This document shows, piece by piece, positions 1-64,000 of a DNA stretch of 64,000 bases (the first letter of the stretch is position 1; each line of letters begins with the position of its first letter). A program made the position numbers and the translations under genes. This DNA comes from Pirellulaceae bacterium (lineage in GTDB: Bacteria; Planctomycetota; Planctomycetia; Pirellulales; Pirellulaceae). The notes under the pieces were generated by a model, which had not been told where the DNA came from, ran no database searches, and saw nothing but the letters and a program-made list of their open reading frames with translations. The DNA lies in the NCBI GenBank assembly GCA_019636375.1, contig JAHBXS010000002.1, forward strand, positions 399,621-463,620, given 5' to 3'.

Positions 1-2204
1 GCGTAGTCGATCGAATTGCCCTTGATTCGAGAAAATTCTGCGTGAAGCACTTGATCGAAATCGGCCTGACCGACGCGACTCCCAATCGCGTCAAGGTGCG
101 CCGCGATCCCCGGCTCGTAGCGTCGCAAAGCGTCCAGAACCGTCGCCGCTCGCCAAACGAAAATTCCTGAGTTCCAATAAAAGCCCTGTGCGTCGAGGAA
201 CTGCTGAGCAGTCTCCTTGTTCGGCTTTTCGCAAAAACGTTTTACTTGAAAGGCGGGCATGGCTCCGGAAATCGCTGCCTCCGCGTCTCGTTCGATGTAA
301 CCATAGACTTCGGCTGGGTACGTCGGACGAATTCCAAAGGTGACAATGCGCGTCGGGTCTTCGTCGACCAATTGATGAGCATATCGCAAGGCATCTTGAA
401 AACGCTCCGTCGGTCGAATCACATGATCGGCAGGCATGACCGTCAACGTCGCATCGGCAGCCTGCGCGGCACTCAGATGAGCGGCAAGCCCCACACACGG
501 CGCCGTGTCTCGTTTGCACGGTTCGCCAAGGATGGCAGAATCGGGAAGCTCCGGGAGTTGTTCGCGAATTTGATCAACAAGAGCCTGGTTGGAGACAATC
601 AACAGGTCTTGGGGGGCACACAGTCCCCGCACGCGATCGACGGTCGCTTGTAACATCGTTCGATCACCGACGAGGTTCAGCAGTTGTTTCGGATAATTTT
701 TTCGGCTGGCGGGCCAAAACCGAGTCCCAGCCCCTCCGGCCATGATGGCCACATGGAAGGGAGAGCGAGCCGTGGGTGTTCGCAAGTTTCGTTCGGTCAA
801 ATATTGGGACATTCGTATCTCTAGCGAAGTTTGCGTGCGTTCACGTAACTGGTCTTCGTCTACAGCAAAGGACGGGTCAATTTCAACGACAACTCCGGGA
901 TCGATTTTCACGCCGCAGTTTTTCAGCCAACCGGTATGCAAATCGACGATGGCCTGCCGAACCCATTCGGGTGATTCCGTGGCGGCTCCTGACGCATTTT
1001 TTAGAGCTGCAAATCCCTCGCGTTGCTCGACTTCGCAAACCAAAGCCCGTTCGGCAAACGGGAGCAGATCAAAGACAAATTGCTCGAACTTGATGGCGTT
1101 GTTTTCCGTCGGCGAGACGCAATCTCCCGCAGAATCAATGTGGGAGACTTTTTTCTCAGCGCGATGAAACGGCAGGCTCTCCGTATGCAGAACCGCCCGC
1201 AACAAAAACTTCAAGTCGAATAGATGAACGGCGATGTTTCCGGCCCAGAGTTTGAGACTTCTGTCTGGGTTTGTGAGATGAGCCAGCGTGTCGGGCAACT
1301 CGCTGTATTCGATGATCTTCAGGCGGCCCCCTTGAGACACGACGTTGCCGACCTTTTGCAAGGGATGCGATTTTCGCACGACTTGGGTCGTGACTTCAGA
1401 CTGCTCTAACAAGTGAAACCCAACTAGCACCGGATGGCAGACTTGCAACAAAGGGTTATCGATTTGCCCGTAGAAAATCGTCTCGATCCCGCGTCGCTGC
1501 ATATCGTCTAACAAACCGGCGCGATGCAAACCGCGCAGAACTCCCCCGTGTCCATCGGGGCTGGTCGAGAGGCGATACTTTTCGGCCAACAAGACTCGTC
1601 CGCTGCCGATCTCGACCACCGGCATCATCCCTTGGCTAAAGACCCGGATGTCCTCCAGTGGATAGCCGAACCACTCGTTTCGCTCCAAAAAGTCACGAAT
1701 TTCATCATCGGTTTCCGGATTCGACATGATGTAAATCGGAATCCGCGTGTTGAATTGCCGCGCGCGAGCGTGAGCGTGTTCGATCATGATTTGGAATAAC
1801 GAGCGCCCGCTGAGAGGGCCGATGGGATAGAGCCCTTTCGGGTGCTCGAAACCCAAGCGACTCCCCTGCCCTCCCGCCGTCAGCACAAACGCGACCTTGC
1901 CTGCTTGCAACGCCGCCGCTCCTGCTGCAATCGCCGCCGCGCGTCGATGCGGATCGGCGGCTTCGGCAATCGTCACCGCCTTGGGGGGCTCAATTTCTGC
2001 AAACGCATCATCGCTCAATTCATCTGAAGCGTGGCTCCCAATCAAGTCATCGATTTCATCCCAATCAACATTTGAAATTTGGGCAGCAAGATCGTCTTGT
2101 TGGCTAGGACTCAATTCATGCCAAAAACGCAACAAGTGCTGTTGGCCGTGCGGGGCCAGGAGTTGCTCCAAAAGTTGTTGGCGATTAATTGATGAGACGC
2201 TCAT
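1..2204 (-). CDS. Fused UDP-sugar pyrophosphorylase / mannose-1-phosphate guanylyltransferase (3' end beyond window)
   Basis: One reading frame opens at ATG 2204 and stays open past the left edge, giving at least 734 codons. Residues about 1-445 are a UDPGP-type uridylyltransferase with the nucleotide loop LTAGGQGSRLGFEHPKG near residue 108, a family that makes UDP-glucose or UDP-GlcNAc from UTP and sugar-1-phosphate. After a linker (residues about 446-482, ending near TARSPFHVA) comes a second nucleotidyltransferase loop, IMAGGAGTRFWPASRKNYPK, typical of GDP-mannose pyrophosphorylase (ManC). I read the junction codon by codon (positions 813-902) and found no stop. An internal ATG at 812 could start a separate ManC, but the upstream frame runs straight through it. 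Both halves supply activated sugars for cell-envelope polysaccharide. The gene follows metK after a terminator, so it is probably transcribed alone. The domain calls are firm; the fusion is firm as sequence but could reflect a single sequencing error. Confidence 0.8.
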   Translation of the reverse strand, partial: MSVSSINRQQLLEQLLAPHGQQHLLRFWHELSPSQQDDLAAQISNVDWDEIDDLIGSHASDELSDDAFAEIEPPKAVTIAEAADPHRRAAAIAAGAAALQAGKVAFVLTAGGQGSRLGFEHPKGLYPIGPLSGRSLFQIMIEHAHARARQFNTRIPIYIMSNPETDDEIRDFLERNEWFGYPLEDIRVFSQGMMPVVEIGSGRVLLAEKYRLSTSPDGHGGVLRGLHRAGLLDDMQRRGIETIFYGQIDNPLLQVCHPVLVGFHLLEQSEVTTQVVRKSHPLQKVGNVVSQGGRLKIIEYSELPDTLAHLTNPDRSLKLWAGNIAVHLFDLKFLLRAVLHTESLPFHRAEKKVSHIDSAGDCVSPTENNAIKFEQFVFDLLPFAERALVCEVEQREGFAALKNASGAATESPEWVRQAIVDLHTGWLKNCGVKIDPGVVVEIDPSFAVDEDQLRERTQTSLEIRMSQYLTERNLRTPTARSPFHVAIMAGGAGTRFWPASRKNYPKQLLNLVGDRTMLQATVDRVRGLCAPQDLLIVSNQALVDQIREQLPELPDSAILGEPCKRDTAPCVGLAAHLSAAQAADATLTVMPADHVIRPTERFQDALRYAHQLVDEDPTRIVTFGIRPTYPAEVYGYIERDAEAAISGAMPAFQVKRFCEKPNKETAQQFLDAQGFYWNSGIFVWRAATVLDALRRYEPGIAAHLDAIGSRVGQADFDQVLHAEFSRIKGNSIDY

Positions 2205-2370
2205 GAACGATCCTTGATCAACGGGGAACGCTGGAAAGTGCTATCAGGTCTTGAGAGCTGATTTTTGTTCGTGAGATTGCATTTCCTAAGTCTACAAGTT
2301 AACCGATTCCAGTTGAGATTCCCAATAGCAAATCGATTCGTTGCGTCTCCCATAAGGCATTCTCGGCGAA

Positions 2371-2420
2371 TAAAAACAAAAAAGGCGTTGAAGCGGAAAC
2401 TTGCCTCAACGCCCGTTTTT
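2371..2420 (-). terminator. Rho-independent terminator downstream of metK
   Basis: An 8-bp perfect stem (GGCGTTGA 2384-2391 with TCAACGCC 2406-2413) is followed on the minus strand by TTTTTTGTTTTT and on the plus strand by GTTTTT. It sits 36 bp after the metK stop codon, so it most likely ends the metK transcript. The loop is long (14 nt). Confidence 0.75.
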
Positions 2421-2448
2421 ATGAAGTTGTCTGAGCGGCCTGAAACAT

Positions 2449-3708
2449 TTACTTGGCTTGAGCGGCCAATTTTTTCGCCAGTGTCGTGTTTTCCCAGGTG
2501 AAATCGGCACCCTCGCGTCCGAAGTGACCGCCATGGGCTGTCTGACGGAAGATCGGGCGTCGCAGTTTGAGCGTCTCGATAATCCCCTTGGGGGTCAGGT
2601 CAAAATTCTTGCGAATCAACTCGACCAACACCGACTCGGCAACCTTTGCGGTCCCCTCGGTATTTACCCAAATATTCAGCGGATCGGGGTAGCCAATCGC
2701 GTAGCTCAATTGAACTTCGCAGCGACTTGCCAGCCCGGAAGCCACGATATTCTTGGCGATGAAGCGTGCCATATAGGCTGCCGAGCGGTCGACCTTGGTC
2801 GCGTCTTTGCCGCTGAAGGCTCCGCCCCCGTGACGACCACGTCCACCGTAGGTATCGACGATGATCTTGCGGCCTGTCAAACCGCAGTCGCCGTGAGGCC
2901 CACCCACGAGGAAGCAACCGGTCGGGTTGATATGGCAAGGAATATCGGTGCTCTTCAGTTTTGGTTTACGGCCCGGAGTCACGGCGATCAAATCCCCTTT
3001 GATCAAATCCTTGCGTTCCTTTTCCAACACAGGGCGGATGATCTTGTTGATGATTTCTTCGCGGGCTTCGTCAGTAAAGTAGTCTTGGCCCTTAATTTTC
3101 TTCATCACGGATTGGTCGTGTTGGGTACTCAAGACGACGGTATGAATACGGTTGGGTGTACCGTCCGCGTTGTATTCGACCGTAACTTGACTCTTGGCGT
3201 CTGGTCGGAGCCAAGCCAACTTTTTCGACCGTCGCAAATTCGCATGATGATCGAGCAGGCGATGCGAAAGGTGAATTGGCAGCGGCATCAAGCTCTTCGT
3301 TTCATCACAGGCAAAACCAAACATCATTCCTTGGTCCCCTGCCCCGCCCGTGTCGACGCCCTGGCTGATGTGTGGCGACTGGGAGTGGATTCGGCAATCG
3401 ACCTGGATACGGTCGGCGGTGAATCCGATTTCGTCTTTTTCTTGTTCGTCGCGCCCAACATAACCGATGTCAGTGACGACTTCGCGAACAATTTTGTCGA
3501 CGACCTGACGAGTCAACGGAGCCTTGGTGGTGATTTCACCAGCACAGACGACGAGATCAGTTGTCACCAAGGTTTCGCAGGCAACTCGGCTGAGGGGGTC
3601 ATGCTTGAGGCAGAAGTCGAGAACGGCATCGCTGATTTGGTCGCTGACCTTATCGGGGTGCCCCATACTGACCGATTCACTAGTAAACAAATAATTGCCG
3701 CTGGACAC
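2449..3708 (-). CDS. metK: S-adenosylmethionine synthetase
   Basis: This 419-residue cytosolic enzyme condenses methionine and ATP to S-adenosylmethionine. Family motifs are intact: [15 protein letters not shown] at the N-terminus, [15 protein letters not shown] near residue 120 (ATP-binding hexapeptide GAGDQG) and the glycine-rich [19 protein letters not shown] near residue 300. It is slightly longer than the usual 380-400 residues. The start is GTG at 3708, supported by AGGAG a few bases upstream; no in-frame ATG lies nearby. It is flanked by terminators on both sides and has its own promoter-like sequence, so it appears monocistronic. A 421-codon frame on the opposite strand is a shadow of this gene. 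Confidence 0.98.
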
Positions 3709-3775
3709 GAAGGACTCCTATAGTTACTGAAAAACTGTATTGCTCTCTTGTGGGAGATATTGCTTAGACCGTCCT

Positions 3776-3805
3776 ATGATAACTTGGGACAAGCCTTTAT
3801 CTCAA
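3776..3805 (-). promoter_or_regulatory. Sigma70-like promoter for metK
   Basis: On the minus strand TTGAGA (3805-3800) and TATCAT (3781-3776) are separated by 18 bp, about 70 bp upstream of the metK start codon. This fits a housekeeping promoter by sequence alone. I looked for a SAM riboswitch fold in the short leader and did not recognise one. Confidence 0.45.
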
Positions 3806-3811
3806 CCCGCC

Positions 3812-3843
3812 ACAAAAACGCCGCACTTTTTGGGCGTTTTTGT
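3812..3843 (-). terminator. Terminator after the ABC exporter gene
   Basis: A perfect 11-bp inverted repeat (ACAAAAACGCC at 3812-3822, GGCGTTTTTGT at 3833-3843) with a 10-nt loop lies between the ABC exporter stop and the metK promoter. The T-run sits inside the 3' arm in both orientations, so it could act on either strand. Confidence 0.65.
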
Positions 3844-3936
3844 AAGACTCAAGCCGCTATGCGGTGAGGACGGGGGCCCTTGTAAAATTGGGCTTGAGCG
3901 GTGATTGCCAACGCAAACCTTGCGCAGAATTGCGAC

Positions 3937-5919
3937 TTAGGCCGCCTTGTGAAACAAGAATCGGAAGACATCCGAATGCTCGCGGGCTTCTTCGGTCGGA
4001 CCGTCAAAAACGACTTCGCCAGCTTCCATGATCAAGATGCGATCCGTTAATTTTAACGACGTGACACGATGGGTCACCACAAACGTTGTTCGCGAACGAA
4101 TGAAATGAGCCAATCCCTCGTGCAAGACCGTTTCGGTTTTACCGTCGATTTGACTGGTCGCCTCATCAAGGATCAATATCTGCGGATTGGCCAGAACCGC
4201 GCGGGCAAGGGCGACTCGTTGACGTTGTCCCGACGAAAGTTGGCGACCGTTGTCTCCCACTTGGGTTTCGAAACCACGCGGCATGGTCTTGACGAATGCG
4301 GTGACCATCGCCAGATCGGCGGCCGCTTTAATATCTTCGTCAGTCGCCGTCTTGGACCCGTAGGCAATATTTTGCCAGATGGTTCCCTTAAATAGGCAAG
4401 CGTCTTGAGTGACCCACGCGATTTGTCGGCGAAGTTTCCGAGGATGTACATCCCGGATATCGACACCATCGATGAGAATTTCCCCTTGTTGAACATCGTA
4501 AAAACGTGCCAACAAATTCATCAGCGTTGACTTGCCGCATCCATTCCCGCCCACGATTGCGACGGCTTGACCAAACGGCACCGAAAACGAAACCCCTTTG
4601 ACAACCTGATTTTTGGGCTGGTACCCAAAGGCAACGTTTTTGAACTCGATTAATTCAGTGTGAATCGGTACCGGCTTTTGTTCTACGCGGGCTACAACTT
4701 GCGGTTCAACATCGTAGGTCTTTAGCAGACTTTCGGCCACAAGACCTCCTCGGATGAGTTGATTAATAACCTCACTCATTTTTCGAGCTGGGTCACTGGC
4801 TCCGGCGAGCATCGTAAAGAACAGCAACAATTGACCTGGCGAAAGAGGTCGGTCCGAGATTTTGAAGTTGAATATGTGTGTCTCTTGATTGAGAACGAGA
4901 TACGCTCCTGCGAGAATCGCCATCGCAATTGCAATGATACTCAAGAGTTCCGTGATCGGGCGGATTAGTGAATCGAAAAACGCAATCTTTTGCGAAATTC
5001 GGTACAAGCTCTGAGCGTTCCCTTTAAAACGTCGCCGCTCGGACGTCTCGCGATTGAAAATCCGTACGGTTTTTAGCGCTCCGAGAGTTTCCATGAGTGT
5101 CTGAAAGACATGCGACATTCCCTCGATCTCGCGGGCTGTTGAGCGTTTCATGCTTTTTGTGAGCCGACGAATCACCAAGGCCCCGGCAGGTAGCGTTGCC
5201 AACGAAATCAAAAGCAGCGGAAACGAAATCCAGGCGGCCCAGGCGAGACAGGCAATCATCTTCAGCGGCTCGCGAATTAATCGCCCGTAAAAGGCTTGCA
5301 GTCCCGCACTAATCATCAACATATTATGCGAAAGATGGGTCATAATATTCGACGTGCCCAGTGTATCGACACGTTGCTGGTCCATCTCAAGCGCCTTGCG
5401 ATAGTAAACCCGCCGCAAGTCGGCGACCGTTCGATTGGCGACGCGTGCGACGAGGTAAGTGCTGATGATTAGCAAGACTCCCTTGATCAGTGACGTACTG
5501 ACCAACCACGCCAAAGCGAACACGAGTGTCTTGAAGGGGGTCGCTGGGGAATACGTCTCGATATATGGTTTCGCCCAAACGTACCAAGCTAGCGCTTTTG
5601 TTTCTGCCTCAATGCGACGAGTGCTCTTGTCGATGCGGGCTTGGTTGCTCACCAATTCTGCGCCCGTCAAGTTCGCTTGCTCCTGCCACAGGATTGCGAC
5701 CTCTTGCTCAAGGTTTTCGATCGTCGTCTCAGACTTGGAAATTTCACGCACAACCCAAGATTGCGCCGTTTGCCCATCCAGAACAACTTCGACGACGGGA
5801 TAGACCGTCGTCATACTCGCACCCCACAAGATGGCTATCAAAAGGGATGCGATGGTCGCACCAGCAATCGACCATTTGTAACGCAAGGCGTGATAGACAA
5901 TTCGAAAAAACGGCTTCAT
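3937..5919 (-). CDS. MsbA-like ABC exporter (fused permease and ATPase)
   Basis: This 660-residue half-transporter has an N-terminal transmembrane domain with the first helix near residues 15-40, a charged, probably extracytoplasmic coiled stretch (residues about 55-100, rich in E, Q and K) and further helices to about residue 380. The C-terminal ATPase has Walker A VGGNGCGKST (about residue 455), signature LSSGQRQRVALARA (about 560), Walker B ILILDEATSQID (about 585) and the H-loop in VVTHRVTS. Homodimers of this type export lipids or lipid-linked sugars; the neighbours (a glycosyltransferase-methyltransferase, waaA, sugar nucleotide synthesis) make a lipid A or glycolipid substrate plausible, but the substrate is inference. 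The loop between helices 1 and 2 is longer than in MsbA. Confidence 0.9.
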   Translation of the reverse strand: MKPFFRIVYHALRYKWSIAGATIASLLIAILWGASMTTVYPVVEVVLDGQTAQSWVVREISKSETTIENLEQEVAILWQEQANLTGAELVSNQARIDKSTRRIEAETKALAWYVWAKPYIETYSPATPFKTLVFALAWLVSTSLIKGVLLIISTYLVARVANRTVADLRRVYYRKALEMDQQRVDTLGTSNIMTHLSHNMLMISAGLQAFYGRLIREPLKMIACLAWAAWISFPLLLISLATLPAGALVIRRLTKSMKRSTAREIEGMSHVFQTLMETLGALKTVRIFNRETSERRRFKGNAQSLYRISQKIAFFDSLIRPITELLSIIAIAMAILAGAYLVLNQETHIFNFKISDRPLSPGQLLLFFTMLAGASDPARKMSEVINQLIRGGLVAESLLKTYDVEPQVVARVEQKPVPIHTELIEFKNVAFGYQPKNQVVKGVSFSVPFGQAVAIVGGNGCGKSTLMNLLARFYDVQQGEILIDGVDIRDVHPRKLRRQIAWVTQDACLFKGTIWQNIAYGSKTATDEDIKAAADLAMVTAFVKTMPRGFETQVGDNGRQLSSGQRQRVALARAVLANPQILILDEATSQIDGKTETVLHEGLAHFIRSRTTFVVTHRVTSLKLTDRILIMEAGEVVFDGPTEEAREHSDVFRFLFHKAA

Positions 5920-6072
5920 AAATTGGGGTCAATTAACGCTTTGTTGGTTTTTGAGTCGAGCTTCAGACGAAATCCGAGCACACTTATTAATTCGGCATGC
6001 GCCCGAACCGCAAACGGGACTCTTCAAAATGGAGTCATTAATGATGGGTTTCGTCATTTTCAATTCACGGAT

Positions 6073-8655
6073 TTAGGCAGCTTTCCTTGCACGCACAAGC
6101 TCGCTACGCACAAACACCGAGTCCTTCTGTTCCAAGCGACCCGTGACTGGATCGCGCCATCCTTCCATTTCGTCAATCATCGTGAATCCTAGTTGATCCA
6201 TGAAGTCCAACATCTCTCGATAGGTTTTCGCCTGCGGATGTTCGCGTTCGATCGTCAGTTCCAAAATGACGGCATCCACGTGATCGCGGATAAATTGCTT
6301 GCCACCATTCAAAACGAGATGCTCGGCATATTGAACGTCGATTTTCAAAAGAGTCCTGCCTTTTAAGCCCCGACGACGCGCGAGTTCGTCCAGGGTCAAA
6401 ACCTCGACCTTCGTCGTTTCAGCCGTTCGGGTCTTTTCATCGGCCATTAAAAGCGAGGTTCCATACAAGTCTTCGGAGACCAATATCTCCGTTTCACCGC
6501 AACTGTCACTCAGGGCAGATTCGACAAGTTCCGCGTTGGGAAGTGAGCGCAAGTAGTAGCTTCGCGATCCATGATCGTAACGCGACATCATGGGATCGAC
6601 CATGACAAACTTCGCATTTGGGAAAATTGATGCCGCAGTCCAAGACCAGACGCCAGTCGAGGCCCCCACATCGATCACCATTTCAGGCGAAAAGTTTTGG
6701 AGTTTCAAACGATTGAGCATCTGCCACGTTTCGCGGAAACTCCAGTGGACGGTGGTCGGTGGTTCGGGATCAAAGAAGCAGGAAAACTCTCCTGGTTTAG
6801 CGGGAAATAAAGCTTCAAATCGTGTATCGGCTGGCTTGCCTAATTGGAGCGACTTCCAAGCCCATTCCCCTACATCGTTAGCCTTAAACGATTCAGCGAT
6901 TTCGGCGGCCCGCTGTCGGATCGATACTTGCCGGTCACCTTGACAAATCTCACGTACCGCTTGCCGCAATTTTTCTCCATCGTATGAAACTGTTGTTCCC
7001 AGGTCGAACCGACTGATGAACTTTGATGCGGCTGTGTCGGGGCTGCCAACAGCAATCAACGGCAACTGGGCAGTCGCAATCATAAATGTTAAGCGGCTCG
7101 GCAAACTCAACCGCGCGATACCTTCCCTTTCTTCCTGGCCGTTCAATTCACTCGATGGCATAATGGCAAAGGGACGACATCGCAGCTCGTCTACTAAGTC
7201 TTGACCCCAAAGTGGCGGATGTAAATGGATACCGTCTTCGGCCAAATCCTGGGTCGAGTCCTTGAGCCAAACGGCTTCGGGATTATTGCTGTACCAGTCT
7301 AATTGCAGGCCACTTTCGCGGATCGTGTTGCGTAATTTTTCCAACCAAACTCGGTCCCATACATTTCCGATGAGAATCCCCCTGGGGATGGGCAGTTCGT
7401 CGGCCCGACTGCTCTTTCGGCGACCTAATTTATTCCAAGTCGAGTGTAGCTTTTGAAGCCATGTTTTAGCCATAGCTGGAACATCGTCCTTCGAAGAGTT
7501 ACTTTGATCAACCGTTGCAATCAAAGCTTCAGGAACGAGATGACCGGGAACAATCGGCGGTAACAACCAAGCTCTTTTGCCGAGCATTTGTTCATACGCT
7601 TGTCGCATTTCAGGTGAAATCACGGCCACAAAATCCGACTTCTCAAATGCCTCGGCACACAGCTCTTGGGGAATTTCGGTCCCGAAAACGCAATTGTCAT
7701 CCATGATATGCAGCAGAATTTTCGTGCCGAACAGGTCATGCAAGGCCAAGGCGATCAAGAGGTCTGATTTGAAGTAGGGAACGATGTAGCCCTCGGCGGG
7801 AAGTGCCGCTGCAAACCACGTATAGACGTGATCATAAATCTCCGCTCGACTCATCGATTGTTTCGGCAGGTAGTGATGCACTCGTGAAGGGACACGATCA
7901 TCGTTATAGCAACGCACTGAATTGACTGTGGCGACATTGCTGAAATCTTGGATCAGATACTGAATCAACAGGCCCACACCATGTCGTGAATTGATTTCAT
8001 AAGGGGCGACCACTACCCGCTTGCAGTTCGGATGAGTCTCCGGGGTTCGACCGGCCGAAACCGCTTCAATTTGCGGGATGCGAATTTGCCAAATGGGCAA
8101 GGTCGGTTCGGGCGTCTTCGAGCCAAACCAACTTCGTTTCTTGGAAGGCCCCGACTGGCTCTGTGATTGGCTTCGGTCAAACTTTAAAATTTGTGGGGAA
8201 TGAGACGACTCGGCATCGAACGCCTTGACGCTGCAAATTGGCATCCCCAAAAGACGGCGTCCATTCTCGGCACGTAATGGTTTGCAACTGATTGTCAAAC
8301 GCTGCTCATACGATGTCGATGCCAATGACGACGAAGCGTGGAACTCGATGATACCATTGGCGACATTGATTGCCGAAGTTGGAATTAGATGGTCGTTCCA
8401 ATGAATTTGATACGAAAAATCGGCCTTCTCGCCGCGCAAACAACCTGTGTCTATCGCCACGCGATAGTCGCCGGGTGCCAAAGCCAAGCGAATCATAGAG
8501 ACTGGTTCCGACCACCGAAACATCCGCCCCGCATGCTGCTCCAACTCGTGAAAGTTAATCAGGCGACTATCTTCAGGTTTCGTGCATTCGAGCGAGAACA
8601 TCTCGCGTGAGGTTTCTTTTGTGCTCATGAGTCCATTCTGAGTTTGGTTGGCCAT
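6073..8655 (-). CDS. Glycosyltransferase / FkbM methyltransferase fusion protein
   Basis: About 860 residues in three parts. Residues 1-160 are a beta-rich segment I do not recognise, followed by a Ser/Gln/Lys linker. Residues about 215-620 resemble a GT-B (GT4-like) glycosyltransferase: the segment opens VVVAPYEINSRHGVGLLIQY and later shows RPFAIMPSSELNGQEEREG and a LPLIAVGSPD stretch where the donor-binding half is expected. The last 223 residues are an FkbM-type SAM-dependent methyltransferase with motif I VIDVGASTGVWSW and the family's LLKIDVQYAEHLVL segment. Such proteins decorate surface glycans, often O-methylating sugars. The start is uncertain: TTG 8667, ATG 8655 (chosen) or ATG 8628 are in frame, none with a clear ribosome site; ATG 8655 lies in a 19-bp perfect palindrome (8647-8665). 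It is surrounded by envelope genes. Confidence 0.75.
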   Translation of the reverse strand: MANQTQNGLMSTKETSREMFSLECTKPEDSRLINFHELEQHAGRMFRWSEPVSMIRLALAPGDYRVAIDTGCLRGEKADFSYQIHWNDHLIPTSAINVANGIIEFHASSSLASTSYEQRLTISCKPLRAENGRRLLGMPICSVKAFDAESSHSPQILKFDRSQSQSQSGPSKKRSWFGSKTPEPTLPIWQIRIPQIEAVSAGRTPETHPNCKRVVVAPYEINSRHGVGLLIQYLIQDFSNVATVNSVRCYNDDRVPSRVHHYLPKQSMSRAEIYDHVYTWFAAALPAEGYIVPYFKSDLLIALALHDLFGTKILLHIMDDNCVFGTEIPQELCAEAFEKSDFVAVISPEMRQAYEQMLGKRAWLLPPIVPGHLVPEALIATVDQSNSSKDDVPAMAKTWLQKLHSTWNKLGRRKSSRADELPIPRGILIGNVWDRVWLEKLRNTIRESGLQLDWYSNNPEAVWLKDSTQDLAEDGIHLHPPLWGQDLVDELRCRPFAIMPSSELNGQEEREGIARLSLPSRLTFMIATAQLPLIAVGSPDTAASKFISRFDLGTTVSYDGEKLRQAVREICQGDRQVSIRQRAAEIAESFKANDVGEWAWKSLQLGKPADTRFEALFPAKPGEFSCFFDPEPPTTVHWSFRETWQMLNRLKLQNFSPEMVIDVGASTGVWSWTAASIFPNAKFVMVDPMMSRYDHGSRSYYLRSLPNAELVESALSDSCGETEILVSEDLYGTSLLMADEKTRTAETTKVEVLTLDELARRRGLKGRTLLKIDVQYAEHLVLNGGKQFIRDHVDAVILELTIEREHPQAKTYREMLDFMDQLGFTMIDEMEGWRDPVTGRLEQKDSVFVRSELVRARKAA

Positions 8656-8881
8656 TATGGCCAACAAATAAAGAAAAAACCTCGCGGTCGCAGCCGCCAG
8701 ATCATTGATGCGTTTTAGGCGTTCGAATAGAGTTTGTTTGCTTAGGTATTACCTTAATCGGCATATCTCTCGCAACCCCTAAACCATTTCCAAACGGCAC
8801 CTTCACCATTGGAAGAGTATTTCTAGGACGTATCGAGCTAGCATGCTAGCGTCATTCAGCTTCGACCGAAGGTCCAGCCGC

Positions 8882-10195
8882 TCAGGCGGCTCGTTGGTGA
8901 CGTGCAGAAAATTTTGGAACGCTATCGAGTTGCTGCTTCACAAGATCACAAGTTCGCTGGGTGGCTCCCTGTTGCTCAGCCACAATCCGATATGCGGCCT
9001 GTCCCATCGCGCACCGCCACTCAGAGTTGTTCAAACAACGTTCGACAAATTCAAGCAACTCGATTTGATCTCGCACCACGGTCGCCGCTTGTTCGGTCAA
9101 CAGCATAGAAACAACGTCCCGAAAATTTTCGGTACGCGGTCCAAATGAAACAGCGGCTTTCGCTGCAGCGGGTTCAATCATGTTTTGACCACCACGTGAA
9201 CCCATACTCCCTCCGACGTAGGCGATGTCAGCAAGTTGCCACCAAGCAGCGAGTTCGCCAACAACATCAACCACGATCACAGGGCGAGGCTGTCCAGTTC
9301 GGGGAATCGGCTCCACTGGTTCACTTCGACGCACAAACTGCAAGCCTGATCGCCCCAATAGATCAATTAGCGACGGCACGTTTTGCATATGGCGCGGCAC
9401 GATAATCAATCGCAACGCAGGAAACTTCTCGCGTAAGGCAATGTACGTTTTGACTACCAACTCATCTTCGACGGGCTGCGTGCTCCCGGCAACAAATACT
9501 GCCTCATCCTCACAAATCTGAAATTGAGACTTTAAAACTGCCGCGAACTCAGCATGTTTTGGATTGAAGGCTCCATCGAATTTGACATTGCCGGTTACCT
9601 CAACTCGTGCCGGATCAGCGCCCAGGGCAACAAACCGGTCTGCATACTCATTATTTTGCACCAAGATCGTATGCAACGAACCAAGCATCCAACGGGTCAA
9701 TCTAGAAATCCACCGATAGCGTCGAAAACTTCGATCACTCATTCGACCGTTGATCACAAACACGGGCACCCGCTCCCGTCTGGCTGCTGCTAAGAAATTT
9801 GGCCAGAGTTCCAATTCAGCCAACAGAATCAACTCCGGTTTAACCCGCTGCAACACATTTCGTACGGCCCACGTAAAGTCAAACGGGCAAAAAAAGACCG
9901 AATGCTCGGCGAATTTTTGTTGGGCCAGCGAGTATCCAGATTCGGTGGAAGTCGAAATAGCGAACTGCACCTCAGGTCGCTCAGATGACAGCCTAGCAAT
10001 GAGGGGAGCCAACAACTGCACTTCGCCGACGCTCACCGCATGCATCCAAATCGTCGGACGGTTGGCTTGCGATACGGGAACTTGGCCCCAGAGTTTTTGA
10101 CGCCAGCCTCGTCGGCTCTTATTTAGAAAAACGGCTCGATAACCCAACCAAGGCAGGCTGAGCACCAATACCAATCCGTAAATGGCGTTGATCAT
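8882..10195 (-). CDS. waaA: 3-deoxy-D-manno-octulosonic acid (Kdo) transferase
   Basis: About 437 residues. The enzyme transfers Kdo from CMP-Kdo to the lipid A precursor at the inner membrane. It opens with one hydrophobic helix (INAIYGLVLVLSLPWLGYRA), then the Kdo-transferase domain with the HAVSVGEVQLL segment that contains the conserved catalytic glutamate, followed by ISTSTESGY, LILLAELELWPNFL and a GT-B C-terminal half ending in AYVGGSMGSRGGQNMIEPAA. ATG 10195 is preferred because GGGGTGG precedes it; TTG 10204 is also in frame. It lies 50-60 bp downstream of secA on the same strand and is probably cotranscribed. Its presence implies an outer membrane with lipopolysaccharide-type lipid A. 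Confidence 0.93.
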   Translation of the reverse strand: MINAIYGLVLVLSLPWLGYRAVFLNKSRRGWRQKLWGQVPVSQANRPTIWMHAVSVGEVQLLAPLIARLSSERPEVQFAISTSTESGYSLAQQKFAEHSVFFCPFDFTWAVRNVLQRVKPELILLAELELWPNFLAAARRERVPVFVINGRMSDRSFRRYRWISRLTRWMLGSLHTILVQNNEYADRFVALGADPARVEVTGNVKFDGAFNPKHAEFAAVLKSQFQICEDEAVFVAGSTQPVEDELVVKTYIALREKFPALRLIIVPRHMQNVPSLIDLLGRSGLQFVRRSEPVEPIPRTGQPRPVIVVDVVGELAAWWQLADIAYVGGSMGSRGGQNMIEPAAAKAAVSFGPRTENFRDVVSMLLTEQAATVVRDQIELLEFVERCLNNSEWRCAMGQAAYRIVAEQQGATQRTCDLVKQQLDSVPKFSARHQRAA

Positions 10196-10254
10196 CCACC
10201 CCAAGCCAGAACTCCCTTTCTCAGCGACTCATCCCTAGCGTCTCAATATCTCAC

Positions 10255-13200
10255 TCAATCTTCGGCATTCGCCCGCATGCAACAAGCCTTGTATTTTTTA
10301 CCACTACCGCAAGGGCAAGGATCATTTCGCCCCACCTTTTTGCCTCGATTGCGGATGGGGTCAATCCGTCGCTCCTCTCGGCTCTGTGAGCTTTCGATGG
10401 CCGCTTGTTGTTGTCGACCAATGTCCGTATTCGCCTCAGCAGGTCGTTGTGCTTCAGATGCAGATTCGTGAATCGCCTTGGTGTTGGTTGGTGCCTTCCG
10501 CGCTGTCACATCCGCGACTTGTTCCATTCGCAGCACGATATCGGAGACTTGTTCACCAATCGAGTTCCACAAACTCTCGAACAGTCGCATTCCTTCCCGT
10601 TTATACTCAACTTTGGGATCAATTTGCGCCATGCCGCGTTGGCTAACAGCACTGCGGAGATAGTCCATCGCCAAAAGGTGGTCTTTCCAAGCGTTGTCGA
10701 CGACCTCAAGCAGCACCATTCGTTCCATGCGCCGCATTTCGGGATGGTAGAAGTCCTCCACCATCGATTCCAAACGTTGCTGCAATTCTTCTGATTCGAG
10801 CTTTTCAATTGACTCGAGCGGAAGCTCCGCGTTGGTTTTGTTTTTGAACCATTCCGCCAATGAGTTTACGGCACCGTTGGTACCTCGCAGAGGAACATGA
10901 CCGCGCTCGACCAGTTTTTCCACTTCAGCCTTTAGTTCCACAACCGCTTCTCGCGATTGGTTTTGCCAAGTTTTGCTTTTGCTTAAGAGCAAGTCACGAA
11001 TTTCATCTCGTTGTTTACCCGTCAAATCGTCAATGTTGAGAGACGCGCCGAACCTCGAGGCCGCCCAGTTCGTTAGCCCTTCGCGATCGATCTGAGCTTG
11101 TGTCGGTGTAGAGCGATCAAAATGATGAATGCCAGCGACTACAGGATACTCAGCTTCCTTGGCGTCATAGCGGGCCAAGGCTAGGCGGGTCACCTCTGAA
11201 ACCAACGAATTGTTCGACGCCGCACGTTTCATCGATTCCAAATCCAGTTCGATTCCATACTTGGTGCGGACCCAGGCTTGAGCAGTTCTCAAATGATAAT
11301 CGTCAGCGATCATCGGCTCACCCTCCGACAAGTCGGTTCGTTGGATTGCCTCGCGGACCTTGGTCACCAAAATTTCGTCAACGCGGTCTCGTCCTATGGC
11401 CTTGAGATCGGTTTCGCGAACGTTGATGTTCCAACGAGAATTGGCGGTACGAGCTAGAGCACCCCAGTTCCAATCAGATTCATCCTCACTGATCGGAAGG
11501 TTCTCGTCGATGGAACCCATGATTTCTGTCTCGGTCAAGCGTTCCGCTTCTTCTCGCGCGACTTTGTCTGCCTCGGCGAAATTCAATTTGCGGAAAAGTT
11601 TGGGGTCGAGGGTGACAGAAAATTTTCCGCTTGCATACAGCGCGAACGCTTCCAAGCCATAATCGCGGGCCAAGAAATTGCTTAAATTTTCTTCAACCGT
11701 CTGCTGAATCATGTCGACGACGATTTCCCGACAGCTCACCCCATCCAATATGCGCTGCCGGAAACGATAGATTCGTTTGCGTTGCTCGTCCATCACTTCG
11801 TCGTATTCGAGCAGGCTTTTGCGCATTTCGAAATAAGATTCCTCCCGCTTCTTTTGCGCGCTGTCAATTCTGCGCGAGACCATCGAGCTCTCGATAGGCA
11901 TATCGTCTTTGAGTCCACCCAGCTCTAACATCCGGCGAACAAATGGTCCGGCAAAAATCCGAATCAAGTCGTCCTCAAAGCTCAAATAAAATCGGCTGCT
12001 ACCGGGGTCCCCTTGGCGACCGCAACGTCCGCGCAACTGCAAGTCGATTCGCCGCGAGTCGTGCCGCTCAGTACCGATAACATGCAGACCGCCGAGGGCT
12101 TTGACAAGCTCGCCTTGTTCCTGCATTTGGTGTTCGCGGTCAACCTGTTCTACCAAAGCGTCCCACTCTTCTTGTGGCACGTCCAAACGGGTCTCATATT
12201 TGTCTTGTAGCTGCGCCCAGGCCATTGTTTCTGGGTTTCCCCCCATGACGATGTCCGTACCCCGTCCGGCCATGTTGGTGGCGATTGTGACCGCACCCCG
12301 ACGCCCTGCTTGGGCAATGATCTCGGCCTCGCGTTTGTGATTCTTGGCGTTTAAAACCTCGTGTTTAATTCCGCGACGATCCAGAATTCCAGACAGTAAT
12401 TCACTTTTTTCAATGGACACGGTTCCGACCAAAATCGGACGCCCGCGTTCCTGAACCAAATCAACTTTGGACATCGCGAACTTTTCTACCTTGCCATCTT
12501 CGGAACTGGCAATCGAGACTTCGTCAGCTGTTTTATTCTTGATGGTTCCCGTAACAAAATCTCCGTTTTTCAAACGCACGACGTCCCAACGATGGTAGGC
12601 TTCGATTTCCTCGGCAACCGCCTTCCATTTGAACTTTTCGGTGCTGTAGATCACGTCGGGATATTCGATCCGTTGCATTTTGCGATTGGTGGGAATCGCG
12701 ACAACGTTGAGTTTGTAAATTTTCCAGAACTCTTCCGACTCGGTCATGGCCGTTCCGGTCATCCCGCAGATTTTTTCGTAGAGCTTGAAGTAGTTTTGCA
12801 AGGTAATGGTGGCCAGGGTTTGCGTTTCCTCTTTGATTTTCACCCCTTCCTTGGCCTCGACCGCTTGATGCAAACCGTCGCTCCACTGTCGTCCGTCCAT
12901 TAAGCGACCGGTGAATTCATCGACGATAATGACCTTACCTTCCTTGACCACATAATTGACGTCGATTTTATAGAGGTAATGAGCCTTGAGCGCGTTGTCG
13001 ATCAGGTGCGGCCAATCCATATTGCCAATCGTGTAAAAGCTCTCAACACCAGCCATTTTTTCGGCAACACGAATCCCGACATCGGTCAATGTCACGGTGT
13101 GGTCTTTTTCATTGACGACAAAATGTTCTTCCCGCTTGAGAGCGCGGGCAATTCGGTCTGCGTCCGCATAACGATGTGCGTCTTGATGCGCCGTGCCTGA

Positions 13201-13977
13201 AATGATCAGAGGAGTACGGGCTTCGTCGATCAAAATATTGTCGACTTCGTCAATGATGGCGTAGTGAAGTTTACCTTGAGCCTGCTGGTATGTTTTTGGA
13301 AATCGATCATCGCCGCGAGCTGCGGGGCGCATATTGTCTCTTAAATAGTCAAAACCAAACTCGTTGTTGGTGCCATAGGTGATGTCACAGGCGTAGGCTT
13401 CCTGACGCAGCCGATTTCCGACCGGCCCGTTCATGTCGCCTTGGATCGCCCCAACAGTCAGTCCCAGACCCATGTAGAGAGGAGCCATCCACTCCATATC
13501 GCGACGAGCGAGGTAATCGTTGACCGTGACCACATGCACGCCCTTCCCCGTCAGCCCGTTCAAGTAGGCTGGCAGGGTCGCGACCAAAGTTTTTCCTTCA
13601 CCGGTGACCATTTCAGCCGCAGCACCGCTGTGCAATACCATTCCGCCGATGAGCTGCACGTCGTAGTGCCGCATTCCCAGGAATCGCTTGCCGCCCTCGC
13701 GACAAACGGCAAAGGCTTCGATCAAAATGTCGTCGAGCGTCTCGCCTTCGTTCAACCGTTGGCGAAACCGCTCGGTCTCCTCCCTAAGTTGTTCCTCGGT
13801 GTATTTTTCGTACTTGCTTTCAAGGGCATTGATCGCGTCGACCTTAGGTTGCAGACTTTTCACATAACGAGCGTTCGACGAACCGAACAGGCCCGTCAAA
13901 ACCTGCCCAAACGCTTGAGCTACCCCCCCAAAAAAGAAGGTGAGAATGTCCCAAAATCGTTCCAGAATTTTTTCCAT
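10255..13977 (-). CDS. secA: Preprotein translocase ATPase SecA, enlarged form
   Basis: The motor that drives unfolded proteins through SecYEG. About 1240 residues against roughly 900 in E. coli. Visible motifs: MVTGEGKTL (Walker A, about residue 126), IIDEVDNILIDEARTPL (about 243), MAGRGTDIVMGG, TERHDSRRIDLQLRGR, and a C-terminal zinc-binding SEC-C tail GRNDPCPCGSGKKYKACC. The extra length has three sources: about 30 hydrophobic residues at the N-terminus (FWDILTFFFGGVAQAFGQVL), a roughly 48-residue insertion at about 465-513 between the DEAD domains' PTNR strand and the SIEKSE motif, and some 250 residues in the helical scaffold region (about 830-1080). The start is ATG 13977; TTG 13983 is also possible. 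It is the first gene of a probable secA-waaA unit. Confidence 0.97.
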   Translation of the reverse strand: MEKILERFWDILTFFFGGVAQAFGQVLTGLFGSSNARYVKSLQPKVDAINALESKYEKYTEEQLREETERFRQRLNEGETLDDILIEAFAVCREGGKRFLGMRHYDVQLIGGMVLHSGAAAEMVTGEGKTLVATLPAYLNGLTGKGVHVVTVNDYLARRDMEWMAPLYMGLGLTVGAIQGDMNGPVGNRLRQEAYACDITYGTNNEFGFDYLRDNMRPAARGDDRFPKTYQQAQGKLHYAIIDEVDNILIDEARTPLIISGTAHQDAHRYADADRIARALKREEHFVVNEKDHTVTLTDVGIRVAEKMAGVESFYTIGNMDWPHLIDNALKAHYLYKIDVNYVVKEGKVIIVDEFTGRLMDGRQWSDGLHQAVEAKEGVKIKEETQTLATITLQNYFKLYEKICGMTGTAMTESEEFWKIYKLNVVAIPTNRKMQRIEYPDVIYSTEKFKWKAVAEEIEAYHRWDVVRLKNGDFVTGTIKNKTADEVSIASSEDGKVEKFAMSKVDLVQERGRPILVGTVSIEKSELLSGILDRRGIKHEVLNAKNHKREAEIIAQAGRRGAVTIATNMAGRGTDIVMGGNPETMAWAQLQDKYETRLDVPQEEWDALVEQVDREHQMQEQGELVKALGGLHVIGTERHDSRRIDLQLRGRCGRQGDPGSSRFYLSFEDDLIRIFAGPFVRRMLELGGLKDDMPIESSMVSRRIDSAQKKREESYFEMRKSLLEYDEVMDEQRKRIYRFRQRILDGVSCREIVVDMIQQTVEENLSNFLARDYGLEAFALYASGKFSVTLDPKLFRKLNFAEADKVAREEAERLTETEIMGSIDENLPISEDESDWNWGALARTANSRWNINVRETDLKAIGRDRVDEILVTKVREAIQRTDLSEGEPMIADDYHLRTAQAWVRTKYGIELDLESMKRAASNNSLVSEVTRLALARYDAKEAEYPVVAGIHHFDRSTPTQAQIDREGLTNWAASRFGASLNIDDLTGKQRDEIRDLLLSKSKTWQNQSREAVVELKAEVEKLVERGHVPLRGTNGAVNSLAEWFKNKTNAELPLESIEKLESEELQQRLESMVEDFYHPEMRRMERMVLLEVVDNAWKDHLLAMDYLRSAVSQRGMAQIDPKVEYKREGMRLFESLWNSIGEQVSDIVLRMEQVADVTARKAPTNTKAIHESASEAQRPAEANTDIGRQQQAAIESSQSREERRIDPIRNRGKKVGRNDPCPCGSGKKYKACCMRANAED

Positions 13978-14316
13978 TGCCAATTTTTCTAAGTTGTATC
14001 GGATAGCATGTGCCAGGATGGCAGCATGCAGAACGGGCGACCGAACCTCGAATCGCGCCTTTTTTCAGTCTTTCTTGCTATGTAACAAGTTATAGTTGAT
14101 AGCGACAAGGGTCAACGGAGATAGAATGCTGGCAATCTAGCCAATTTGGCACCCTTGGCGCAAAACCCTTTTTAAAATGCAATGCTTGTGCCAATCCGGT
14201 TCGACAAACCTCGATTTTTGCTCCGTTGCGGCCAAACAAGGCGGCCTTTATCTTGGTGAACCAGTCGCTCCATTTTACGGAAATACAGTCATCTTTTCGC
14301 AGACGGAACCCTAACT

Positions 14317-15123
14317 TTGGCTAAAAAACCACGTTCTTTCGACATTACCGGGCAAATGATCTTGCTGGGTACCGGTACGAGTGTCGGAGTCCCAGCCCTC
14401 GGGTGCCAATGTCCGGTTTGCGTCGGGCGACTCCCCAAAAATATCCGTACCCGTGCCAGCGCCATCCTGGGACTGCCCGGCGGCAATTTGCTGATCGACA
14501 CCTCTCCCGATTTGAGGACTCAACTCCTGCGCGAGGGGTTGGGAATTGTCCACGCCGTCGCCTACACCCACGAACACTCTGACCATTTGATGGGTTTCGA
14601 CGATCTGCGTTTGTTCCAATTTTATTTGGGGGGCCCGGTCCCGATCTATTGCCATCGTCACGTCGCAGACTGCCTCAAACGAGTCTTCAGTTACGCTTTC
14701 ACGAATGAAGAACAAACCCATGCAGGCGCCGTACCATCCGTAGAATTATTTGAAATTGAAACAGCGCCATTCGATGTTCTCGGAGCGACCGTAACGCCGA
14801 TCCCGATGTTGCATGGCCCCAAGTTTCGTGTTCTGGGATTCAGAGTCGGCGACATCGCTTACTGCACCGACGTGAGCGAAGTACCCGCATCCAGCCTCCC
14901 GTTGCTCGCAGATTTGGATACACTTGTGATCGATGCCTTGAGGCCCAACCCGCACCCCACTCACATGAACATCGATCAAGCGATCGAACTCGTTAGGCTT
15001 CTACGTCCTCGCCAAACTTACTTCACCCATTGCGCTTGCCAACTCGATTATTACGACGTTAATCGCCGCCTTCCGAAAGGTATCGAAGTTGGTTATGACG
15101 GCTTACGAATTCAACTGGTCTAA
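14317..15123 (+). CDS. MBL-fold phosphodiesterase (PhnP-like)
   Basis: A 268-residue cytosolic metallo-beta-lactamase-fold hydrolase. The metal-binding signature is HEHSDHLMG (about residue 85), with YCTDVSEVP, DALRPNPHPTHMN and THCACQLDY providing later ligands. The N-terminal GTGTSVGVPALGCQCPVC is typical of the PhnP / phosphoribosyl cyclic phosphodiesterase branch, whose members open 1,2- or 2',3'-cyclic phosphates; substrate here is inference. The chosen start is TTG 14317 with GGAA upstream; ATG 14356, which would begin just before GTGTSVG, is the alternative. The gene is divergent from secA and its last 21 bp overlap the 3' end of the convergent HD gene. Confidence 0.85.
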   Translation: MAKKPRSFDITGQMILLGTGTSVGVPALGCQCPVCVGRLPKNIRTRASAILGLPGGNLLIDTSPDLRTQLLREGLGIVHAVAYTHEHSDHLMGFDDLRLFQFYLGGPVPIYCHRHVADCLKRVFSYAFTNEEQTHAGAVPSVELFEIETAPFDVLGATVTPIPMLHGPKFRVLGFRVGDIAYCTDVSEVPASSLPLLADLDTLVIDALRPNPHPTHMNIDQAIELVRLLRPRQTYFTHCACQLDYYDVNRRLPKGIEVGYDGLRIQLV

Positions 15124-15846
15124 GTTCTCGATTGCTTCGTCAAGTTGTTCAACAGGCCAACCTGCTTCGTCCGCCAATTGGCGCAGGAATGAAACCATCC
15201 ACGCCGCTCGAGTTGCAGCCAAGCGTTTGCCCGCCTGGGTTTTCATTGTCGCCGGCAAGCGCAGTAACTTGACAAAAAAATGATCCACCGCAAATCGGCG
15301 GTCATCCCATGCTCTCTCGCCCGCAATTGGCTCGGTCGGATGGTACATTTCTCCACCCAAGGTTCCGGAGGTAACGAAACATCGAGCAGCTCCAATCGCC
15401 CCTAACGCCTCGATTCGATCAGCGTCTTGCAGAACAGCGGCTTCGATCAATTCTGGAGGAACTTGAGCTGAGAAACTATGGGCGATGATGGCATGTTCAA
15501 TTGCCGGGAGATGTTGCGCCGGGTAGCCAATCCCGATCAAGAATTCGCCCGCCGCTTTTGCCGCCATGCGAGAGGCCTGGCTACGAAGATGGCTTCCTTT
15601 TGAGACGCAGACACAATCGTGCAACCAAGCCGCCGGAAGGAGAACTTCCGGGTCGGCCTGCTCGTCCACACCCAACCGTATCGCGTTCTCAACAACTCGT
15701 TTAACATGAGAAATGTCATGAGCCCCATCGGAACCTCGCATCGCTTGCGACACGAAATCTTCGATAGTGCCCTGCCACTCGGCCTGCCAATTCTTCACTT
15801 GTTGCCGGAAGTAGTCCAAACTAGCCGGCACCGAGAGCCCGTGCAT
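15103..15846 (-). CDS. HD-domain phosphohydrolase
   Basis: A 247-residue protein of the YedJ-like HD superfamily. The metal-binding residues are visible: H in AHDISHVKRV (about residue 43), the HD pair in AAWLHDCVC (about residue 75), H in IIAHSF and D in VLQDADRIEALG. The family hydrolyses phosphomonoesters or phosphodiesters of nucleotides; the substrate is unknown. Its start ATG overlaps the end of the upstream protease gene by 26 bp, so translation is probably coupled. It converges on the MBL gene with a 21-bp tail overlap. Confidence 0.85.
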   Translation of the reverse strand: MHGLSVPASLDYFRQQVKNWQAEWQGTIEDFVSQAMRGSDGAHDISHVKRVVENAIRLGVDEQADPEVLLPAAWLHDCVCVSKGSHLRSQASRMAAKAAGEFLIGIGYPAQHLPAIEHAIIAHSFSAQVPPELIEAAVLQDADRIEALGAIGAARCFVTSGTLGGEMYHPTEPIAGERAWDDRRFAVDHFFVKLLRLPATMKTQAGKRLAATRAAWMVSFLRQLADEAGWPVEQLDEAIENLDQLNS

Positions 15847-17917
15847 AATCAGCCGTGATCTTGATCACTTCATCAAGATAGGGCTTGCGTTCAATGTCCC
15901 TGCTCGAATTGGTCAATCGGTCTTCAATGACTTTTTCGTCTTCCTTCTCTTTGTCCAAGTCCTTGCGGCGAGCCTGGAATGCATCGCGATTGAGTGGGAC
16001 GGTTTTGTCGTTTTTGAGTTCGACATATTTTTCAATTCGGCGAATTTCTTTTTGGAAGAAATCAGACTCAGAAATACGCTGACGCGACTTGTTTGTAATG
16101 GAATCAATTACGTGAGGCGTCACCAAACCCATCATCGAATGCGGAGCCGAAGGGACGCGATCAAATTCGATTGCATAGTCCAAATCGGCCTCCAGAATAT
16201 TGTCCAGATTGTCGGTCAAAGAAGGCAGCACGATGTCGGACAACACGCCGCGCTTTTGAGTACTATCTCCATCAGGACGATAAAATTGCTGCATGGTGAT
16301 TTTAAGAGCACCGAGGTACTTTTGCGGATTCTCACGACCGTAAATCACTTCGTTAAGGTCTTGAAGGCTCTGCACTGTCCCCTTGCCGTGAGTCGTCGAG
16401 TCGCCAACCACAAGGCCTCTTTGATAATCTTGGACGGCACCGGCCAAAATCTCACTAGCACTCGCGCTAAATTTGCTAGTCAACACCACAAGTGGTTTGC
16501 TCCAGACCATTTTTCCGGAATAGTCGTTGAGTTTTCTAATCTGTCCGTCGGGGTCTTTGATTTGAACTACAGGCCCGCTCTCAATAAACAGGCCGGTGCA
16601 ATCCACGGCTTCCGTGAGGCTGCCCCCACCGTTCTGGCTCAGGTCCAACAGGAGAGCGTCAACATTCTGTCGATTGAAGTCTTCCAGAATTTTTTTGACA
16701 TCGGTAGTCGTGCTCCGTCGATTGGCACTGCGAGATTCCATATCGGCGTAGAAACTTGGCAAGCGAATCACGCCGACTCGAAACGGACTGCCGTCCGCTT
16801 TCGTCCCTTCTTCGAAAACCTTGCCAACTGCGGCTTCATCTTCCAGAGTAATTTTCTCGCGCACGATCTCGATGTTGCGAATTTCGTCAACCCCTTCTTT
16901 CAGCACGGACAAACGAACAAGCGTTCCTGCCTTGCCGCGAATTTTGGCGACCACCTCATCGAGTTTCATTCCAACCACGTCGATCATCTCGGTTCCTGGA
17001 GCCTGACCCACGGCCACAATTCGATCTCCGACAGCCAAATCTCCTTGTTTGAAAGCGGCACCATTAGGAACAATTCGACGAATTTCTGTATAGCCATCAT
17101 CGTTCGAAGACAATGTTGCTCCGATTCCTTCCAATGCCAACCGCATTTGAATCATGAAGTTTTCAAAGGTTCGCTTGGACATGTAACTGGTGTGCGGATC
17201 AAAACTGGTCGTCACGGCAGTCAAAAACATTTCGACAACATCTTCGCTGTCCATTTGTTCCATTCGCTTGTGATACATCGAGTAACGTCGCTTGAGACGT
17301 TCAACAGGGGACAACTTGATCCCTTCGGCATTCTCTTCGAGCAGAAGACTGTACTTCACCCTTTTTCGCCATCGTTCGCGAAGTTCCTCAACATTCGCGG
17401 CATAGTCGTAGGCATCGCGGTCCGTAATGATCGACTCGTCAACCGTGAAGTCGTGCTCGACATCCAGCCACTCATGGGCAAGTGCCGACCCTTCGCCGAC
17501 TCGTTGCACAAACCGACGGAAGATATTGAGGGCCGTCGGAATTTGACCACGCGAAATCTCGCTGGGCAAATTAGGGAGCGATGCTTTAAACTCGTCAACG
17601 TCGGACTTGAGAAAGTAGACTTTTAGTGGGTCCAAACTTCGCAAATACTGGTCCATCGCCCGGGCTGCGATTGCGTCATCAATCGGACGGCTTACCAAAT
17701 GGTCTCGCTTGAGGATCGTTTGTACCAGGCGGATTGATGTCCGATCGTGCTGAGATACCGCTGCTAATTTGTCTTCTCTCCCCGTGGGGGAAACCTGAGC
17801 AAGGTCTTGGCCGATTGAAACGGGGCCGGCCAAAAACATGGCCAGCGAGGTCGCGCAAAAAACAAAAACGCCCATAGCGGAAATGATGGTCCGAGACCAT
17901 CGCGGACGGTGACTCAT
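15821..17917 (-). CDS. prc: Tail-specific (S41) carboxy-terminal processing protease
   Basis: 698 residues. It begins with a signal-anchor (RTIISAMGVFVFCATSLAMFLAG), so it acts in the periplasm. Order: Prc N-terminal helical domain (LRSLDPLKVYFLKSDVDEF), PDZ domain (about residues 240-330, GIGATLSSNDDGYTEI), S41 catalytic core with LDLSQNGGGSL, nucleophile Ser in SKFSASASEILAG (about 487) and catalytic Lys in THGKGTVQSL (about 511), then a long charged C-terminal domain. This layout matches Prc/Tsp, which degrades misfolded or C-terminally tagged envelope proteins and trims lipoproteins and penicillin-binding proteins. The downstream HD gene overlaps its end. A 524-codon antisense frame here is a shadow. 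Confidence 0.93.
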   Translation of the reverse strand: MSHRPRWSRTIISAMGVFVFCATSLAMFLAGPVSIGQDLAQVSPTGREDKLAAVSQHDRTSIRLVQTILKRDHLVSRPIDDAIAARAMDQYLRSLDPLKVYFLKSDVDEFKASLPNLPSEISRGQIPTALNIFRRFVQRVGEGSALAHEWLDVEHDFTVDESIITDRDAYDYAANVEELRERWRKRVKYSLLLEENAEGIKLSPVERLKRRYSMYHKRMEQMDSEDVVEMFLTAVTTSFDPHTSYMSKRTFENFMIQMRLALEGIGATLSSNDDGYTEIRRIVPNGAAFKQGDLAVGDRIVAVGQAPGTEMIDVVGMKLDEVVAKIRGKAGTLVRLSVLKEGVDEIRNIEIVREKITLEDEAAVGKVFEEGTKADGSPFRVGVIRLPSFYADMESRSANRRSTTTDVKKILEDFNRQNVDALLLDLSQNGGGSLTEAVDCTGLFIESGPVVQIKDPDGQIRKLNDYSGKMVWSKPLVVLTSKFSASASEILAGAVQDYQRGLVVGDSTTHGKGTVQSLQDLNEVIYGRENPQKYLGALKITMQQFYRPDGDSTQKRGVLSDIVLPSLTDNLDNILEADLDYAIEFDRVPSAPHSMMGLVTPHVIDSITNKSRQRISESDFFQKEIRRIEKYVELKNDKTVPLNRDAFQARRKDLDKEKEDEKVIEDRLTNSSRDIERKPYLDEVIKITADYARALGAG

Positions 17918-18274
17918 AGATTTACCTTCAAACTTTTAGATTACCAGGAACCCCTGATTGTACCCCTTTACTTTATCGGAGTTACAACCAAGGCCTAATC
18001 TGCCAAAAAATGTTAGACTCTTCGAAATACGCAGGCAAGACCGATTTCGTTCCTGAACGACCGTATCAACCCGAGCCAAACAACTTGGACTGGCCCCCCA
18101 AACCCGTTTTTTCGACAATTATTCCTTTTCCGTTCACCACGGCCAGAAAAAACTCAGTGTGGAATCAAGACTCCCATGCCCCCGAAACCTCGTTTATACT
18201 AAATTTTCACTGAAAAATTTGGGACGTGGCATTTCTCGTGCTCCCAGGTTCGCGTTTTTATCTTGGGAGTCGCG

Positions 18275-20161
18275 GTGGCTGCTTTCTTACAAATGATTAC
18301 CGGAGTCCATGCCGGAGCCCGGTTTGACCTTGACGAAAAATCGGAAAGCCTTATCGGTCGGGACTGGAAGTGCCAAATCGCTCTCAATGATCCCGAATGT
18401 TCTCGCGAACACGCCATGATCTATCGAGATGTCGAGGGATGGTGGATCGTCGATCGCGGCAGCAGCAACGGCACTTTCATCAACGGCCAGACGATCGATT
18501 CGGCGCGTCTTGTCGATGGAACCGAGGTCCGCATCGGCTCGAACTTCTTTACTTTTTGCCAATCCGAACCGATTGCAACAACTTCTTCTCCACCCGTTGT
18601 TGAGGCGACAACGTCAGTCACTCTGATCCACAATCGCTCTCACGACACTAACGAATTCGGCCAATACACACTTGAATTTCTCAAAGGGATTCACCCCGGC
18701 CAAGACCTCTATACCCTCTTCCGACTCACTGTCAAACTTCTCAGTGCCAGCGGACCCGACGAAGTCATCCAAATTTGCCTGACTCGACTTTGCGAGCGAA
18801 CTGGAGCCGATGTCGCCGGATTCCTGTGGGTAAACGATGAAGGCAAACTCATCCCCAAAATGGTATTTCCCGAACATGGAGTCGAAAAACTCAAACTTCG
18901 AGATAACCTCACTCAACAAGTGGTCGAAAAGAAAAAATACATTCACATCCAACACGATTCAGTTGACGGGCCGGGCAGTTTTGCGGACGCGATTTGTGTT
19001 CCTCTCATCCCGGAAACGCCATCTGGAAAATCGAAAAAAACTCAAGTCCTTGGTGCTATCCATCTCTATCGCCAAAACGAAAAGTTTCACGAGAACCATC
19101 CTCAATTGGCCCAAGCGATGGCCAATATCTTGACTTCCGCGCTGATCCAGGCCTACTCCCGAGCTCGTCTCGAGGCCGAACACACCAGCCTCGTGCAAAA
19201 AACGGGCGCTTTCGACGAACTTCTCGGCGATAGCCCCGGAATCAAAGACCTGACTTCCAAAATCTCACGTATTGCCAAGGCTTCCGGTTGCGTTTTAATC
19301 CGTGGCGAAAGTGGGGTCGGCAAGGAACTCGTGGCCCGCGCTCTGCACCGCAATAGTCCCCGCGATGAACGCCCTATGCTCACCGTCAATTGCGCAGCCA
19401 TCCCTCGTGAACTGATGGAAAGCCAACTCTTCGGCCACAAAAAAGGGGCCTTTACCGGTGCCGACCGAGACCACATCGGCTGGTTCCAACAAGCCGACCT
19501 CGGCACCCTGTTCCTCGACGAAATCGGCGAACTTACGCTCGATGGTCAGGCTAAATTACTTCGCATCCTCGAAGGACACCCCTTCATGCCCGTTGGCAGC
19601 AGCGAACCGATCAGCGTCGATGTCCGCGTTATCTGTGCCACCAACCGCGACCTCCGAGAATTTGTTAATGAAAAACGTTTTCGCGAAGACCTCTACTATC
19701 GCCTGAGCGTCTTTGAACTTCCAATCCCCCCTCTCCGCGAACGAGGCGACGATATTCAGTTGCTCGTCAATCATTTCTTGAAACACTTTCGCGAACGGCA
19801 TGGACGGTTTTCGCTTGAGCTTTCCCCCAAGGCAAACGCGACTCTTCTGAACTATCATTGGCCTGGCAACATCCGCCAACTGCGCAATGTCATCGACTCG
19901 GCCGTTGTCATGGCCGACGGAAATTCTATCGAAGCACATGACCTGGGAATCCGAGAGCATATCGGGATCGATCGACCTGAAGACCTTCAGTTCAATCGTC
20001 TAGAAAATTTGCGGATCGAAGATTGGGAAAAAAAACTTGTCGCCGAAGCCTTACAACGCACAAGCCACTCGATCCCCGAATCGGCAAAATTACTCGGCAT
20101 CAGCCGCGCGACGCTTTATCGCAAATTAGAAGAGTACAAAATCGAACGCAAACCTGAATGA
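18275..20161 (+). CDS. Sigma54-dependent transcriptional activator with FHA and GAF sensor domains
   Basis: About 628 residues: FHA domain (1-100; SLIGRDWKCQIALNDPECSR and GSSNGTFING, phosphothreonine reader), GAF-like domain (about 130-290), AAA+ activator domain (about 310-545) with Walker A GESGVGKEL, the sigma54 contact loop GAFTGA, Walker B TLFLDEIGEL and R-finger region PVGSSEPISVDVRVICATNRDL, then a Fis-type helix-turn-helix (SAKLLGISRATLYRKLEEYKI). It should remodel RNA polymerase-sigma54 at enhancer-dependent promoters, with the FHA domain reading phosphorylation by a Ser/Thr kinase (one is encoded at 62 kb, link is inference). GTG 18275 is preferred for the GGGAG 5 nt upstream; TTG 18263 and ATG 18293 are in frame. 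The gene uses many C-ending codons, following the C-rich plus strand of this flank. Confidence 0.93.
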   Translation: MAAFLQMITGVHAGARFDLDEKSESLIGRDWKCQIALNDPECSREHAMIYRDVEGWWIVDRGSSNGTFINGQTIDSARLVDGTEVRIGSNFFTFCQSEPIATTSSPPVVEATTSVTLIHNRSHDTNEFGQYTLEFLKGIHPGQDLYTLFRLTVKLLSASGPDEVIQICLTRLCERTGADVAGFLWVNDEGKLIPKMVFPEHGVEKLKLRDNLTQQVVEKKKYIHIQHDSVDGPGSFADAICVPLIPETPSGKSKKTQVLGAIHLYRQNEKFHENHPQLAQAMANILTSALIQAYSRARLEAEHTSLVQKTGAFDELLGDSPGIKDLTSKISRIAKASGCVLIRGESGVGKELVARALHRNSPRDERPMLTVNCAAIPRELMESQLFGHKKGAFTGADRDHIGWFQQADLGTLFLDEIGELTLDGQAKLLRILEGHPFMPVGSSEPISVDVRVICATNRDLREFVNEKRFREDLYYRLSVFELPIPPLRERGDDIQLLVNHFLKHFRERHGRFSLELSPKANATLLNYHWPGNIRQLRNVIDSAVVMADGNSIEAHDLGIREHIGIDRPEDLQFNRLENLRIEDWEKKLVAEALQRTSHSIPESAKLLGISRATLYRKLEEYKIERKPE

Positions 20162-20212
20162 CTTGCAATGGTCAATCAGACCTTTCCCGCAAACCATTGC
20201 GGTTCCAACTCG

Positions 20213-21949
20213 CTACGCAGCACGTTTCGATTTGCGCGCCGGCTCCGTAGCAATTTCTTGCCCAAGCCCTAACCCCAGATGATCGATACAGACCTCGATC
20301 CCAGCTGCCTCAAGTCGCTCAACCATCTGCACGTTAATTTCCGTTTGCAAAGCTGCCATTCCAGATCGGCTGCCGAAAAACACCCGCAGTTCAAAGTCTA
20401 ACGACCTGGGACCGATTTTGGCCAAAACCACACTCGGCTCGGGATACTCAAGGACCCGGGATTGACCCTTGGCCACTTCTAGCAAAATCTGCTGAACCCG
20501 CCTTGCCTCACACCCATGTGCCACCGAAACCGGGAACACCATCCGACACGTGGCATCTGACAACGTCCAATTCATCACATCGCCGGTAATAAACGCCTTG
20601 TTCGGTACGATCCATTCCCGACGATCTGCGTCCAGAATCGTCGTGGCCCGCAATGCCATCTTCGTTACCGTCCCCGATATGTTGTTGACCGAAACCCAAT
20701 CGCCAACTCGTACCGGTCGCTCAATCAAAATAATGAGGCCCGAAACTAAATTGGCAAAAACTTCTTGCAGTCCAAATCCCAACCCGACCGTCAAACCAGC
20801 CGCCAACCACTGAACTCGATCCCAATTAAAGCCGAGCAGCGAACTCGCCCAGATCAAACCAATCAAGCCGATCAAATACCTGGCAACAAAAGTGATCGCA
20901 AATCGGCCACCTTTGTCGAGCGGTAAACGCAGCGGCAGAAATAGCTCGATCAACCCCGCCACATTCCGACTCAAACTAAACGCGACAACAACTACCGCCA
21001 TCGCTCCAACAAGCTCGCGCAACGACGCCCCGCTACCAATCGGGATCGGCACCCGCTGCAGCAATTCGCGCATCGGTAAGATGTCTGACCAAATCTGCAT
21101 CCCTGCCAGTATCATCCCCAACACGCCCAACAAATTTAAAATCCGCACGACTTGCGTTGCATATCCGGCAAGCTCATTCAGCCGATCTCGCCCTCCACTT
21201 TCTAACGGATTGATCTGTCGTTCTAACCTTGCACGGTACATTCCCCAGAGTTGCAAAAACCAAGACCAGCCCAAGGTCAACGCAAGTCCCGATAAAAACG
21301 TCCAAACAATTCTCTGTCCCAATTGCTCTGCGGCAAACCGATATCCAATTCCTGCGAGCACCGCCAGACTTACCGACAACAGCGAAACTGCCATTTGAAA
21401 TCCGCGACCTCCGCCCAACCAAATCGTTGGTTTCGTATCGCACATCAAAGTCTCGCGTCTTACGATCGCGTTGGCGGTTAACCACAAGACATTGGCCAAC
21501 CCTATCAGTGACGCGATTAAGATCAATCGCCCCAACGAATCGCTATAACGGCCTTCGCTGTACAACTTCAAGAAGTCACAAGCCGCCCACATCGGGCCGA
21601 CTAGCCAAATCGTGAGGGATAATGCCCGCTCCAAGTAACCACAAACGCCCGCCGCCCAATTCAAGTGAACTCTTGCGAGCCCCTGCGCACCAAACGCCCT
21701 TCGCAAAACAACCGCAACCACCAACAACGGCAATACGGAACCTAACCCATGCGCAAGCTGTGCCGCCAAAATTTGAGTCTTCCCCACGGCCTTGAGTTGC
21801 ACAAAAACAAAATAGGCCAACAAGGGCATCGTCATCGCACGCGCAACCGTCCCCAATATCGATTGCAGCCATTGCCATACTACCGGTCGCTTCAAAAGCC
21901 CGAGCGGCCCCCTGTTCTGGGCGTCAGGAGTCAGTTTCTTTTCGTTCAT
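20213..21949 (-). CDS. MscS-type mechanosensitive channel, pore half of a split KefA
   Basis: 579 residues, membrane protein. About ten hydrophobic segments are followed by the MscS pore helix and beta domain: GFGLQEVFANLVSGLIILIE, RPVRVGDWVSVNNISGTVTK, RATTILDADRREWIVPNK and VMNWTLSD. The arrangement of many helices before the MscS module is that of MscK/KefA. The start is ATG 21949, which overlaps the upstream stop as ATGA; the frame extends upstream to 22114 but that part lies inside the preceding gene. Translation is therefore coupled to the 516-residue gene before it, and the two proteins together rebuild a KefA-like channel that releases solutes under osmotic downshock. Pore function is well supported; partnership is inference from coupling and domain order. 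Confidence 0.9.
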   Translation of the reverse strand: MNEKKLTPDAQNRGPLGLLKRPVVWQWLQSILGTVARAMTMPLLAYFVFVQLKAVGKTQILAAQLAHGLGSVLPLLVVAVVLRRAFGAQGLARVHLNWAAGVCGYLERALSLTIWLVGPMWAACDFLKLYSEGRYSDSLGRLILIASLIGLANVLWLTANAIVRRETLMCDTKPTIWLGGGRGFQMAVSLLSVSLAVLAGIGYRFAAEQLGQRIVWTFLSGLALTLGWSWFLQLWGMYRARLERQINPLESGGRDRLNELAGYATQVVRILNLLGVLGMILAGMQIWSDILPMRELLQRVPIPIGSGASLRELVGAMAVVVVAFSLSRNVAGLIELFLPLRLPLDKGGRFAITFVARYLIGLIGLIWASSLLGFNWDRVQWLAAGLTVGLGFGLQEVFANLVSGLIILIERPVRVGDWVSVNNISGTVTKMALRATTILDADRREWIVPNKAFITGDVMNWTLSDATCRMVFPVSVAHGCEARRVQQILLEVAKGQSRVLEYPEPSVVLAKIGPRSLDFELRVFFGSRSGMAALQTEINVQMVERLEAAGIEVCIDHLGLGLGQEIATEPARKSKRAA

Positions 21950-23496
21950 GCCCCCGCTCCTCGAATCACTTGACCTGCTGAAAATTTCCCTGACAACCAG
22001 CGCAGAAAAAACAGGCCCAGCAACCAACCCGTCAGTTGCACAGGATTTTCCGTCAAGTGACTGAAAAGCCCCCGCAGCAGATCGATCCAAGCCCCCGGTT
22101 GTAGCAGACTCCACAGCCCTTCAGAGCTTCGCACAATCACCGCCACACCCAGCGGCTCCGAGTTTCGGACCCACAATAGTTTATGATCCAAGAAGTAACG
22201 CAACTCTTCGACGGCCAGAATCAGCCGTTCACGCTCACTCGTCAGCTCAATCAACCGCTGATAGAGCCCTTCGATTTCAGCCAGTAGCTCTTGATACCCA
22301 TCCTCGGAAACCAGTCTCCCGTCGGCATCGCTGGCGTTATTCCCGCCCGACCCTCGCTCGCGCTCTAGAGTTAGCCCCTTTTCCGCGGCCAACAGAGCAA
22401 CATTTAAATCTCGCAATTCTTGACGGGTTTCATGATTTCGGATTCGTATCTCGTCTTCAGAAGGCAAACGCCGATGGGCTTCCAGAAACAAAAGCTGATT
22501 CCCCTCCACCAACCCAAAACGCTCGTACTTGTCACGAAGCGATTGCGTCTTGCTCTCAATCGACTCAAGTTGTTTTCCGACAGTGGAGATCTCCTCAAGA
22601 ACTTCAAGAACTCGGCTCCGGATTTTGAGTAATTGCTCTTTCGCCGAAGAATCAACGCATTGTCGATTGTCCCTCGATTCGGAAGGGAACTCTTTCGCGC
22701 CAGCAACCGGCAACAACCCCTCAAGTGCAGGGTTTGCCTGATCCAGCGGCGGCTCGCTCTTGTTCGCTGCATTGTATGAAGGTTGTAAATCTGCCAATTT
22801 CTTGAGTTTTTTGATGACGCGAGGAGCCTCGTCGAGCACGACTTCCATCAATGCCAACTCGGCGAGCAGCATTTTATACTCGGCCTGCCGCGAGATACGC
22901 TCGGCGTGAATCAGAAGAAAACGGTCCAAGGTACCGTCGTCTTCAATGAAATCCAATAAAATCCGCTCGTCGCGCTCGGACTCTTGCCACCTTGCCTCCA
23001 CGAGCGGCAGTCGCTCCCTGATCATCGGCCATCGCTGCTGAGCCACCGAGTAACGAGTTTCCCAATTTGCCAATTCTGACTGGGTTGATGTGGATTGAAT
23101 CGACTCGGAATCCATCATCCGCCGCTCGTCATGATGCCGCAAAGTTTGCTGTTCATACTGCAACGCTTGTTCAGCAAACTTTTGAACTCGCCGCAATAAC
23201 TCCTCGCGAGAACTTTGGCCCAGGCCGGCTTCCGAAGAATCCATCTGAAGTAGCTCAAGAGTTACCGCCGCCAATATCTCGCGAGCATCCATCTCCGCTA
23301 GGCTCGAAACATCGACACGCTCATAGCGCAACCCCACCACTTCGCTATTCGGAACACGACGAGCAGTCGCTCCGGCTAGTTGAATTTTTTGGTCATGTTC
23401 CTGAGCAACGCCCCCGTCACTCCACAATACTCCACCGGCCAGCACCAGCACGACCCTTAACCGCACTCTCCAAACGCTCGACAAGAATTGAATCAT
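21946..23496 (-). CDS. Exported coiled-coil protein, periplasmic half of a split KefA
   Basis: About 516 residues. A signal peptide (MIQFLSSVWRVRLRVVLVLAGGVLW, predicted to end near GGVAQ) leads into some 430 residues of charged, heptad-like helix rich in E, R, Q and L, then a single hydrophobic segment close to the C-terminus (VQLTGWLLGLFFLRWL) and a short tail. This is what the periplasmic N-terminal domain of MscK/KefA looks like, here as a separate polypeptide. ATG 23496 is preferred, since AGGGA precedes it by about 4 nt; GTG 23523 is also in frame. Its stop overlaps the start of the channel gene by four bases. No catalytic motif is visible. Codon use is strongly skewed by the C-rich plus strand. 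Confidence 0.8.
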   Translation of the reverse strand: MIQFLSSVWRVRLRVVLVLAGGVLWSDGGVAQEHDQKIQLAGATARRVPNSEVVGLRYERVDVSSLAEMDAREILAAVTLELLQMDSSEAGLGQSSREELLRRVQKFAEQALQYEQQTLRHHDERRMMDSESIQSTSTQSELANWETRYSVAQQRWPMIRERLPLVEARWQESERDERILLDFIEDDGTLDRFLLIHAERISRQAEYKMLLAELALMEVVLDEAPRVIKKLKKLADLQPSYNAANKSEPPLDQANPALEGLLPVAGAKEFPSESRDNRQCVDSSAKEQLLKIRSRVLEVLEEISTVGKQLESIESKTQSLRDKYERFGLVEGNQLLFLEAHRRLPSEDEIRIRNHETRQELRDLNVALLAAEKGLTLERERGSGGNNASDADGRLVSEDGYQELLAEIEGLYQRLIELTSERERLILAVEELRYFLDHKLLWVRNSEPLGVAVIVRSSEGLWSLLQPGAWIDLLRGLFSHLTENPVQLTGWLLGLFFLRWLSGKFSAGQVIRGAGA

Positions 23497-23550
23497 CACG
23501 TCCCTACAACGATCCACTAACACTCATCCGACTGAAACACTCATCCCGCC

Positions 23551-23618
23551 AACTTTTCACTCTGTAACCACATAACTTTTCTGCCTGTATCCACGTAACT
23601 TTTCACTCCGTGAAAAGA
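23551..23618. repeat. 23-bp tandem repeat, about 2.8 copies
   Basis: Three successive units begin AACTTTTC at 23551, 23574 and 23597. The first two share AACTTTTCnnnCTGTAnCCACnT and the third diverges after its first 15 bases. The units carry the DnaA-box-like words GTAACCACA and GTATCCACG. They sit just upstream of the coiled-coil gene, so a regulatory role is an alternative to a replication role. Confidence 0.6.
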
Positions 23619-24678
23619 AAAAAACACGCGTAACGTCTCGTCCCAAAAAAAGACAAGCACACTCGCTATTTTTTGTTCTGTAAAAAGATTCGCACCCACA
23701 ACTGCGTCCTTACCCAACTCCAGAAGGGGCAGAGAATACAGCAGTCGGGGCGCCATGACAAGGCAAACTCCACACAGCCAAAACAATGGCCTTCTCAGCA
23801 AATTCTTGGCCGATTATCAATACCTCCCATCCCCGAGCCGCTAGCACCCAACCCCTAATCAGACACTTCACTCCAATCCCAATTGTCAAAAGACCATTAC
23901 CTTCTGCGGCCATCTGAATGTGGCATTGTCGAAGCTGAGGGAGAAAGTTCTCGATCTTCAGTTTTCGGTGGTCAGGTTGAAATGGGTACGCGTGAAGTGA
24001 ATTGATGGACGCTGGAGCATCGAGGGAGGTGAAAGCGGGGGACGGGGTGCTGCTGATTTATCCGCTTTGAGGGTTATTCGCAAAGACATCTCGGTTCGGG
24101 GGATACTTGAAAATTGATTCGTGGGAAACGACACACCCGACAATCAGAACAACGGAGAGTAGTTTCGTGAGAATCTGAAATTCTGTTCCACTAGCAACTG
24201 TTAACCGTTTTTATCCTCAATCCAATCAGGGCGTCGTTTGCATTTCGTGTCGGCGTAATCCTAATCTGTATCCCCCCACTTTGGGGATACGCACAGTGCA
24301 ACATTAGACGCGTTGGTCGAGGCGAACATCTTCGATGTGAGTCGTGACTTCCTCGCGAGAGTCGATTGACTTCTGGTTCGGCGTGACGATTTTCTAAACT
24401 TCGCGTCCGGTAAGTTGTGGGGGTCGAGTCTGAGAAGGACTCGCGACACGCCTAAGAAACCATCCCCGCACGATAAGTACCGATTATGAAAATCGCAATC
24501 TTCAATGAGCAAAACCTATTGATTGGAAAGTTGAATTCATGCCATTTCGATGACCAAGTTGCTTGTTTTGATCACGAAATTTCTGACAACGCGACCTGAC
24601 ATTTGCTCGTGTGCGATGGGTGTCATTCCGTCAAAAAATTTCCAAGCCCTGAACTTTCAGACACTAAATTGACCCTTT

Positions 24679-24717
24679 GCGAAAAAAATTTTAAAAATTT
24701 TTTGAAAATTTTTTCGC
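24679..24717. repeat. AT-rich palindrome
   Basis: A 39-bp near-perfect inverted repeat with GCGAAAAAAATTTT on the left and AAAATTTTTTCGC on the right; only the outer three bases on each side and one central G are G or C. It could be a DNA-unwinding element, a protein-binding site or an intrinsic bend. It is far from any convincing gene end, so a terminator is unlikely. Confidence 0.55.
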
Positions 24718-25430
24718 CTCTAAAAATGCTATTCAAACAAGTCCTCGCCAACCTGATTTGAGTTTCCAACTCACTCACTCGATGCTCATCAGCAACGATT
24801 TCAAAACACCATCTCGGCGATGACCTCTTTGTTCCGAGAACAACTCTCGCGAAAAATTTCTTTTGCGAAAATGTCAAAACGCTTTTCGGTGCGAGATGGA
24901 GAGCCGACACAAAAACATGCGAATTCCCCGCAAAAAAACGACGTTTTCATAGGGCACATGTCTGGTCCGTTTAGTTGTTCACTGGCTCATTGTGTTGGCG
25001 ATCCAAGCGAACTGGTATCGTTGACAACGCCGAGACGAACTCAAAATCTTTTTCGACATCACGATTTGTCGCCTCAAATGTTTAACACGAATCGATGAAG
25101 CAAACGAATTCGGTCAGTTGCTGAAACGACGACATGGAAACCTTGATGGCCGACGGAATTTCGAAAAAAATTTTGGAAATAATATTGAAATCGTTTTTGC
25201 TATCGCTTAAAAATACGGGAACGAAGGAAACCACTCTTCGGTTTGTTTTCAGAATCAGTTGTGGCCAAACACATCGGACTCATCGAAGCAAACACTGGAG
25301 TCATCTCGGAATAGATGATTCCTTGAGTGGTTAGCCACCCGACGCGTTTTGTTTCGTGTTCGGTATTTATGGTGGCGAGCGGGGGACTGTGGTCCCAGGT
25401 TCGCCGAATTTTTTTGTCGGAGGATTTACC

Positions 25431-25547
25431 GTGGCCAAGAAAGCAGCTAAGAAAGCAGCAGCTCCTAAGAAAGCAGCAGCTCCTAAGAAAGCAGCTAAGA
25501 AAGCAGCTCCAAAGAAAGCCGCTAAGAAAGCCGCCAAGAAGAAGTAG
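25431..25547 (+). CDS. Histone H1-like lysine/alanine-rich mini-protein
   Basis: 38 residues made of 17 Lys, 17 Ala, 3 Pro and the initiator Met, arranged as KKAA and KKAAAP repeats. This is the composition of the disordered tail of histone H1 and of bacterial H1-like proteins, which bind DNA through charge. The start GTG 25431 has GGAGGA 6 nt upstream, an excellent ribosome site, and a strong terminator follows the stop, so it is a real transcription unit. It lacks the globular part of eukaryotic H1. It sits at the edge of the origin-like region, so a role in packing that DNA is a possibility, not shown. The repetitive codons (AAG AAA GCA GCT) may let its length vary between strains. Confidence 0.8.
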   Translation: MAKKAAKKAAAPKKAAAPKKAAKKAAPKKAAKKAAKKK

Positions 25548-25591
25548 TTTCTTCTTAACGTCGCTTTCTTTTTTTATCGACACAACGAGAC

Positions 25592-25618
25592 AGGACTGCT
25601 TAGCAGTCCTATTTTTTT
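25592..25618 (+). terminator. Terminator of the H1-like gene
   Basis: The arms AGGACTG and CAGTCCT (25592-25610, five-base loop CTTAG) are followed by ATTTTTTT. It lies 45 bp after the stop codon of the H1-like gene. The stem is perfect. Confidence 0.85.
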
Positions 25619-25698
25619 GCGCTGATCGCGGGGAAAATCGGGATTTTGGGGTTGCCGAAAACGGAGAGCCTTGTGCTTTGTCAACGCTTAATTTCAGG

Positions 25699-25765
25699 GT
25701 AGCGGAACTCGTCAAGAGTTTCGAATCATGCCTAAATCATCGAAAGTCTTGACGACTTCCGCTAC
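25699..25765. repeat. 67-bp hairpin repeat, copy 1
   Basis: Starts GTAGCGGAACTCGTCAAGAG and ends CTTGACGACTTCCGCTAC, so each end is roughly the reverse complement of the other. A second copy of the same 67-bp length lies in opposite orientation at 29016-29082. It falls between the H1-like gene and mrp. It behaves like a REP/BIME-type intergenic element. Confidence 0.8.
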
Positions 25766-25798
25766 GGGAGTAACCCTAATTTTTCGGTGTGGCAAAGC

Positions 25799-26863
25799 CT
25801 ACAGTACCGGCAATTGCAGCTTGACGGGGGACTGAACGGCCTTTTGCGAAAGGTACCGCACCAGTTGATAGGCGATTTTTTCCAGGAACGGAGCAACCGT
25901 TGGATCGGAAAAATTGGCTGCCGACTCACCGGCGTCGCCACGTTCTCGGATACCGATGTTGATCGGGATTTCGCCCAGGAACGGTAGACCCGCTTCTTCT
26001 GCGTATTGCCTCGCACCACCTTTCCCAAAAATGTCATAGCGTTTGCCCGTATCGGGACAGATGAAACTGCTCATGTTTTCCACAACGCCGACGACGGGAA
26101 TTTTTACTTGCTGGAACATCGCAACTGCTTTGACGGCGTCGATGAGGGCAACTTCTTGAGGCGTACATACAACCACCGCACTGGCTCCAGGGATAACCTG
26201 CGAAAGAGTCAACGCAATGTCTCCCGTCCCAGGCGGCATGTCGATGATCAGGAAGTCAAGGTTCCCCCACTCAACATCGCGAAGAAAAGTTGTCACCGCC
26301 GAATGCAACATCGGCCCGCGCCAAATCACGGCCTTGTCCGCCGGAACCATGTAGCCAATCGACATTAGCTTCATGCCGTCGTAGTCGAAGGCTGCGATTT
26401 TGTCGCCAGCTTTGGCCGCTTGGCCGCGCACACCTGTCAACTGAGGCACGCTGGGTCCGTAGACGTCAGCGTCCAGCAAACCGACCTTGCACCCAGCCTT
26501 TTTGAGTGCCAGAGCCACGCTCAACGCGACCGTACTCTTGCCCACGCCCCCCTTTCCCGAGCCTACTAAAATGACACTTTTGGCAGTCAGGCCAAGTTGG
26601 CCGGCAGGAATTGCCGGTCGGGGGTGCTCGATAATCTCAACATCAACCCGCTGTGCACCGGGAAGGTAGGTTCGTGCAAGTTCTGAAATTTGGTCGCGAA
26701 GTTCCGGGTACAGAGGGGCGACATAGCTACTGAAGGCGACGCGGATTTTCACAGCCGTGCCATCGAGTCGAACCTCGTGGACTTGCCGACCCGCTGCGAG
26801 GGGAACACCGTTCTCTGGGTCCAAAAATTTGCCGAGGACTTGCTCGAATGTTTCAAGGCTCAT
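25799..26863 (-). CDS. mrp: Mrp/ApbC iron-sulfur cluster carrier ATPase
   Basis: 354 residues, cytosolic. Residues 1-90 form an MIP18/DUF59 domain, then a ParA/MinD-type ATPase with the deviant Walker A GSGKGGVGKST (about residue 103), GLLDADVYGPSVPQL, and FLIIDMPPGTGDIALTL. Mrp/ApbC proteins bind a 4Fe-4S cluster and pass it to target apoproteins. The family's CxxC bridge region reads SSFICPDTGKRYDIFG, with only the first cysteine; this variant occurs in other Mrp proteins as far as I recall. It is on the minus strand, to the right of the skew switch. No partner gene is adjacent. Confidence 0.95.
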   Translation of the reverse strand: MSLETFEQVLGKFLDPENGVPLAAGRQVHEVRLDGTAVKIRVAFSSYVAPLYPELRDQISELARTYLPGAQRVDVEIIEHPRPAIPAGQLGLTAKSVILVGSGKGGVGKSTVALSVALALKKAGCKVGLLDADVYGPSVPQLTGVRGQAAKAGDKIAAFDYDGMKLMSIGYMVPADKAVIWRGPMLHSAVTTFLRDVEWGNLDFLIIDMPPGTGDIALTLSQVIPGASAVVVCTPQEVALIDAVKAVAMFQQVKIPVVGVVENMSSFICPDTGKRYDIFGKGGARQYAEEAGLPFLGEIPINIGIRERGDAGESAANFSDPTVAPFLEKIAYQLVRYLSQKAVQSPVKLQLPVL

Positions 26864-26953
26864 GGTGTCTTATGTGGGAAAAAAAGATTTGACGCGGAAC
26901 AACTGCCAAGCCGAACAGGCATCAGAGTTCGTCCGTAATTAAACTGCCTAGTT

Positions 26954-27014
26954 AGCCGGATCGAATTAGCATCCGCTTGTCGCGAAAACCGGACCCTAAC
27001 GGGTTCCGGCTGAT
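26954..27014. repeat. Intergenic REP-like repeat, family B copy 1
   Basis: About 61 bp running from AGCCGGA to CGGCTGAT, with internal TTAGCATCCG and ACCGGACCCTAACGG. A related copy lies at 49456-49529. The ends are inverted (AGCCG with CGGCT). It occupies the gap upstream of mrp. Confidence 0.65.
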
Positions 27015-27047
27015 GACAAGTCCAGCAGTTAATTTGCGAACGGCTCT

Positions 27048-27509
27048 TTAACCGAGTTGGCTCGGTTTCCGCCACGGGAATTGTAGTTCTATCCGCTCTT
27101 CCAAGGTCAATTCAACGGGTGCGGCATTTAAAAAGAAGCGTTCGGCCCGCTTTATCCAGCGGGGAAACTGGGCAAGACTCGTCAAGACTCCATGGTAGCC
27201 AAGTCGCTCGATGGCCATACACGTTTCGTCGTCGAATTCTGCAACATCATTGCCAATGATCCAGACGGCCAAATTTCGATCCCAGATTCGGTCACCGAAT
27301 TGCCTCGTAAGGGCTGGGATTTTGCGGGCGCTGATTTCGAGAATTGCCAAGGTCGGCAATCCATCTAGTTTTCCGGTTAACTCATCGAGACTCAGCAGGG
27401 TCTCGCGGTGAACATTGCCAGGAAGAGGTTGTTTCCTCAATGCCGCCCGCCATTTTCCGGTCGGCTCCAAGACGAGGATTTGTCCGCAGGGTCTCAAGAA
27501 ATCGGTCAT
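27048..27509 (-). CDS. Unknown protein coupled to the NtrC-like regulator
   Basis: 153 residues, no signal peptide or membrane segment. I do not recognise the family with certainty. The alternation of short hydrophobic strands (QILVLEPTG, LAILEISA, NLAVWIIGND, GVLTSLAQF) with helices resembles a response-regulator receiver fold without the usual aspartate cluster. Its ATG overlaps the stop of the upstream regulator gene as ATGA, so the two are made together. A pseudo-receiver partner for that regulator is a reasonable but untested guess. Confidence 0.6.
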   Translation of the reverse strand: MTDFLRPCGQILVLEPTGKWRAALRKQPLPGNVHRETLLSLDELTGKLDGLPTLAILEISARKIPALTRQFGDRIWDRNLAVWIIGNDVAEFDDETCMAIERLGYHGVLTSLAQFPRWIKRAERFFLNAAPVELTLEERIELQFPWRKPSQLG

Positions 27510-28939
27510 GAATCGCTCTCGCTAAAGTCGATTTCTTCGAGAGTTTCAAAGGTAATCTCCTTTTGAGGAACGTCTATCGCCAGTTGTTCGCAACGTCGGA
27601 GGAGTTTCGCGCGGCTGATTCCGAGAAGTTTTGCCGCTTGGGCACGATTGAATTTTGCTTGAACCAACGCCCGTTCGATGAATTCTTTTTCGATGGCGGC
27701 CAGACGTGCCTCCAGATCAATGGCTTCCGTCGAATCGCGGCCTAGGCGGGAGTGTTTGTTGGCCAGCCGAACTCGATCCGGCAAGTGTTCGGGTGAAACC
27801 ACACGACGCCCGCTCGGCCCTAATGGGATTTTCATCGTCGCCGCCGCTGCCGTCCGAAGCTCACTGATATTTCCTGGCCAGTTGTATTCGAGCAATGACT
27901 CAACCGCCGTCGTGGAAACGATGGGGACTGGTTCGTTGTGCTCACGGGCGGTTTGCTCGACGATGGCTTGAAAAATCAGCGACAAATCTTCCGTCCGCTG
28001 AGCTAGTGGCGGAAGGATGATTGTGGTTGCCGAAAGTCGAGCCAGCAGGCCCGTGGGAAATTGTGCCCCCCCGCTCCACTGGTCAATCGGCTGTTGGGCA
28101 GTTGCCAGGATTCGAATCCGGTTTGTCGGAAGTTCTAGGAATCCGTTCAACTCCATCGCGGCAGCCGGTTCGAGTTGATCCGCATCCAATAACAGTATCC
28201 ATTCAAAATTTGCCTGGCCATCCATTTGTAATTTCGCAATGGAAGTGCGCGCTAATCGCCGAATCGTTTCTTGAATTGAAACGGGATCAGCCTGTTGGGC
28301 TCGAATCGGCGTAAGGACATCGTTGTCCGACTTCCGCATTTTGGCGAACAAATAGCGAGCAAGTTGTTCGGGTTCGGATCCCGCCGGCCCCCAGATGGTT
28401 ACATCTTTCTGGCTGTTGATCACGGATTCGGCCTGGTGAATTAGGCGTCGAGCAATGAGACTTTCCCCCAGCAATGCGACAGGAAATTGTGTCGCCTGAA
28501 ATTGCTGGACCAAAGCGGCTAGTCGAGCCGCAACTGTGGAGTCGATTTCTTGGTCGGCATTCGTCGCGTCTGACATTTCGATTGTGACGAGCCACCCGCC
28601 GTCGCCCTCGGAAGTCTCCAAACGCCGAAAATCTCCCCGCCGCGTTTCGTAGAGCTGCGTGGATGTCGCTCGAAAGACGTTTTGGACGAAATCTTGGTGG
28701 CCTAAATTTTCTTCAGCGATCCCGAGTCCCCGAACCGCCGCATCAACTTCATCGGGAGGGGCGGTCCCAGTGACTTGACAGATTCGGCCCGAGATTTCAT
28801 CGTGCGGGATAGCCAACCAATCGGCAAGTGCTAGGTTCGCCCACAGGATGGCGTTATCGGAGTCAATAACGTAAAGAGGCTGCCGAGACGACTCCAGAAG
28901 TTGAAAAAAAAGGGATTTTGGAGATCGTTGTCGCGGCAT
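27506..28939 (-). CDS. PAS domain, degenerate NtrC-like AAA and Fis helix-turn-helix regulator
   Basis: 477 residues. The N-terminus is a PAS-like domain (PLYVIDSDNAILWANLALADWLAI). The middle has the outline of a sigma54 activator AAA+ domain: it keeps LLLDADQLEP where Walker B sits and LLEYNWPGNISELRTAAAA at the sensor II region. But the Walker A position reads WGPAGSEPEQ with no lysine, and there is no GAFTGA loop. The C-terminus is a normal Fis-type DNA-binding helix-turn-helix (FNRAQAAKLLGISRAKLLRR). It should therefore bind DNA but probably neither hydrolyse ATP nor engage sigma54 in the usual way. It is translationally coupled to the 153-residue gene. Confidence 0.8.
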   Translation of the reverse strand: MPRQRSPKSLFFQLLESSRQPLYVIDSDNAILWANLALADWLAIPHDEISGRICQVTGTAPPDEVDAAVRGLGIAEENLGHQDFVQNVFRATSTQLYETRRGDFRRLETSEGDGGWLVTIEMSDATNADQEIDSTVAARLAALVQQFQATQFPVALLGESLIARRLIHQAESVINSQKDVTIWGPAGSEPEQLARYLFAKMRKSDNDVLTPIRAQQADPVSIQETIRRLARTSIAKLQMDGQANFEWILLLDADQLEPAAAMELNGFLELPTNRIRILATAQQPIDQWSGGAQFPTGLLARLSATTIILPPLAQRTEDLSLIFQAIVEQTAREHNEPVPIVSTTAVESLLEYNWPGNISELRTAAAATMKIPLGPSGRRVVSPEHLPDRVRLANKHSRLGRDSTEAIDLEARLAAIEKEFIERALVQAKFNRAQAAKLLGISRAKLLRRCEQLAIDVPQKEITFETLEEIDFSESDS

Positions 28940-29015
28940 TACAGTTCAGACCTGACGAAATTTTTCCGACGATATGCTGACAAGGGGAACTTTGATATAT
29001 TCATTGGAGACTGAC

Positions 29016-29082
29016 GTAGCTGAAGTCGTCAAGACTTTCGATTATTGATGTTGAATCCGAAACTCTTGACGAGTTCCGCCAC
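29016..29082. repeat. 67-bp hairpin repeat, copy 2 (inverted relative to copy 1)
   Basis: Starts GTAGCTGAAGTCGTCAAGAC and ends TCTTGACGAGTTCCGCCAC. Its reverse complement matches copy 1 at 25699-25765 closely over both 25-bp ends; the central loop differs. It lies between the NtrC-like gene and ruvB. Confidence 0.8.
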
Positions 29083-29269
29083 CAGAAAATTAAGTTGTGA
29101 TAGAACTTGTCAAAGCTTTAGTTTAATCAATTCGGCGATTAAGGGAGAGAACCTGAGATTCGGGAGCCCCGCAACTCGCTCAAATTTTCGCGAATAATCA
29201 GCACAAGCCGCACGCGAGTCTCCGTTTGCAACTTGCGTTGTGCCCTTCAACCTCGATTTTGCCCACGCC

Positions 29270-30289
29270 ATGACCCGCGTACCATTAATGACCAAAGAGT
29301 CGCAACCCGAGGGGGATGATCCCAATTTGCGCCCGGCGGCGATGAACCAAATGATCGGTCAGCGCGAGGTGATCGAAAGATTGCGAATTGCAATTGACGC
29401 AGCCAAGCAGCGCGGGGAAACGTTGGGGCATGTTTTGTTCGACGGCCCCCCGGGTCTTGGCAAGACCACGTTTGCCCATTGTATTCCCAACGAATTGAAT
29501 GTGGCGATTGATTTCTTGAGCGGCCCGACCCTCAAGGCCCCCAAGGACCTCGTGCCCAACCTGACCAACCTCCAAGCGAAACAAGTTCTCTTCATCGACG
29601 AAATTCATCGCATTCCGAAGGCGGTCGAAGAATATTTGTACACCGCGATGGAAGATTTTCGGATCGATTTGATTTTGGGCGAAGGGCTGAACGCTCGCAC
29701 GCACAACTTCAAACTCAAACCCTTCACCCTGATCGGGGCCACGACACGAGCCGGAATGTTGTCAGGACCATTGCGTGATCGATTTCAGATTCGGGAGCAC
29801 TTGGATTTTTACAGCCTCGCCGAGTTGACTCAGTTGGTGCAGCGAAACGCGAGCAAGCTGAACGTGCAAATTGCCGACGAAGCCGCCGAGTTTATCGCCT
29901 TGCGAAGTCGCGGAACGCCACGAATCGCCAACAATCGCTTGCGTTGGGTACGTGATTACGCGCAGAGTCGGGCCGATGGGAAAATTAGTTTGGCGGTAGC
30001 AGAGGCGGCACTTAAGATGGCCGGTATCGACCGACTCGGGATGGACCGTCAGGACCTGCGTTATTTGGAAACGGTGGTTCGTGTTTGCGGCGGCGGCCCG
30101 GTTGGCATTGAATCGATTGCCGCGACAATGAATACGTCCAGTGATACGCTGGAAGACGAAGTTGAACCGTTCTTGCTGCGGAGCGAATTGATTCTGCGTA
30201 CGCCGCGCGGTCGAGTGGCAACCGCGAAGGCATTTGAACATTTAAACATTGAATGGCCCCGAGATCATCAAGGGCGATTGTTCGAGTGA
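29270..30289 (+). CDS. ruvB: Holliday junction branch-migration helicase RuvB
   Basis: About 339 residues, the hexameric motor that drives branch migration with RuvA. Motifs: NQMIGQ near the N-terminus, Walker A GPPGLGKTT, Walker B VLFIDEIHR, sensor ATTRAGMLSGPLRDRF with the arginine finger, the RSRGTPRIAN segment, and a C-terminal winged helix (LVETVVR-type, here LRYLETVVRVCGGGPVGIE). The segment after GTPRIAN reads NRLRWVRD, close to the usual form. The start is ambiguous: GTG 29240, ATG 29270 (chosen) and ATG 29288 are in frame and none has a strong ribosome site. ruvA and ruvC are not adjacent. fabD follows after about 60 bp. Confidence 0.95.
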   Translation: MTRVPLMTKESQPEGDDPNLRPAAMNQMIGQREVIERLRIAIDAAKQRGETLGHVLFDGPPGLGKTTFAHCIPNELNVAIDFLSGPTLKAPKDLVPNLTNLQAKQVLFIDEIHRIPKAVEEYLYTAMEDFRIDLILGEGLNARTHNFKLKPFTLIGATTRAGMLSGPLRDRFQIREHLDFYSLAELTQLVQRNASKLNVQIADEAAEFIALRSRGTPRIANNRLRWVRDYAQSRADGKISLAVAEAALKMAGIDRLGMDRQDLRYLETVVRVCGGGPVGIESIAATMNTSSDTLEDEVEPFLLRSELILRTPRGRVATAKAFEHLNIEWPRDHQGRLFE

Positions 30290-30352
30290 TAAAACGCCCC
30301 GTTTTTTCCGACCACTTAAGGGGCAATTTTTTATTTGAGGAGTTTGACTAAC

Positions 30353-31267
30353 GTGACCAAAATTGGCTTTTTGTTTCCGGGCCAAGGAGCCCAGACCGTT
30401 GGCATGGCCCGTGAACTTCACGATGCGGACGCTACGGTTCGCGAATTGTTCGCTTCGGCAGCTCAGATTTTGGGATATGATTTGGCCGAAGTTTGTTTCA
30501 ATGGGCCCCCTGAAAAATTGGACAGCACTGTTTACAGCCAACCGGCCTTGTTTGTGTGCAGCATGGCTGCATTGCATCATTTAAAGAGCACGCAACCCGA
30601 GGCCGAAGCATCATGTGTGGCAACCGCCGGCCTGAGTCTGGGCGAATATACGGCCTTGGTTTCTGCCGGGGCCATGTCGTTTGACGACGGCCTGCGACTG
30701 GTTCAAGAGCGCGGCGCGGCGATGCAAGCGGCCGCCGATGCGATCCCCAGCGCCATGCTCAGCGTCCTGGGGATGGAGCGAACCAAAATCGAGGAATTGT
30801 GCGAAGAGGTCCGCAAGCCGGGCGAAGTCTTGCAGATCGCCAATTTGCTGTGCCCAGGAAACATTGTCGTGTCGGGTGATTTGGCAGCTTGTGAACGTCT
30901 CGCCCCTGTCGCTGAGGCGTCGGGAGCCATGCGAACGATTCGACTGGCCGTCGCCGGGGCATTCCATACGCCGATCATGCAACCAGCGGTCGAGCGGCTG
31001 ACGAGGGCCTTGAACCAAGTCACCATCGTGCCGCCGCGCGTCCCGGTGTTCTCGAACGTAGACGCTCAGGCTCATGTCGAGCCGAGCGAGATTCGCGATC
31101 TGCTCGTGCGGCAAGTTTGTTCGCCGGTATTATGGGAAGACACCGTTTTGGCAATGCTCGGAAGTGGCGTTGAGCACTTTTATGAAGTCGGCCCAGGGAG
31201 AGTTTTGCGTGGATTGCTGAAGCGAATTTCGCGAAAGATTCCTTGCGATGGCGTTCTGGATGTGTGA
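30353..31267 (+). CDS. fabD: Malonyl-CoA:ACP transacylase
   Basis: 304 residues, loads malonyl groups from CoA to acyl carrier protein for fatty-acid synthesis. It begins TKIGFLFPGQGAQTVGM (oxyanion glutamine), has the nucleophile in GLSLGEYTAL and the catalytic histidine in GAFHTPIM, and ends with EVGPGRVLRGLLKRI. GTG 30353 is chosen because GAGGAG lies about 10 nt upstream; the frame is open to TTG 30335, but that would place the ribosome site inside the gene. It is first of fabD-fabG-acpP-fabF, all on the plus strand. A weak GC hairpin with T-run (30296-30334) precedes it. Confidence 0.97.
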   Translation: MTKIGFLFPGQGAQTVGMARELHDADATVRELFASAAQILGYDLAEVCFNGPPEKLDSTVYSQPALFVCSMAALHHLKSTQPEAEASCVATAGLSLGEYTALVSAGAMSFDDGLRLVQERGAAMQAAADAIPSAMLSVLGMERTKIEELCEEVRKPGEVLQIANLLCPGNIVVSGDLAACERLAPVAEASGAMRTIRLAVAGAFHTPIMQPAVERLTRALNQVTIVPPRVPVFSNVDAQAHVEPSEIRDLLVRQVCSPVLWEDTVLAMLGSGVEHFYEVGPGRVLRGLLKRISRKIPCDGVLDV

Positions 31268-31450
31268 TGCAATGGTTGGGGAATGGCGAAGCTAGGCCCG
31301 AATCTTTGATGCCGATGGACCTTGGCACGGAAAACGAGTGGGGCACCATCTCCCCTGCCCCGCCCGGTTCGGTTAAACTTTTAGCGGTTCAATCGCACCG
31401 GGAAAAAAGCGGGTTGGATCAGATTTTAAGAAAACGAGGGAACATTCACG

Positions 31451-32212
31451 ATGAGTTTGGAGTCTTTAAAGGTCGATTTGAGCGGACAGACGGCGATCGT
31501 CACGGGAGCATCTCAAGGTTTGGGGCGTGCGATGGCGATTGCATTAGGGGCCGCCAAGGCGCGGGTCGCTTGTGTCGCTCGCAATGCTGCCAAACTCGCT
31601 GAAACCGTCGCGGCAATCGAGGCCGCTGGGGGTCAGGCTGAAGCAATGGCCTGCGACGTGAGTCAACGGGAAAACGTCGAAAAAATTATTGAGACGGTCG
31701 CCGAGGGTTGGGGACGCCTCGATATTTTGGTGAACAATGCCGGAATCACGCGCGATACGCTCCTCCCCGCAATGTCCGATGAACAATGGGACGATGTCAT
31801 TAATACGAATTTACGGGGAGCGTTTCTGTTCTGCCGAGCCGCCAGCCAACGCATGATGCGGGCTCGATATGGCAGAATCATCAACATCTCCAGCGTTTCA
31901 GGCTTGATCGGAAACGCCGGGCAGACAAATTATTCCGCCTCAAAGGCTGGATTGATCGGATTGACCAGGAGTCTGGCCAAAGAACTGGCAAAACGCAAGG
32001 TGACGGTCAACGCCGTGGCACCGGGATTTATCGAAAGCGAAATGACACAAGCCTTGGGTGACGCCGTTTTGGGCGAGGTCAAAAAGCGGATTCCGGCACA
32101 AAGAATTGGCACTGGCGACGATGTGGCTGCCTGCGTTTTGTTTTTAGCAAGCCCTGCGGCAAGCTACATCACGGGTCAAACCCTGACGGTAGACGGGGGT
32201 ATGACCTGCTAA
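31451..32212 (+). CDS. fabG: 3-oxoacyl-ACP reductase
   Basis: 253 residues, NADPH-dependent reduction of 3-oxoacyl-ACP. Short-chain dehydrogenase signatures are complete: cofactor loop TGASQGLGRAMA, NNAG (LVNNAGITRD), catalytic Ser in INISSVSG, YSASK (Tyr-x-x-x-Lys), and the C-terminal ITGQTLTVDGGMTC common in FabG. The start ATG 31451 has a purine-rich stretch upstream (AACGAGGGAAC). Between fabD and this gene are about 180 bp in which I see no gene. Position next to fabD, acpP and fabF makes FabG far likelier than another SDR. Confidence 0.95.
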   Translation: MSLESLKVDLSGQTAIVTGASQGLGRAMAIALGAAKARVACVARNAAKLAETVAAIEAAGGQAEAMACDVSQRENVEKIIETVAEGWGRLDILVNNAGITRDTLLPAMSDEQWDDVINTNLRGAFLFCRAASQRMMRARYGRIINISSVSGLIGNAGQTNYSASKAGLIGLTRSLAKELAKRKVTVNAVAPGFIESEMTQALGDAVLGEVKKRIPAQRIGTGDDVAACVLFLASPAASYITGQTLTVDGGMTC

Positions 32213-32258
32213 AGTCCCCAGTTTTTGAGGATTTTTCGCGACAAAGCCACTACCTACC

Positions 32259-32288
32259 TTGACCCTATTTACGGAAATTGTCTATCTT
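32259..32288 (+). promoter_or_regulatory. Sigma70-like promoter upstream of acpP
   Basis: TTGACC (32259-32264) and TATCTT (32283-32288) are 18 bp apart, about 100 bp before the acpP start codon. The spacing and -35 are good. It would allow acpP-fabF to be expressed above the level of fabD-fabG, as is usual for the abundant carrier protein. Confidence 0.45.
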
Positions 32289-32388
32289 GATTCAAAATTG
32301 TAAGTCAGTGAAGCTAGTTGGGAGTCCAACGACAACTAACTAGGTTCGCAGTATTAATCGGAAAATTAACAAGAAGGAAGCCGATTCT

Positions 32389-32628
32389 ATGTCATCGGTC
32401 GAAGAACGCGTTATTGAAATCGTGGCGGAACAGTTGGGTGTGGATCGAGATAAGATCACCCGCGAGTCAAATTTTGTAAACGACTTGGGGGCCGATTCAC
32501 TCGATACCGTTGAACTCGTGATGGAGTTAGAAGAAGAATTCGACATCAAAATTCCTGACGAGACTGCGGAAAAAATCCAAACCGTAGGCCAAGCCGTCGA
32601 ACACATCGAGCAACAACAAGATAAATAA
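32389..32628 (+). CDS. acpP: Acyl carrier protein
   Basis: 79 residues, acidic. The phosphopantetheine attachment serine is in [18 protein letters not shown] at about residue 38. It carries the growing acyl chain. The start ATG has AAGGAAG upstream (AAGAAGGAAGCCGATTCT before the ATG). The stop is 8 bp from fabF, so the two are cotranscribed. Length and motif are standard. Confidence 0.98.
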
Positions 32629-32636
32629 TTAGATCG

Positions 32637-33872
32637 ATGAAACGCCGTGTTGTCATAACGGGCCTGGGGATCGTTAGCCCGCTAGGCTGTCAGGTTGAGG
32701 AATGCTGGCAACGAGTTCGAGACGGTGAGTCTGGAATTCACACCGTTACAGTTATTGACGTCTCTGACCTCAAAATCACTTTTGGTGGCGACGTTCCTGA
32801 CTTCGATTGCTCAAACCATTTAGACCAACATACTCGCAACCGGATCGACCGATTCGCGCAGTTTGCGATGGTAGCTGGAATTGATGCCATGCGCCATGCA
32901 GCCGTCGACACGTCGGGAGATACTTCGCGGTTCGGAGTTGTTTTGGGCTCGGGGATCGGTGGACTTTGCACCATTGAAGAACAAGTGGTGCGATTAAATT
33001 CCAAAGGGCCTGGTCGCGTTTCCCCCATGACCATTCCCAAACTCATGCTCAATGCCGGTGGCGGTAATCTGGCGATTGAATTTGGGCTGAAGGGGATCAA
33101 CTATTCGGTGGCCACTGCCTGTGCCAGCGCCGCAAACGCGATGGGGAATGCCTTCGAGCACATCCGGAGCGGACTCTGCGACCTTGTGTTGACCGGTGGT
33201 GCCGAAGCAGCGTTGACGAGAATCGGAGTCAGCGCGTTTCAAAACATGCGAGCGTTGTCGTCTTTTGCGGGCGACCCACGTCAGGCGAGTCGCCCCTTCG
33301 ATGCAGAACGTGATGGATTTGTGTTTGCCGAAGGCGCCGGTCTGCTGGTCTTCGAAGAACTCGAGTTCGCTCAGCGTCGCGGTGCCAACATCCTGGCTGA
33401 AGTCGTTGGTTTCGGATCCACCTGCGATGCCGGACACATCACATCGCCGGATGAAACCGGTAGCGGTGCAGCAGCAGCGATGGCAGCGGCCATCAAAGAC
33501 GGCGGGTTGCAGCCGAGCGACATCGACTACATCAACGCTCACGGCACCAGCACCCCCCAAGGAGACAAGGCCGAGACGGTCGCCGTCAAAACCGTTTTTG
33601 GCGACCATGCTCGTAAACTTGCCATCAGCAGCACCAAGAGCCAACTCGGGCATTCCCTAGGAGCCAGTGGGGGTTTGGAACTGATCATCACGATCATGGC
33701 GATTCGCGACTCGGTCGTCCCTCCGACGATTAACCTGACCAATCCGGACCCTGAGTGCGATCTTGACTATGTTCCGAATGTTGCGCGTCCGATGAATATT
33801 CGCTATGCAATGAGCAATAGTTTTGGTTTCGGCGGGCACAACGCCTCGATCATCATCAAGAAGTTCGAATAG
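32637..33872 (+). CDS. fabF: 3-oxoacyl-ACP synthase II
   Basis: 411 residues, elongating condensing enzyme (KAS II). Catalytic triad visible: Cys in VATACASAANAMG (about residue 161), His in NAHGTSTPQGD (about 302) and His in LGHSLGASGGLE (about 338). The N-terminus RRVVITGLGIVSPLGC and C-terminus NSFGFGGHNASIIIKKF are typical of FabF. It starts 8 bp after acpP and is the last gene of the fab cluster. It converges with the oxidoreductase gene 70 bp away; I see no clear terminator between them. Confidence 0.97.
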   Translation: MKRRVVITGLGIVSPLGCQVEECWQRVRDGESGIHTVTVIDVSDLKITFGGDVPDFDCSNHLDQHTRNRIDRFAQFAMVAGIDAMRHAAVDTSGDTSRFGVVLGSGIGGLCTIEEQVVRLNSKGPGRVSPMTIPKLMLNAGGGNLAIEFGLKGINYSVATACASAANAMGNAFEHIRSGLCDLVLTGGAEAALTRIGVSAFQNMRALSSFAGDPRQASRPFDAERDGFVFAEGAGLLVFEELEFAQRRGANILAEVVGFGSTCDAGHITSPDETGSGAAAAMAAAIKDGGLQPSDIDYINAHGTSTPQGDKAETVAVKTVFGDHARKLAISSTKSQLGHSLGASGGLELIITIMAIRDSVVPPTINLTNPDPECDLDYVPNVARPMNIRYAMSNSFGFGGHNASIIIKKFE

Positions 33873-33941
33873 CCAACTTATCGGCGCGACTCAGTTCGAC
33901 TTGTTGTGGAGTCTCACGGCAAGAAGGCCAACTCCGTGCGA

Positions 33942-34964
33942 CTACGCGAAACCGGCCAACAAATCCTTGACCAGTTGTAACTGATCGGGTGTCAATGGCG
34001 CAAGAATATTTTCTGGGATAATCGTGGTCGAGTCGATCTGCGGAAGTTTACCGGACTCCCCAAATGTGGTGCCCGTTAAGAAAGCACCGGTCAAGTCAGC
34101 GCCACAAAGATTTGCACCGCTCATGTTCGCTCCCTCAAGATCGGTCCCGACAAACTTCGCGCCTTGCAAGTTAGCACCTTGGAAATGTGCGTTGGACAAA
34201 TTCGCTTCCGAAAAGTCTGAATTAGCCAAATTGGCGTCGCGGAAGTTTGCGTCGCGTAGTGCTGAGCCTCTGGCGTTAAGTCCCGGCAGTTCTCGAAGGC
34301 TGCAATCGATACTGCGCAAATCAAGTCCGGAAAAATCCCGTTTGGCGATCAGTTCAGCCGCCAAGCGGCGGTCAATGGCAGGTGCCATGTAGCGCTCCTC
34401 CTGCCAAGGGTCAGCGTGATTGTGATAACCTGACTCCGCTTCCCAAAATCCCAATCTGTCAATTGAGAGCAATTCGATTGCTTCGAGCCACTTGACACTT
34501 TTGTAGAAATATCGCCCCGGAACAATATTTCGAATCGGGCCTCCGTGCTCGACGGAAAGCGGCTGGCCGTTGAAGTCCAGCGCGATGAGCGTTTCAAAAC
34601 TCAAGGCATCGTTTAAATCCAACGAACTGCTATGGTTGCGGGTTGAGCGAGATACAAATGAAATGAAGCGAGCCTCGGTCGAAACTCCGACCGAGTTCAA
34701 GAGATCAGACAACAAGACACCGCTAAATCGCATGTCGTATTGAGACCAGCGAGTGACGCAATGAATATCGAGGACACGTTCCGTTTGAGGCAATTTGCAA
34801 AGCTGGTCGAGTGAAAACGTCGTTGGCAAATCGACCAGGCCGCTGATGGTCAAAGTCCAAGGATCAGAAGAGGGTCTGGGACCACGTTCCCCAATCAATG
34901 GCCATTTATTGGGAGCCGCCAATTGTTGGCCTGGGGGGAGTCGGGGTTGGAAATGTTCGTTCAT
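33942..34964 (-). CDS. Sulfite oxidase-like molybdopterin protein fused to pentapeptide repeats
   Basis: About 340 residues. The first 230 form a sulfite-oxidase-type molybdopterin domain: WTLTISGLVDLP, the molybdenum-ligand cysteine in VLDIHCVTRWSQYDMRFSGV, EHGGPIRNIVPGRYFYKSVKWL and the ESGYHNHADPWQEERY end seen in YedY-like enzymes. It is followed by about ten pentapeptide units of the A(D/N)Lxx type (DANFRDANLANSDFSEANLS onward), which fold as a right-handed beta-helix. I see no signal peptide, so it is probably cytoplasmic. ATG 34964 is chosen because MNEHFQPRLPPGQ matches the usual beginning; the frame is open to 35123, adding a Lys/Arg-rich N-terminus. Substrate unknown; the repeat domain may mediate interaction. 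Confidence 0.85.
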   Translation of the reverse strand: MNEHFQPRLPPGQQLAAPNKWPLIGERGPRPSSDPWTLTISGLVDLPTTFSLDQLCKLPQTERVLDIHCVTRWSQYDMRFSGVLLSDLLNSVGVSTEARFISFVSRSTRNHSSSLDLNDALSFETLIALDFNGQPLSVEHGGPIRNIVPGRYFYKSVKWLEAIELLSIDRLGFWEAESGYHNHADPWQEERYMAPAIDRRLAAELIAKRDFSGLDLRSIDCSLRELPGLNARGSALRDANFRDANLANSDFSEANLSNAHFQGANLQGAKFVGTDLEGANMSGANLCGADLTGAFLTGTTFGESGKLPQIDSTTIIPENILAPLTPDQLQLVKDLLAGFA

Positions 34965-35259
34965 CGCGTTATCGATTTGATTCAGCAGTTGTCCAAAAAT
35001 GGAGACAGACCCGGACAGCCGTTTGAAAAGTTTTTTTCTGGTTTCTGGGCTATTTGAAACAAATTTTAGTTTTCCGGCTGATGGCACACAAGCTGCAACA
35101 AGTTTAACCCGAGCTCGGCGCAATCGACACCAGGGTTGGTTGACAGCGCTGCGATTCGTTTAGATTTGCGGTCGGGCTCAATTCTGTTAAACGGAGATGG
35201 ATGTCACGTCATTGTGGCCCGTTTCCTTAATGCAACCCCCTGTTTTTTGGAGAACTCCC

Positions 35260-35541
35260 ATGATTCGATTGAGTGCATTTTTGTTGACAGTTATGGCAAT
35301 GGCGGCTTGGTCCGATACCGCTTCGGCGCAGCATTTCCATCGTGGCGGTGGAACAGTGATTAGTGTCGGGTTTGGCAACACCGGGATCAGTCATTGGAGT
35401 GGCTATCGCGGGCCGGGTTGGGGCTACGGTTACCCGGTCGCGCCAATGTATCACCCTGGCTTTTACGGTGGCTATCATGGAGTCTATCGCCCGCCAGTCT
35501 ATTACGGATCGCCATACGGTTATGGCCGTCGCTGCTGGTGA
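35260..35541 (+). CDS. Small secreted Gly/Tyr/His-rich protein
   Basis: 93 residues. A signal peptide (IRLSAFLLTVMAMAAWSDTASA, cleavage before QHFHRGGG) is followed by a 70-residue mature part rich in Gly, Tyr and Pro with repeats of the GYGYP, GFYGGYHG and YYGSPYGYG kind, ending RRCW. I do not recognise a family. Such composition suggests a disordered or adhesive envelope protein, or metal binding by the histidines. The start ATG 35260 has TTGGAGA 6-8 nt upstream; an upstream in-frame extension to 35197 would hide the signal peptide and is unlikely. A bidirectional terminator follows. Confidence 0.75.
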   Translation: MIRLSAFLLTVMAMAAWSDTASAQHFHRGGGTVISVGFGNTGISHWSGYRGPGWGYGYPVAPMYHPGFYGGYHGVYRPPVYYGSPYGYGRRCW

Positions 35542-35617
35542 TCAACAAGCATTTACTGCCATACTGGGCGTGGTGGAGGCGACGATTACAGCGCTTCCGC
35601 GAAACCACTTGAAATCG

Positions 35618-35650
35618 AAGGGGCTGAGGACAACCGTTCTTCAGCCCCTT
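35618..35650. terminator. Bidirectional terminator
   Basis: A 10-bp perfect stem (AAGGGGCTGA at 35618-35627, TCAGCCCCTT at 35641-35650) is followed by ATTTTTT on the plus strand. It separates the convergent secreted-protein gene and ABC-F gene. The minus-strand T-run is weaker. Confidence 0.8.
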
Positions 35651-35681
35651 ATTTTTTGGACGAGCGTTTTTTCTGCCGACC

Positions 35682-37589
35682 TTAACTGTTCAATTCCATG
35701 GCTTCTTGCCAATGGTCGTAGAGCTGTTCGAGTGCCGTTTGATGCTCGGCAAGTTGTTCTTTTAGCGAACTTACCAGTGAGCCCTGGCGAAGGACTTCGG
35801 GGTTTGCCAATTCGAAGTGGAGCCGTTCAATGTCGGTTTCACGAGTCGAAATTTCAGCTTCAATTTCAGCCACCTTACGATACCGGTATTTTCGCTTGCG
35901 GCTGGACTTAGAATTTTCCGCAGAGTTTTGTTTGGGCGCGACGTTGGCTTTTGCGGCTTGCTCAATCTCCCGCTCTTGTTGCAGTTTGAGCTGCTCCAGT
36001 TGTCGGTAAGTATCAAAGTTCCCTTCAATGGCCATCACCCGCTCAGGGCGAAAGACCAATAAATGGGTACAAATTTGGTTGAGAAAGAAACGGTCGTGGC
36101 TGACCACCAGTAGCGTCCCTTCGAAGGCCTTCAGAGCCCTTTCGAGAGCCTCGCGAGACCAGAGGTCGAGGTGGTTAGTGGGTTCGTCGAGCACCAGAAA
36201 GTTTGCATCGTGCGCTGCAAGCCTCGCTAGGGCCACTCGATTTCGCTCGCCACCACTGAGCGAACTCACTGTTTGCAAGGCTAGGTCACCCGTCAGACCG
36301 AACAACGCCAACAAGTCTCGTCGCTCGCGGTCGATCATTTCTTTGTGAGCTGGACGGACCGCTTCGTACGCCGGTTTGGTTTCGTCGACGCTCTGCAATT
36401 TTTGATCGAAATAACCCATGCGGACTCCCGTTCCGAGCGCGAGTGTCCCCGAGTCGGGTTGCAAATTTCCCATAAGGCAGTTCAAAAAAGTTGACTTCCC
36501 GCAGCCGTTGGGGCCAAGGACACCCCAGCGTTGGCCTCGTTCAATTTGAAAACTAACGTCGCGAAACAATGGTTTGGTATCGAACGATTTGGCAAGATTT
36601 TCAACACGCAACACAATGTCACCGGTTCGCGAGGCAGCTGCGAATCTCATTGGCGGCAGGGAAATGGACCTGGGAAGAGCGACTCGTTCGATGCGGTCAA
36701 GTTTCTTGCGGCGGTCTTCAGCCTGGGTCGCTTTTTGTCCGTAATGATTTCGGCGAATGAAGTCTTCGATCTTGGCGATTTCTGTTTGCTGTTTCTCGAA
36801 GGTGCGTTGCTGAACGAGCAACCTTTCGGCCTTGAGAGTTTGATACTTGGAAAAATTTCCGGGGTAGTCTTCGATGGTCCCGTTGACGAGTTCCAATGTC
36901 CGAGTAACCGCGCGATCAAGAAAGTAACGGTCGTGACTGACAAGCAAAAACGCTTGGCGGGAACGCAAAAGAAAGTCTTCCAGCCACTCGGTAGCTTCGA
37001 TATCGAGATGGTTCGAGGGTTCGTCGAGCAGCATGAGATCGGGTTCTTCGAGCAAAAGCATTCCCAACATCAGGCGGTTCGTTTCGCCACCGCTGAGGAG
37101 TCGTGCAGGACGCGCGAAGTCGGCGTCTTGAAAACCCAATCCGTGCAGCACTCGCTCAATTTTGTAATCGAGATGAAATCCCCCTCGTTGCTCGATTTTT
37201 GTGTGCAACAGATCAAACTTTTTGGCAAGCAAATCAAGTTGCGTGGGGTCTGCGGCGTGAGCCATTTCGGCGGAGATCAATTCGGCTTCGCCCTGCATGG
37301 CTTTGATCTCGGCGATCGCTTGCTCGGCGACTTGCCAAACCGTTTGCGAGGAGTCAAACTCCGGGCGTTGAGCAAGAAATCCGAACTTGATCCCCTTGGC
37401 AAATTCAACTTCGCCCTGATCGGGATCGAGTTGCCCCATTAGGATTTTGAGAAGCGTTGTTTTGCCAGCCCCATTGGGTCCGATCAGCGCTACACGCTCC
37501 TGTTGGCGAATTTCGAAAGAAACATCGTCCAGGACCGGTTCTTCGGCGTAGGTCTTTTGGACGTTGCTGACCGAGAGTAATAAAGACAT
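35682..37589 (-). CDS. ABC-F family ATPase (translation factor type)
   Basis: 635 residues, cytosolic, no membrane segments. Two tandem ABC cassettes: Walker A IGPNGAGKTTLLKIL and LGPNGCGKSTFLNCL, signatures LSGGETNRLMLG and LSGGERNRVALAR, Walker B LMLLDEPSNHLD and FLVLDEPTNHLD. The linker between them (YPGNFSKYQTLKAERL and RRNHYGQKATQAEDRRKKL) is the ABC-F signature that contacts the ribosome E site. A C-terminal Lys/Arg-rich and coiled-coil tail is of the Uup type. Members relieve ribosome stalling; this one is closest in outline to Uup/YheS. It lies 86 bp downstream of the DUF4912 gene on the same strand. Confidence 0.92.
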   Translation of the reverse strand: MSLLLSVSNVQKTYAEEPVLDDVSFEIRQQERVALIGPNGAGKTTLLKILMGQLDPDQGEVEFAKGIKFGFLAQRPEFDSSQTVWQVAEQAIAEIKAMQGEAELISAEMAHAADPTQLDLLAKKFDLLHTKIEQRGGFHLDYKIERVLHGLGFQDADFARPARLLSGGETNRLMLGMLLLEEPDLMLLDEPSNHLDIEATEWLEDFLLRSRQAFLLVSHDRYFLDRAVTRTLELVNGTIEDYPGNFSKYQTLKAERLLVQQRTFEKQQTEIAKIEDFIRRNHYGQKATQAEDRRKKLDRIERVALPRSISLPPMRFAAASRTGDIVLRVENLAKSFDTKPLFRDVSFQIERGQRWGVLGPNGCGKSTFLNCLMGNLQPDSGTLALGTGVRMGYFDQKLQSVDETKPAYEAVRPAHKEMIDRERRDLLALFGLTGDLALQTVSSLSGGERNRVALARLAAHDANFLVLDEPTNHLDLWSREALERALKAFEGTLLVVSHDRFFLNQICTHLLVFRPERVMAIEGNFDTYRQLEQLKLQQEREIEQAAKANVAPKQNSAENSKSSRKRKYRYRKVAEIEAEISTRETDIERLHFELANPEVLRQGSLVSSLKEQLAEHQTALEQLYDHWQEAMELNS

Positions 37590-37675
37590 CGAATAAAAAT
37601 GAATGGGGCGATTGCGAAATGATCAAAACCGGAGGACTTTGTACCACGCAGCGCCGGTTTTGTTAAATCCCCCAA

Positions 37676-38830
37676 CTACATCTCGTCGGCGTCGATATTA
37701 ATCGCTTCCATGACTTTGGTATTTCGCTCGATGGCCAAGACCGTCGTCCGCTGCTGAGAGCCATCACGGCTGCAAGCGACGACAGGGAGCACTTGGCGTT
37801 TATCTGGGAAGTCCAAACGGATAGAAAAGTTCCCGTCGGGATCGACCTTCACTGGCTCACCGGCTAACGTCACACTCGAGCCAGGACTCGCCATTCCGTA
37901 AATCACCATTTGGGCGTCAACTTCGAAGGGGAAGTCTAAGTTTTGGTCGAGGAGTGCCGCGTGGTTGGGTCCGAGGGCAATCATCGGTCGCTGCAATTTT
38001 TCTTCGAAGACCTCGCGTAAGTCCTTGGTTTCGGACAGCGGATCATAACCGCCGCTCATGGCAAATACGTTTTCGCAATCGGCAGCGATATCGGCCCAGT
38101 GGCTAGACGGAGTTTTTACACTTGTCGAAGGTGTGGAAACTCGATTGCTCTTGCACAGCGAGAAAAAACGCCCCGTCTCGGTCACGTATCCGATGGCCGC
38201 GCGGTAGGTTTTGGGCGGACAAAGTGTATCGATGTACCAGGTATCAACCCCGCTGTGGATTGGAATTTCACGAGCGAGCTTTTCGGAGTGGGAGTCGTTT
38301 TCTTCTACAATTTCGTAAAGTCGCAGAACGGGCTTGGCACCCCGCCAGTTCTTCTCAAGAGAAGTTTTGGCACGACTGACCGTGGTCGGCGTGATTTCCC
38401 AGTAGGCTTGCAGCCAAAATGAATCCCTGACGATCAGGATCAGGCGGTCTTTTTCGACCCTTTTTTCGTCCTTGGCCAGCGAAGCAGTCAGTGCCAAGTT
38501 CTTAAGGCGCTCGCGTTCTACGGCCTCGCGCTCGAGTTTCGCTGCGATTGCGGATCTTTCGATTTCTAGATTGGGAGCAGAGTGTTTCGGAGCTGGCTTG
38601 TTGCCCACCGCAGTCTTGGCGGGTTTTGAGCCGCTTTTTGATTCATTGGTCTTGGGTAATGACTTGTTTTCGGCTTTGGCTATCGCCGTTTCGCGTTTTT
38701 TGAGAACCTTGAGCAATGCCTTGACCAATTGCTCTTTTCGCATGGAACTCCAACCTGCAACGCCACTAGAGCGCGCAAGTTGAGCCAAGTCTTTTGAGGT
38801 TTGCGCCCGTAAATTTGCCAGCGTGACCAA
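37676..38830 (-). CDS. DUF4912 protein with Rho-N/SAP-like N-terminus
   Basis: About 384 residues. The N-terminus (VTLANLRAQTSKDLAQLARS, then MRKEQLVKALLKVLKK) is a Rho-N/SAP-like helix-extended-loop-helix, often nucleic-acid binding. A Lys/Ser/Pro-rich linker follows, then DUF4912 (DRLILIVRDSFWLQAYWEIT, VLRLYEI, WYIDTLCPPKTYRAAIGYVT). The C-terminus has the VTLAGEPVKVDPDGNFSIRL segment. The function of DUF4912 is not known. TTG 38830 is preferred as start because GGAGAGGAAG lies just upstream and the recognisable domain begins there; the frame is open to 38977. It precedes the ABC-F gene and may be cotranscribed with it. Confidence 0.8.
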   Translation of the reverse strand: MVTLANLRAQTSKDLAQLARSSGVAGWSSMRKEQLVKALLKVLKKRETAIAKAENKSLPKTNESKSGSKPAKTAVGNKPAPKHSAPNLEIERSAIAAKLEREAVERERLKNLALTASLAKDEKRVEKDRLILIVRDSFWLQAYWEITPTTVSRAKTSLEKNWRGAKPVLRLYEIVEENDSHSEKLAREIPIHSGVDTWYIDTLCPPKTYRAAIGYVTETGRFFSLCKSNRVSTPSTSVKTPSSHWADIAADCENVFAMSGGYDPLSETKDLREVFEEKLQRPMIALGPNHAALLDQNLDFPFEVDAQMVIYGMASPGSSVTLAGEPVKVDPDGNFSIRLDFPDKRQVLPVVACSRDGSQQRTTVLAIERNTKVMEAINIDADEM

Positions 38831-39558
38831 AGTTCTTCCTCTCCCGAATATTTGGGGAATTCTCGCTCGTTGGGGATAAGTGCGGAACCGAAGCTTTTGC
38901 CAGCCACGGCCCAACACCCAAAACCGCAACATTTTTGCCAGATTCCAGTGATAGTTGGCGTCCAAACCCCCGCCCACCCTGTATTGCCTAGAGGGTTCTA
39001 CTATTAGTTACTTTACGCACGAGGGGACAGTTTTGATCGCCCTTTGATTATAGCGAGAGTTTCCAAAATCCAAAATGAAAACGCAGTCCAAAAACCACAC
39101 AAGGGAATTTGCGACGCCACTAAAGCAGCAATAACGGCGATTCAAGTTACACAAACTGCATTTTCTGCATTTTTTGACGGAAAATCCAATTAGCCCCATA
39201 CGAGTATTTTTTGCGTCTTTTGTCGAATTTGGAATGGCTTTGGGGGACGGCGGGCAAGATTCCGCCACGCTGCGTTCCCGTGACGTTTACGCAAAATATG
39301 CTTGTTGCCCAGGAACCAAGAGCATTTGGCTTAGGCTCGCTTGACCAGCCCGGCGATCAAGGGACTGAAGCCGCGAGAAGTGCAATGGTCTTCAATCGCT
39401 TGAGATTTCTCTGCTTAAACCGTCCCAGGTTGGAAAACTTTTGAGGACATTGGCTCTACGATCACCAATTTTTGTTTAGAGTTTTTTACCTGAACCCATT
39501 CTATCCCTTTGGGCCAGATCGCGCATCATCTAAGATGTGAGAAGAGGGACAGTCGTTT
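38831..39558. other. Intergenic region upstream of the ATP synthase operon
   Basis: About 730 bp between divergent units. I see no convincing gene, RNA or strong hairpin. It must hold the atp operon promoter: the first gene has GAGGGAC about 8 nt before its ATG, but I could not single out a -35/-10 pair. A 77-codon frame at 39211-39444 lacks family features and was not accepted. Confidence 0.5.
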
Positions 39559-39822
39559 ATGACAAGCCAAAATTCAGACGGACCAAACAGCGCAGCAGAC
39601 GATAACCCCGACAAAATCGATGATCGTTCGGCAATGGCTCAGGCGATGGACAAGGTGTCGCAAATCACAGCGGCAAGTTTGTCTTTGGTTGTTCCGACGT
39701 TGATTGGCTATGGCCTTGATCGGTGGTTAGAAACGGGAGTCGTGATGACGATTGTCGGTTTCATTTTAGGGGCCTTGGCCGGGTCATGGCAGTTGTACAA
39801 ATTAGTGCAGCGACTGGAGTGA
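39559..39822 (+). CDS. AtpZ/AtpI-like small membrane protein of the ATP synthase operon
   Basis: 87 residues. An acidic N-terminus (SDGPNSAADDNPDKIDD) is followed by two transmembrane helices: TAASLSLVVPTLIGYGLDRWL and VVMTIVGFILGALAGSWQLY. This is the AtpZ/AtpI fold found at the head of many F-type ATPase operons, thought to help assemble the c-ring or carry Mg2+. AGAGGGAC precedes the ATG. It opens the operon, 46 bp before the next gene. Confidence 0.85.
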   Translation: MTSQNSDGPNSAADDNPDKIDDRSAMAQAMDKVSQITAASLSLVVPTLIGYGLDRWLETGVVMTIVGFILGALAGSWQLYKLVQRLE

Positions 39823-39868
39823 TCGCTTATTTTTCGGCACCCGAGTTGATGATATTTTTTGAGATGAA

Positions 39869-40147
39869 ATGAATTCACTGATTATCATCGGCGTGTTTGG
39901 GTTATGTTATCTGGCCTCTCGATTTTCTGAATGGCTGCTGAGCAGTAACGAGTACATCCTTGCGAGGCTAGGTTTGGCGGCAATTTGTCGCACAATTCTG
40001 CCCCTCGGAATCTTTTTGGTGTTGGAATACACTAGCCCTTTCCGCATCCGCGATCATGCTGCATTGATTTTTCTGGGATACTTTGTTCTCGTCAGTTTAG
40101 CGATCTCTCGCGCGGTGCAAGGCGATCAAAAAAAACAGTCGGACTAG
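39869..40147 (+). CDS. Small membrane protein, second AtpI-position gene
   Basis: 92 residues with about three hydrophobic segments (IIIGVFGLCYLASRF, ICRTILPLGIFLVLEYTS, AALIFLGYFVLVSLAISRA) and a charged C-terminus (QGDQKKQSD). It takes the place of the AtpI-type protein that normally follows AtpZ, but the sequence is not clearly AtpI. The start ATG 39869 follows GAGATGAA. It lies within the atp operon, so a role in assembling the membrane sector is likely by context only. Confidence 0.75.
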   Translation: MNSLIIIGVFGLCYLASRFSEWLLSSNEYILARLGLAAICRTILPLGIFLVLEYTSPFRIRDHAALIFLGYFVLVSLAISRAVQGDQKKQSD

Positions 40148-40239
40148 ACTTCATTTTTTGCTCGTGACGTTGTGAATAGTAGCTAGACATTTTTGGCTGC
40201 GATCGAGACTCAAAATTTTAAATTAGCGGACGTTCTAAC

Positions 40240-41178
40240 GTGTTGGATGCTAACGAAATTACCAAGCAGTCGATCGAATCGGCTTCCATGGGCGAGAAGA
40301 TCGAAGGTGGGATGGCTTATCACTTAAGCCCAGCCCATTTGTTCGATCACGTTCAAGACGCGAAGTATTTTGAAGTTCCTGCTTTCCTCGGCAGCAAATG
40401 GAGCATTCCGCAATTGCCCTTCGCGAATGAAGAGGGCATGTTTTCATTGGCAGGTTTGCCAATCTTTCGCTTTCAAATCACGAAGTTCATGTTGCTGGAG
40501 TTGCTGGCTGCCGTGATGGTGCTGGTGGCTTTTGTTTGGCTCGCGAGGCGAAGTGCGTCGAGCACGCGACCTCAAGGGAAACGAGCAAATATTCTGGAAG
40601 TTTTTGTTCTGTTTGTGCGAGATGAAATCGCCAAGCCAGCGATTGGTTCTCACGACGCTCATCGGTTTTTACCGTTTTTGCTGACTTTGTTCTTTTTCAT
40701 TTTGGCCCTGAACCTCATTGGCATGGTGCCGATGCTGGGGAGTGTCACCAGCGCGATTTCTGTAACGGCAGCTTTTGCCTTGCTGACATTTGTCGTCGTT
40801 GTGAGTTCGGGAATGAAGAAGATGGGTGTGGTGGGTTTTTTGAAGGCCCAGGCACCTCACATGGACTTGCCCGCCGCTTTGAAGATCATCATCGTGCCAG
40901 GTATCTGGTTAATCGAAATGTTCGGCCTGTTCATTAAACACTTTGTGTTGGCCGTGCGTCTATTTGCAAACATGTTCGCGGGGCACTTGGTGCTGGCCGC
41001 GTTTGTGGCGTTGATTGGTGCAGTATCGACAACCTATTTGGTTTGGGGTGTGGCTCCGGTTGCTGTGGTGGCCGGGATCGCGATTAGCGTCTTGGAATTG
41101 TTCGTGGCCTTTTTGCAGGCTTACGTGTTTACGTTTTTGGCGGCGTTGTTCATTGGTTCTGCACAACACGCTCACTAG
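40240..41178 (+). CDS. atpB: ATP synthase F0 subunit a
   Basis: 312 residues, multi-pass membrane protein with the proton half-channels. The essential arginine is in VLAVRLFANMFAGHLVLAAF. Other helices include FLPFLLTLFFFILALNLIGM and the C-terminal VLELFVAFLQAYVFTFLAALFI typical of subunit a. An extended hydrophilic N-terminus of about 80 residues precedes the first helix. Start GTG 40240. The order a-c-b-delta-alpha-gamma-beta-epsilon follows. Confidence 0.97.
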   Translation: MLDANEITKQSIESASMGEKIEGGMAYHLSPAHLFDHVQDAKYFEVPAFLGSKWSIPQLPFANEEGMFSLAGLPIFRFQITKFMLLELLAAVMVLVAFVWLARRSASSTRPQGKRANILEVFVLFVRDEIAKPAIGSHDAHRFLPFLLTLFFFILALNLIGMVPMLGSVTSAISVTAAFALLTFVVVVSSGMKKMGVVGFLKAQAPHMDLPAALKIIIVPGIWLIEMFGLFIKHFVLAVRLFANMFAGHLVLAAFVALIGAVSTTYLVWGVAPVAVVAGIAISVLELFVAFLQAYVFTFLAALFIGSAQHAH

Positions 41179-41230
41179 TATTTAATTTGGTTTACTAACT
41201 GTCGTTCATCTTTTTGACGGAGATTATTAA

Positions 41231-41524
41231 ATGTCGAAATGGTTGTTGGCTTCAATGTTTGCTGCCGTGTGTGCGGTTAGCTCGCCTTTGATGGCTGCTG
41301 ATTCCTTGATGCCGACCTTGTCTGCAATCGGTGCAGGTTTGGCGGTATTGGGTGCTGGCTTGGGTATCGGTCGAATTGGCGGTTCGGCTTGCGAAGCGAT
41401 TGCTCGTCAGCCAGAAATGGCAGGCAAGATTCAGACGGCGATGATTATCGCTGCCGCTCTGATCGAAGGTGCTGCGTTCTTTGCAATTCTGGTCGCCTTG
41501 ATCCAAGGTGGAGCAGCGAAGTAG
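41231..41524 (+). CDS. atpE: ATP synthase F0 subunit c with N-terminal leader
   Basis: 97 residues against about 75-80 for most c subunits. The first 23 residues (KWLLASMFAAVCAVSSPLMA then AD) look like a cleavable signal peptide. The mature hairpin has GAGLAVLGAGLGIGRIGG, the polar loop ARQPEMAGK and the ion-carrying glutamate in AALIEGAAFFAILVAL. The residue after that Glu is Gly and no Na+-type Gln/Ser ligand set is evident, so protons are the likely coupling ion. TTTGACGGAG lies 7-15 nt before the ATG. Confidence 0.95.
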   Translation: MSKWLLASMFAAVCAVSSPLMAADSLMPTLSAIGAGLAVLGAGLGIGRIGGSACEAIARQPEMAGKIQTAMIIAAALIEGAAFFAILVALIQGGAAK

Positions 41525-41554
41525 TTTTTGTCGGACGTTTTTCCGGAGCATGCG

Positions 41555-42106
41555 ATGAGCAGTCTCAGTTCTGTAACATTTTTGTTGGCCAAGGCCGGAG
41601 GCGAGGGTTCGGTTGACCCCTTCAAGGGCGACTTGGATTTGATGATCTTCTCGATCGTCATTTTCTTGGGCTTGTTGTTTCTGTTGACCAAGTTTGCTTG
41701 GAAGCCTCTGCTCCAAGCTCTCGATCAACGTGAAAAGTCCATCGCCGACAACATCGAAGCCGCCAACCGCGCTAACGTCGAGGCTCAAGAAAACTTGAAG
41801 CTCTACGAGCAAAAGTTGGCTTCGGTTGCCGAGCAAGCTGATGCGATCGTCGCCGAAGCGAGGAAAGACGCGATGGCGGCCAAAGAAAAAATCGTTGCGG
41901 AAGCGAATGCGGCTGCTCAAGCCCAACGCGAACGAGCGGTTGCCGAAATCAAGGCTGCCAAAGACGCTGCGGTTCGCGAACTGGCTGAGAAGTCGGCGGA
42001 AACCGCTGTCGGTTTGGCTGGCTCGATCATCGGACGCTCGCTCAACAAAGACGATCATCGCCAATTGATCGACGAGTCGATCAATGGTTTTGTCAAACGG
42101 GTTTAG
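41555..42106 (+). CDS. atpF: ATP synthase F0 subunit b
   Basis: About 183 residues. A single N-terminal membrane helix (LMIFSIVIFLGLLFLLTKFA) with the typical WKPLLQALDQREKSI follows a short leader, then a long Ala/Glu/Lys-rich coiled coil forming the peripheral stalk, ending SIIGRSLNKDDHRQLIDESI. ATG 41555 is preferred because CCGGAGC precedes it; TTG 41528 is in frame. Only one b-type gene is present, so the stalk is a homodimer. Confidence 0.95.
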   Translation: MSSLSSVTFLLAKAGGEGSVDPFKGDLDLMIFSIVIFLGLLFLLTKFAWKPLLQALDQREKSIADNIEAANRANVEAQENLKLYEQKLASVAEQADAIVAEARKDAMAAKEKIVAEANAAAQAQRERAVAEIKAAKDAAVRELAEKSAETAVGLAGSIIGRSLNKDDHRQLIDESINGFVKRV

Positions 42107-42168
42107 GGGTTTAAATTGGTCCTCCCCTGCTCCACCAATCGTGCGGCAGGGTCAAGCTGAGATCGCAA

Positions 42169-42798
42169 ATGACTGAAGTCGAAAAAATTCCCAATGTCCT
42201 TGATTCCTCCGTAGCGCAGGTCGGCGAAGTTTACGCTCGTGCGCTTCTGAGCGAAGCCCAGCGACAAGGGAAAGTTGACCAAGTGGTTGACGAATTATCT
42301 CAGTTTGCCAGTGTCCTCAGACAGTTGCCCAAACTCTACGCGGCTTTGGAATCCCCCAAAGTCGCCTACGAGACAAAGGCCGGTTTGATTGACAAATCTC
42401 TGGGTGGTCGCGCTGATCAGTTGCTGGTGAACTTTATAAAGCTGCTCGCCAAACGAGGACGCTTCGAGGCTTATCATGCCGTCGAACGGTCGGCCAAGGA
42501 AATCCAAGACGAAATCGCCGGTCGCGTTCGAGCAACCGTCACGGCGGCTGTGGAACTGGACGAAAATGCGGTGCGACGTCTCGAGGGGCAGCTTTCCCAA
42601 ATGATGGGCAAGCAGGTCTTGGTTGCCGTCTCGGTCGATCCTGAAATTCTCGGTGGCGTGGTTGTTCGGATCGGTGATACGGTTTACGACACCAGCGTCA
42701 AGAATCGATTGGAAAAAATTAAAGCCAAGGCGGTCAAGGGAGTTTCGGATTCGATCCGTCGCTCCATCGACCAATTTGTCAGTGAAACAAGCGGATGA
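42169..42798 (+). CDS. atpH: ATP synthase F1 subunit delta
   Basis: 209 residues. OSCP/delta family: N-terminal helical bundle with VGEVYARALLSEAQRQGKVDQV and the C-terminal segment LGGVVVRIGDTVYDTSVKNRL, which is the family signature. It links the b stalk to the alpha3beta3 head. A roughly 20-residue N-terminal extension relative to E. coli is seen. It sits in normal operon order between atpF and atpA. Confidence 0.95.
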   Translation: MTEVEKIPNVLDSSVAQVGEVYARALLSEAQRQGKVDQVVDELSQFASVLRQLPKLYAALESPKVAYETKAGLIDKSLGGRADQLLVNFIKLLAKRGRFEAYHAVERSAKEIQDEIAGRVRATVTAAVELDENAVRRLEGQLSQMMGKQVLVAVSVDPEILGGVVVRIGDTVYDTSVKNRLEKIKAKAVKGVSDSIRRSIDQFVSETSG

Positions 42799-42887
42799 TT
42801 CGCTCGTGTCCCCCACTTGGGATACTCAATACACAATAGTGACAGGTCGCTCGATGTGAGCAGACCCTTTCATCAGACGAGGTTGGA

Positions 42888-44420
42888 ATGTTGAAGATAA
42901 GTGCTGACGAAATCGCTTCGGTGATTCAAAATGAAATCGCCAATTTTGAAAGTCAAATCGATGTCCGCGAAGTCGGCACCGTTTTGGAAGTTGGCGACGG
43001 GATCGCCCGCGTTCACGGTTTGACCGGCGTCTCCGCTGGGGAGATGGTCGAGTTTCCCGGTGGGATCATCGGACTCGCGTTTAACCTTGAGGAAAGCTCG
43101 GTCGGGGTCATCATCCTGGGTGACTACCTCAAGATCAACGAAGGGGATCAGGTCAAGGCGTTGGGAACTCTGCTCTCCGTTCCTGTCGGTGATGCCGTTG
43201 TCGGACGTGTGATCGATCCGCTCGGAAATCCGCTCGATGGAAAAGGACCTGTGGTTTCCTCCGAAACCCGCCCCGTCGAAGTGATTGCTCCGGGTGTTGC
43301 CGAAAGAAAACCCGTTCACGAACCAATGCAAACCGGCATCAAAGCCGTCGATGCAATGACCCCCGTTGGTCGCGGTCAACGCGAGTTGATCATCGGCGAC
43401 CGCAAGACCGGCAAGACATCGATTGCCATCGACGCGATCATCAATCAAAAAGATAGTGGCGTGAAATGCTTCTACGTCGCCGTCGGTCAAAAAGATAGTT
43501 CGATCGCCAGCGTTGTTCGCGAGCTAACCGAACGCGGAGCCATGAGTTACACGACAGTGATCGTGTCCGGTGCCAGCACACCCGCTCCTCTGCAATACAT
43601 TGCCCCTTATGCGGGTACTGCGATGGCCGAGTACTTCATGTGGAAGGGCCAACACTGCTTGGTCGTTTACGATGACCTTTCCAAACAAGCCCAAGCCTAT
43701 CGCGAACTGTCATTGCTGATGCGTCGTCCTCCTGGACGTGAGGCGTATCCCGGTGACGTGTTCTACTGCCATAGCCGCTTGCTGGAACGATCTGCAAAAC
43801 TGAGTGACGCTTTGGGGGCTGGATCGATCACCTCATTGCCGATCATCGAAACGCTCGAAGGCGAAGTTTCCGCTTACATTCCAACCAATGTGATTTCGAT
43901 CACCGACGGACAGATTTACCTGCAACCGGACTTGTTCTTCTCCGGGGTGCGGCCTGCGATGAACGCCGGTATTTCGGTTTCTCGCGTGGGTGGTGCTGCT
44001 CAAGTCAAGGCGATGAAAAACGTCGCCGGTGGTTTGCGTTTGGACTTGGCGGCCTTCCGCGAATTGGAAGCGTTTGCTCAACTCGGTACCGACCTCGATG
44101 CGATGACCCAAGCTCGCTTGGATCGCGGTTATCGAATGGTCGAATTGCTCAAACAAAATCAGTATGTCCCACTGAATGTGGTTGATCAAATTATGGTCAT
44201 CTTCGCCGGTACTCGCGGCTACCTCGACACCGTTCCAGTGTCGGCGGTTCGCAAGTGGGAAGAAGGGTTCCTGGACTTCATCCACAACAAGAAAAAGGAA
44301 GTTTGGGACCTCGTTGATCAACACAAGAACGATGGCGACGCCATGAAGAAAAATGATCATCCTGCCACCAAGGCAGTGATGGATGCGATTGACGAGTTCA
44401 ATCGTTCGTTCCGCCCGTAG
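42888..44420 (+). CDS. atpA: ATP synthase F1 subunit alpha
   Basis: 510 residues, the regulatory nucleotide-binding subunit. Walker A is [15 protein letters not shown] (about residue 170); the sequence [20 protein letters not shown] is the alpha/beta signature and holds the arginine finger region (SVSRVGG). The N-terminal beta barrel ([17 protein letters not shown]) is normal. AGGTTGGA precedes the ATG. Length and motifs are standard. Confidence 0.98.
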
Positions 44421-44465
44421 TGGTCCGCTTGTTCGTCTCTCAATCATTCAAACTAATCGAAAAAC

Positions 44466-45359
44466 ATGGCCAACGCTCGAAAGCTCGACAAACGCCGCAA
44501 GTCGATTCGGAATATCCGCAAGATTACCCGAACGATGGAGTTGATTGCGACCGCCCGCTTTAAAAAAGCGATGGAGCGAGCGGCGGCGGCAACTGATTAC
44601 ACCAAACGAATCACGGAAATCGTGTCCGACCTCGCAGCGGCCGGTTTGGAAGTGAGTCACCCCCTTCTGGAAGGCCGCCCCGAACCCCGCAATGTAGTGA
44701 TGCTCGTTCTCACGGCCAATCGCGGATTGTGCGGGGGCTACAATGGAAACGCTTTACGCCTGGCCGCCCAACGGCGGACCGAATTGGTCGATCAACTTCA
44801 GTTGGCAACGAGCGTGGACGTTTCCGGTAAACGGGGAATTTCGGGTTTGAAGTTTCGAAAGATCCCTGTCGAGCAAACCTTCACACAATTTGACGACCAA
44901 CCGAAATACGAACAAGTCGAACCGATTGCCAACGCCTACTTGGAAAAATTTATCGCGGGTGAAATCGACCGCTTGGACGTGGTGTACACCCGCTTTATCA
45001 GCGTCTCTCGTCAAGAGGCGGTGGTCGAAACCCTACTCCCTCTCGGAAAACTCGGTGATGACGATTCGAGAAAACCGAAGGAAAAAGGTGGCGGCGAATC
45101 GATGTACGAGTTCTTGCCGTCTGCCGCAAGTATCCTCGAAGAAGTCGTTCCCACAAGCTTCAAAGTCAAACTGTTCAAATGTTTCCTCGACGCCGCCGTC
45201 AGTGAACAGATCGCCCGCATGGTGGCCATGAAAAACGCTACCAAGAGCGCTTCGGACATGATTAAATCACTTAGCTTGACCTACAACCGTGCTCGCCAAT
45301 CCCAAATTACCGGCGAAATCATGGAAGTCATCGGGGGCGTGGAAGCTCTCAAGACCTAG
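44466..45359 (+). CDS. atpG: ATP synthase F1 subunit gamma
   Basis: 297 residues, the rotating central shaft. N-terminal RKLDKRRKSIRNIRKITRTM and the C-terminal helix LSLTYNRARQSQITGEIMEV, which is the gamma signature, are both present; LVLTANRGLCGGYN starts the globular part. Relative to E. coli there is a small insertion near residue 205 (GKLGDDDSRKPKEKGGGESM), a charged loop. It lies between alpha and beta as usual. Confidence 0.97.
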   Translation: MANARKLDKRRKSIRNIRKITRTMELIATARFKKAMERAAAATDYTKRITEIVSDLAAAGLEVSHPLLEGRPEPRNVVMLVLTANRGLCGGYNGNALRLAAQRRTELVDQLQLATSVDVSGKRGISGLKFRKIPVEQTFTQFDDQPKYEQVEPIANAYLEKFIAGEIDRLDVVYTRFISVSRQEAVVETLLPLGKLGDDDSRKPKEKGGGESMYEFLPSAASILEEVVPTSFKVKLFKCFLDAAVSEQIARMVAMKNATKSASDMIKSLSLTYNRARQSQITGEIMEVIGGVEALKT

Positions 45360-45399
45360 TGCATGCAAGCAACAAAATTTCACCATTAAAATCAAATAA

Positions 45400-46878
<1,479 letters not shown>

Positions 46879-46971
46879 GTCGTTTGATTGGCTGAAGCGG
46901 CGGAAGAGCGATGAGCCTTTTCCGCTGTCAGCCCGTTGATTGACACCCATCATTAAGTAGATTGAACCACC

Positions 46972-47367
46972 ATGAGCAAATTATCCGTCTCCATCGTCAC
47001 GCCTGAATCGACGACGTTTGACCGCACTGCTGACAGTGTTGTGGTTCCCCTGTTTGATGGGGAGGCAGGAATCCTGGCCGGTCATGCTCCGATGATTGGC
47101 CGTTTGGCTCCAGGCGAATTGCGAGTCGCCGCTGGCAGCGAGGTCTTTCGGTTCTATGTGGACGGCGGCTTTGTACAAGTCCAAGACAACCGCGTCTCGG
47201 TCATCACAGGCCGTTCTCTCTCTCCTGACAAGATCGATGTCTCTGCCGCTCAGAAGACTTTGGATGAAGTCCAAATCAAGGCGAATGACAAATTCGACAT
47301 GGTGGAATTAAAAACCCGCACCATCTCCCAAGCCCGCGCCCAACTCCGCATCGCCCAACGGGGCTAA
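46972..47367 (+). CDS. atpC: ATP synthase F1 subunit epsilon
   Basis: 131 residues. The N-terminal beta sandwich is clear (LSVSIVTPESTTFDRTADSV, GEAGILAGHAPMIGRLAPGEL, FYVDGGFVQVQDNRVSVIT), and a C-terminal helical hairpin follows (AAQKTLDEVQIKAND, ending RAQLRIAQRG). It inhibits hydrolysis and couples rotation. It is the last gene of the operon; I see no strong terminator in the 170 bp after it. Confidence 0.95.
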   Translation: MSKLSVSIVTPESTTFDRTADSVVVPLFDGEAGILAGHAPMIGRLAPGELRVAAGSEVFRFYVDGGFVQVQDNRVSVITGRSLSPDKIDVSAAQKTLDEVQIKANDKFDMVELKTRTISQARAQLRIAQRG

Positions 47368-47536
47368 TTGGCTTTTATTTTTCAGTAAGAGTCTTTCTGT
47401 CAGAACTGATAACGAAAGCGAATTGTCCCCGTTTAATCGACAATCTTTGGTTGTTTCGCAAACGAAATTAAGCGAACCGCAGTCGAGGCAATGCCAAGGA
47501 CTTACAATCTTAAACCCGTCTCTAGTACTATTGGGT

Positions 47537-47881
47537 TCATCGCGTCGTACATGGAAAGTCCGTGTATTTGTTGCGCCATTCCCAAAAATCATGTATCGTA
47601 AAACCAACGAAGAGGAGTCTAACAGTCAGGTTCCACGAAAAGCCCTTAACTAGCAGCATCACGAGGATGACAAAAAAGACCAAAGAAAAATAAACCATCA
47701 AAGGCACGGCAACCCATTTTATGTCAAACCAAACGAGGGAAGACAATAATCCTAGCGATCCGTATAGGATTGCAAACCCGACTTTGCCTTCAAGAGTGTA
47801 ATTGTACGCGAGAAAAATGCCTGCCAGAAACAAGAGCGGAGTAAGCCATACCAAATTGCCACCAGGACTTTTGAACCGCAT
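47537..47881 (-). CDS. Small integral membrane protein of unknown function
   Basis: 114 residues with three to four hydrophobic helices (LVWLTPLLFLAGIFLAYNY, VGFAILYGSLGLLSSLVWF, AVPLMVYFSLVFFVILVMLL) and a short basic-polar tail (WEWRNKYTDFPCTTR). I do not recognise the family. It begins 21 bp downstream of the 168-residue gene on the same strand and probably shares its transcript. This marks the start of the accessory stretch after the atp operon. Confidence 0.6.
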   Translation of the reverse strand: MRFKSPGGNLVWLTPLLFLAGIFLAYNYTLEGKVGFAILYGSLGLLSSLVWFDIKWVAVPLMVYFSLVFFVILVMLLVKGFSWNLTVRLLFVGFTIHDFWEWRNKYTDFPCTTR

Positions 47882-47902
47882 CTGTCACCCTCACACAAAA
47901 CA

Positions 47903-48409
47903 CTAATAACCCAAAATCAGAACGCCATCTAGCGGAAGCTTCAGTCTGTCTGTTGCGTACAAGGTGTCAAAGAAACGACAAACTGCTTCGAAGTCCTTGT
48001 TGTTTCCGTACTGATTGGCGACGGCAATTCCAAGGTACCGCACATCCGTCATCATGCAAGCCTGAAAAAGGTCTTTTAGGAATTGATTGTTCACAACTCC
48101 CCGCCCTGCCTCAACCTCAAGGACAAATCCAGTCGCCACATGAAAAGCGTCTGCATCAAATGATTTTTCGAGAATCCCGTTTCGACCGAACAACACTGGA
48201 ACTGAGATTTTTTCGGAGACCTTTTTGCCAATCTCAACAATGAAACCGATGGATTGTAACTCGGGGCGAACAACTGCCAAAACACCATTGCTGTCCAAGT
48301 TGGCAACACCTGACTCAATCTCGTCCGCCACTTTTTCAAAACAGGATACCACGGAAGAAACTATTTCGGGTGCGCGCTTGCTACGTGGATAGAATTGCCA
48401 ATTAATCAT
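47903..48409 (-). CDS. Unknown protein, possibly of restriction-endonuclease-like fold
   Basis: 168 residues, soluble. The most striking segment is FHVATGFVLEVEAGRGVVNN followed by FLKDLFQACMM and YLGIAVANQYGNNKDFE. An acidic pair (D85, D87), then E98-x-E100 on a strand and a basic residue is the spacing of the PD-(D/E)XK nuclease fold, but the final lysine is replaced by Arg103 if this reading is right. Function is not established. It is the first gene of a two-gene minus-strand unit with the membrane protein. Confidence 0.6.
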   Translation of the reverse strand: MINWQFYPRSKRAPEIVSSVVSCFEKVADEIESGVANLDSNGVLAVVRPELQSIGFIVEIGKKVSEKISVPVLFGRNGILEKSFDADAFHVATGFVLEVEAGRGVVNNQFLKDLFQACMMTDVRYLGIAVANQYGNNKDFEAVCRFFDTLYATDRLKLPLDGVLILGY

Positions 48410-49193
48410 TGAACATCCATGGAAAAATTAAGGTTAGCGTATGAAATTCAAAGCTTCCCACCAAAGACCTGTGATAACGCGATTCATTCGCCCATTGAGT
48501 ATTCGGATTGTAGGCGAGGACGAAAACATGTCAAGCAAATCCCTAAGACGTTTAAGGGCTAAATGGACGTATAGCCTTTTAAAAAAAAGTCCATCTTTGC
48601 CAAACATACCCGAATCCGTGGACCGAAGTAGGAACCGAGATTTTCTAGGACTGGTATTTTCTGCGTGATCGAGCCGATAAAAAATTTGGGGTAAAAATTG
48701 GGGGTGCATCGGTTTTGGTGGGGAGTGCTTAGCCACGGATTGAACACGGATTGAACACGGATTGAACACGGATTTGGTGGAAGTGGACGGGATTGATTCT
48801 TTGGATGGTGCTCTATCCGTGTTTCATCGGTGTTTCATCAGTGGCTTATTTCGAACCGAGCATTTCCTATCCAGGACATGGCTAATGCTATTTTTTCACT
48901 GCAACTTTTTCACCGGCAAACGATCATCGGATGGCTTTGATGGTGGGCGTTTTCGACAATGTTCGTCGAACGCCTGGGGTGGTTAGGGATGGAATCCAGC
49001 AGGTTTGTTTTTGAGACAGGATTTTAGGATTTACAGGATTGTTGAAGACGCCTGAGGCTAGTGTGTTTGTTTGGGCTCGTGTTTGGGCTCGCTGTGCCGC
49101 CATGTGATGCGTTGTTTGGTAAAATCTTGTGTGCCGATGCTTTTGAGGGGCATTGATTGAGTCGGGGGGTGTTTTTGAGACGGGAGTTTGGGG
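48410..49193. other. Repeat-bearing intergenic region
   Basis: No convincing gene in about 780 bp. It holds the paired 11-bp repeat arrays at 48732-48845 and a shorter direct repeat at 49011-49040 (ACAGGATTTTAGG followed by ATTTACAGGATT). Two frames of 60-110 codons cover the region but have no family features. Confidence 0.5.
48732..48845. repeat. Inverted arrays of 11-bp direct repeats
   Basis: The left array has three and a half copies of ACGGATTGAAC (48735-48775). The right array (48815-48845) is a diverged copy in the opposite direction, built on GTGTTTCATCG. Each array meets the sequence GCCAC at its outer end, so the whole unit is an imperfect inverted repeat around about 40 bp. It is not a CRISPR: the units have no spacers. 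Confidence 0.7.
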
Positions 49194-49406
49194 ATGACGA
49201 GGGAACTGGAACAAAAATTGATTGATTTGGAAATCAATCTTGGGCTGCTGCAAAGGGATTTTGAGAAACAGAATGAGATGGTTCTGCTCGACAAACGGCG
49301 GATTGATTTACTGGAACAGGCGGTCGCGCGGTTGACTTCGCAACTGGACGCAATGCGGATCGAACCAGCACGGACACTGCTCGACGACAAACCGCCTCAC
49401 TATTAG
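49194..49406 (+). CDS. slyX: SlyX family protein
   Basis: 70 residues, a single predicted coiled coil: TRELEQKLIDLEINLGLLQR, then LLEQAVARLTSQLDAM, ending LLDDKPPHY, which is the characteristic SlyX tail. The function of SlyX is unknown. ATG 49194 follows GGGAGTTTGGGG. The stop codon TAG lies directly against the left end of the 141-bp MITE-like element, so the element has landed at, or defines, the 3' end of this gene. Confidence 0.85.
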   Translation: MTRELEQKLIDLEINLGLLQRDFEKQNEMVLLDKRRIDLLEQAVARLTSQLDAMRIEPARTLLDDKPPHY

Positions 49407-49547
49407 TTGGACAGCGCCACTTTTCCCCCAAAAAGGGCAAAAACTTAGGGCATGGATCAGCCGGAAGGCGTTAGCCTCCGGTTCCAATATTCGCCCGAAA
49501 AAACCGGGTGCTAATGCACTGCGGCTGATAAAAGTGGCGCTGTCCAA
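49407..49547. mobile_element. MITE-like element, 141 bp, perfect 18-bp terminal inverted repeats
   Basis: The left end TTGGACAGCGCCACTTTT (49407-49424) is the exact reverse complement of the right end (49530-49547). TTAG flanks it on both sides (49403-49406 and 49548-49551), consistent with a 4-bp target duplication. It encodes nothing; inside lies a copy of repeat family B (49456-49529). It separates slyX from a truncated toxin gene. Confidence 0.75.
49456..49529. repeat. Intergenic REP-like repeat, family B copy 2
   Basis: About 74 bp from ATCAGCCGGA to CGGCTGAT with internal GCGTTAGCCTCCGG and ACCGGGTGCTAATGC. It corresponds to the copy at 26954-27014. It is nested within the MITE-like element. 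Confidence 0.65.
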
Positions 49548-49578
49548 TTAGGACATTGGTGTCCAATAGAACTTTCAT
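49471..49578 (-). pseudogene. Truncated PIN-domain (VapC-like) toxin fragment
   Basis: ATG 49578 overlaps the antitoxin stop as ATGA. The first ten codons read KVLLDTNVL after Met, the classic start of a PIN nuclease with its first acidic residue. After 49548 the frame enters the MITE-like element and continues with unrelated residues to a stop at 49471, giving a 35-codon frame. The rest of the PIN domain is missing; what follows the element is slyX. The toxin is therefore inactive. Confidence 0.65.
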
Positions 49579-49823
49579 TCGCCGCGTCCTACATAAATCG
49601 AGTCCCTACTGTCATCAATGTGCCCCACATTCTTGGGATGAGCATCGATCAATTCTTGTAGCTTTCGTTTGAATTGGTCTCGATTCATTTTAGGAGTCGA
49701 GCTATGTTCACTCGTAATTGCTCTTAACGACTCGATCACGAAAGTTGCCACATCAACTCCAGAGTTTTCAGCTTGTGATTTCAGGGCACCGGCAAGTGGT
49801 TGCGGAATGTTTAGGCATTGCAA
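49575..49823 (-). CDS. VapB-like antitoxin, N-terminus altered by the insertion sequence
   Basis: 82 residues. The N-terminal half (LNIPQPLAGALKSQAENSG, VDVATFVIESLRAI) looks like a ribbon-helix-helix DNA-binding module; the C-terminal tail ends HIDDSRDSIYVGRGE, a form I associate with antitoxins that precede PIN toxins. The only start in this frame at the right place is TTG 49823, which lies inside the left terminal repeat of the insertion sequence, so the native start codon and promoter have been removed. With its toxin truncated as well, the gene may be decaying. Confidence 0.6.
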   Translation of the reverse strand: MQCLNIPQPLAGALKSQAENSGVDVATFVIESLRAITSEHSSTPKMNRDQFKRKLQELIDAHPKNVGHIDDSRDSIYVGRGE

Positions 49824-51122
49824 AACAATAAGTTACCGAATTGGTATTGACATAAGTGTTCAGGATTTGCGAAGCTGCTTGGATGCAGGACGCAAAAATT
49901 ATTGAAACGATTCGAAACAAGTATATCGTAATTCTCGCCGATTTGGATGAGCGAGCCAGTCGTCGTTGGGCAGCAGCCGAAGCGATAGCACTGGGTCATG
50001 GTGGAATTACGGCAGTTTCCAAGGCGACCGGTATTTCTGATCGAACGATTAGAAACGGTATTCGAGAACTTAATTCCACCGAGCACTTGACATCAGATCG
50101 TCAGCGAAGGCTTGGCGGAGGTAGAAAAAAACGAGAAGTCGAACAGCCAAATTTGGTATCAGCTTTGGAAGAGCTTTTAAATCCTGTAACGCGTGGCGAT
50201 CCACAGTCGGCATTGCGTTGGACATGTAAAAGTACTCGAATTTTGGCCCGAGAATTGAATCGGCAGGGGTTTAATGTAAGTAGCACCAAGGTTGGGCAAA
50301 TTCTCAGATCAATGGGCTACTCGCTTCAATCCAATCGCAAGAGTATTGAAGGAAAACAGCATCCGGATCGGAACGCACAGTTTGAGTTTATCGCGAAACG
50401 AGTTTCGGCAAATTGCAGTCGCCAACAGCCTTGCATTTCGGTAGATACCAAGAAGAAAGAAGTCCTGGGAAACCTCAAAAATGCGGGGAAAACGTATCGG
50501 AAGAGCAAGTCACCACGCGAAGTGGAAACACACGACTTTCCGAAAAAGGAACTGGGCAAGGCGGTACCCTATGGAGTCTACGATATTGCTCAGAATGAGG
50601 CAGGAGTGACTGTCGGAATTAGTAGTGATACGGCCGAGTTTGCTGTTGCCGCAATCGACCGTTGGTGGACGAAACTGGGAAAAGTTCGTTACTCCAAAGG
50701 CAAGAGAGTGCTAATTACTGCCGACAGCGGAGGGAGTAACAGTCCCCGTACTCGATTGTGGCGCGTAGAGCTACAGAAACTTGCCAACAAAACGGGACTG
50801 ATCATCGAGGTGTGCCACTATCCCCCCGGGACGAGCAAGTGGAACAAGATCGAACACAAACTGTTTTGCCATATCACTCGCAATTGGCGGGGAATCCCCC
50901 TGGAAACATTCGAAATTATCGTTAAACTAATTTCAGCAACTACGACAGAAACAGGGCTTGAGGTTCATGCGTGGCTGGATACCACTAAGTATCAAACTAA
51001 AAAATCAGTCTCAACTGAAGAACTCAATGCAGTTACAATTGTTCGCAACAAGTTCCACGGCGAATGGAACTATACGATCCGACCACAACTTTCATCAAAC
51101 AAACGGTAAGTTATTGTTTTGC
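49820..51122 (+). mobile_element. ISAzo13-like insertion sequence, about 1.3 kb
   Basis: Bounded by 19-bp terminal inverted repeats with one mismatch: GCAAAACAATAAGTTACCG at 49820-49838 and its counterpart at 51104-51122. A single transposase gene fills it, and its stop codon falls within the right repeat. I see no flanking target duplication. The outermost base may belong to the target rather than the element. Confidence 0.85.
49883..51109 (+). CDS. ISAzo13-family transposase
   Basis: About 408 residues, apparently intact. An N-terminal helix-turn-helix (GGITAVSKATGISDRTIRNG) is followed by a DDE nuclease: Asp in CISVDTKKKEVLGN, Asp in ITADSGGSNSPRTRLW and Glu in SKWNKIEHKLFCHI, with CHYPPGTSKWN as the strong family signature. 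ATG 49883 is chosen; a start upstream at 49856 would add nine residues. Base use is more A-rich than in neighbouring genes, as expected for a recent arrival. Confidence 0.92.
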   Translation: MQDAKIIETIRNKYIVILADLDERASRRWAAAEAIALGHGGITAVSKATGISDRTIRNGIRELNSTEHLTSDRQRRLGGGRKKREVEQPNLVSALEELLNPVTRGDPQSALRWTCKSTRILARELNRQGFNVSSTKVGQILRSMGYSLQSNRKSIEGKQHPDRNAQFEFIAKRVSANCSRQQPCISVDTKKKEVLGNLKNAGKTYRKSKSPREVETHDFPKKELGKAVPYGVYDIAQNEAGVTVGISSDTAEFAVAAIDRWWTKLGKVRYSKGKRVLITADSGGSNSPRTRLWRVELQKLANKTGLIIEVCHYPPGTSKWNKIEHKLFCHITRNWRGIPLETFEIIVKLISATTTETGLEVHAWLDTTKYQTKKSVSTEELNAVTIVRNKFHGEWNYTIRPQLSSNKR

Positions 51123-51279
51123 AGCGACTTAGCTTAAGATTCATTGGTCCCTCCAAACACTATTCTATCCCCTTCAATTCTAAAAATCCAATAAGTATTA
51201 CTTCAAAAAATGCGTTCACAAAAGACACGGTTGTGTGCGGCATTGGGCCGAACGGCAAATGAAAATTTAACGTAGGCAA

Positions 51280-51324
51280 CGTCGCCAGACGGCGAGGAGC
51301 AGGCAAGACCACCGTCTGGCGACG
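51280..51324. repeat. Hairpin with 13-bp perfect arms
   Basis: CGTCGCCAGACGG (51280-51292) pairs with its exact reverse complement at 51312-51324 across a 19-nt loop. It lies 25 bp beyond the stop codon of the M28 peptidase gene. No T-run follows on either strand, so it looks like an intergenic repeat or an RNA-stabilising hairpin more than a classical terminator. Confidence 0.65.
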
Positions 51325-51349
51325 ATGGCTTCATTTTTCCGACGCTCGC

Positions 51350-52801
51350 CTAATTGTCTTTCCCCGATGGGGTTGCGGTGCCGGAGGTGAGGGGTAGGCT
51401 TCCGATGTAAAGGCCGCGGATGACGTTGGTCATGTGCTCCGTGTCCAACTTGTCCCAAGTATCCGTCGTCTGATGATAATCGCTGTGCAGTGAACCTGCC
51501 GAAAAACTGTGGGCAATCACCCCCTTCTCGGCAAACGACCAATTGTCACTCGAACGGTACAGCATCGAACTGAACTGGGGATGGTCAAAAATCGTGATCC
51601 CGATCGCTTGGGAAGCCTCGTTCATGATCAACCCCAAGTTACTTTTCTCCCAACCCGTCACCCAGATTTTCTTTGTGGCACCGGGCTCCGGACGGCCGAT
51701 CATTTCGATGTTGATGTTGGCGGTGATTTTTTCGAGAGGCCACGACGGACGATTGGCAAAATCTCGCGAGCCGAGGAGCCCTGATTCTTCACCCCAAAAG
51801 GCGATAAACAGAATCGAGCGTTTCGGTGGAATCGGACTGGCTGCAAACGCATCGGCCAATGTCAGGATGGCGGTGACTCCCGAAGCGTTGTCGTCGGCTC
51901 CGTTGAAGATTTGATCGGGCTGGCCGGGTTGTCGCCCTAAATGGTCCAAGTGGGCTGAAAACACAACCGCTTCGGCGGCCAATTCCGGATCAGTTCCGCG
52001 AATCAAGCCAACAACATTTTTCGCTCGATAGGGCTCGAGGACGCGCGGCGGCAACGTGATTTTGACTTGATTCAGATTTTCCACAACCGCTTGATCGACC
52101 AAGAGAATTGGAATCGCAAAGTTAGTGCGGGGATCGACGACCCTGGGTTCAAGCGAACTTTGCCGGGCCGATTCAACCAGCCCATCGTTTGGATCGACGG
52201 CCAAAATCAGGGCCTTGGCACCTCTGGCCTTGAGCCGCGCGGCGGAGTTGGCCAGGATCGCTTGGAGCCCCCTTCCCTGCCGTGCTGAAGAACGATGAAT
52301 CGCCGAGACAATTTCACTGACGGTCCCTTCTTCGGGGAGTTCCCTAAGGTCGAGTTTTTGCACTGGGCCTTGCACGACAACGGCATCATCGACCGCTGCC
52401 AACATTCCCAGGTGGGCTAAGGGCTGGCCATCCAAGTTGGCGAACTCAATCCCGCGACCGGGAAGTCGTGACAACTGAATTTCACGTTCATGATAAAAAG
52501 TCCCTTCGTCCCCGCCGCCTTTCAAACCGGCTGCCTGAAAGCGACTCGCCACATAGGCTGCGGCGAGCGTGTATTCGTGAGTCCCCGTTCCGCGTCCGCC
52601 CAATTCGTCGCTGGCGAGAAACGACAGGCTGGCGGCGACGCTGTTTTCGTTGATGCGAGCAAGGGCTTCCGCGTGAATCTCCTCCAGCGTCTGTTGCCAA
52701 GCGAGCACTTGCGAGGACCAGAGGACCGAGAGAATACAACTCCAGAAAATCATCGCGAAATTAAATCGTGAGTTTCCACGGGAAAGATGTATAAGTTGCA
52801 T
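51350..52801 (-). CDS. Exported M28-family metallopeptidase
   Basis: 483 residues. A signal peptide (FAMIFWSCILSVLWSSQVLAW) sends it to the periplasm or outside. The first catalytic-side domain carries an inserted PA-like region (ILLVDQAVVENL). Zinc ligands of the M28 aminopeptidase fold are visible: His in FSAHLDHLG, bridging Asp in NGADDNASG, Glu pair in WGEESGLLGSRDFA, Glu in INIEMIGR (usually Asp) and the final His in SDYHQTTDTWDKLD. It probably releases N-terminal amino acids from peptides. It starts 34 bp after the phosphotransferase gene and ends a four-gene minus-strand run. Confidence 0.92.
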   Translation of the reverse strand: MQLIHLSRGNSRFNFAMIFWSCILSVLWSSQVLAWQQTLEEIHAEALARINENSVAASLSFLASDELGGRGTGTHEYTLAAAYVASRFQAAGLKGGGDEGTFYHEREIQLSRLPGRGIEFANLDGQPLAHLGMLAAVDDAVVVQGPVQKLDLRELPEEGTVSEIVSAIHRSSARQGRGLQAILANSAARLKARGAKALILAVDPNDGLVESARQSSLEPRVVDPRTNFAIPILLVDQAVVENLNQVKITLPPRVLEPYRAKNVVGLIRGTDPELAAEAVVFSAHLDHLGRQPGQPDQIFNGADDNASGVTAILTLADAFAASPIPPKRSILFIAFWGEESGLLGSRDFANRPSWPLEKITANINIEMIGRPEPGATKKIWVTGWEKSNLGLIMNEASQAIGITIFDHPQFSSMLYRSSDNWSFAEKGVIAHSFSAGSLHSDYHQTTDTWDKLDTEHMTNVIRGLYIGSLPLTSGTATPSGKDN

Positions 52802-52835
52802 GATCGATGCTGGCTCGTGAATAAAGGTGACTTTG

Positions 52836-53819
52836 TTAATTTTGAAACTCTAATTCTAGCTGATGGCAGACGTTTGAGAAACGCTCACGGGCACGCTGCT
52901 CATTGGAAATTGTTTGCGGTTCGACAAACAACCTTTCGATCCAATGAACGGCGGCGAAAATCAAGGTGATTTGACCGAGCCAACGGAGCAATTCGATTTC
53001 CTCAAGCGAACAGTCATACCCGCGAAGTCGGCTGAGTGTTTCGATTGCTATCTGCCAGGGAATTTGATTTTCGAAGCGGAGACTGCTGATAAGACGCCCC
53101 CAATCGATCAGGGGCGTATCGATTTGCATCGCCGCGAAATCGATCAAGCCGCTGAGGTTCGCAGACTCGAACAACAAATGGTCGTGCCATAAATCGCCGT
53201 GGATCGGTTGCAGGCGTTGGGGTAGATTTCCAAATATGAGCCCTTGTGTGAAAAGGGCAGAATGCCGTTCCGTGATTGACTTGAGCGCCATCGTCGCGGT
53301 GCCTTGCGCGAGAGCGGATTCATTTTTTCGAAAATTATCGATGCGAGCCAAACGATTCGGAAGGGCCAGGAGCATTTCCAAACGTCGCTCGACGCCCGGA
53401 GAAATAGCGGTTCTCGTATTCCCTGCGGCGGTCGTTTGCTGGAACCGCAAAATGCCACTGATGGACGCCGCGAGTCTTTTCGAGTCAGGCCGTTCGTTTA
53501 GGTCTGCCGTCCCAGACATCCACGGAGTTAATTCCCAACGAAGACTTTCATGAGTAACCCAAGGAACTCCATTCTGCGAAAGCTTGGGGACCGGAATGAA
53601 GTGGCAGCCAGATTGCGAGGCTTGGTTAAGAATTTGAAAGGCCCAGCGCAGTTGCTTGTCCGTCGTATCTGTCACCGCCGATTGTCGCAAACAAAATTTT
53701 GCCCCATTGTCAGCAACAATTTGCAAGACCGAGGCGTTGCTGAAGCCGGGCTGGGGCGGCGGGAGAATTTCCCGAGCGCGAATCCCGAATGACTGCAAAA
53801 CTTTCTCGAGTAGAGTCAT
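52836..53819 (-). CDS. Aminoglycoside phosphotransferase-like kinase (APH/ChoK family)
   Basis: 327 residues, cytosolic. The protein-kinase-like small-molecule kinase core is present: IHGDLWHDHLLF (catalytic loop, Asp in HGD) followed by LIDFAAMQIDTPLIDWGRL (Mg-binding Asp in IDF). The N-lobe has KFCLRQSA with a likely ATP-binding lysine. The family includes antibiotic kinases but also kinases of choline, homoserine and sugars; nothing here points to antibiotic resistance. It lies 23 bp after coaD. Confidence 0.85.
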   Translation of the reverse strand: MTLLEKVLQSFGIRAREILPPPQPGFSNASVLQIVADNGAKFCLRQSAVTDTTDKQLRWAFQILNQASQSGCHFIPVPKLSQNGVPWVTHESLRWELTPWMSGTADLNERPDSKRLAASISGILRFQQTTAAGNTRTAISPGVERRLEMLLALPNRLARIDNFRKNESALAQGTATMALKSITERHSALFTQGLIFGNLPQRLQPIHGDLWHDHLLFESANLSGLIDFAAMQIDTPLIDWGRLISSLRFENQIPWQIAIETLSRLRGYDCSLEEIELLRWLGQITLIFAAVHWIERLFVEPQTISNEQRARERFSNVCHQLELEFQN

Positions 53820-53842
53820 GGCCCCCCCGCGCGTCGTGTCGT

Positions 53843-54340
53843 TCAGTCGGAAGATCTCGCCGCAAGTTTTGCCCGCAGGTCGGGGATGATCTCGGCAGGC
53901 AAGAATTGTGCGAGTTGATAGTCGTCGGCGAGCGGAGTGATTTGTTTGATAAGGCTACTGGAGACGTGTGCATAGTCGCCGTCGGCCATGAGAAAGATCG
54001 TTTCGAGGGCCGGATCAAGGCGGCGATTGGCCATCGACATGGTGAATTCGGCAGCGATGTCCGTTAAGGGGCGGACACCGCGAATCATCACGCTGGCCCC
54101 GCAGTCCTTGACGAAATTCACCGCCAGACCAGAAAAAATTTTGACCTCGATATTTTGCAGGTCTTTGGTCACTCGTTTGATGAGCTCCATCCGCTCTTCC
54201 GGGACGAATAAAGGGCGCTTGTCTTGATTGTCGCCAATTCCGACGACGAGGCGATCGACCAGGATGCTGCTGCGTTGGATCACGTTGAGATGTCCGAGCG
54301 TGATCGGATCAAACGACCCGGTATAGACCGCGATTCTCAT
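53843..54340 (-). CDS. coaD: Phosphopantetheine adenylyltransferase
   Basis: 165 residues. It catalyses the fourth step of coenzyme A synthesis, 4'-phosphopantetheine plus ATP to dephospho-CoA. The nucleotidyltransferase motif TGSFDPITLGHLNVI (with the TxGH histidine), IRGVRPLTDIAAEFTMS and YAHVSSSLIKQI are all characteristic. Its ATG overlaps the stop of the upstream aminotransferase as ATGA, so translation is coupled. It is standard in length. Confidence 0.97.
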   Translation of the reverse strand: MRIAVYTGSFDPITLGHLNVIQRSSILVDRLVVGIGDNQDKRPLFVPEERMELIKRVTKDLQNIEVKIFSGLAVNFVKDCGASVMIRGVRPLTDIAAEFTMSMANRRLDPALETIFLMADGDYAHVSSSLIKQITPLADDYQLAQFLPAEIIPDLRAKLAARSSD

Positions 54341-55530
54341 AGGGTCCCTTTCGGTTTCGGCAATGCTGCGATGAGGCGATCAATATCTGACTCGTCGTTG
54401 TAAGCGTGGGGAGCCGCTCGCAGCCTTCCGCCACGAAAACTGGTGATGACCCCGGCCTCAAAGAGTTGTTTTTTAAGTGCCAGGCTATCATGGCCCGGCA
54501 CATCAAATTGCACGATGCCCGATTTGACTTCAGCGGTTGTTCGATCCGAATAAACGACGGCACCGGCGGATTCCAAACGTTCGCACAACAGATCGGTGAT
54601 GTGCAAGACTCGTTCGGCGATTTGCGACTCGTTGTATCTGAGCCCGAATTGCTGAAGCGTTTGAAGGGCCCCATACAGTCCAATGAATCCGGCAAGGTTT
54701 TGCGTTCCGCTTTCGTAACGGCTGGTGGCGTCGCGAATATTCAATTCGACTTTTGAGTAGTCGTTCCCTTGGGCGACACTGTTCCAGCCGACGTTGATCG
54801 GGCGAATCAGCGGGAGCAAGTTTCGTTTGATGTACAGCAAGCCCGCTCCCTCCGGCCCGCACATCCACTTGTGTCCATCGGCAGCCAAGAAATCGATGTC
54901 GGCGTCGCGGACGTCCAACGGGAAGACACCCAGCCCTTGGATGGCATCGAGGAAGAAATAGGCTCCGGCATCATGGGCGATCTTGGCAAACAACTTGGGA
55001 TCGAGACGATAGCCCGACGCATAACCGACCCAACTGACCGTCACGATGCGTGTTCGTGAATCGCAGGCTTCGGCCAAGCGATTAGGGCAAACACTCACGC
55101 CGTCGAGGGGGACTTGGCGAACTTCGACTCCGCGATCTGCCAGATGGAGCCAGGGGTAAACGTTAGACGGAAATTCGCCGGCGGGCATGACCACATTATC
55201 GCCGGACTGCCAGGGAAAGCCTTCGGAAATCATATTGATGCCGAAGCTGGTGTTGGGGACGAGGCCGATTTCCTCACGTTCCGAATTGAGGAGATTGGCG
55301 GCCAATGAGCGAAGTTCCTCGAATTGAGACGACCACTCGGTCCAGACGGCATCTCCTTCCAGCAGCGCTTGATCCAGCCATTTTCCGATCAGGGTGTGGC
55401 TGAGGCGCGGGATCGGGGCGACAGCAGCGTGGTCAAAGTAGGCCCAGCGGTTGGCGACCGGAAATTCTTTCCTTAAATCGATCCAATTCTGGGGATGAGT
55501 GGCCGGTCGTTGCGTGGCTGATGTGTTCAT
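54337..55530 (-). CDS. Class V aminotransferase / cysteine desulfurase-like PLP enzyme
   Basis: About 397 residues, fold-type I PLP enzyme. AYFDHAAVAPIP opens the domain, FFLDAIQGLGVFPLDV carries the pyridine-nitrogen aspartate, and the Schiff-base lysine is in AADGHKWMCGPEG (about residue 221). There is no cysteine-loop of the IscS type, so it may be a desulfurase of the CsdA/SufS branch, a kynureninase-like or an isopenicillin-epimerase-like enzyme; the substrate is not clear. ATG 55530 is preferred since the domain begins soon after; the frame is open to 55605. It heads the run aminotransferase-coaD-kinase-M28. Confidence 0.85.
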   Translation of the reverse strand: MNTSATQRPATHPQNWIDLRKEFPVANRWAYFDHAAVAPIPRLSHTLIGKWLDQALLEGDAVWTEWSSQFEELRSLAANLLNSEREEIGLVPNTSFGINMISEGFPWQSGDNVVMPAGEFPSNVYPWLHLADRGVEVRQVPLDGVSVCPNRLAEACDSRTRIVTVSWVGYASGYRLDPKLFAKIAHDAGAYFFLDAIQGLGVFPLDVRDADIDFLAADGHKWMCGPEGAGLLYIKRNLLPLIRPINVGWNSVAQGNDYSKVELNIRDATSRYESGTQNLAGFIGLYGALQTLQQFGLRYNESQIAERVLHITDLLCERLESAGAVVYSDRTTAEVKSGIVQFDVPGHDSLALKKQLFEAGVITSFRGGRLRAAPHAYNDESDIDRLIAALPKPKGTL

Positions 55531-55788
55531 TTGGGATTCAATTGTAGCTGTAATTGAAAGGGATTTCCCGACCGGAAAACCAATTTTGTCCGCTATAACT
55601 GGCAAAATGGTCCTGGACGGCTAGGCAAAAGCCTGTGATCGTGACAAAATGCTGAAATTCAACGGGTTCGGAGGGTGACAGGCGAAAAAGCCTAATTATA
55701 CTACCCTAGGTGACGATATTTGGTAAGGCTCGGTGCGAACATGATTACCGCTGGGCGTTTTGCGAATTTGAACAGGGATTACTGCACA

Positions 55789-55992
55789 ATGCAGAAAGGC
55801 TTTTGCATTTTTTCTTTGGCAGTTGCGGGACTGGTATTTCTCCTGTTCTTTGCTGATTTGCTATTTGGCTTGTTGGGCATGACCGACTTGGCCCCATTCA
55901 AATACACCAACATGATTCTGGACATCGTGTTTGTGGTCGGGGCTGGAACGATTGCCGCCCTCAGCTTCTTGACCTACCGCCAATTGAAGTAA
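55789..55992 (+). CDS. Small two-helix membrane protein
   Basis: 67 residues. Two hydrophobic segments (FCIFSLAVAGLVFLLFFADL, MILDIVFVVGAGTIAALSFL) separated by LTDLAPFKYTN-like polar residues, and a short basic end (TYRQLK). I do not recognise it; the pattern is common among small planctomycetal membrane proteins. ATG 55789 is chosen because the first helix begins there; the frame opens at 55720. It lies in a gap between divergent genes. Confidence 0.6.
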   Translation: MQKGFCIFSLAVAGLVFLLFFADLLFGLLGMTDLAPFKYTNMILDIVFVVGAGTIAALSFLTYRQLK

Positions 55993-56170
55993 GCGGTGCC
56001 GCACTTTGCCGGGCAAATGCTTGTTTTAATCGTTCTGGGGTAGATCGTTTATTGGAAAAGCTTTCGCATTGGGAAAGCCTGCTCTTAAACAGGCTCTATG
56101 GCCCCCGTTTCTCCACTCAGGTAAAATTCTTGCGTTCGGCTTCCCTTCCTCTGTATCGAATTCGTTTGAG

Positions 56171-57277
56171 ATGAACCAGGATCAGCCCAAAAAAACTCCG
56201 CAAGCTCTCGTCCGGAATTTTTCGTTGACGCGCAGGGTTTGGTTACGAGCCACCGCGATTGGTTCGGCAACTGCGATTTTCGCCCGCCTCCCATCAATCA
56301 GTTTTGCCGACGGCCGCAACGCGAAAAATCCTGAGTTCGAAAAACAAATCCAAAATTCGATCACCAAGGGACTCGATTGGCTGGCAAGTCAACAGTCGCA
56401 AATTGGAAACTGGCAAACCGACTATTATCCGACCGCGATCACGGCGCTGGCGGGGACCGCGTTGATTTGTTCGGGCTCGACGACGGTCCAAGGAGCATAC
56501 GCCAAAAACATTCGGGCTTGTGCCGATTTTTTGATGACCCGATGCAGAAAGAATGGCTTGATCGGTGATCCTCAACGAGATGACCGCTACACCTACAGTC
56601 ACGGATTCGCCATGTTGTTTCTTTCTCAAGTGCTGGGAGAGGAAGAAGACATCGACCGCCGCAAAGAGTTGACGGAGGTTTTGGAACGAGCGGTTGCCTT
56701 CAGTGCCAGCGCTCAAACCAAGGCTGGCGGTTGGGGTTATGTCAGCGGTGAAGACGACGACTTCGATGAGGGCTCGACGACGATCACGCAAGTTCAGGGG
56801 TTGAGGGCCAGTCGTAATGCCGGAATCGTGGTGCCGAAAAAAGTCATCGACGATGCGATTCAGTACATTTACAAGTGCAAAAACAAAGACGGCGGGATTT
56901 CGTATAGTTCCTCATCGCGCGGCGACAGTCGTCCGCCGATCACCGCCGCTGCATTGGCCGCTCTGTATAACGCTGGCGACGAGCAAAGCCCCCATATCCC
57001 CGACATGTGGGCCTATGCAAAACGGACGATGCATGATTGCACAAAACATCAGTACGGACACTGGCATTACGCCTATTTGTATTACAGCCAAGTCGTCTAT
57101 CGCCAGGGTGATGCAGAATGGCTGCCGTTTCGAGCGAAGCTGTTTCGAAAGATTTTGGAGGATCAGAAGCCAAATGGCTCTTGGGATTCGGGTGAGGTGG
57201 GAGCGGCTTACACGACCGCTTGCAACCTGATCATGCTGCAACTCGACCAAGGGCTCTTGCCGATCTACCAACGGTGA
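56171..57277 (+). CDS. Tat-exported squalene-cyclase/prenyltransferase-like protein
   Basis: About 368 residues. The N-terminus has a twin-arginine signal (SLTRRVWLRATAIG, then a hydrophobic stretch to FARLPSISFA), so it is exported folded. The rest is an alpha/alpha toroid of the terpene-cyclase/prenyltransferase type with repeated motifs: GLDWLASQQSQIGNWQ, AQTKAGGWGYVSG, YKCKNKDGGISYSS, ILEDQKPNGSWDSG. No DxDD or DCTAE-like catalytic motif is visible, so it is probably not a true cyclase; many planctomycetal relatives of unknown role look like this. ATG 56171 is chosen; the frame opens at 56069. Confidence 0.8.
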   Translation: MNQDQPKKTPQALVRNFSLTRRVWLRATAIGSATAIFARLPSISFADGRNAKNPEFEKQIQNSITKGLDWLASQQSQIGNWQTDYYPTAITALAGTALICSGSTTVQGAYAKNIRACADFLMTRCRKNGLIGDPQRDDRYTYSHGFAMLFLSQVLGEEEDIDRRKELTEVLERAVAFSASAQTKAGGWGYVSGEDDDFDEGSTTITQVQGLRASRNAGIVVPKKVIDDAIQYIYKCKNKDGGISYSSSSRGDSRPPITAAALAALYNAGDEQSPHIPDMWAYAKRTMHDCTKHQYGHWHYAYLYYSQVVYRQGDAEWLPFRAKLFRKILEDQKPNGSWDSGEVGAAYTTACNLIMLQLDQGLLPIYQR

Positions 57278-57396
57278 TTGTGAACCGCATGAGTTTGTAT
57301 TGGACTGTTATTGAACGGCAAATATTTCATTTTGATCGCGTAACACTACTTCATTAGGATGATCGTGGCATTAGATTTTGACGGCTGGGGACAAGT

Positions 57397-58554
57397 TTGA
57401 GTTTTCAAGTTACCCAAGTAGGCTCGTGGCCTCGCTCTGAGCGGCTTCTATCCGCGTTGCGTGAAAAACGGATGGGGCGGTTGCCTGACGAGGATTTTCA
57501 AAGGCTCGCCGATGAAGAAATCCGGCGCTGTCTCGAATTGCAGATCAAGGCCGGCGTCGATGTGGTGGTCGATGGCGAACTACGTAGGGACAATTTTTAC
57601 TCGTTTCTGGCCGACAAGGTTTCTGGAACGCGATTGATGTCGCTGGCCGAAATGCTGGACACGGTAGAAGACAAGGCGGCTTTTGAAGAGATGCTGCAAA
57701 CGCTCGACGCTCCAGCGTTCGCCATTCGAAATCCGACATGTGTCGGGAAACTGGAACGACGAGAGCCTCTGGCCGTCGACGACTTGCGATTTGTTCGCTC
57801 CTTGACCGACAAACCCGTCAAGGTGACGCTTCCCGGACCGTATTTGCTGACACGGGCGATGTGGGTGACGGCTCATACTCAGAACGTCTACGGTGACAAA
57901 CCGGTGATGGCCGACGATGTTGTGCGGATTCTCCGTGAAGAATTGGAAGACCTCGCGGCTGAGAACGTCGACTTCGTTCAATTCGATGAACCTGTACTTA
58001 CAGAAGTCGTCCACAGTATCGACAACAAACGCCGCACGTTCATGTGAGCGACCCTTGCAACTCGCCGTGATGCGGGTGCCGAAATGGATTATGCTGCTGA
58101 GCTGCTGAACCGCGTCGTCGCGGGCTATGCGGATCGGATGCGGATCGGGTTGCACGTCTGTCGTGGGAATTGGTCCAAACGAGAAGACGTGCTGATCACC
58201 GGCGATTATCAACCGCTGGTTGCCTGTTTCCAAAAGATGAATGTCCGGCAGTTCGTGCTCGAGTACGCCACGCCTCGCTCTGGTGAACTCGAAGTGGTTG
58301 GACGCCGCATGTCTGATCGAGAAATCGGTCTGGGTTGCGTCAATCCCCGAACCGACTTCGCGGAACCGGCAACGGAGATTGTGGCCCGCTGCCAGGAGGC
58401 ACTCGAATACTGGCGGCCCGAACAAATTTTCTTGAACCCTGACTGCGGCTTCGGATGCTTTGCCAATCGATGCGTCAACGTGGAACAAGTCGCGTTTGAA
58501 AAATTATGTATGATGGTCGAGGCCGCCCAAATCATGCGGACACGTCTCGGTTAA
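57397..58554 (+). CDS. MetE-like cobalamin-independent methyltransferase interrupted by in-frame UGA
   Basis: A single frame of 386 codons runs from TTG 57397 (GGGGA 5 nt upstream) to the stop at 58554, broken only by TGA at 58045-58047 (codon 217). The N-terminal part has TQVGSWPRSERLL, VVVDGELRRDNFYSFL and VKVTLPGPYLLTRAMW; after the TGA it continues ATLATRRDAGAEMDYAAELL with GLHVCRGNWS (zinc ligands His and Cys), QFVLEYATPRSGEL and NPDCGFGCFA (third zinc ligand Cys). This is the MetE C-terminal-like barrel that moves methyl groups onto thiols. The codon before is ATG in RRTFM, where I recall relatives reading RTFMCxAL, so TGA would replace Cys. Alternatives are a recent nonsense mutation (then ATG 58084 may restart a second, 156-residue product) or sequencing error. 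Confidence 0.75.
58045..58080 (+). promoter_or_regulatory. In-frame UGA with downstream SECIS-like hairpin
   Basis: The TGA at 58045-58047 is followed by a possible hairpin: 58060-58065 (ACTCGC) pairs with 58072-58077 (GCGGGT), one U-G wobble, with a lower 2-bp extension past a bulged A. The six-base loop CGTGAT begins 18 nt after the TGA and has G as its second base. Distance, loop size and the early G fit what is expected of bacterial selenocysteine insertion elements. It could also be chance in GC-rich DNA. Confidence 0.35.
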
Positions 58555-58649
58555 GTGCGTGTGAAGAGTCCAGATATGAAGCAAACGGTGTCTCAATCAC
58601 GAAGCATCATCGACCGGGACGAAGGAACTTAATTTTGCCAATTAAACCT

Positions 58650-61600
58650 ATGAAAAGAATTCGATTTTTGCTCTTGTTGATTATCGTATTGCTACCCTTT
58701 GCGAAAGCTTGGGGGCAGACGTTAGATGCTGAGTTGCAACGGGAGTCGTCGGCGGCACTGGCTGCGGCGGCACGGGAGTTAGGGGATCCGACCCGCGGTG
58801 CGATCGTGTTTCATCAACCAAGCCTCGCGTGCAGCAAATGCCACGTGGTCAACAGTGAAGCTGCCTCGGCCCTGGGACCCAACCTAGCGACTCTGGGGGG
58901 CAATGTTACCGACGAGGGCTTAGTCGATTCAGTCCTGTATCCTTCCAAGGCGCTCACTCCGGGCTATGAGTCGATGTCCGTGTTGACGATTGATGGACGA
59001 ATGATTTCGGCTTTGTTGGTGGAACAGACGCCGGAACATGTCGTGCTGCGTGATGTGGCTCGCGATGGTGAACTGCTGACGATCCCGGCTGACGATATCG
59101 ATGAAATCAAACAGAACGAATTGTCGATCATGCCTGCTGGGCAGATGAACCAACTCGGCAGCCGCCAGCAGTTCTTGGATTTGATTCGCTACCTGATGGA
59201 AATTCGAGACGGAGGGCCACAGCGGGCTCAACAATTGCAACCCTCCCCTGCCCTACTGACCTTCGCGATCCCCGAATATGAAAATCATCTCGATCATCGC
59301 GGTTTGATTGGGACTTGGAATGAAGATTCCTTTCGACGGGGCGAAGCAATTTACCAACGCACTTGCGCCAATTGTCATGGTACCCACGACCAACCGGGCT
59401 CGCTTCCCACATCACTACGATTCGCTGACGGTCAATTCAAAAACGGCAGCGATCCGCTCGCGATGTATCGCACCTTGACCCACGGCTTTGGCCAGATGAC
59501 GGCCCAGACCTGGATGGTCCCTTCGCAAAAATACGATGTGATCCATTACATCCGAGAGGCTTACCTCAAGACCCACAATTCCGCAGCGTACACCGTGGCC
59601 GACGAAAGCTATTTGGCCAAGCTGCCGGTAGGTGATACTTTTGGTCCTGAACCGAGCAACATCGAGGTTTGGTCGGCGATGGATTATGGCCCAAGCCTGA
59701 TTCACACCTTCGAGATTCCAGGTTCGAGCCACAATTTTGCGTACAAGGGAATCGCGATTCGTTTGAATCCCGGAGCTGGCGGGGTGTCTCGCGGGGGGCA
59801 TTGGATGGTTTTCGATACCGACACGCTTCGAGTCGCGGCTGGTTGGCATTCCGGCGGCGAAAGTTCCTCGCAGAATAATTTTATTGATTGGCGAGCGATT
59901 CAGTTTAATGGCGAGCATGGAGTTCACCCCACGATTGTCGGAGAAGTCGCCTTTGCGAATCCAACCGGTCCCGGTTGGGGCTGGCCGCAGGACGGTAGCT
60001 TTCAGGACAACCAACGGGTCGAAGGTCGCGACGGGCGACAATACGGTCCGCTACCCAAAAACTGGGGACAATTCCGTGGCATCTTTCATCACGATCAACA
60101 AGTGATTTTGTCCTATTCGATCGGAGACGTAGAGATTTTGGAATCTCCGCGCCTCTTGGTCCGCGATACTGGAACGCCCGTGATGTTGCGGACTTTTAAT
60201 ATCGGACCGCGAGATCAAGACCTCGTCTTGCAAGTCGCTCACCTTTCGACCGGCAATGCAGAACTAAGTTACATCTCCAAATCCAATCGAGCTTCCGTCA
60301 TCGTGAATCGTCCAGGTGATGAGGGCGATAAAAAGGAGCAAGCAGGCACGGCGGAGGCATCTGAACACAGTACGGTAACTGCCGGTTTCGCCCCTGAGAA
60401 TTTACCTGCCGAGTGGTTTGTTGAAGATGGCAATCTGCGATTGCGATTGCGAGGCGGAACAGAGCCGCTGAAATTCAGCGTATGGCTGCCGACATCAAGT
60501 TCGGGACTTCAGGCGACCAGTGCAATATCGGAGACTTTAAGTCCGGCACCAGACATCCCTGCGATTCCAGACGCAGCGTTGGATTTACAACCGCTCACGA
60601 TGGGTGGTCCGCCTCGATGGCCACAAACGATGACGACACAGCTACAAACGGGTATTGCCAATGGCCCCTTTGCAGTCGACGTACTCACCGAACCGGAGAC
60701 GAACCCTTGGTTGGCGTTGACGCGATTTACGGGCCTTGATTTCTTCGACGATGGACGGATTGCCGTTTGCTCGTGGGATGGCGATGTCTGGATCGCCAGC
60801 CCCAGGCGAGAAAATGAGCAAGAGTTACTCGATTGGCAAAGAATCGCTTCTGGCCTATTTCAGCCGTTAGGGCTGAAGATTGTCAACGGCAAGATTCATT
60901 TGACTTGTCGGGACCAACTTGTCGTTTTGCACGATTTGAATGGGAATGGCGAGATCGATTTTTATCAATGCCTGAACAACGATCATCAAGTTACCGAGCA
61001 TTTTCATGAGTTCGCGATGGGGCTGCAAATCGACGACGATGGGAATTTTTACTACGCGAAATCGGGATGCCATGGCAAAGCCGCCGTGGTGCCGCACCAT
61101 GGCACGCTGCTCAAGGTTTCCGCCGATGGTGCGCGAACCGAGATTTTAGCTAACGGTTTTCGGGCCGCTAATGGCGTTTGCCTGAACCCCGATGGTTCCT
61201 TCGTGGTAACAGACCAGGAAGGCTTTTGGAATCCGAAGAATCGGATCAACTGGGTAACGCTTTCAGAATCCGGTAGTCCCAATTTTTACGGCAATATGTT
61301 GGGCTATCACGATGTGAGTGATGCGGCCGATGAAGCGATGGTGCAACCCTTGTGTTGGATCACCAATGATTTTGATCGGTCTCCTGCAGAGTTGTTGTGG
61401 GTCGATAGTCCTGCTTGGGGATCGCTTCACGGATCGTTGCTCAATCTTTCCTATGGGTACGGCAAGGTTTACCTTGTGCCTCACGAACAAGTCAATGGTC
61501 AAATGCAGGGGGGAATGATCGAGTTGCCATTGCCGATCTTTCCGACCGGAGTCATGCGTGGTCGTTTTCACCCTGCGGATGGGCAACTCTATTTGTGCGG

Positions 61601-62012
61601 CATGTTCGCTTGGGCAGGCAGTGCAACGCATCCCGGAGGAATGTACCGCGTTCGTCACACTGGTGAGCCCAGCGGAATGCCGATCGAGTTAAAGGCATAC
61701 ACCTGGGGAATCGAAATGCGTTTTGCCGAAGAGCTCGACCCTGATTCAGTGGCTGCACTTGAGAACTACGGCGTTGAAGCATGGGACCTAAAACGAACCG
61801 CCCGCTACGGATCGGACCATATCAATCAGCGGACTTGGTCGGTCAAATCGGCACGCTTACAGGGCGATGGCAAGGTCGTGCATTTGGAAATTCCAGACAT
61901 CGCCCCGACTTGGGGGATGGAAATTGTGTATCGCCTGCGATCCGCCGCTGGCCGCCCGATCATCGGAAAAATTCACAACACGATTCACAATCTAAGAGCA
62001 ACAACAGAATAA
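58650..62012 (+). CDS. Exported di-haem cytochrome c / DUF6797 beta-propeller protein
   Basis: About 1120 residues. A signal peptide (IRFLLLLIIVLLPFAKAWG) is followed by the Pirellula/Verrucomicrobium-type haem-binding domain with CSKCH at residues 61-65 and its Sm-like trailer (TIDGRMISALLVEQTPEHVV). A second cytochrome c motif, CANCH, lies at 239-243. Next is a DUF6797-type region (residues about 360-700; GAGGVSRGGHWMVFDTDTLR) and a C-terminal NHL/glucose-dehydrogenase-like propeller (GFRAANGVCLNPDGSFVVTD, PAWGSLHGSLLNLSYG). Such proteins are part of the large planctomycetal set of periplasmic cytochromes linked to polysaccharide use; the substrate is not known. ATG 58650 is chosen because the signal peptide starts there; the frame opens upstream at 58506 inside the MetE-like gene. 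Confidence 0.85.
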   Translation: MKRIRFLLLLIIVLLPFAKAWGQTLDAELQRESSAALAAAARELGDPTRGAIVFHQPSLACSKCHVVNSEAASALGPNLATLGGNVTDEGLVDSVLYPSKALTPGYESMSVLTIDGRMISALLVEQTPEHVVLRDVARDGELLTIPADDIDEIKQNELSIMPAGQMNQLGSRQQFLDLIRYLMEIRDGGPQRAQQLQPSPALLTFAIPEYENHLDHRGLIGTWNEDSFRRGEAIYQRTCANCHGTHDQPGSLPTSLRFADGQFKNGSDPLAMYRTLTHGFGQMTAQTWMVPSQKYDVIHYIREAYLKTHNSAAYTVADESYLAKLPVGDTFGPEPSNIEVWSAMDYGPSLIHTFEIPGSSHNFAYKGIAIRLNPGAGGVSRGGHWMVFDTDTLRVAAGWHSGGESSSQNNFIDWRAIQFNGEHGVHPTIVGEVAFANPTGPGWGWPQDGSFQDNQRVEGRDGRQYGPLPKNWGQFRGIFHHDQQVILSYSIGDVEILESPRLLVRDTGTPVMLRTFNIGPRDQDLVLQVAHLSTGNAELSYISKSNRASVIVNRPGDEGDKKEQAGTAEASEHSTVTAGFAPENLPAEWFVEDGNLRLRLRGGTEPLKFSVWLPTSSSGLQATSAISETLSPAPDIPAIPDAALDLQPLTMGGPPRWPQTMTTQLQTGIANGPFAVDVLTEPETNPWLALTRFTGLDFFDDGRIAVCSWDGDVWIASPRRENEQELLDWQRIASGLFQPLGLKIVNGKIHLTCRDQLVVLHDLNGNGEIDFYQCLNNDHQVTEHFHEFAMGLQIDDDGNFYYAKSGCHGKAAVVPHHGTLLKVSADGARTEILANGFRAANGVCLNPDGSFVVTDQEGFWNPKNRINWVTLSESGSPNFYGNMLGYHDVSDAADEAMVQPLCWITNDFDRSPAELLWVDSPAWGSLHGSLLNLSYGYGKVYLVPHEQVNGQMQGGMIELPLPIFPTGVMRGRFHPADGQLYLCGMFAWAGSATHPGGMYRVRHTGEPSGMPIELKAYTWGIEMRFAEELDPDSVAALENYGVEAWDLKRTARYGSDHINQRTWSVKSARLQGDGKVVHLEIPDIAPTWGMEIVYRLRSAAGRPIIGKIHNTIHNLRATTE

Positions 62013-62075
62013 GAGTTGAGTTCCAAAGGGGCTCCCCTTTTCAGAAAAGGCAACAAAAATTCGCTTGCTCCGGCT

Positions 62076-63704
62076 TCAATTTGGATTTGCCAGAGCCGGT
62101 TCAGTTGAGGTACCAAAAAGGGAGTTGTACTTGTCCATGAGGATCAGGACTCGTTCTTGAAGGAAGCGATCTAGGAGATTGAAATAAGGGACGTTCAACG
62201 GGGAAATACTGTCCAGCCTCTCTAACTGTTCTCGGATTTGTGGCGAGAAATGATCGATACGAACATCGGAATTCTCTTGGATCGCGGTTTGCATCTCATC
62301 GTAAACACACGCGAGTCCCGCCCAACCTGCCGCCTGCGAAGGAGGATGTAGTTCGACTTCACTGAGTGTATGAAAGTACTTGAGGGCCTCCAGCAACTCC
62401 TTCTCACCTTTCGACTGCAGCAAAATCATGCCCAGGTTTTTCATCGCATAGTGGTGGTACTGGATCGTTTCGTAATCCGCATCGTTGGCTGGAGGGAAAA
62501 ATTTCAGCACCGCTCGGTAGTCATCTGGGTTTCCGCTCCAGAATGCCGTTTGGTATTGTTCTCGAACGGTTGACTTCTTATTCGCGACAGATTGAACAGG
62601 AACGATTTCAGGAACGGGCTGAATATAGGCCAGCGCTAGACCACAGCCGATACTTACCGCGATGGTCAGCAAGAACGGGACCCAAAAACGAGCACTTTTC
62701 CAATACGAAGGCAGATGCCCTTTTAGAATCGACTGCAATTGTCGAGTTGCCTCAAGATGGCGTGTGGGAAGTGCTTGCTGTCCGTTCCAAGAAGTCTCCG
62801 CTAACTTTTGTGCGAGCGAATCCCAGTCGGCGTGATCATCGACCTTGATTTTTCGTAGCTCACGCAGCAAAGCAGTAGCCGATTGAATTCGATCTTCAGG
62901 CTTCTTCGCCATCATCTTATCGATCAGGCTACACAGTTCAGCCGGCAGGTCCGGACGATGGTTGGCCAAGGGTTCAGGAATTTTGTTGACGTGCTGCATG
63001 GCAACCGCCAGCGGCGTGTCACCTTCAAATGGTGGCTTGCCGGCCAGCATGTGATATGCGGTAACTCCCAACGAGTAAATATCAGTTCGATGATCTACCT
63101 CGCGTCCTTCGATTTGCTCGGGACTCATGTAGAGCGGAGTCCCCATCGCAATTCCAATTTGAGTCAACTCCGAAGTGCCACTACCATTTTGGATTCGGGC
63201 GAGACCAAAATCAGCGACTTTGATTTCGCCGTTGGTGGCGATCATGATATTTTCAGGTTTGATGTCGCGATGAATTACACCTTGCTCGGCAGCTTTTTGC
63301 AGAGCCAATCCAACTTGGCGGAGAACATTGAAGGCCATGATTGGTTCGAGAGCACCATGACGAGTCAAGTGCTGGCGGAGATTTCTACCAGCGATGTATT
63401 CCTGAGCAATGTAGTGCCAAGGGCCGGCCTGGCCAACTTCATAGACTTGGACGATGTTGGCCTGACTCAAAGAAGCAGCCGATTGAGCCTCACGCATGAA
63501 TCGGTTAACGTAGTTCGGGTCACCGACAAAATCAGCCCGCATGATCTTCAAGGCCACCTTACGCTTGAGAGACGTTTGTTCGGCTAAAAAGACATGGGCC
63601 ATCCCCCCGGCTCCCAAACGCCGCAGGATGATGTAATCCCCTATTTGCTGGCCGACAACCAGCTCATCGAGCGATGACTTAAGATTGGACTTAGATTCGC
63701 TCAT
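62076..63704 (-). CDS. PknB-type serine/threonine protein kinase
   Basis: 542 residues. Residues about 20-290 are a complete Hanks-type kinase: glycine loop LGAGGMAHVFLA (30-41), ATP lysine in VALKIM (53), catalytic HRDIKPENIM (145-154), DFGLAR (165-170) and the activation segment MGTPLYMSPEQIEG. A transmembrane helix follows (FWVPFLLTIAVSIGCGLALAYI, about residue 335), then an external TPR-like helical domain with no PASTA repeats. It likely phosphorylates regulators in response to an outside signal; the FHA protein at 18-20 kb is a conceivable partner. A small hairpin (62025-62040) lies between it and the convergent cytochrome gene. Confidence 0.93.
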   Translation of the reverse strand: MSESKSNLKSSLDELVVGQQIGDYIILRRLGAGGMAHVFLAEQTSLKRKVALKIMRADFVGDPNYVNRFMREAQSAASLSQANIVQVYEVGQAGPWHYIAQEYIAGRNLRQHLTRHGALEPIMAFNVLRQVGLALQKAAEQGVIHRDIKPENIMIATNGEIKVADFGLARIQNGSGTSELTQIGIAMGTPLYMSPEQIEGREVDHRTDIYSLGVTAYHMLAGKPPFEGDTPLAVAMQHVNKIPEPLANHRPDLPAELCSLIDKMMAKKPEDRIQSATALLRELRKIKVDDHADWDSLAQKLAETSWNGQQALPTRHLEATRQLQSILKGHLPSYWKSARFWVPFLLTIAVSIGCGLALAYIQPVPEIVPVQSVANKKSTVREQYQTAFWSGNPDDYRAVLKFFPPANDADYETIQYHHYAMKNLGMILLQSKGEKELLEALKYFHTLSEVELHPPSQAAGWAGLACVYDEMQTAIQENSDVRIDHFSPQIREQLERLDSISPLNVPYFNLLDRFLQERVLILMDKYNSLFGTSTEPALANPN

Positions 63705-63755
63705 AGAAAAAAAGATTGATTTTGATCGTGCAGAAAAATTGGCGTTAAAATAATC

Positions 63756-64000
63756 TCAGTTCGAAAGACCCAAAGAGTGAATTTCACTTTGATTGATCGG
63801 AACGTGTGTCACCACGGGACGGACGTTTTTATCAGTCGCTACACTATGGAGTTTACCCCAAGAAATCCAGATTAGATTCCAGTCGTCGGACTCGGAACCC
63901 CGAAAATCGCGAGAATGTTGAGGTCCTGGAAAAATGCTTGCAAGCCCTCGGCCGCGAACCCCTGCTAGAATTGTCGCACCCAACGGCAGATCACCGCCCC
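63756..64000 (-). CDS. C-terminal end of an unrecognised protein (5' part beyond window)
   Basis: A frame open from the right edge to a stop at 63756 encodes about 80 residues (GGDLPLGATILAGVRGRG near the edge, ending PINQSEIHSLGLSN). It lies 51 bp upstream of the kinase on the same strand. The residue mix is protein-like but I recognise no family. It may be the end of a longer gene in the same unit. Confidence 0.4.
   Translation of the reverse strand, partial: GGDLPLGATILAGVRGRGLASIFPGPQHSRDFRGSESDDWNLIWISWGKLHSVATDKNVRPVVTHVPINQSEIHSLGLSN

Follow-up and report, generated by a model that had tools for sequence, protein, structure and literature searches.

An in-frame UGA in a MetE-like gene of a Pirellulaceae bacterium points to a new selenoprotein family

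Known prokaryotic selenoprotein families (PMC13188914) combine an in-frame UGA codon, a downstream hairpin, cysteine-containing homologues and a genome equipped with selenocysteine (Sec) machinery, all of which are shared by the locus described here. This May 2026 review counts 119 such families, none of MetE or Meth_synt_2 type, in keeping with the original prediction, which knew of no established selenoprotein in this enzyme family; the methyltransferase selenoproteins that it includes are of other kinds (arsenite methyltransferase, MduS and methylated-DNA methyltransferase). The MetE-like family is likewise absent from the new selenoprotein families named in the main text of a 2025 deep-learning study, NCBIfam (June 2026) holds no model for it, and text searches of the open literature returned no paper describing a MetE-like selenoprotein or a TusA–DsrE–TusA/OsmC cluster. 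Judged by its sequence, the MetE-like protein thus appears to be a new selenoprotein family, absent from published lists.

Three further described systems come close. The core methionine synthases MesA–MesD and the C-terminal domain of MetE (PF01717), whose ligand residues have described roles (PMC7857596), share with our protein the fold, the H-C-E-C zinc ligands and S433, E484 and D599 (E. coli MetE numbering), at ~20% identity to solved MetE-type structures, but differ from it in the Sec/Cys217 insertion, the Arg or Lys in place of H694 and the TusA/DsrE/OsmC context found here. The Mlp (MtaA-like) type 1 clusters of methyl-selenium metabolism (PMC10418091) likewise encode methyltransferases of the UroD superfamily that are linked to genomes possessing Sec machinery; those enzymes, however, are corrinoid-dependent, occur in anaerobes and have other partners, whereas ours is of MetE type and accompanied by TusA and DsrE. 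Finally, the TusA–DsrE fusion YedF (PMC5322559) also ties these two domains to selenium-using genomes, but in the cluster described here TusA and DsrE are separate, or TusA is fused to an OsmC or MetE domain, and no YedF fusion is present.

The window, by which we mean the whole 64,000-nucleotide stretch analysed, belongs to a 5.24-Mb genome in 8 contigs (G000). Re-reading the frame bore out the original observation that the entire enzyme lies in one plus-strand frame broken only by a TGA: 57397–58554 yields 385 residues, with codon 217 as the sole interruption before the terminal TAA (Table 1). Its start codon is a TTG, aligned with the ATG from which many relatives start. GC3 is 0.61 both before and after the UGA, and dN is ~0.20–0.29 after it and 0.15–0.31 before it, with synonymous sites saturated. 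An antisense open frame of 302 codons (window 57580–58488, minus strand) resembles a by-product of codon use. Given a conserved Sec/Cys pair, constraint on the putative SECIS element, complete decoding machinery and a MetE fold with intact ligands, we consider it very probable that this gene encodes a selenoprotein in which the UGA at 58045 is read as selenocysteine, as had been predicted.

Table 1. Positions of the predicted selenoprotein gene and its elements within the window.
Feature	Position	Strand	Basis or detail
MetE-like (Meth_synt_2) gene, predicted selenoprotein	57397..58554	+	385 aa with Sec217; TTG start
Possible Shine-Dalgarno, GGGGA	57387..57391	+	Sequence; 5 nt before TTG start
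UGA, predicted selenocysteine codon (Sec217)	58045..58047	+	TGA shared by 17 of 20 close relatives
Bacterial SECIS-type hairpin	58060..58077	+	CGUGAU apical loop (58066-58071) on a 6-bp stem
Zinc ligand His253 codon (E. coli MetE H641)	58153..58155	+	Alignment with MetE
Zinc ligand Cys255 codon (C643)	58159..58161	+	Alignment with MetE
Zinc ligand Glu289 codon (E665)	58261..58263	+	Alignment with MetE
Zinc ligand Cys350 codon (C726)	58444..58446	+	Alignment with MetE

The source genome has the means to decode such a codon. The original prediction had proposed a search for selA, selB, selD and a tRNA-Sec, and all four are present above their cut-offs: the tRNA-Sec scores 70.7 bits (gathering score 47) and is also called SeC with anticodon TCA by ARAGORN, and SelB, SelA and SelD score 340.5, 551 and 264 bits against cut-offs of 242, 268 and 125, respectively. 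These genes lie on three contigs other than that of the window. A search of the same genome for a FwdB-type (TIGR03129) selenoprotein gave no match over the cut-off and no internal TGA. Among relatives, 22 of 23 genomes reached the tRNA-Sec cut-off, most with clear matches (at least 57 bits); matches of ~46–50 bits are untrustworthy because some controls, in which Sec use is unexpected, also reach it.

The codon itself is conserved as either Sec or Cys. Among 20 close relatives (65–79% identity) from a scan of genome contigs, the position matching the UGA is TGA in 17 and TGC or TGT in 3, the latter all from Verrucomicrobiales (L054, L055 and L070). Every TGA gene is interrupted by a single in-frame TGA ahead of its own stop and shows no other decay, and the names in their records assign these genes to Planctomycetota, Verrucomicrobiota, Krumholzibacteriota and Desulfobacterota (Desulfopila aestuarii DSM 18488). 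The expectation, given as an RTFMC motif, that relatives hold cysteine here also proved correct, with Cys in 34 of 34 Cys-type relatives checked. At 39–54% identity, more distant relatives, among them genes on Paracoccus plasmids, encode Cys at this codon, except for L098 (from G238) and L106 (from G106), which at ~49% identity carry TGA at the same codon and form a second, separate clade. Two further loci, L095 and L100, were initially counted as TGA carriers with one TGA each and were rejected, as both encode Cys there. Mapped onto a maximum-likelihood tree, the Sec label must change at least three times, a number forced by well-supported branches, and the simplest reading of these sequences would be that Sec was gained twice and reverted once to Cys in Verrucomicrobiales.

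Evidence at the RNA level comes from the hairpin that follows the UGA, ACUCGC(CGUGAU)GCGGGU, which contains one G–U pair where the relatives' stem reads ACCCGC/GCGGGU; its loop starts 18 nt downstream of the UGA with G as the second base, as first described. Across 18 Sec genes, we compared codon choice at invariant residues having four or more codons: inside the hairpin, 5 of 5 use one codon in at least 94% of genes, whereas outside it 0 of 93 reach 94% (mean 48%). Third-position identity over the eight-codon stretch from codon 222 is 0.90, the maximum for the gene (mean 0.55, s.d. 0.07). In the Cys-type Verrucomicrobiales genes L054, L055 and L070, other codons are used there and the hairpin is not formed, indicating a synonymous constraint specific to Sec genes. 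The significance of the hairpin derives from this conservation across the 18 genes and not from its fold in the window, which alone is no better than that of shuffled sequence (z = +0.6); the stem is invariant in relatives, leaving no covariation to score. In the second TGA clade (L098 and L106) the main-clade hairpin is absent and no clear SECIS was found after the UGA. The hairpin nevertheless behaves as a bacterial SECIS in the main clade, and its frozen codons are the strongest evidence that selection acts on the RNA besides the protein.

Other ways of accounting for the in-frame UGA fare poorly. Reading of the UGA as another amino acid, or general readthrough, would likewise yield the full protein but is very improbable in a genome with a dedicated tRNA-Sec, SelA and SelB, given that homologues hold Cys rather than Trp at the site and that the hairpin is constrained only in UGA genes. 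Less probable still is that a nonsense mutation broke the frame or that the gene is a pseudogene, perhaps restarting at ATG 58084, a reading that the original prediction had treated as the main rival: TGA is normally a stop and this ATG lies 36 nt downstream, but the same codon is TGA in 17 other relatives with no further damage, the replacement rate after the UGA stays low (dN ~0.2–0.3) while synonymous divergence is saturated, and a restart fragment would lose the N-terminal half with S10, E61 and D197. Conservation across phyla led us to reject it. A sequencing or assembly error, conceivable for a single genome position, has a negligible chance of explaining a TGA that recurs in independent genomes.

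The protein is, by sequence comparison, a 385-residue homologue of the MetE catalytic domain in which all zinc and homocysteine ligands are kept. Residues 4–378 match Pfam Meth_synt_2 (PF01717) at 111.8 bits against a cut-off of 21, whereas all NCBIfam methionine-synthase models score far below their cut-offs (the best, 178 bits against 406). The original prediction was right that the conserved motifs and zinc ligands are intact, but had counted three ligands where alignment with MetE gives four. H253, C255, E289 and C350 are invariant in 24 aligned members, as are the counterparts of S433, E484 and D599. The residue matching H694, which we take to be the proton donor in folate-dependent transfer by MetE, is Arg or Lys. 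Sec217 lies 14 residues past a conserved Glu203, itself located after a DEP motif, in an insertion that MetE lacks, opposite a gap in the fungal enzyme. An AlphaFold2 model built from 20 sequences has a mean pLDDT of 82 and a pTM of 0.87, and by Foldseek its nearest match is MetE (T. maritima, E = 1.7e-22), with UroD-type enzymes more distant. Because the model is unreliable in loop 201–222 (pLDDT under 50), which contains Sec217, we infer the nearness of Sec217 to the zinc rather than read it from the model.

Relatives of the gene share an operon-like order of a TusA-type protein, a DsrE-family protein, a TusA–OsmC fusion and the MetE-like gene. TusA, DsrE and OsmC neighbours are present in most loci; of 39 wider loci, 30 have DsrE no more than 3 kb upstream; and some Cys-type members carry TusA and the MetE domain as a direct fusion. 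The genome that contains the window has TusA, DsrE and TusA–OsmC grouped at ~562–564 kb of contig C2, ~105 kb from its MetE-like gene. Some loci also lie near genes of the Sec machinery. The Paracoccus ferrooxidans order is TusA, DsrE, two hypotheticals, TusA–MetE, selA and trxB; a SufS-type cysteine desulfurase is encoded upstream, and a tRNA-Sec lies ~8 kb away; in L136, a UGA-form locus from Desulfopila's phylum, tRNA-Sec is directly upstream of TusA, and in L118 selB is 8.6 kb away. The Paracoccus locus (L073, 4121–13571 and 19239–19332) is on the 1.46-Mb plasmid pFER4 and has a transglutaminase-like gene nearby besides the tRNA-Sec. Some Sec genes are followed directly by one for a ~200-residue protein that combines a Cys-rich N-terminal region with a TusA domain (L063, 4146–4748; L066, 4142–4732; also L065 and L067).

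We also surveyed 392 Planctomycetota genomes for carriers of the family, defined as having a member at E ≤ 1e-70. Fifty were carriers, and SelA was found in 48 of these against 242 of the 392 overall (Fisher P = 4e-9, shared ancestry not corrected). The association holds for Cys-type carriers alone, with SelA in 45 of 47 (P = 1.4e-8, again with shared ancestry not corrected), a count in which 19 carriers with an unread codon are taken as Cys because no internal TGA was recorded for all but one. Elsewhere the family is sparse, occurring in 7 of 395 genomes in Desulfopila's phylum and 2 of 338 in that of Verrucomicrobiales.

From these observations we tentatively propose a functional model, which we hold with less than even confidence. 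tRNA-Sec and SelB would decode the UGA as selenocysteine under direction of the hairpin; Sec217, in the insertion beside the DEP motif, would be a nucleophile close to the zinc; and the protein would move a methyl group, or a sulfur or selenium atom, within a TusA–DsrE–OsmC chalcogen relay serving selenium or sulfur metabolism. A zinc site combined with a homocysteine pocket speaks for a transferase that activates thiols or selenols; partners such as TusA, DsrE and OsmC suggest that protein-bound sulfur or selenium is handled; and the persistence of the SelA link when Cys replaces Sec points to selenium metabolism as the setting. Together, these arguments favour methyl or chalcogen transfer that feeds selenium, or sulfur from organic sources, to carriers.

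Two other functions have to be weighed against this model. One, possible though a minority reading, is a degradation pathway for organosulfur rather than selenium compounds, in which Sec would merely improve the chemistry. At some loci the gene has beside it a binding protein of phosphonate/sulfonate type and a flavoprotein resembling acyl-CoA dehydrogenases, and one locus, read by eye, has OsmC- and rhodanese-like neighbours. The binding protein, of phosphonate/NMT1 type, matches best the NCBIfam Rv1680-like model and then a selenate-type model, and the flavoprotein Rv1679/FadE16, all below cut-off. Genes of these two kinds flank the MetE-like gene in L115–L118, L054, L055 and L070; judging by their names, the Rv1680 and Rv1679 families are Mycobacterium neighbours. 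Against a pathway confined to organosulfur stand the near-confinement of Cys-type members to SelA-bearing genomes and the location of some of them near selA, selB or tRNA-Sec. The other function, that of a core (folate-independent) methionine synthase of the ordinary kind in which Sec is incidental, is unlikely: the conserved zinc ligands and homocysteine-binding residues of MetE fit it, but it sits poorly with the TusA/DsrE/OsmC cluster and TusA–MetE fusions, the SelA link, the Sec/Cys insertion, the replacement of H694 and scores far under every NCBIfam methionine synthase cut-off.

If the selenoprotein reading is right, Sec would be added to a large, well-studied enzyme superfamily with none listed, and on a catalytic fold that does not belong to the thioredoxin-like majority; annotation pipelines that end a frame at every UGA would probably split such genes or flag them as defective. 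Selenium delivery to SelD is incompletely known (PMC13188914). It is possible, though we put it slightly below the functional model itself, that several phyla share an undescribed selenium pathway, in which a MetE-type enzyme with a zinc-bound Sec or Cys moves or removes the methyl group or chalcogen of a selenium compound and TusA, DsrE and OsmC carriers supply SelD. The gene cluster, and the family's almost exclusive occurrence in Sec-using genomes even where Cys replaces Sec, may hint at a missing step on the way from environmental selenium (or organosulfur) to selenophosphate.
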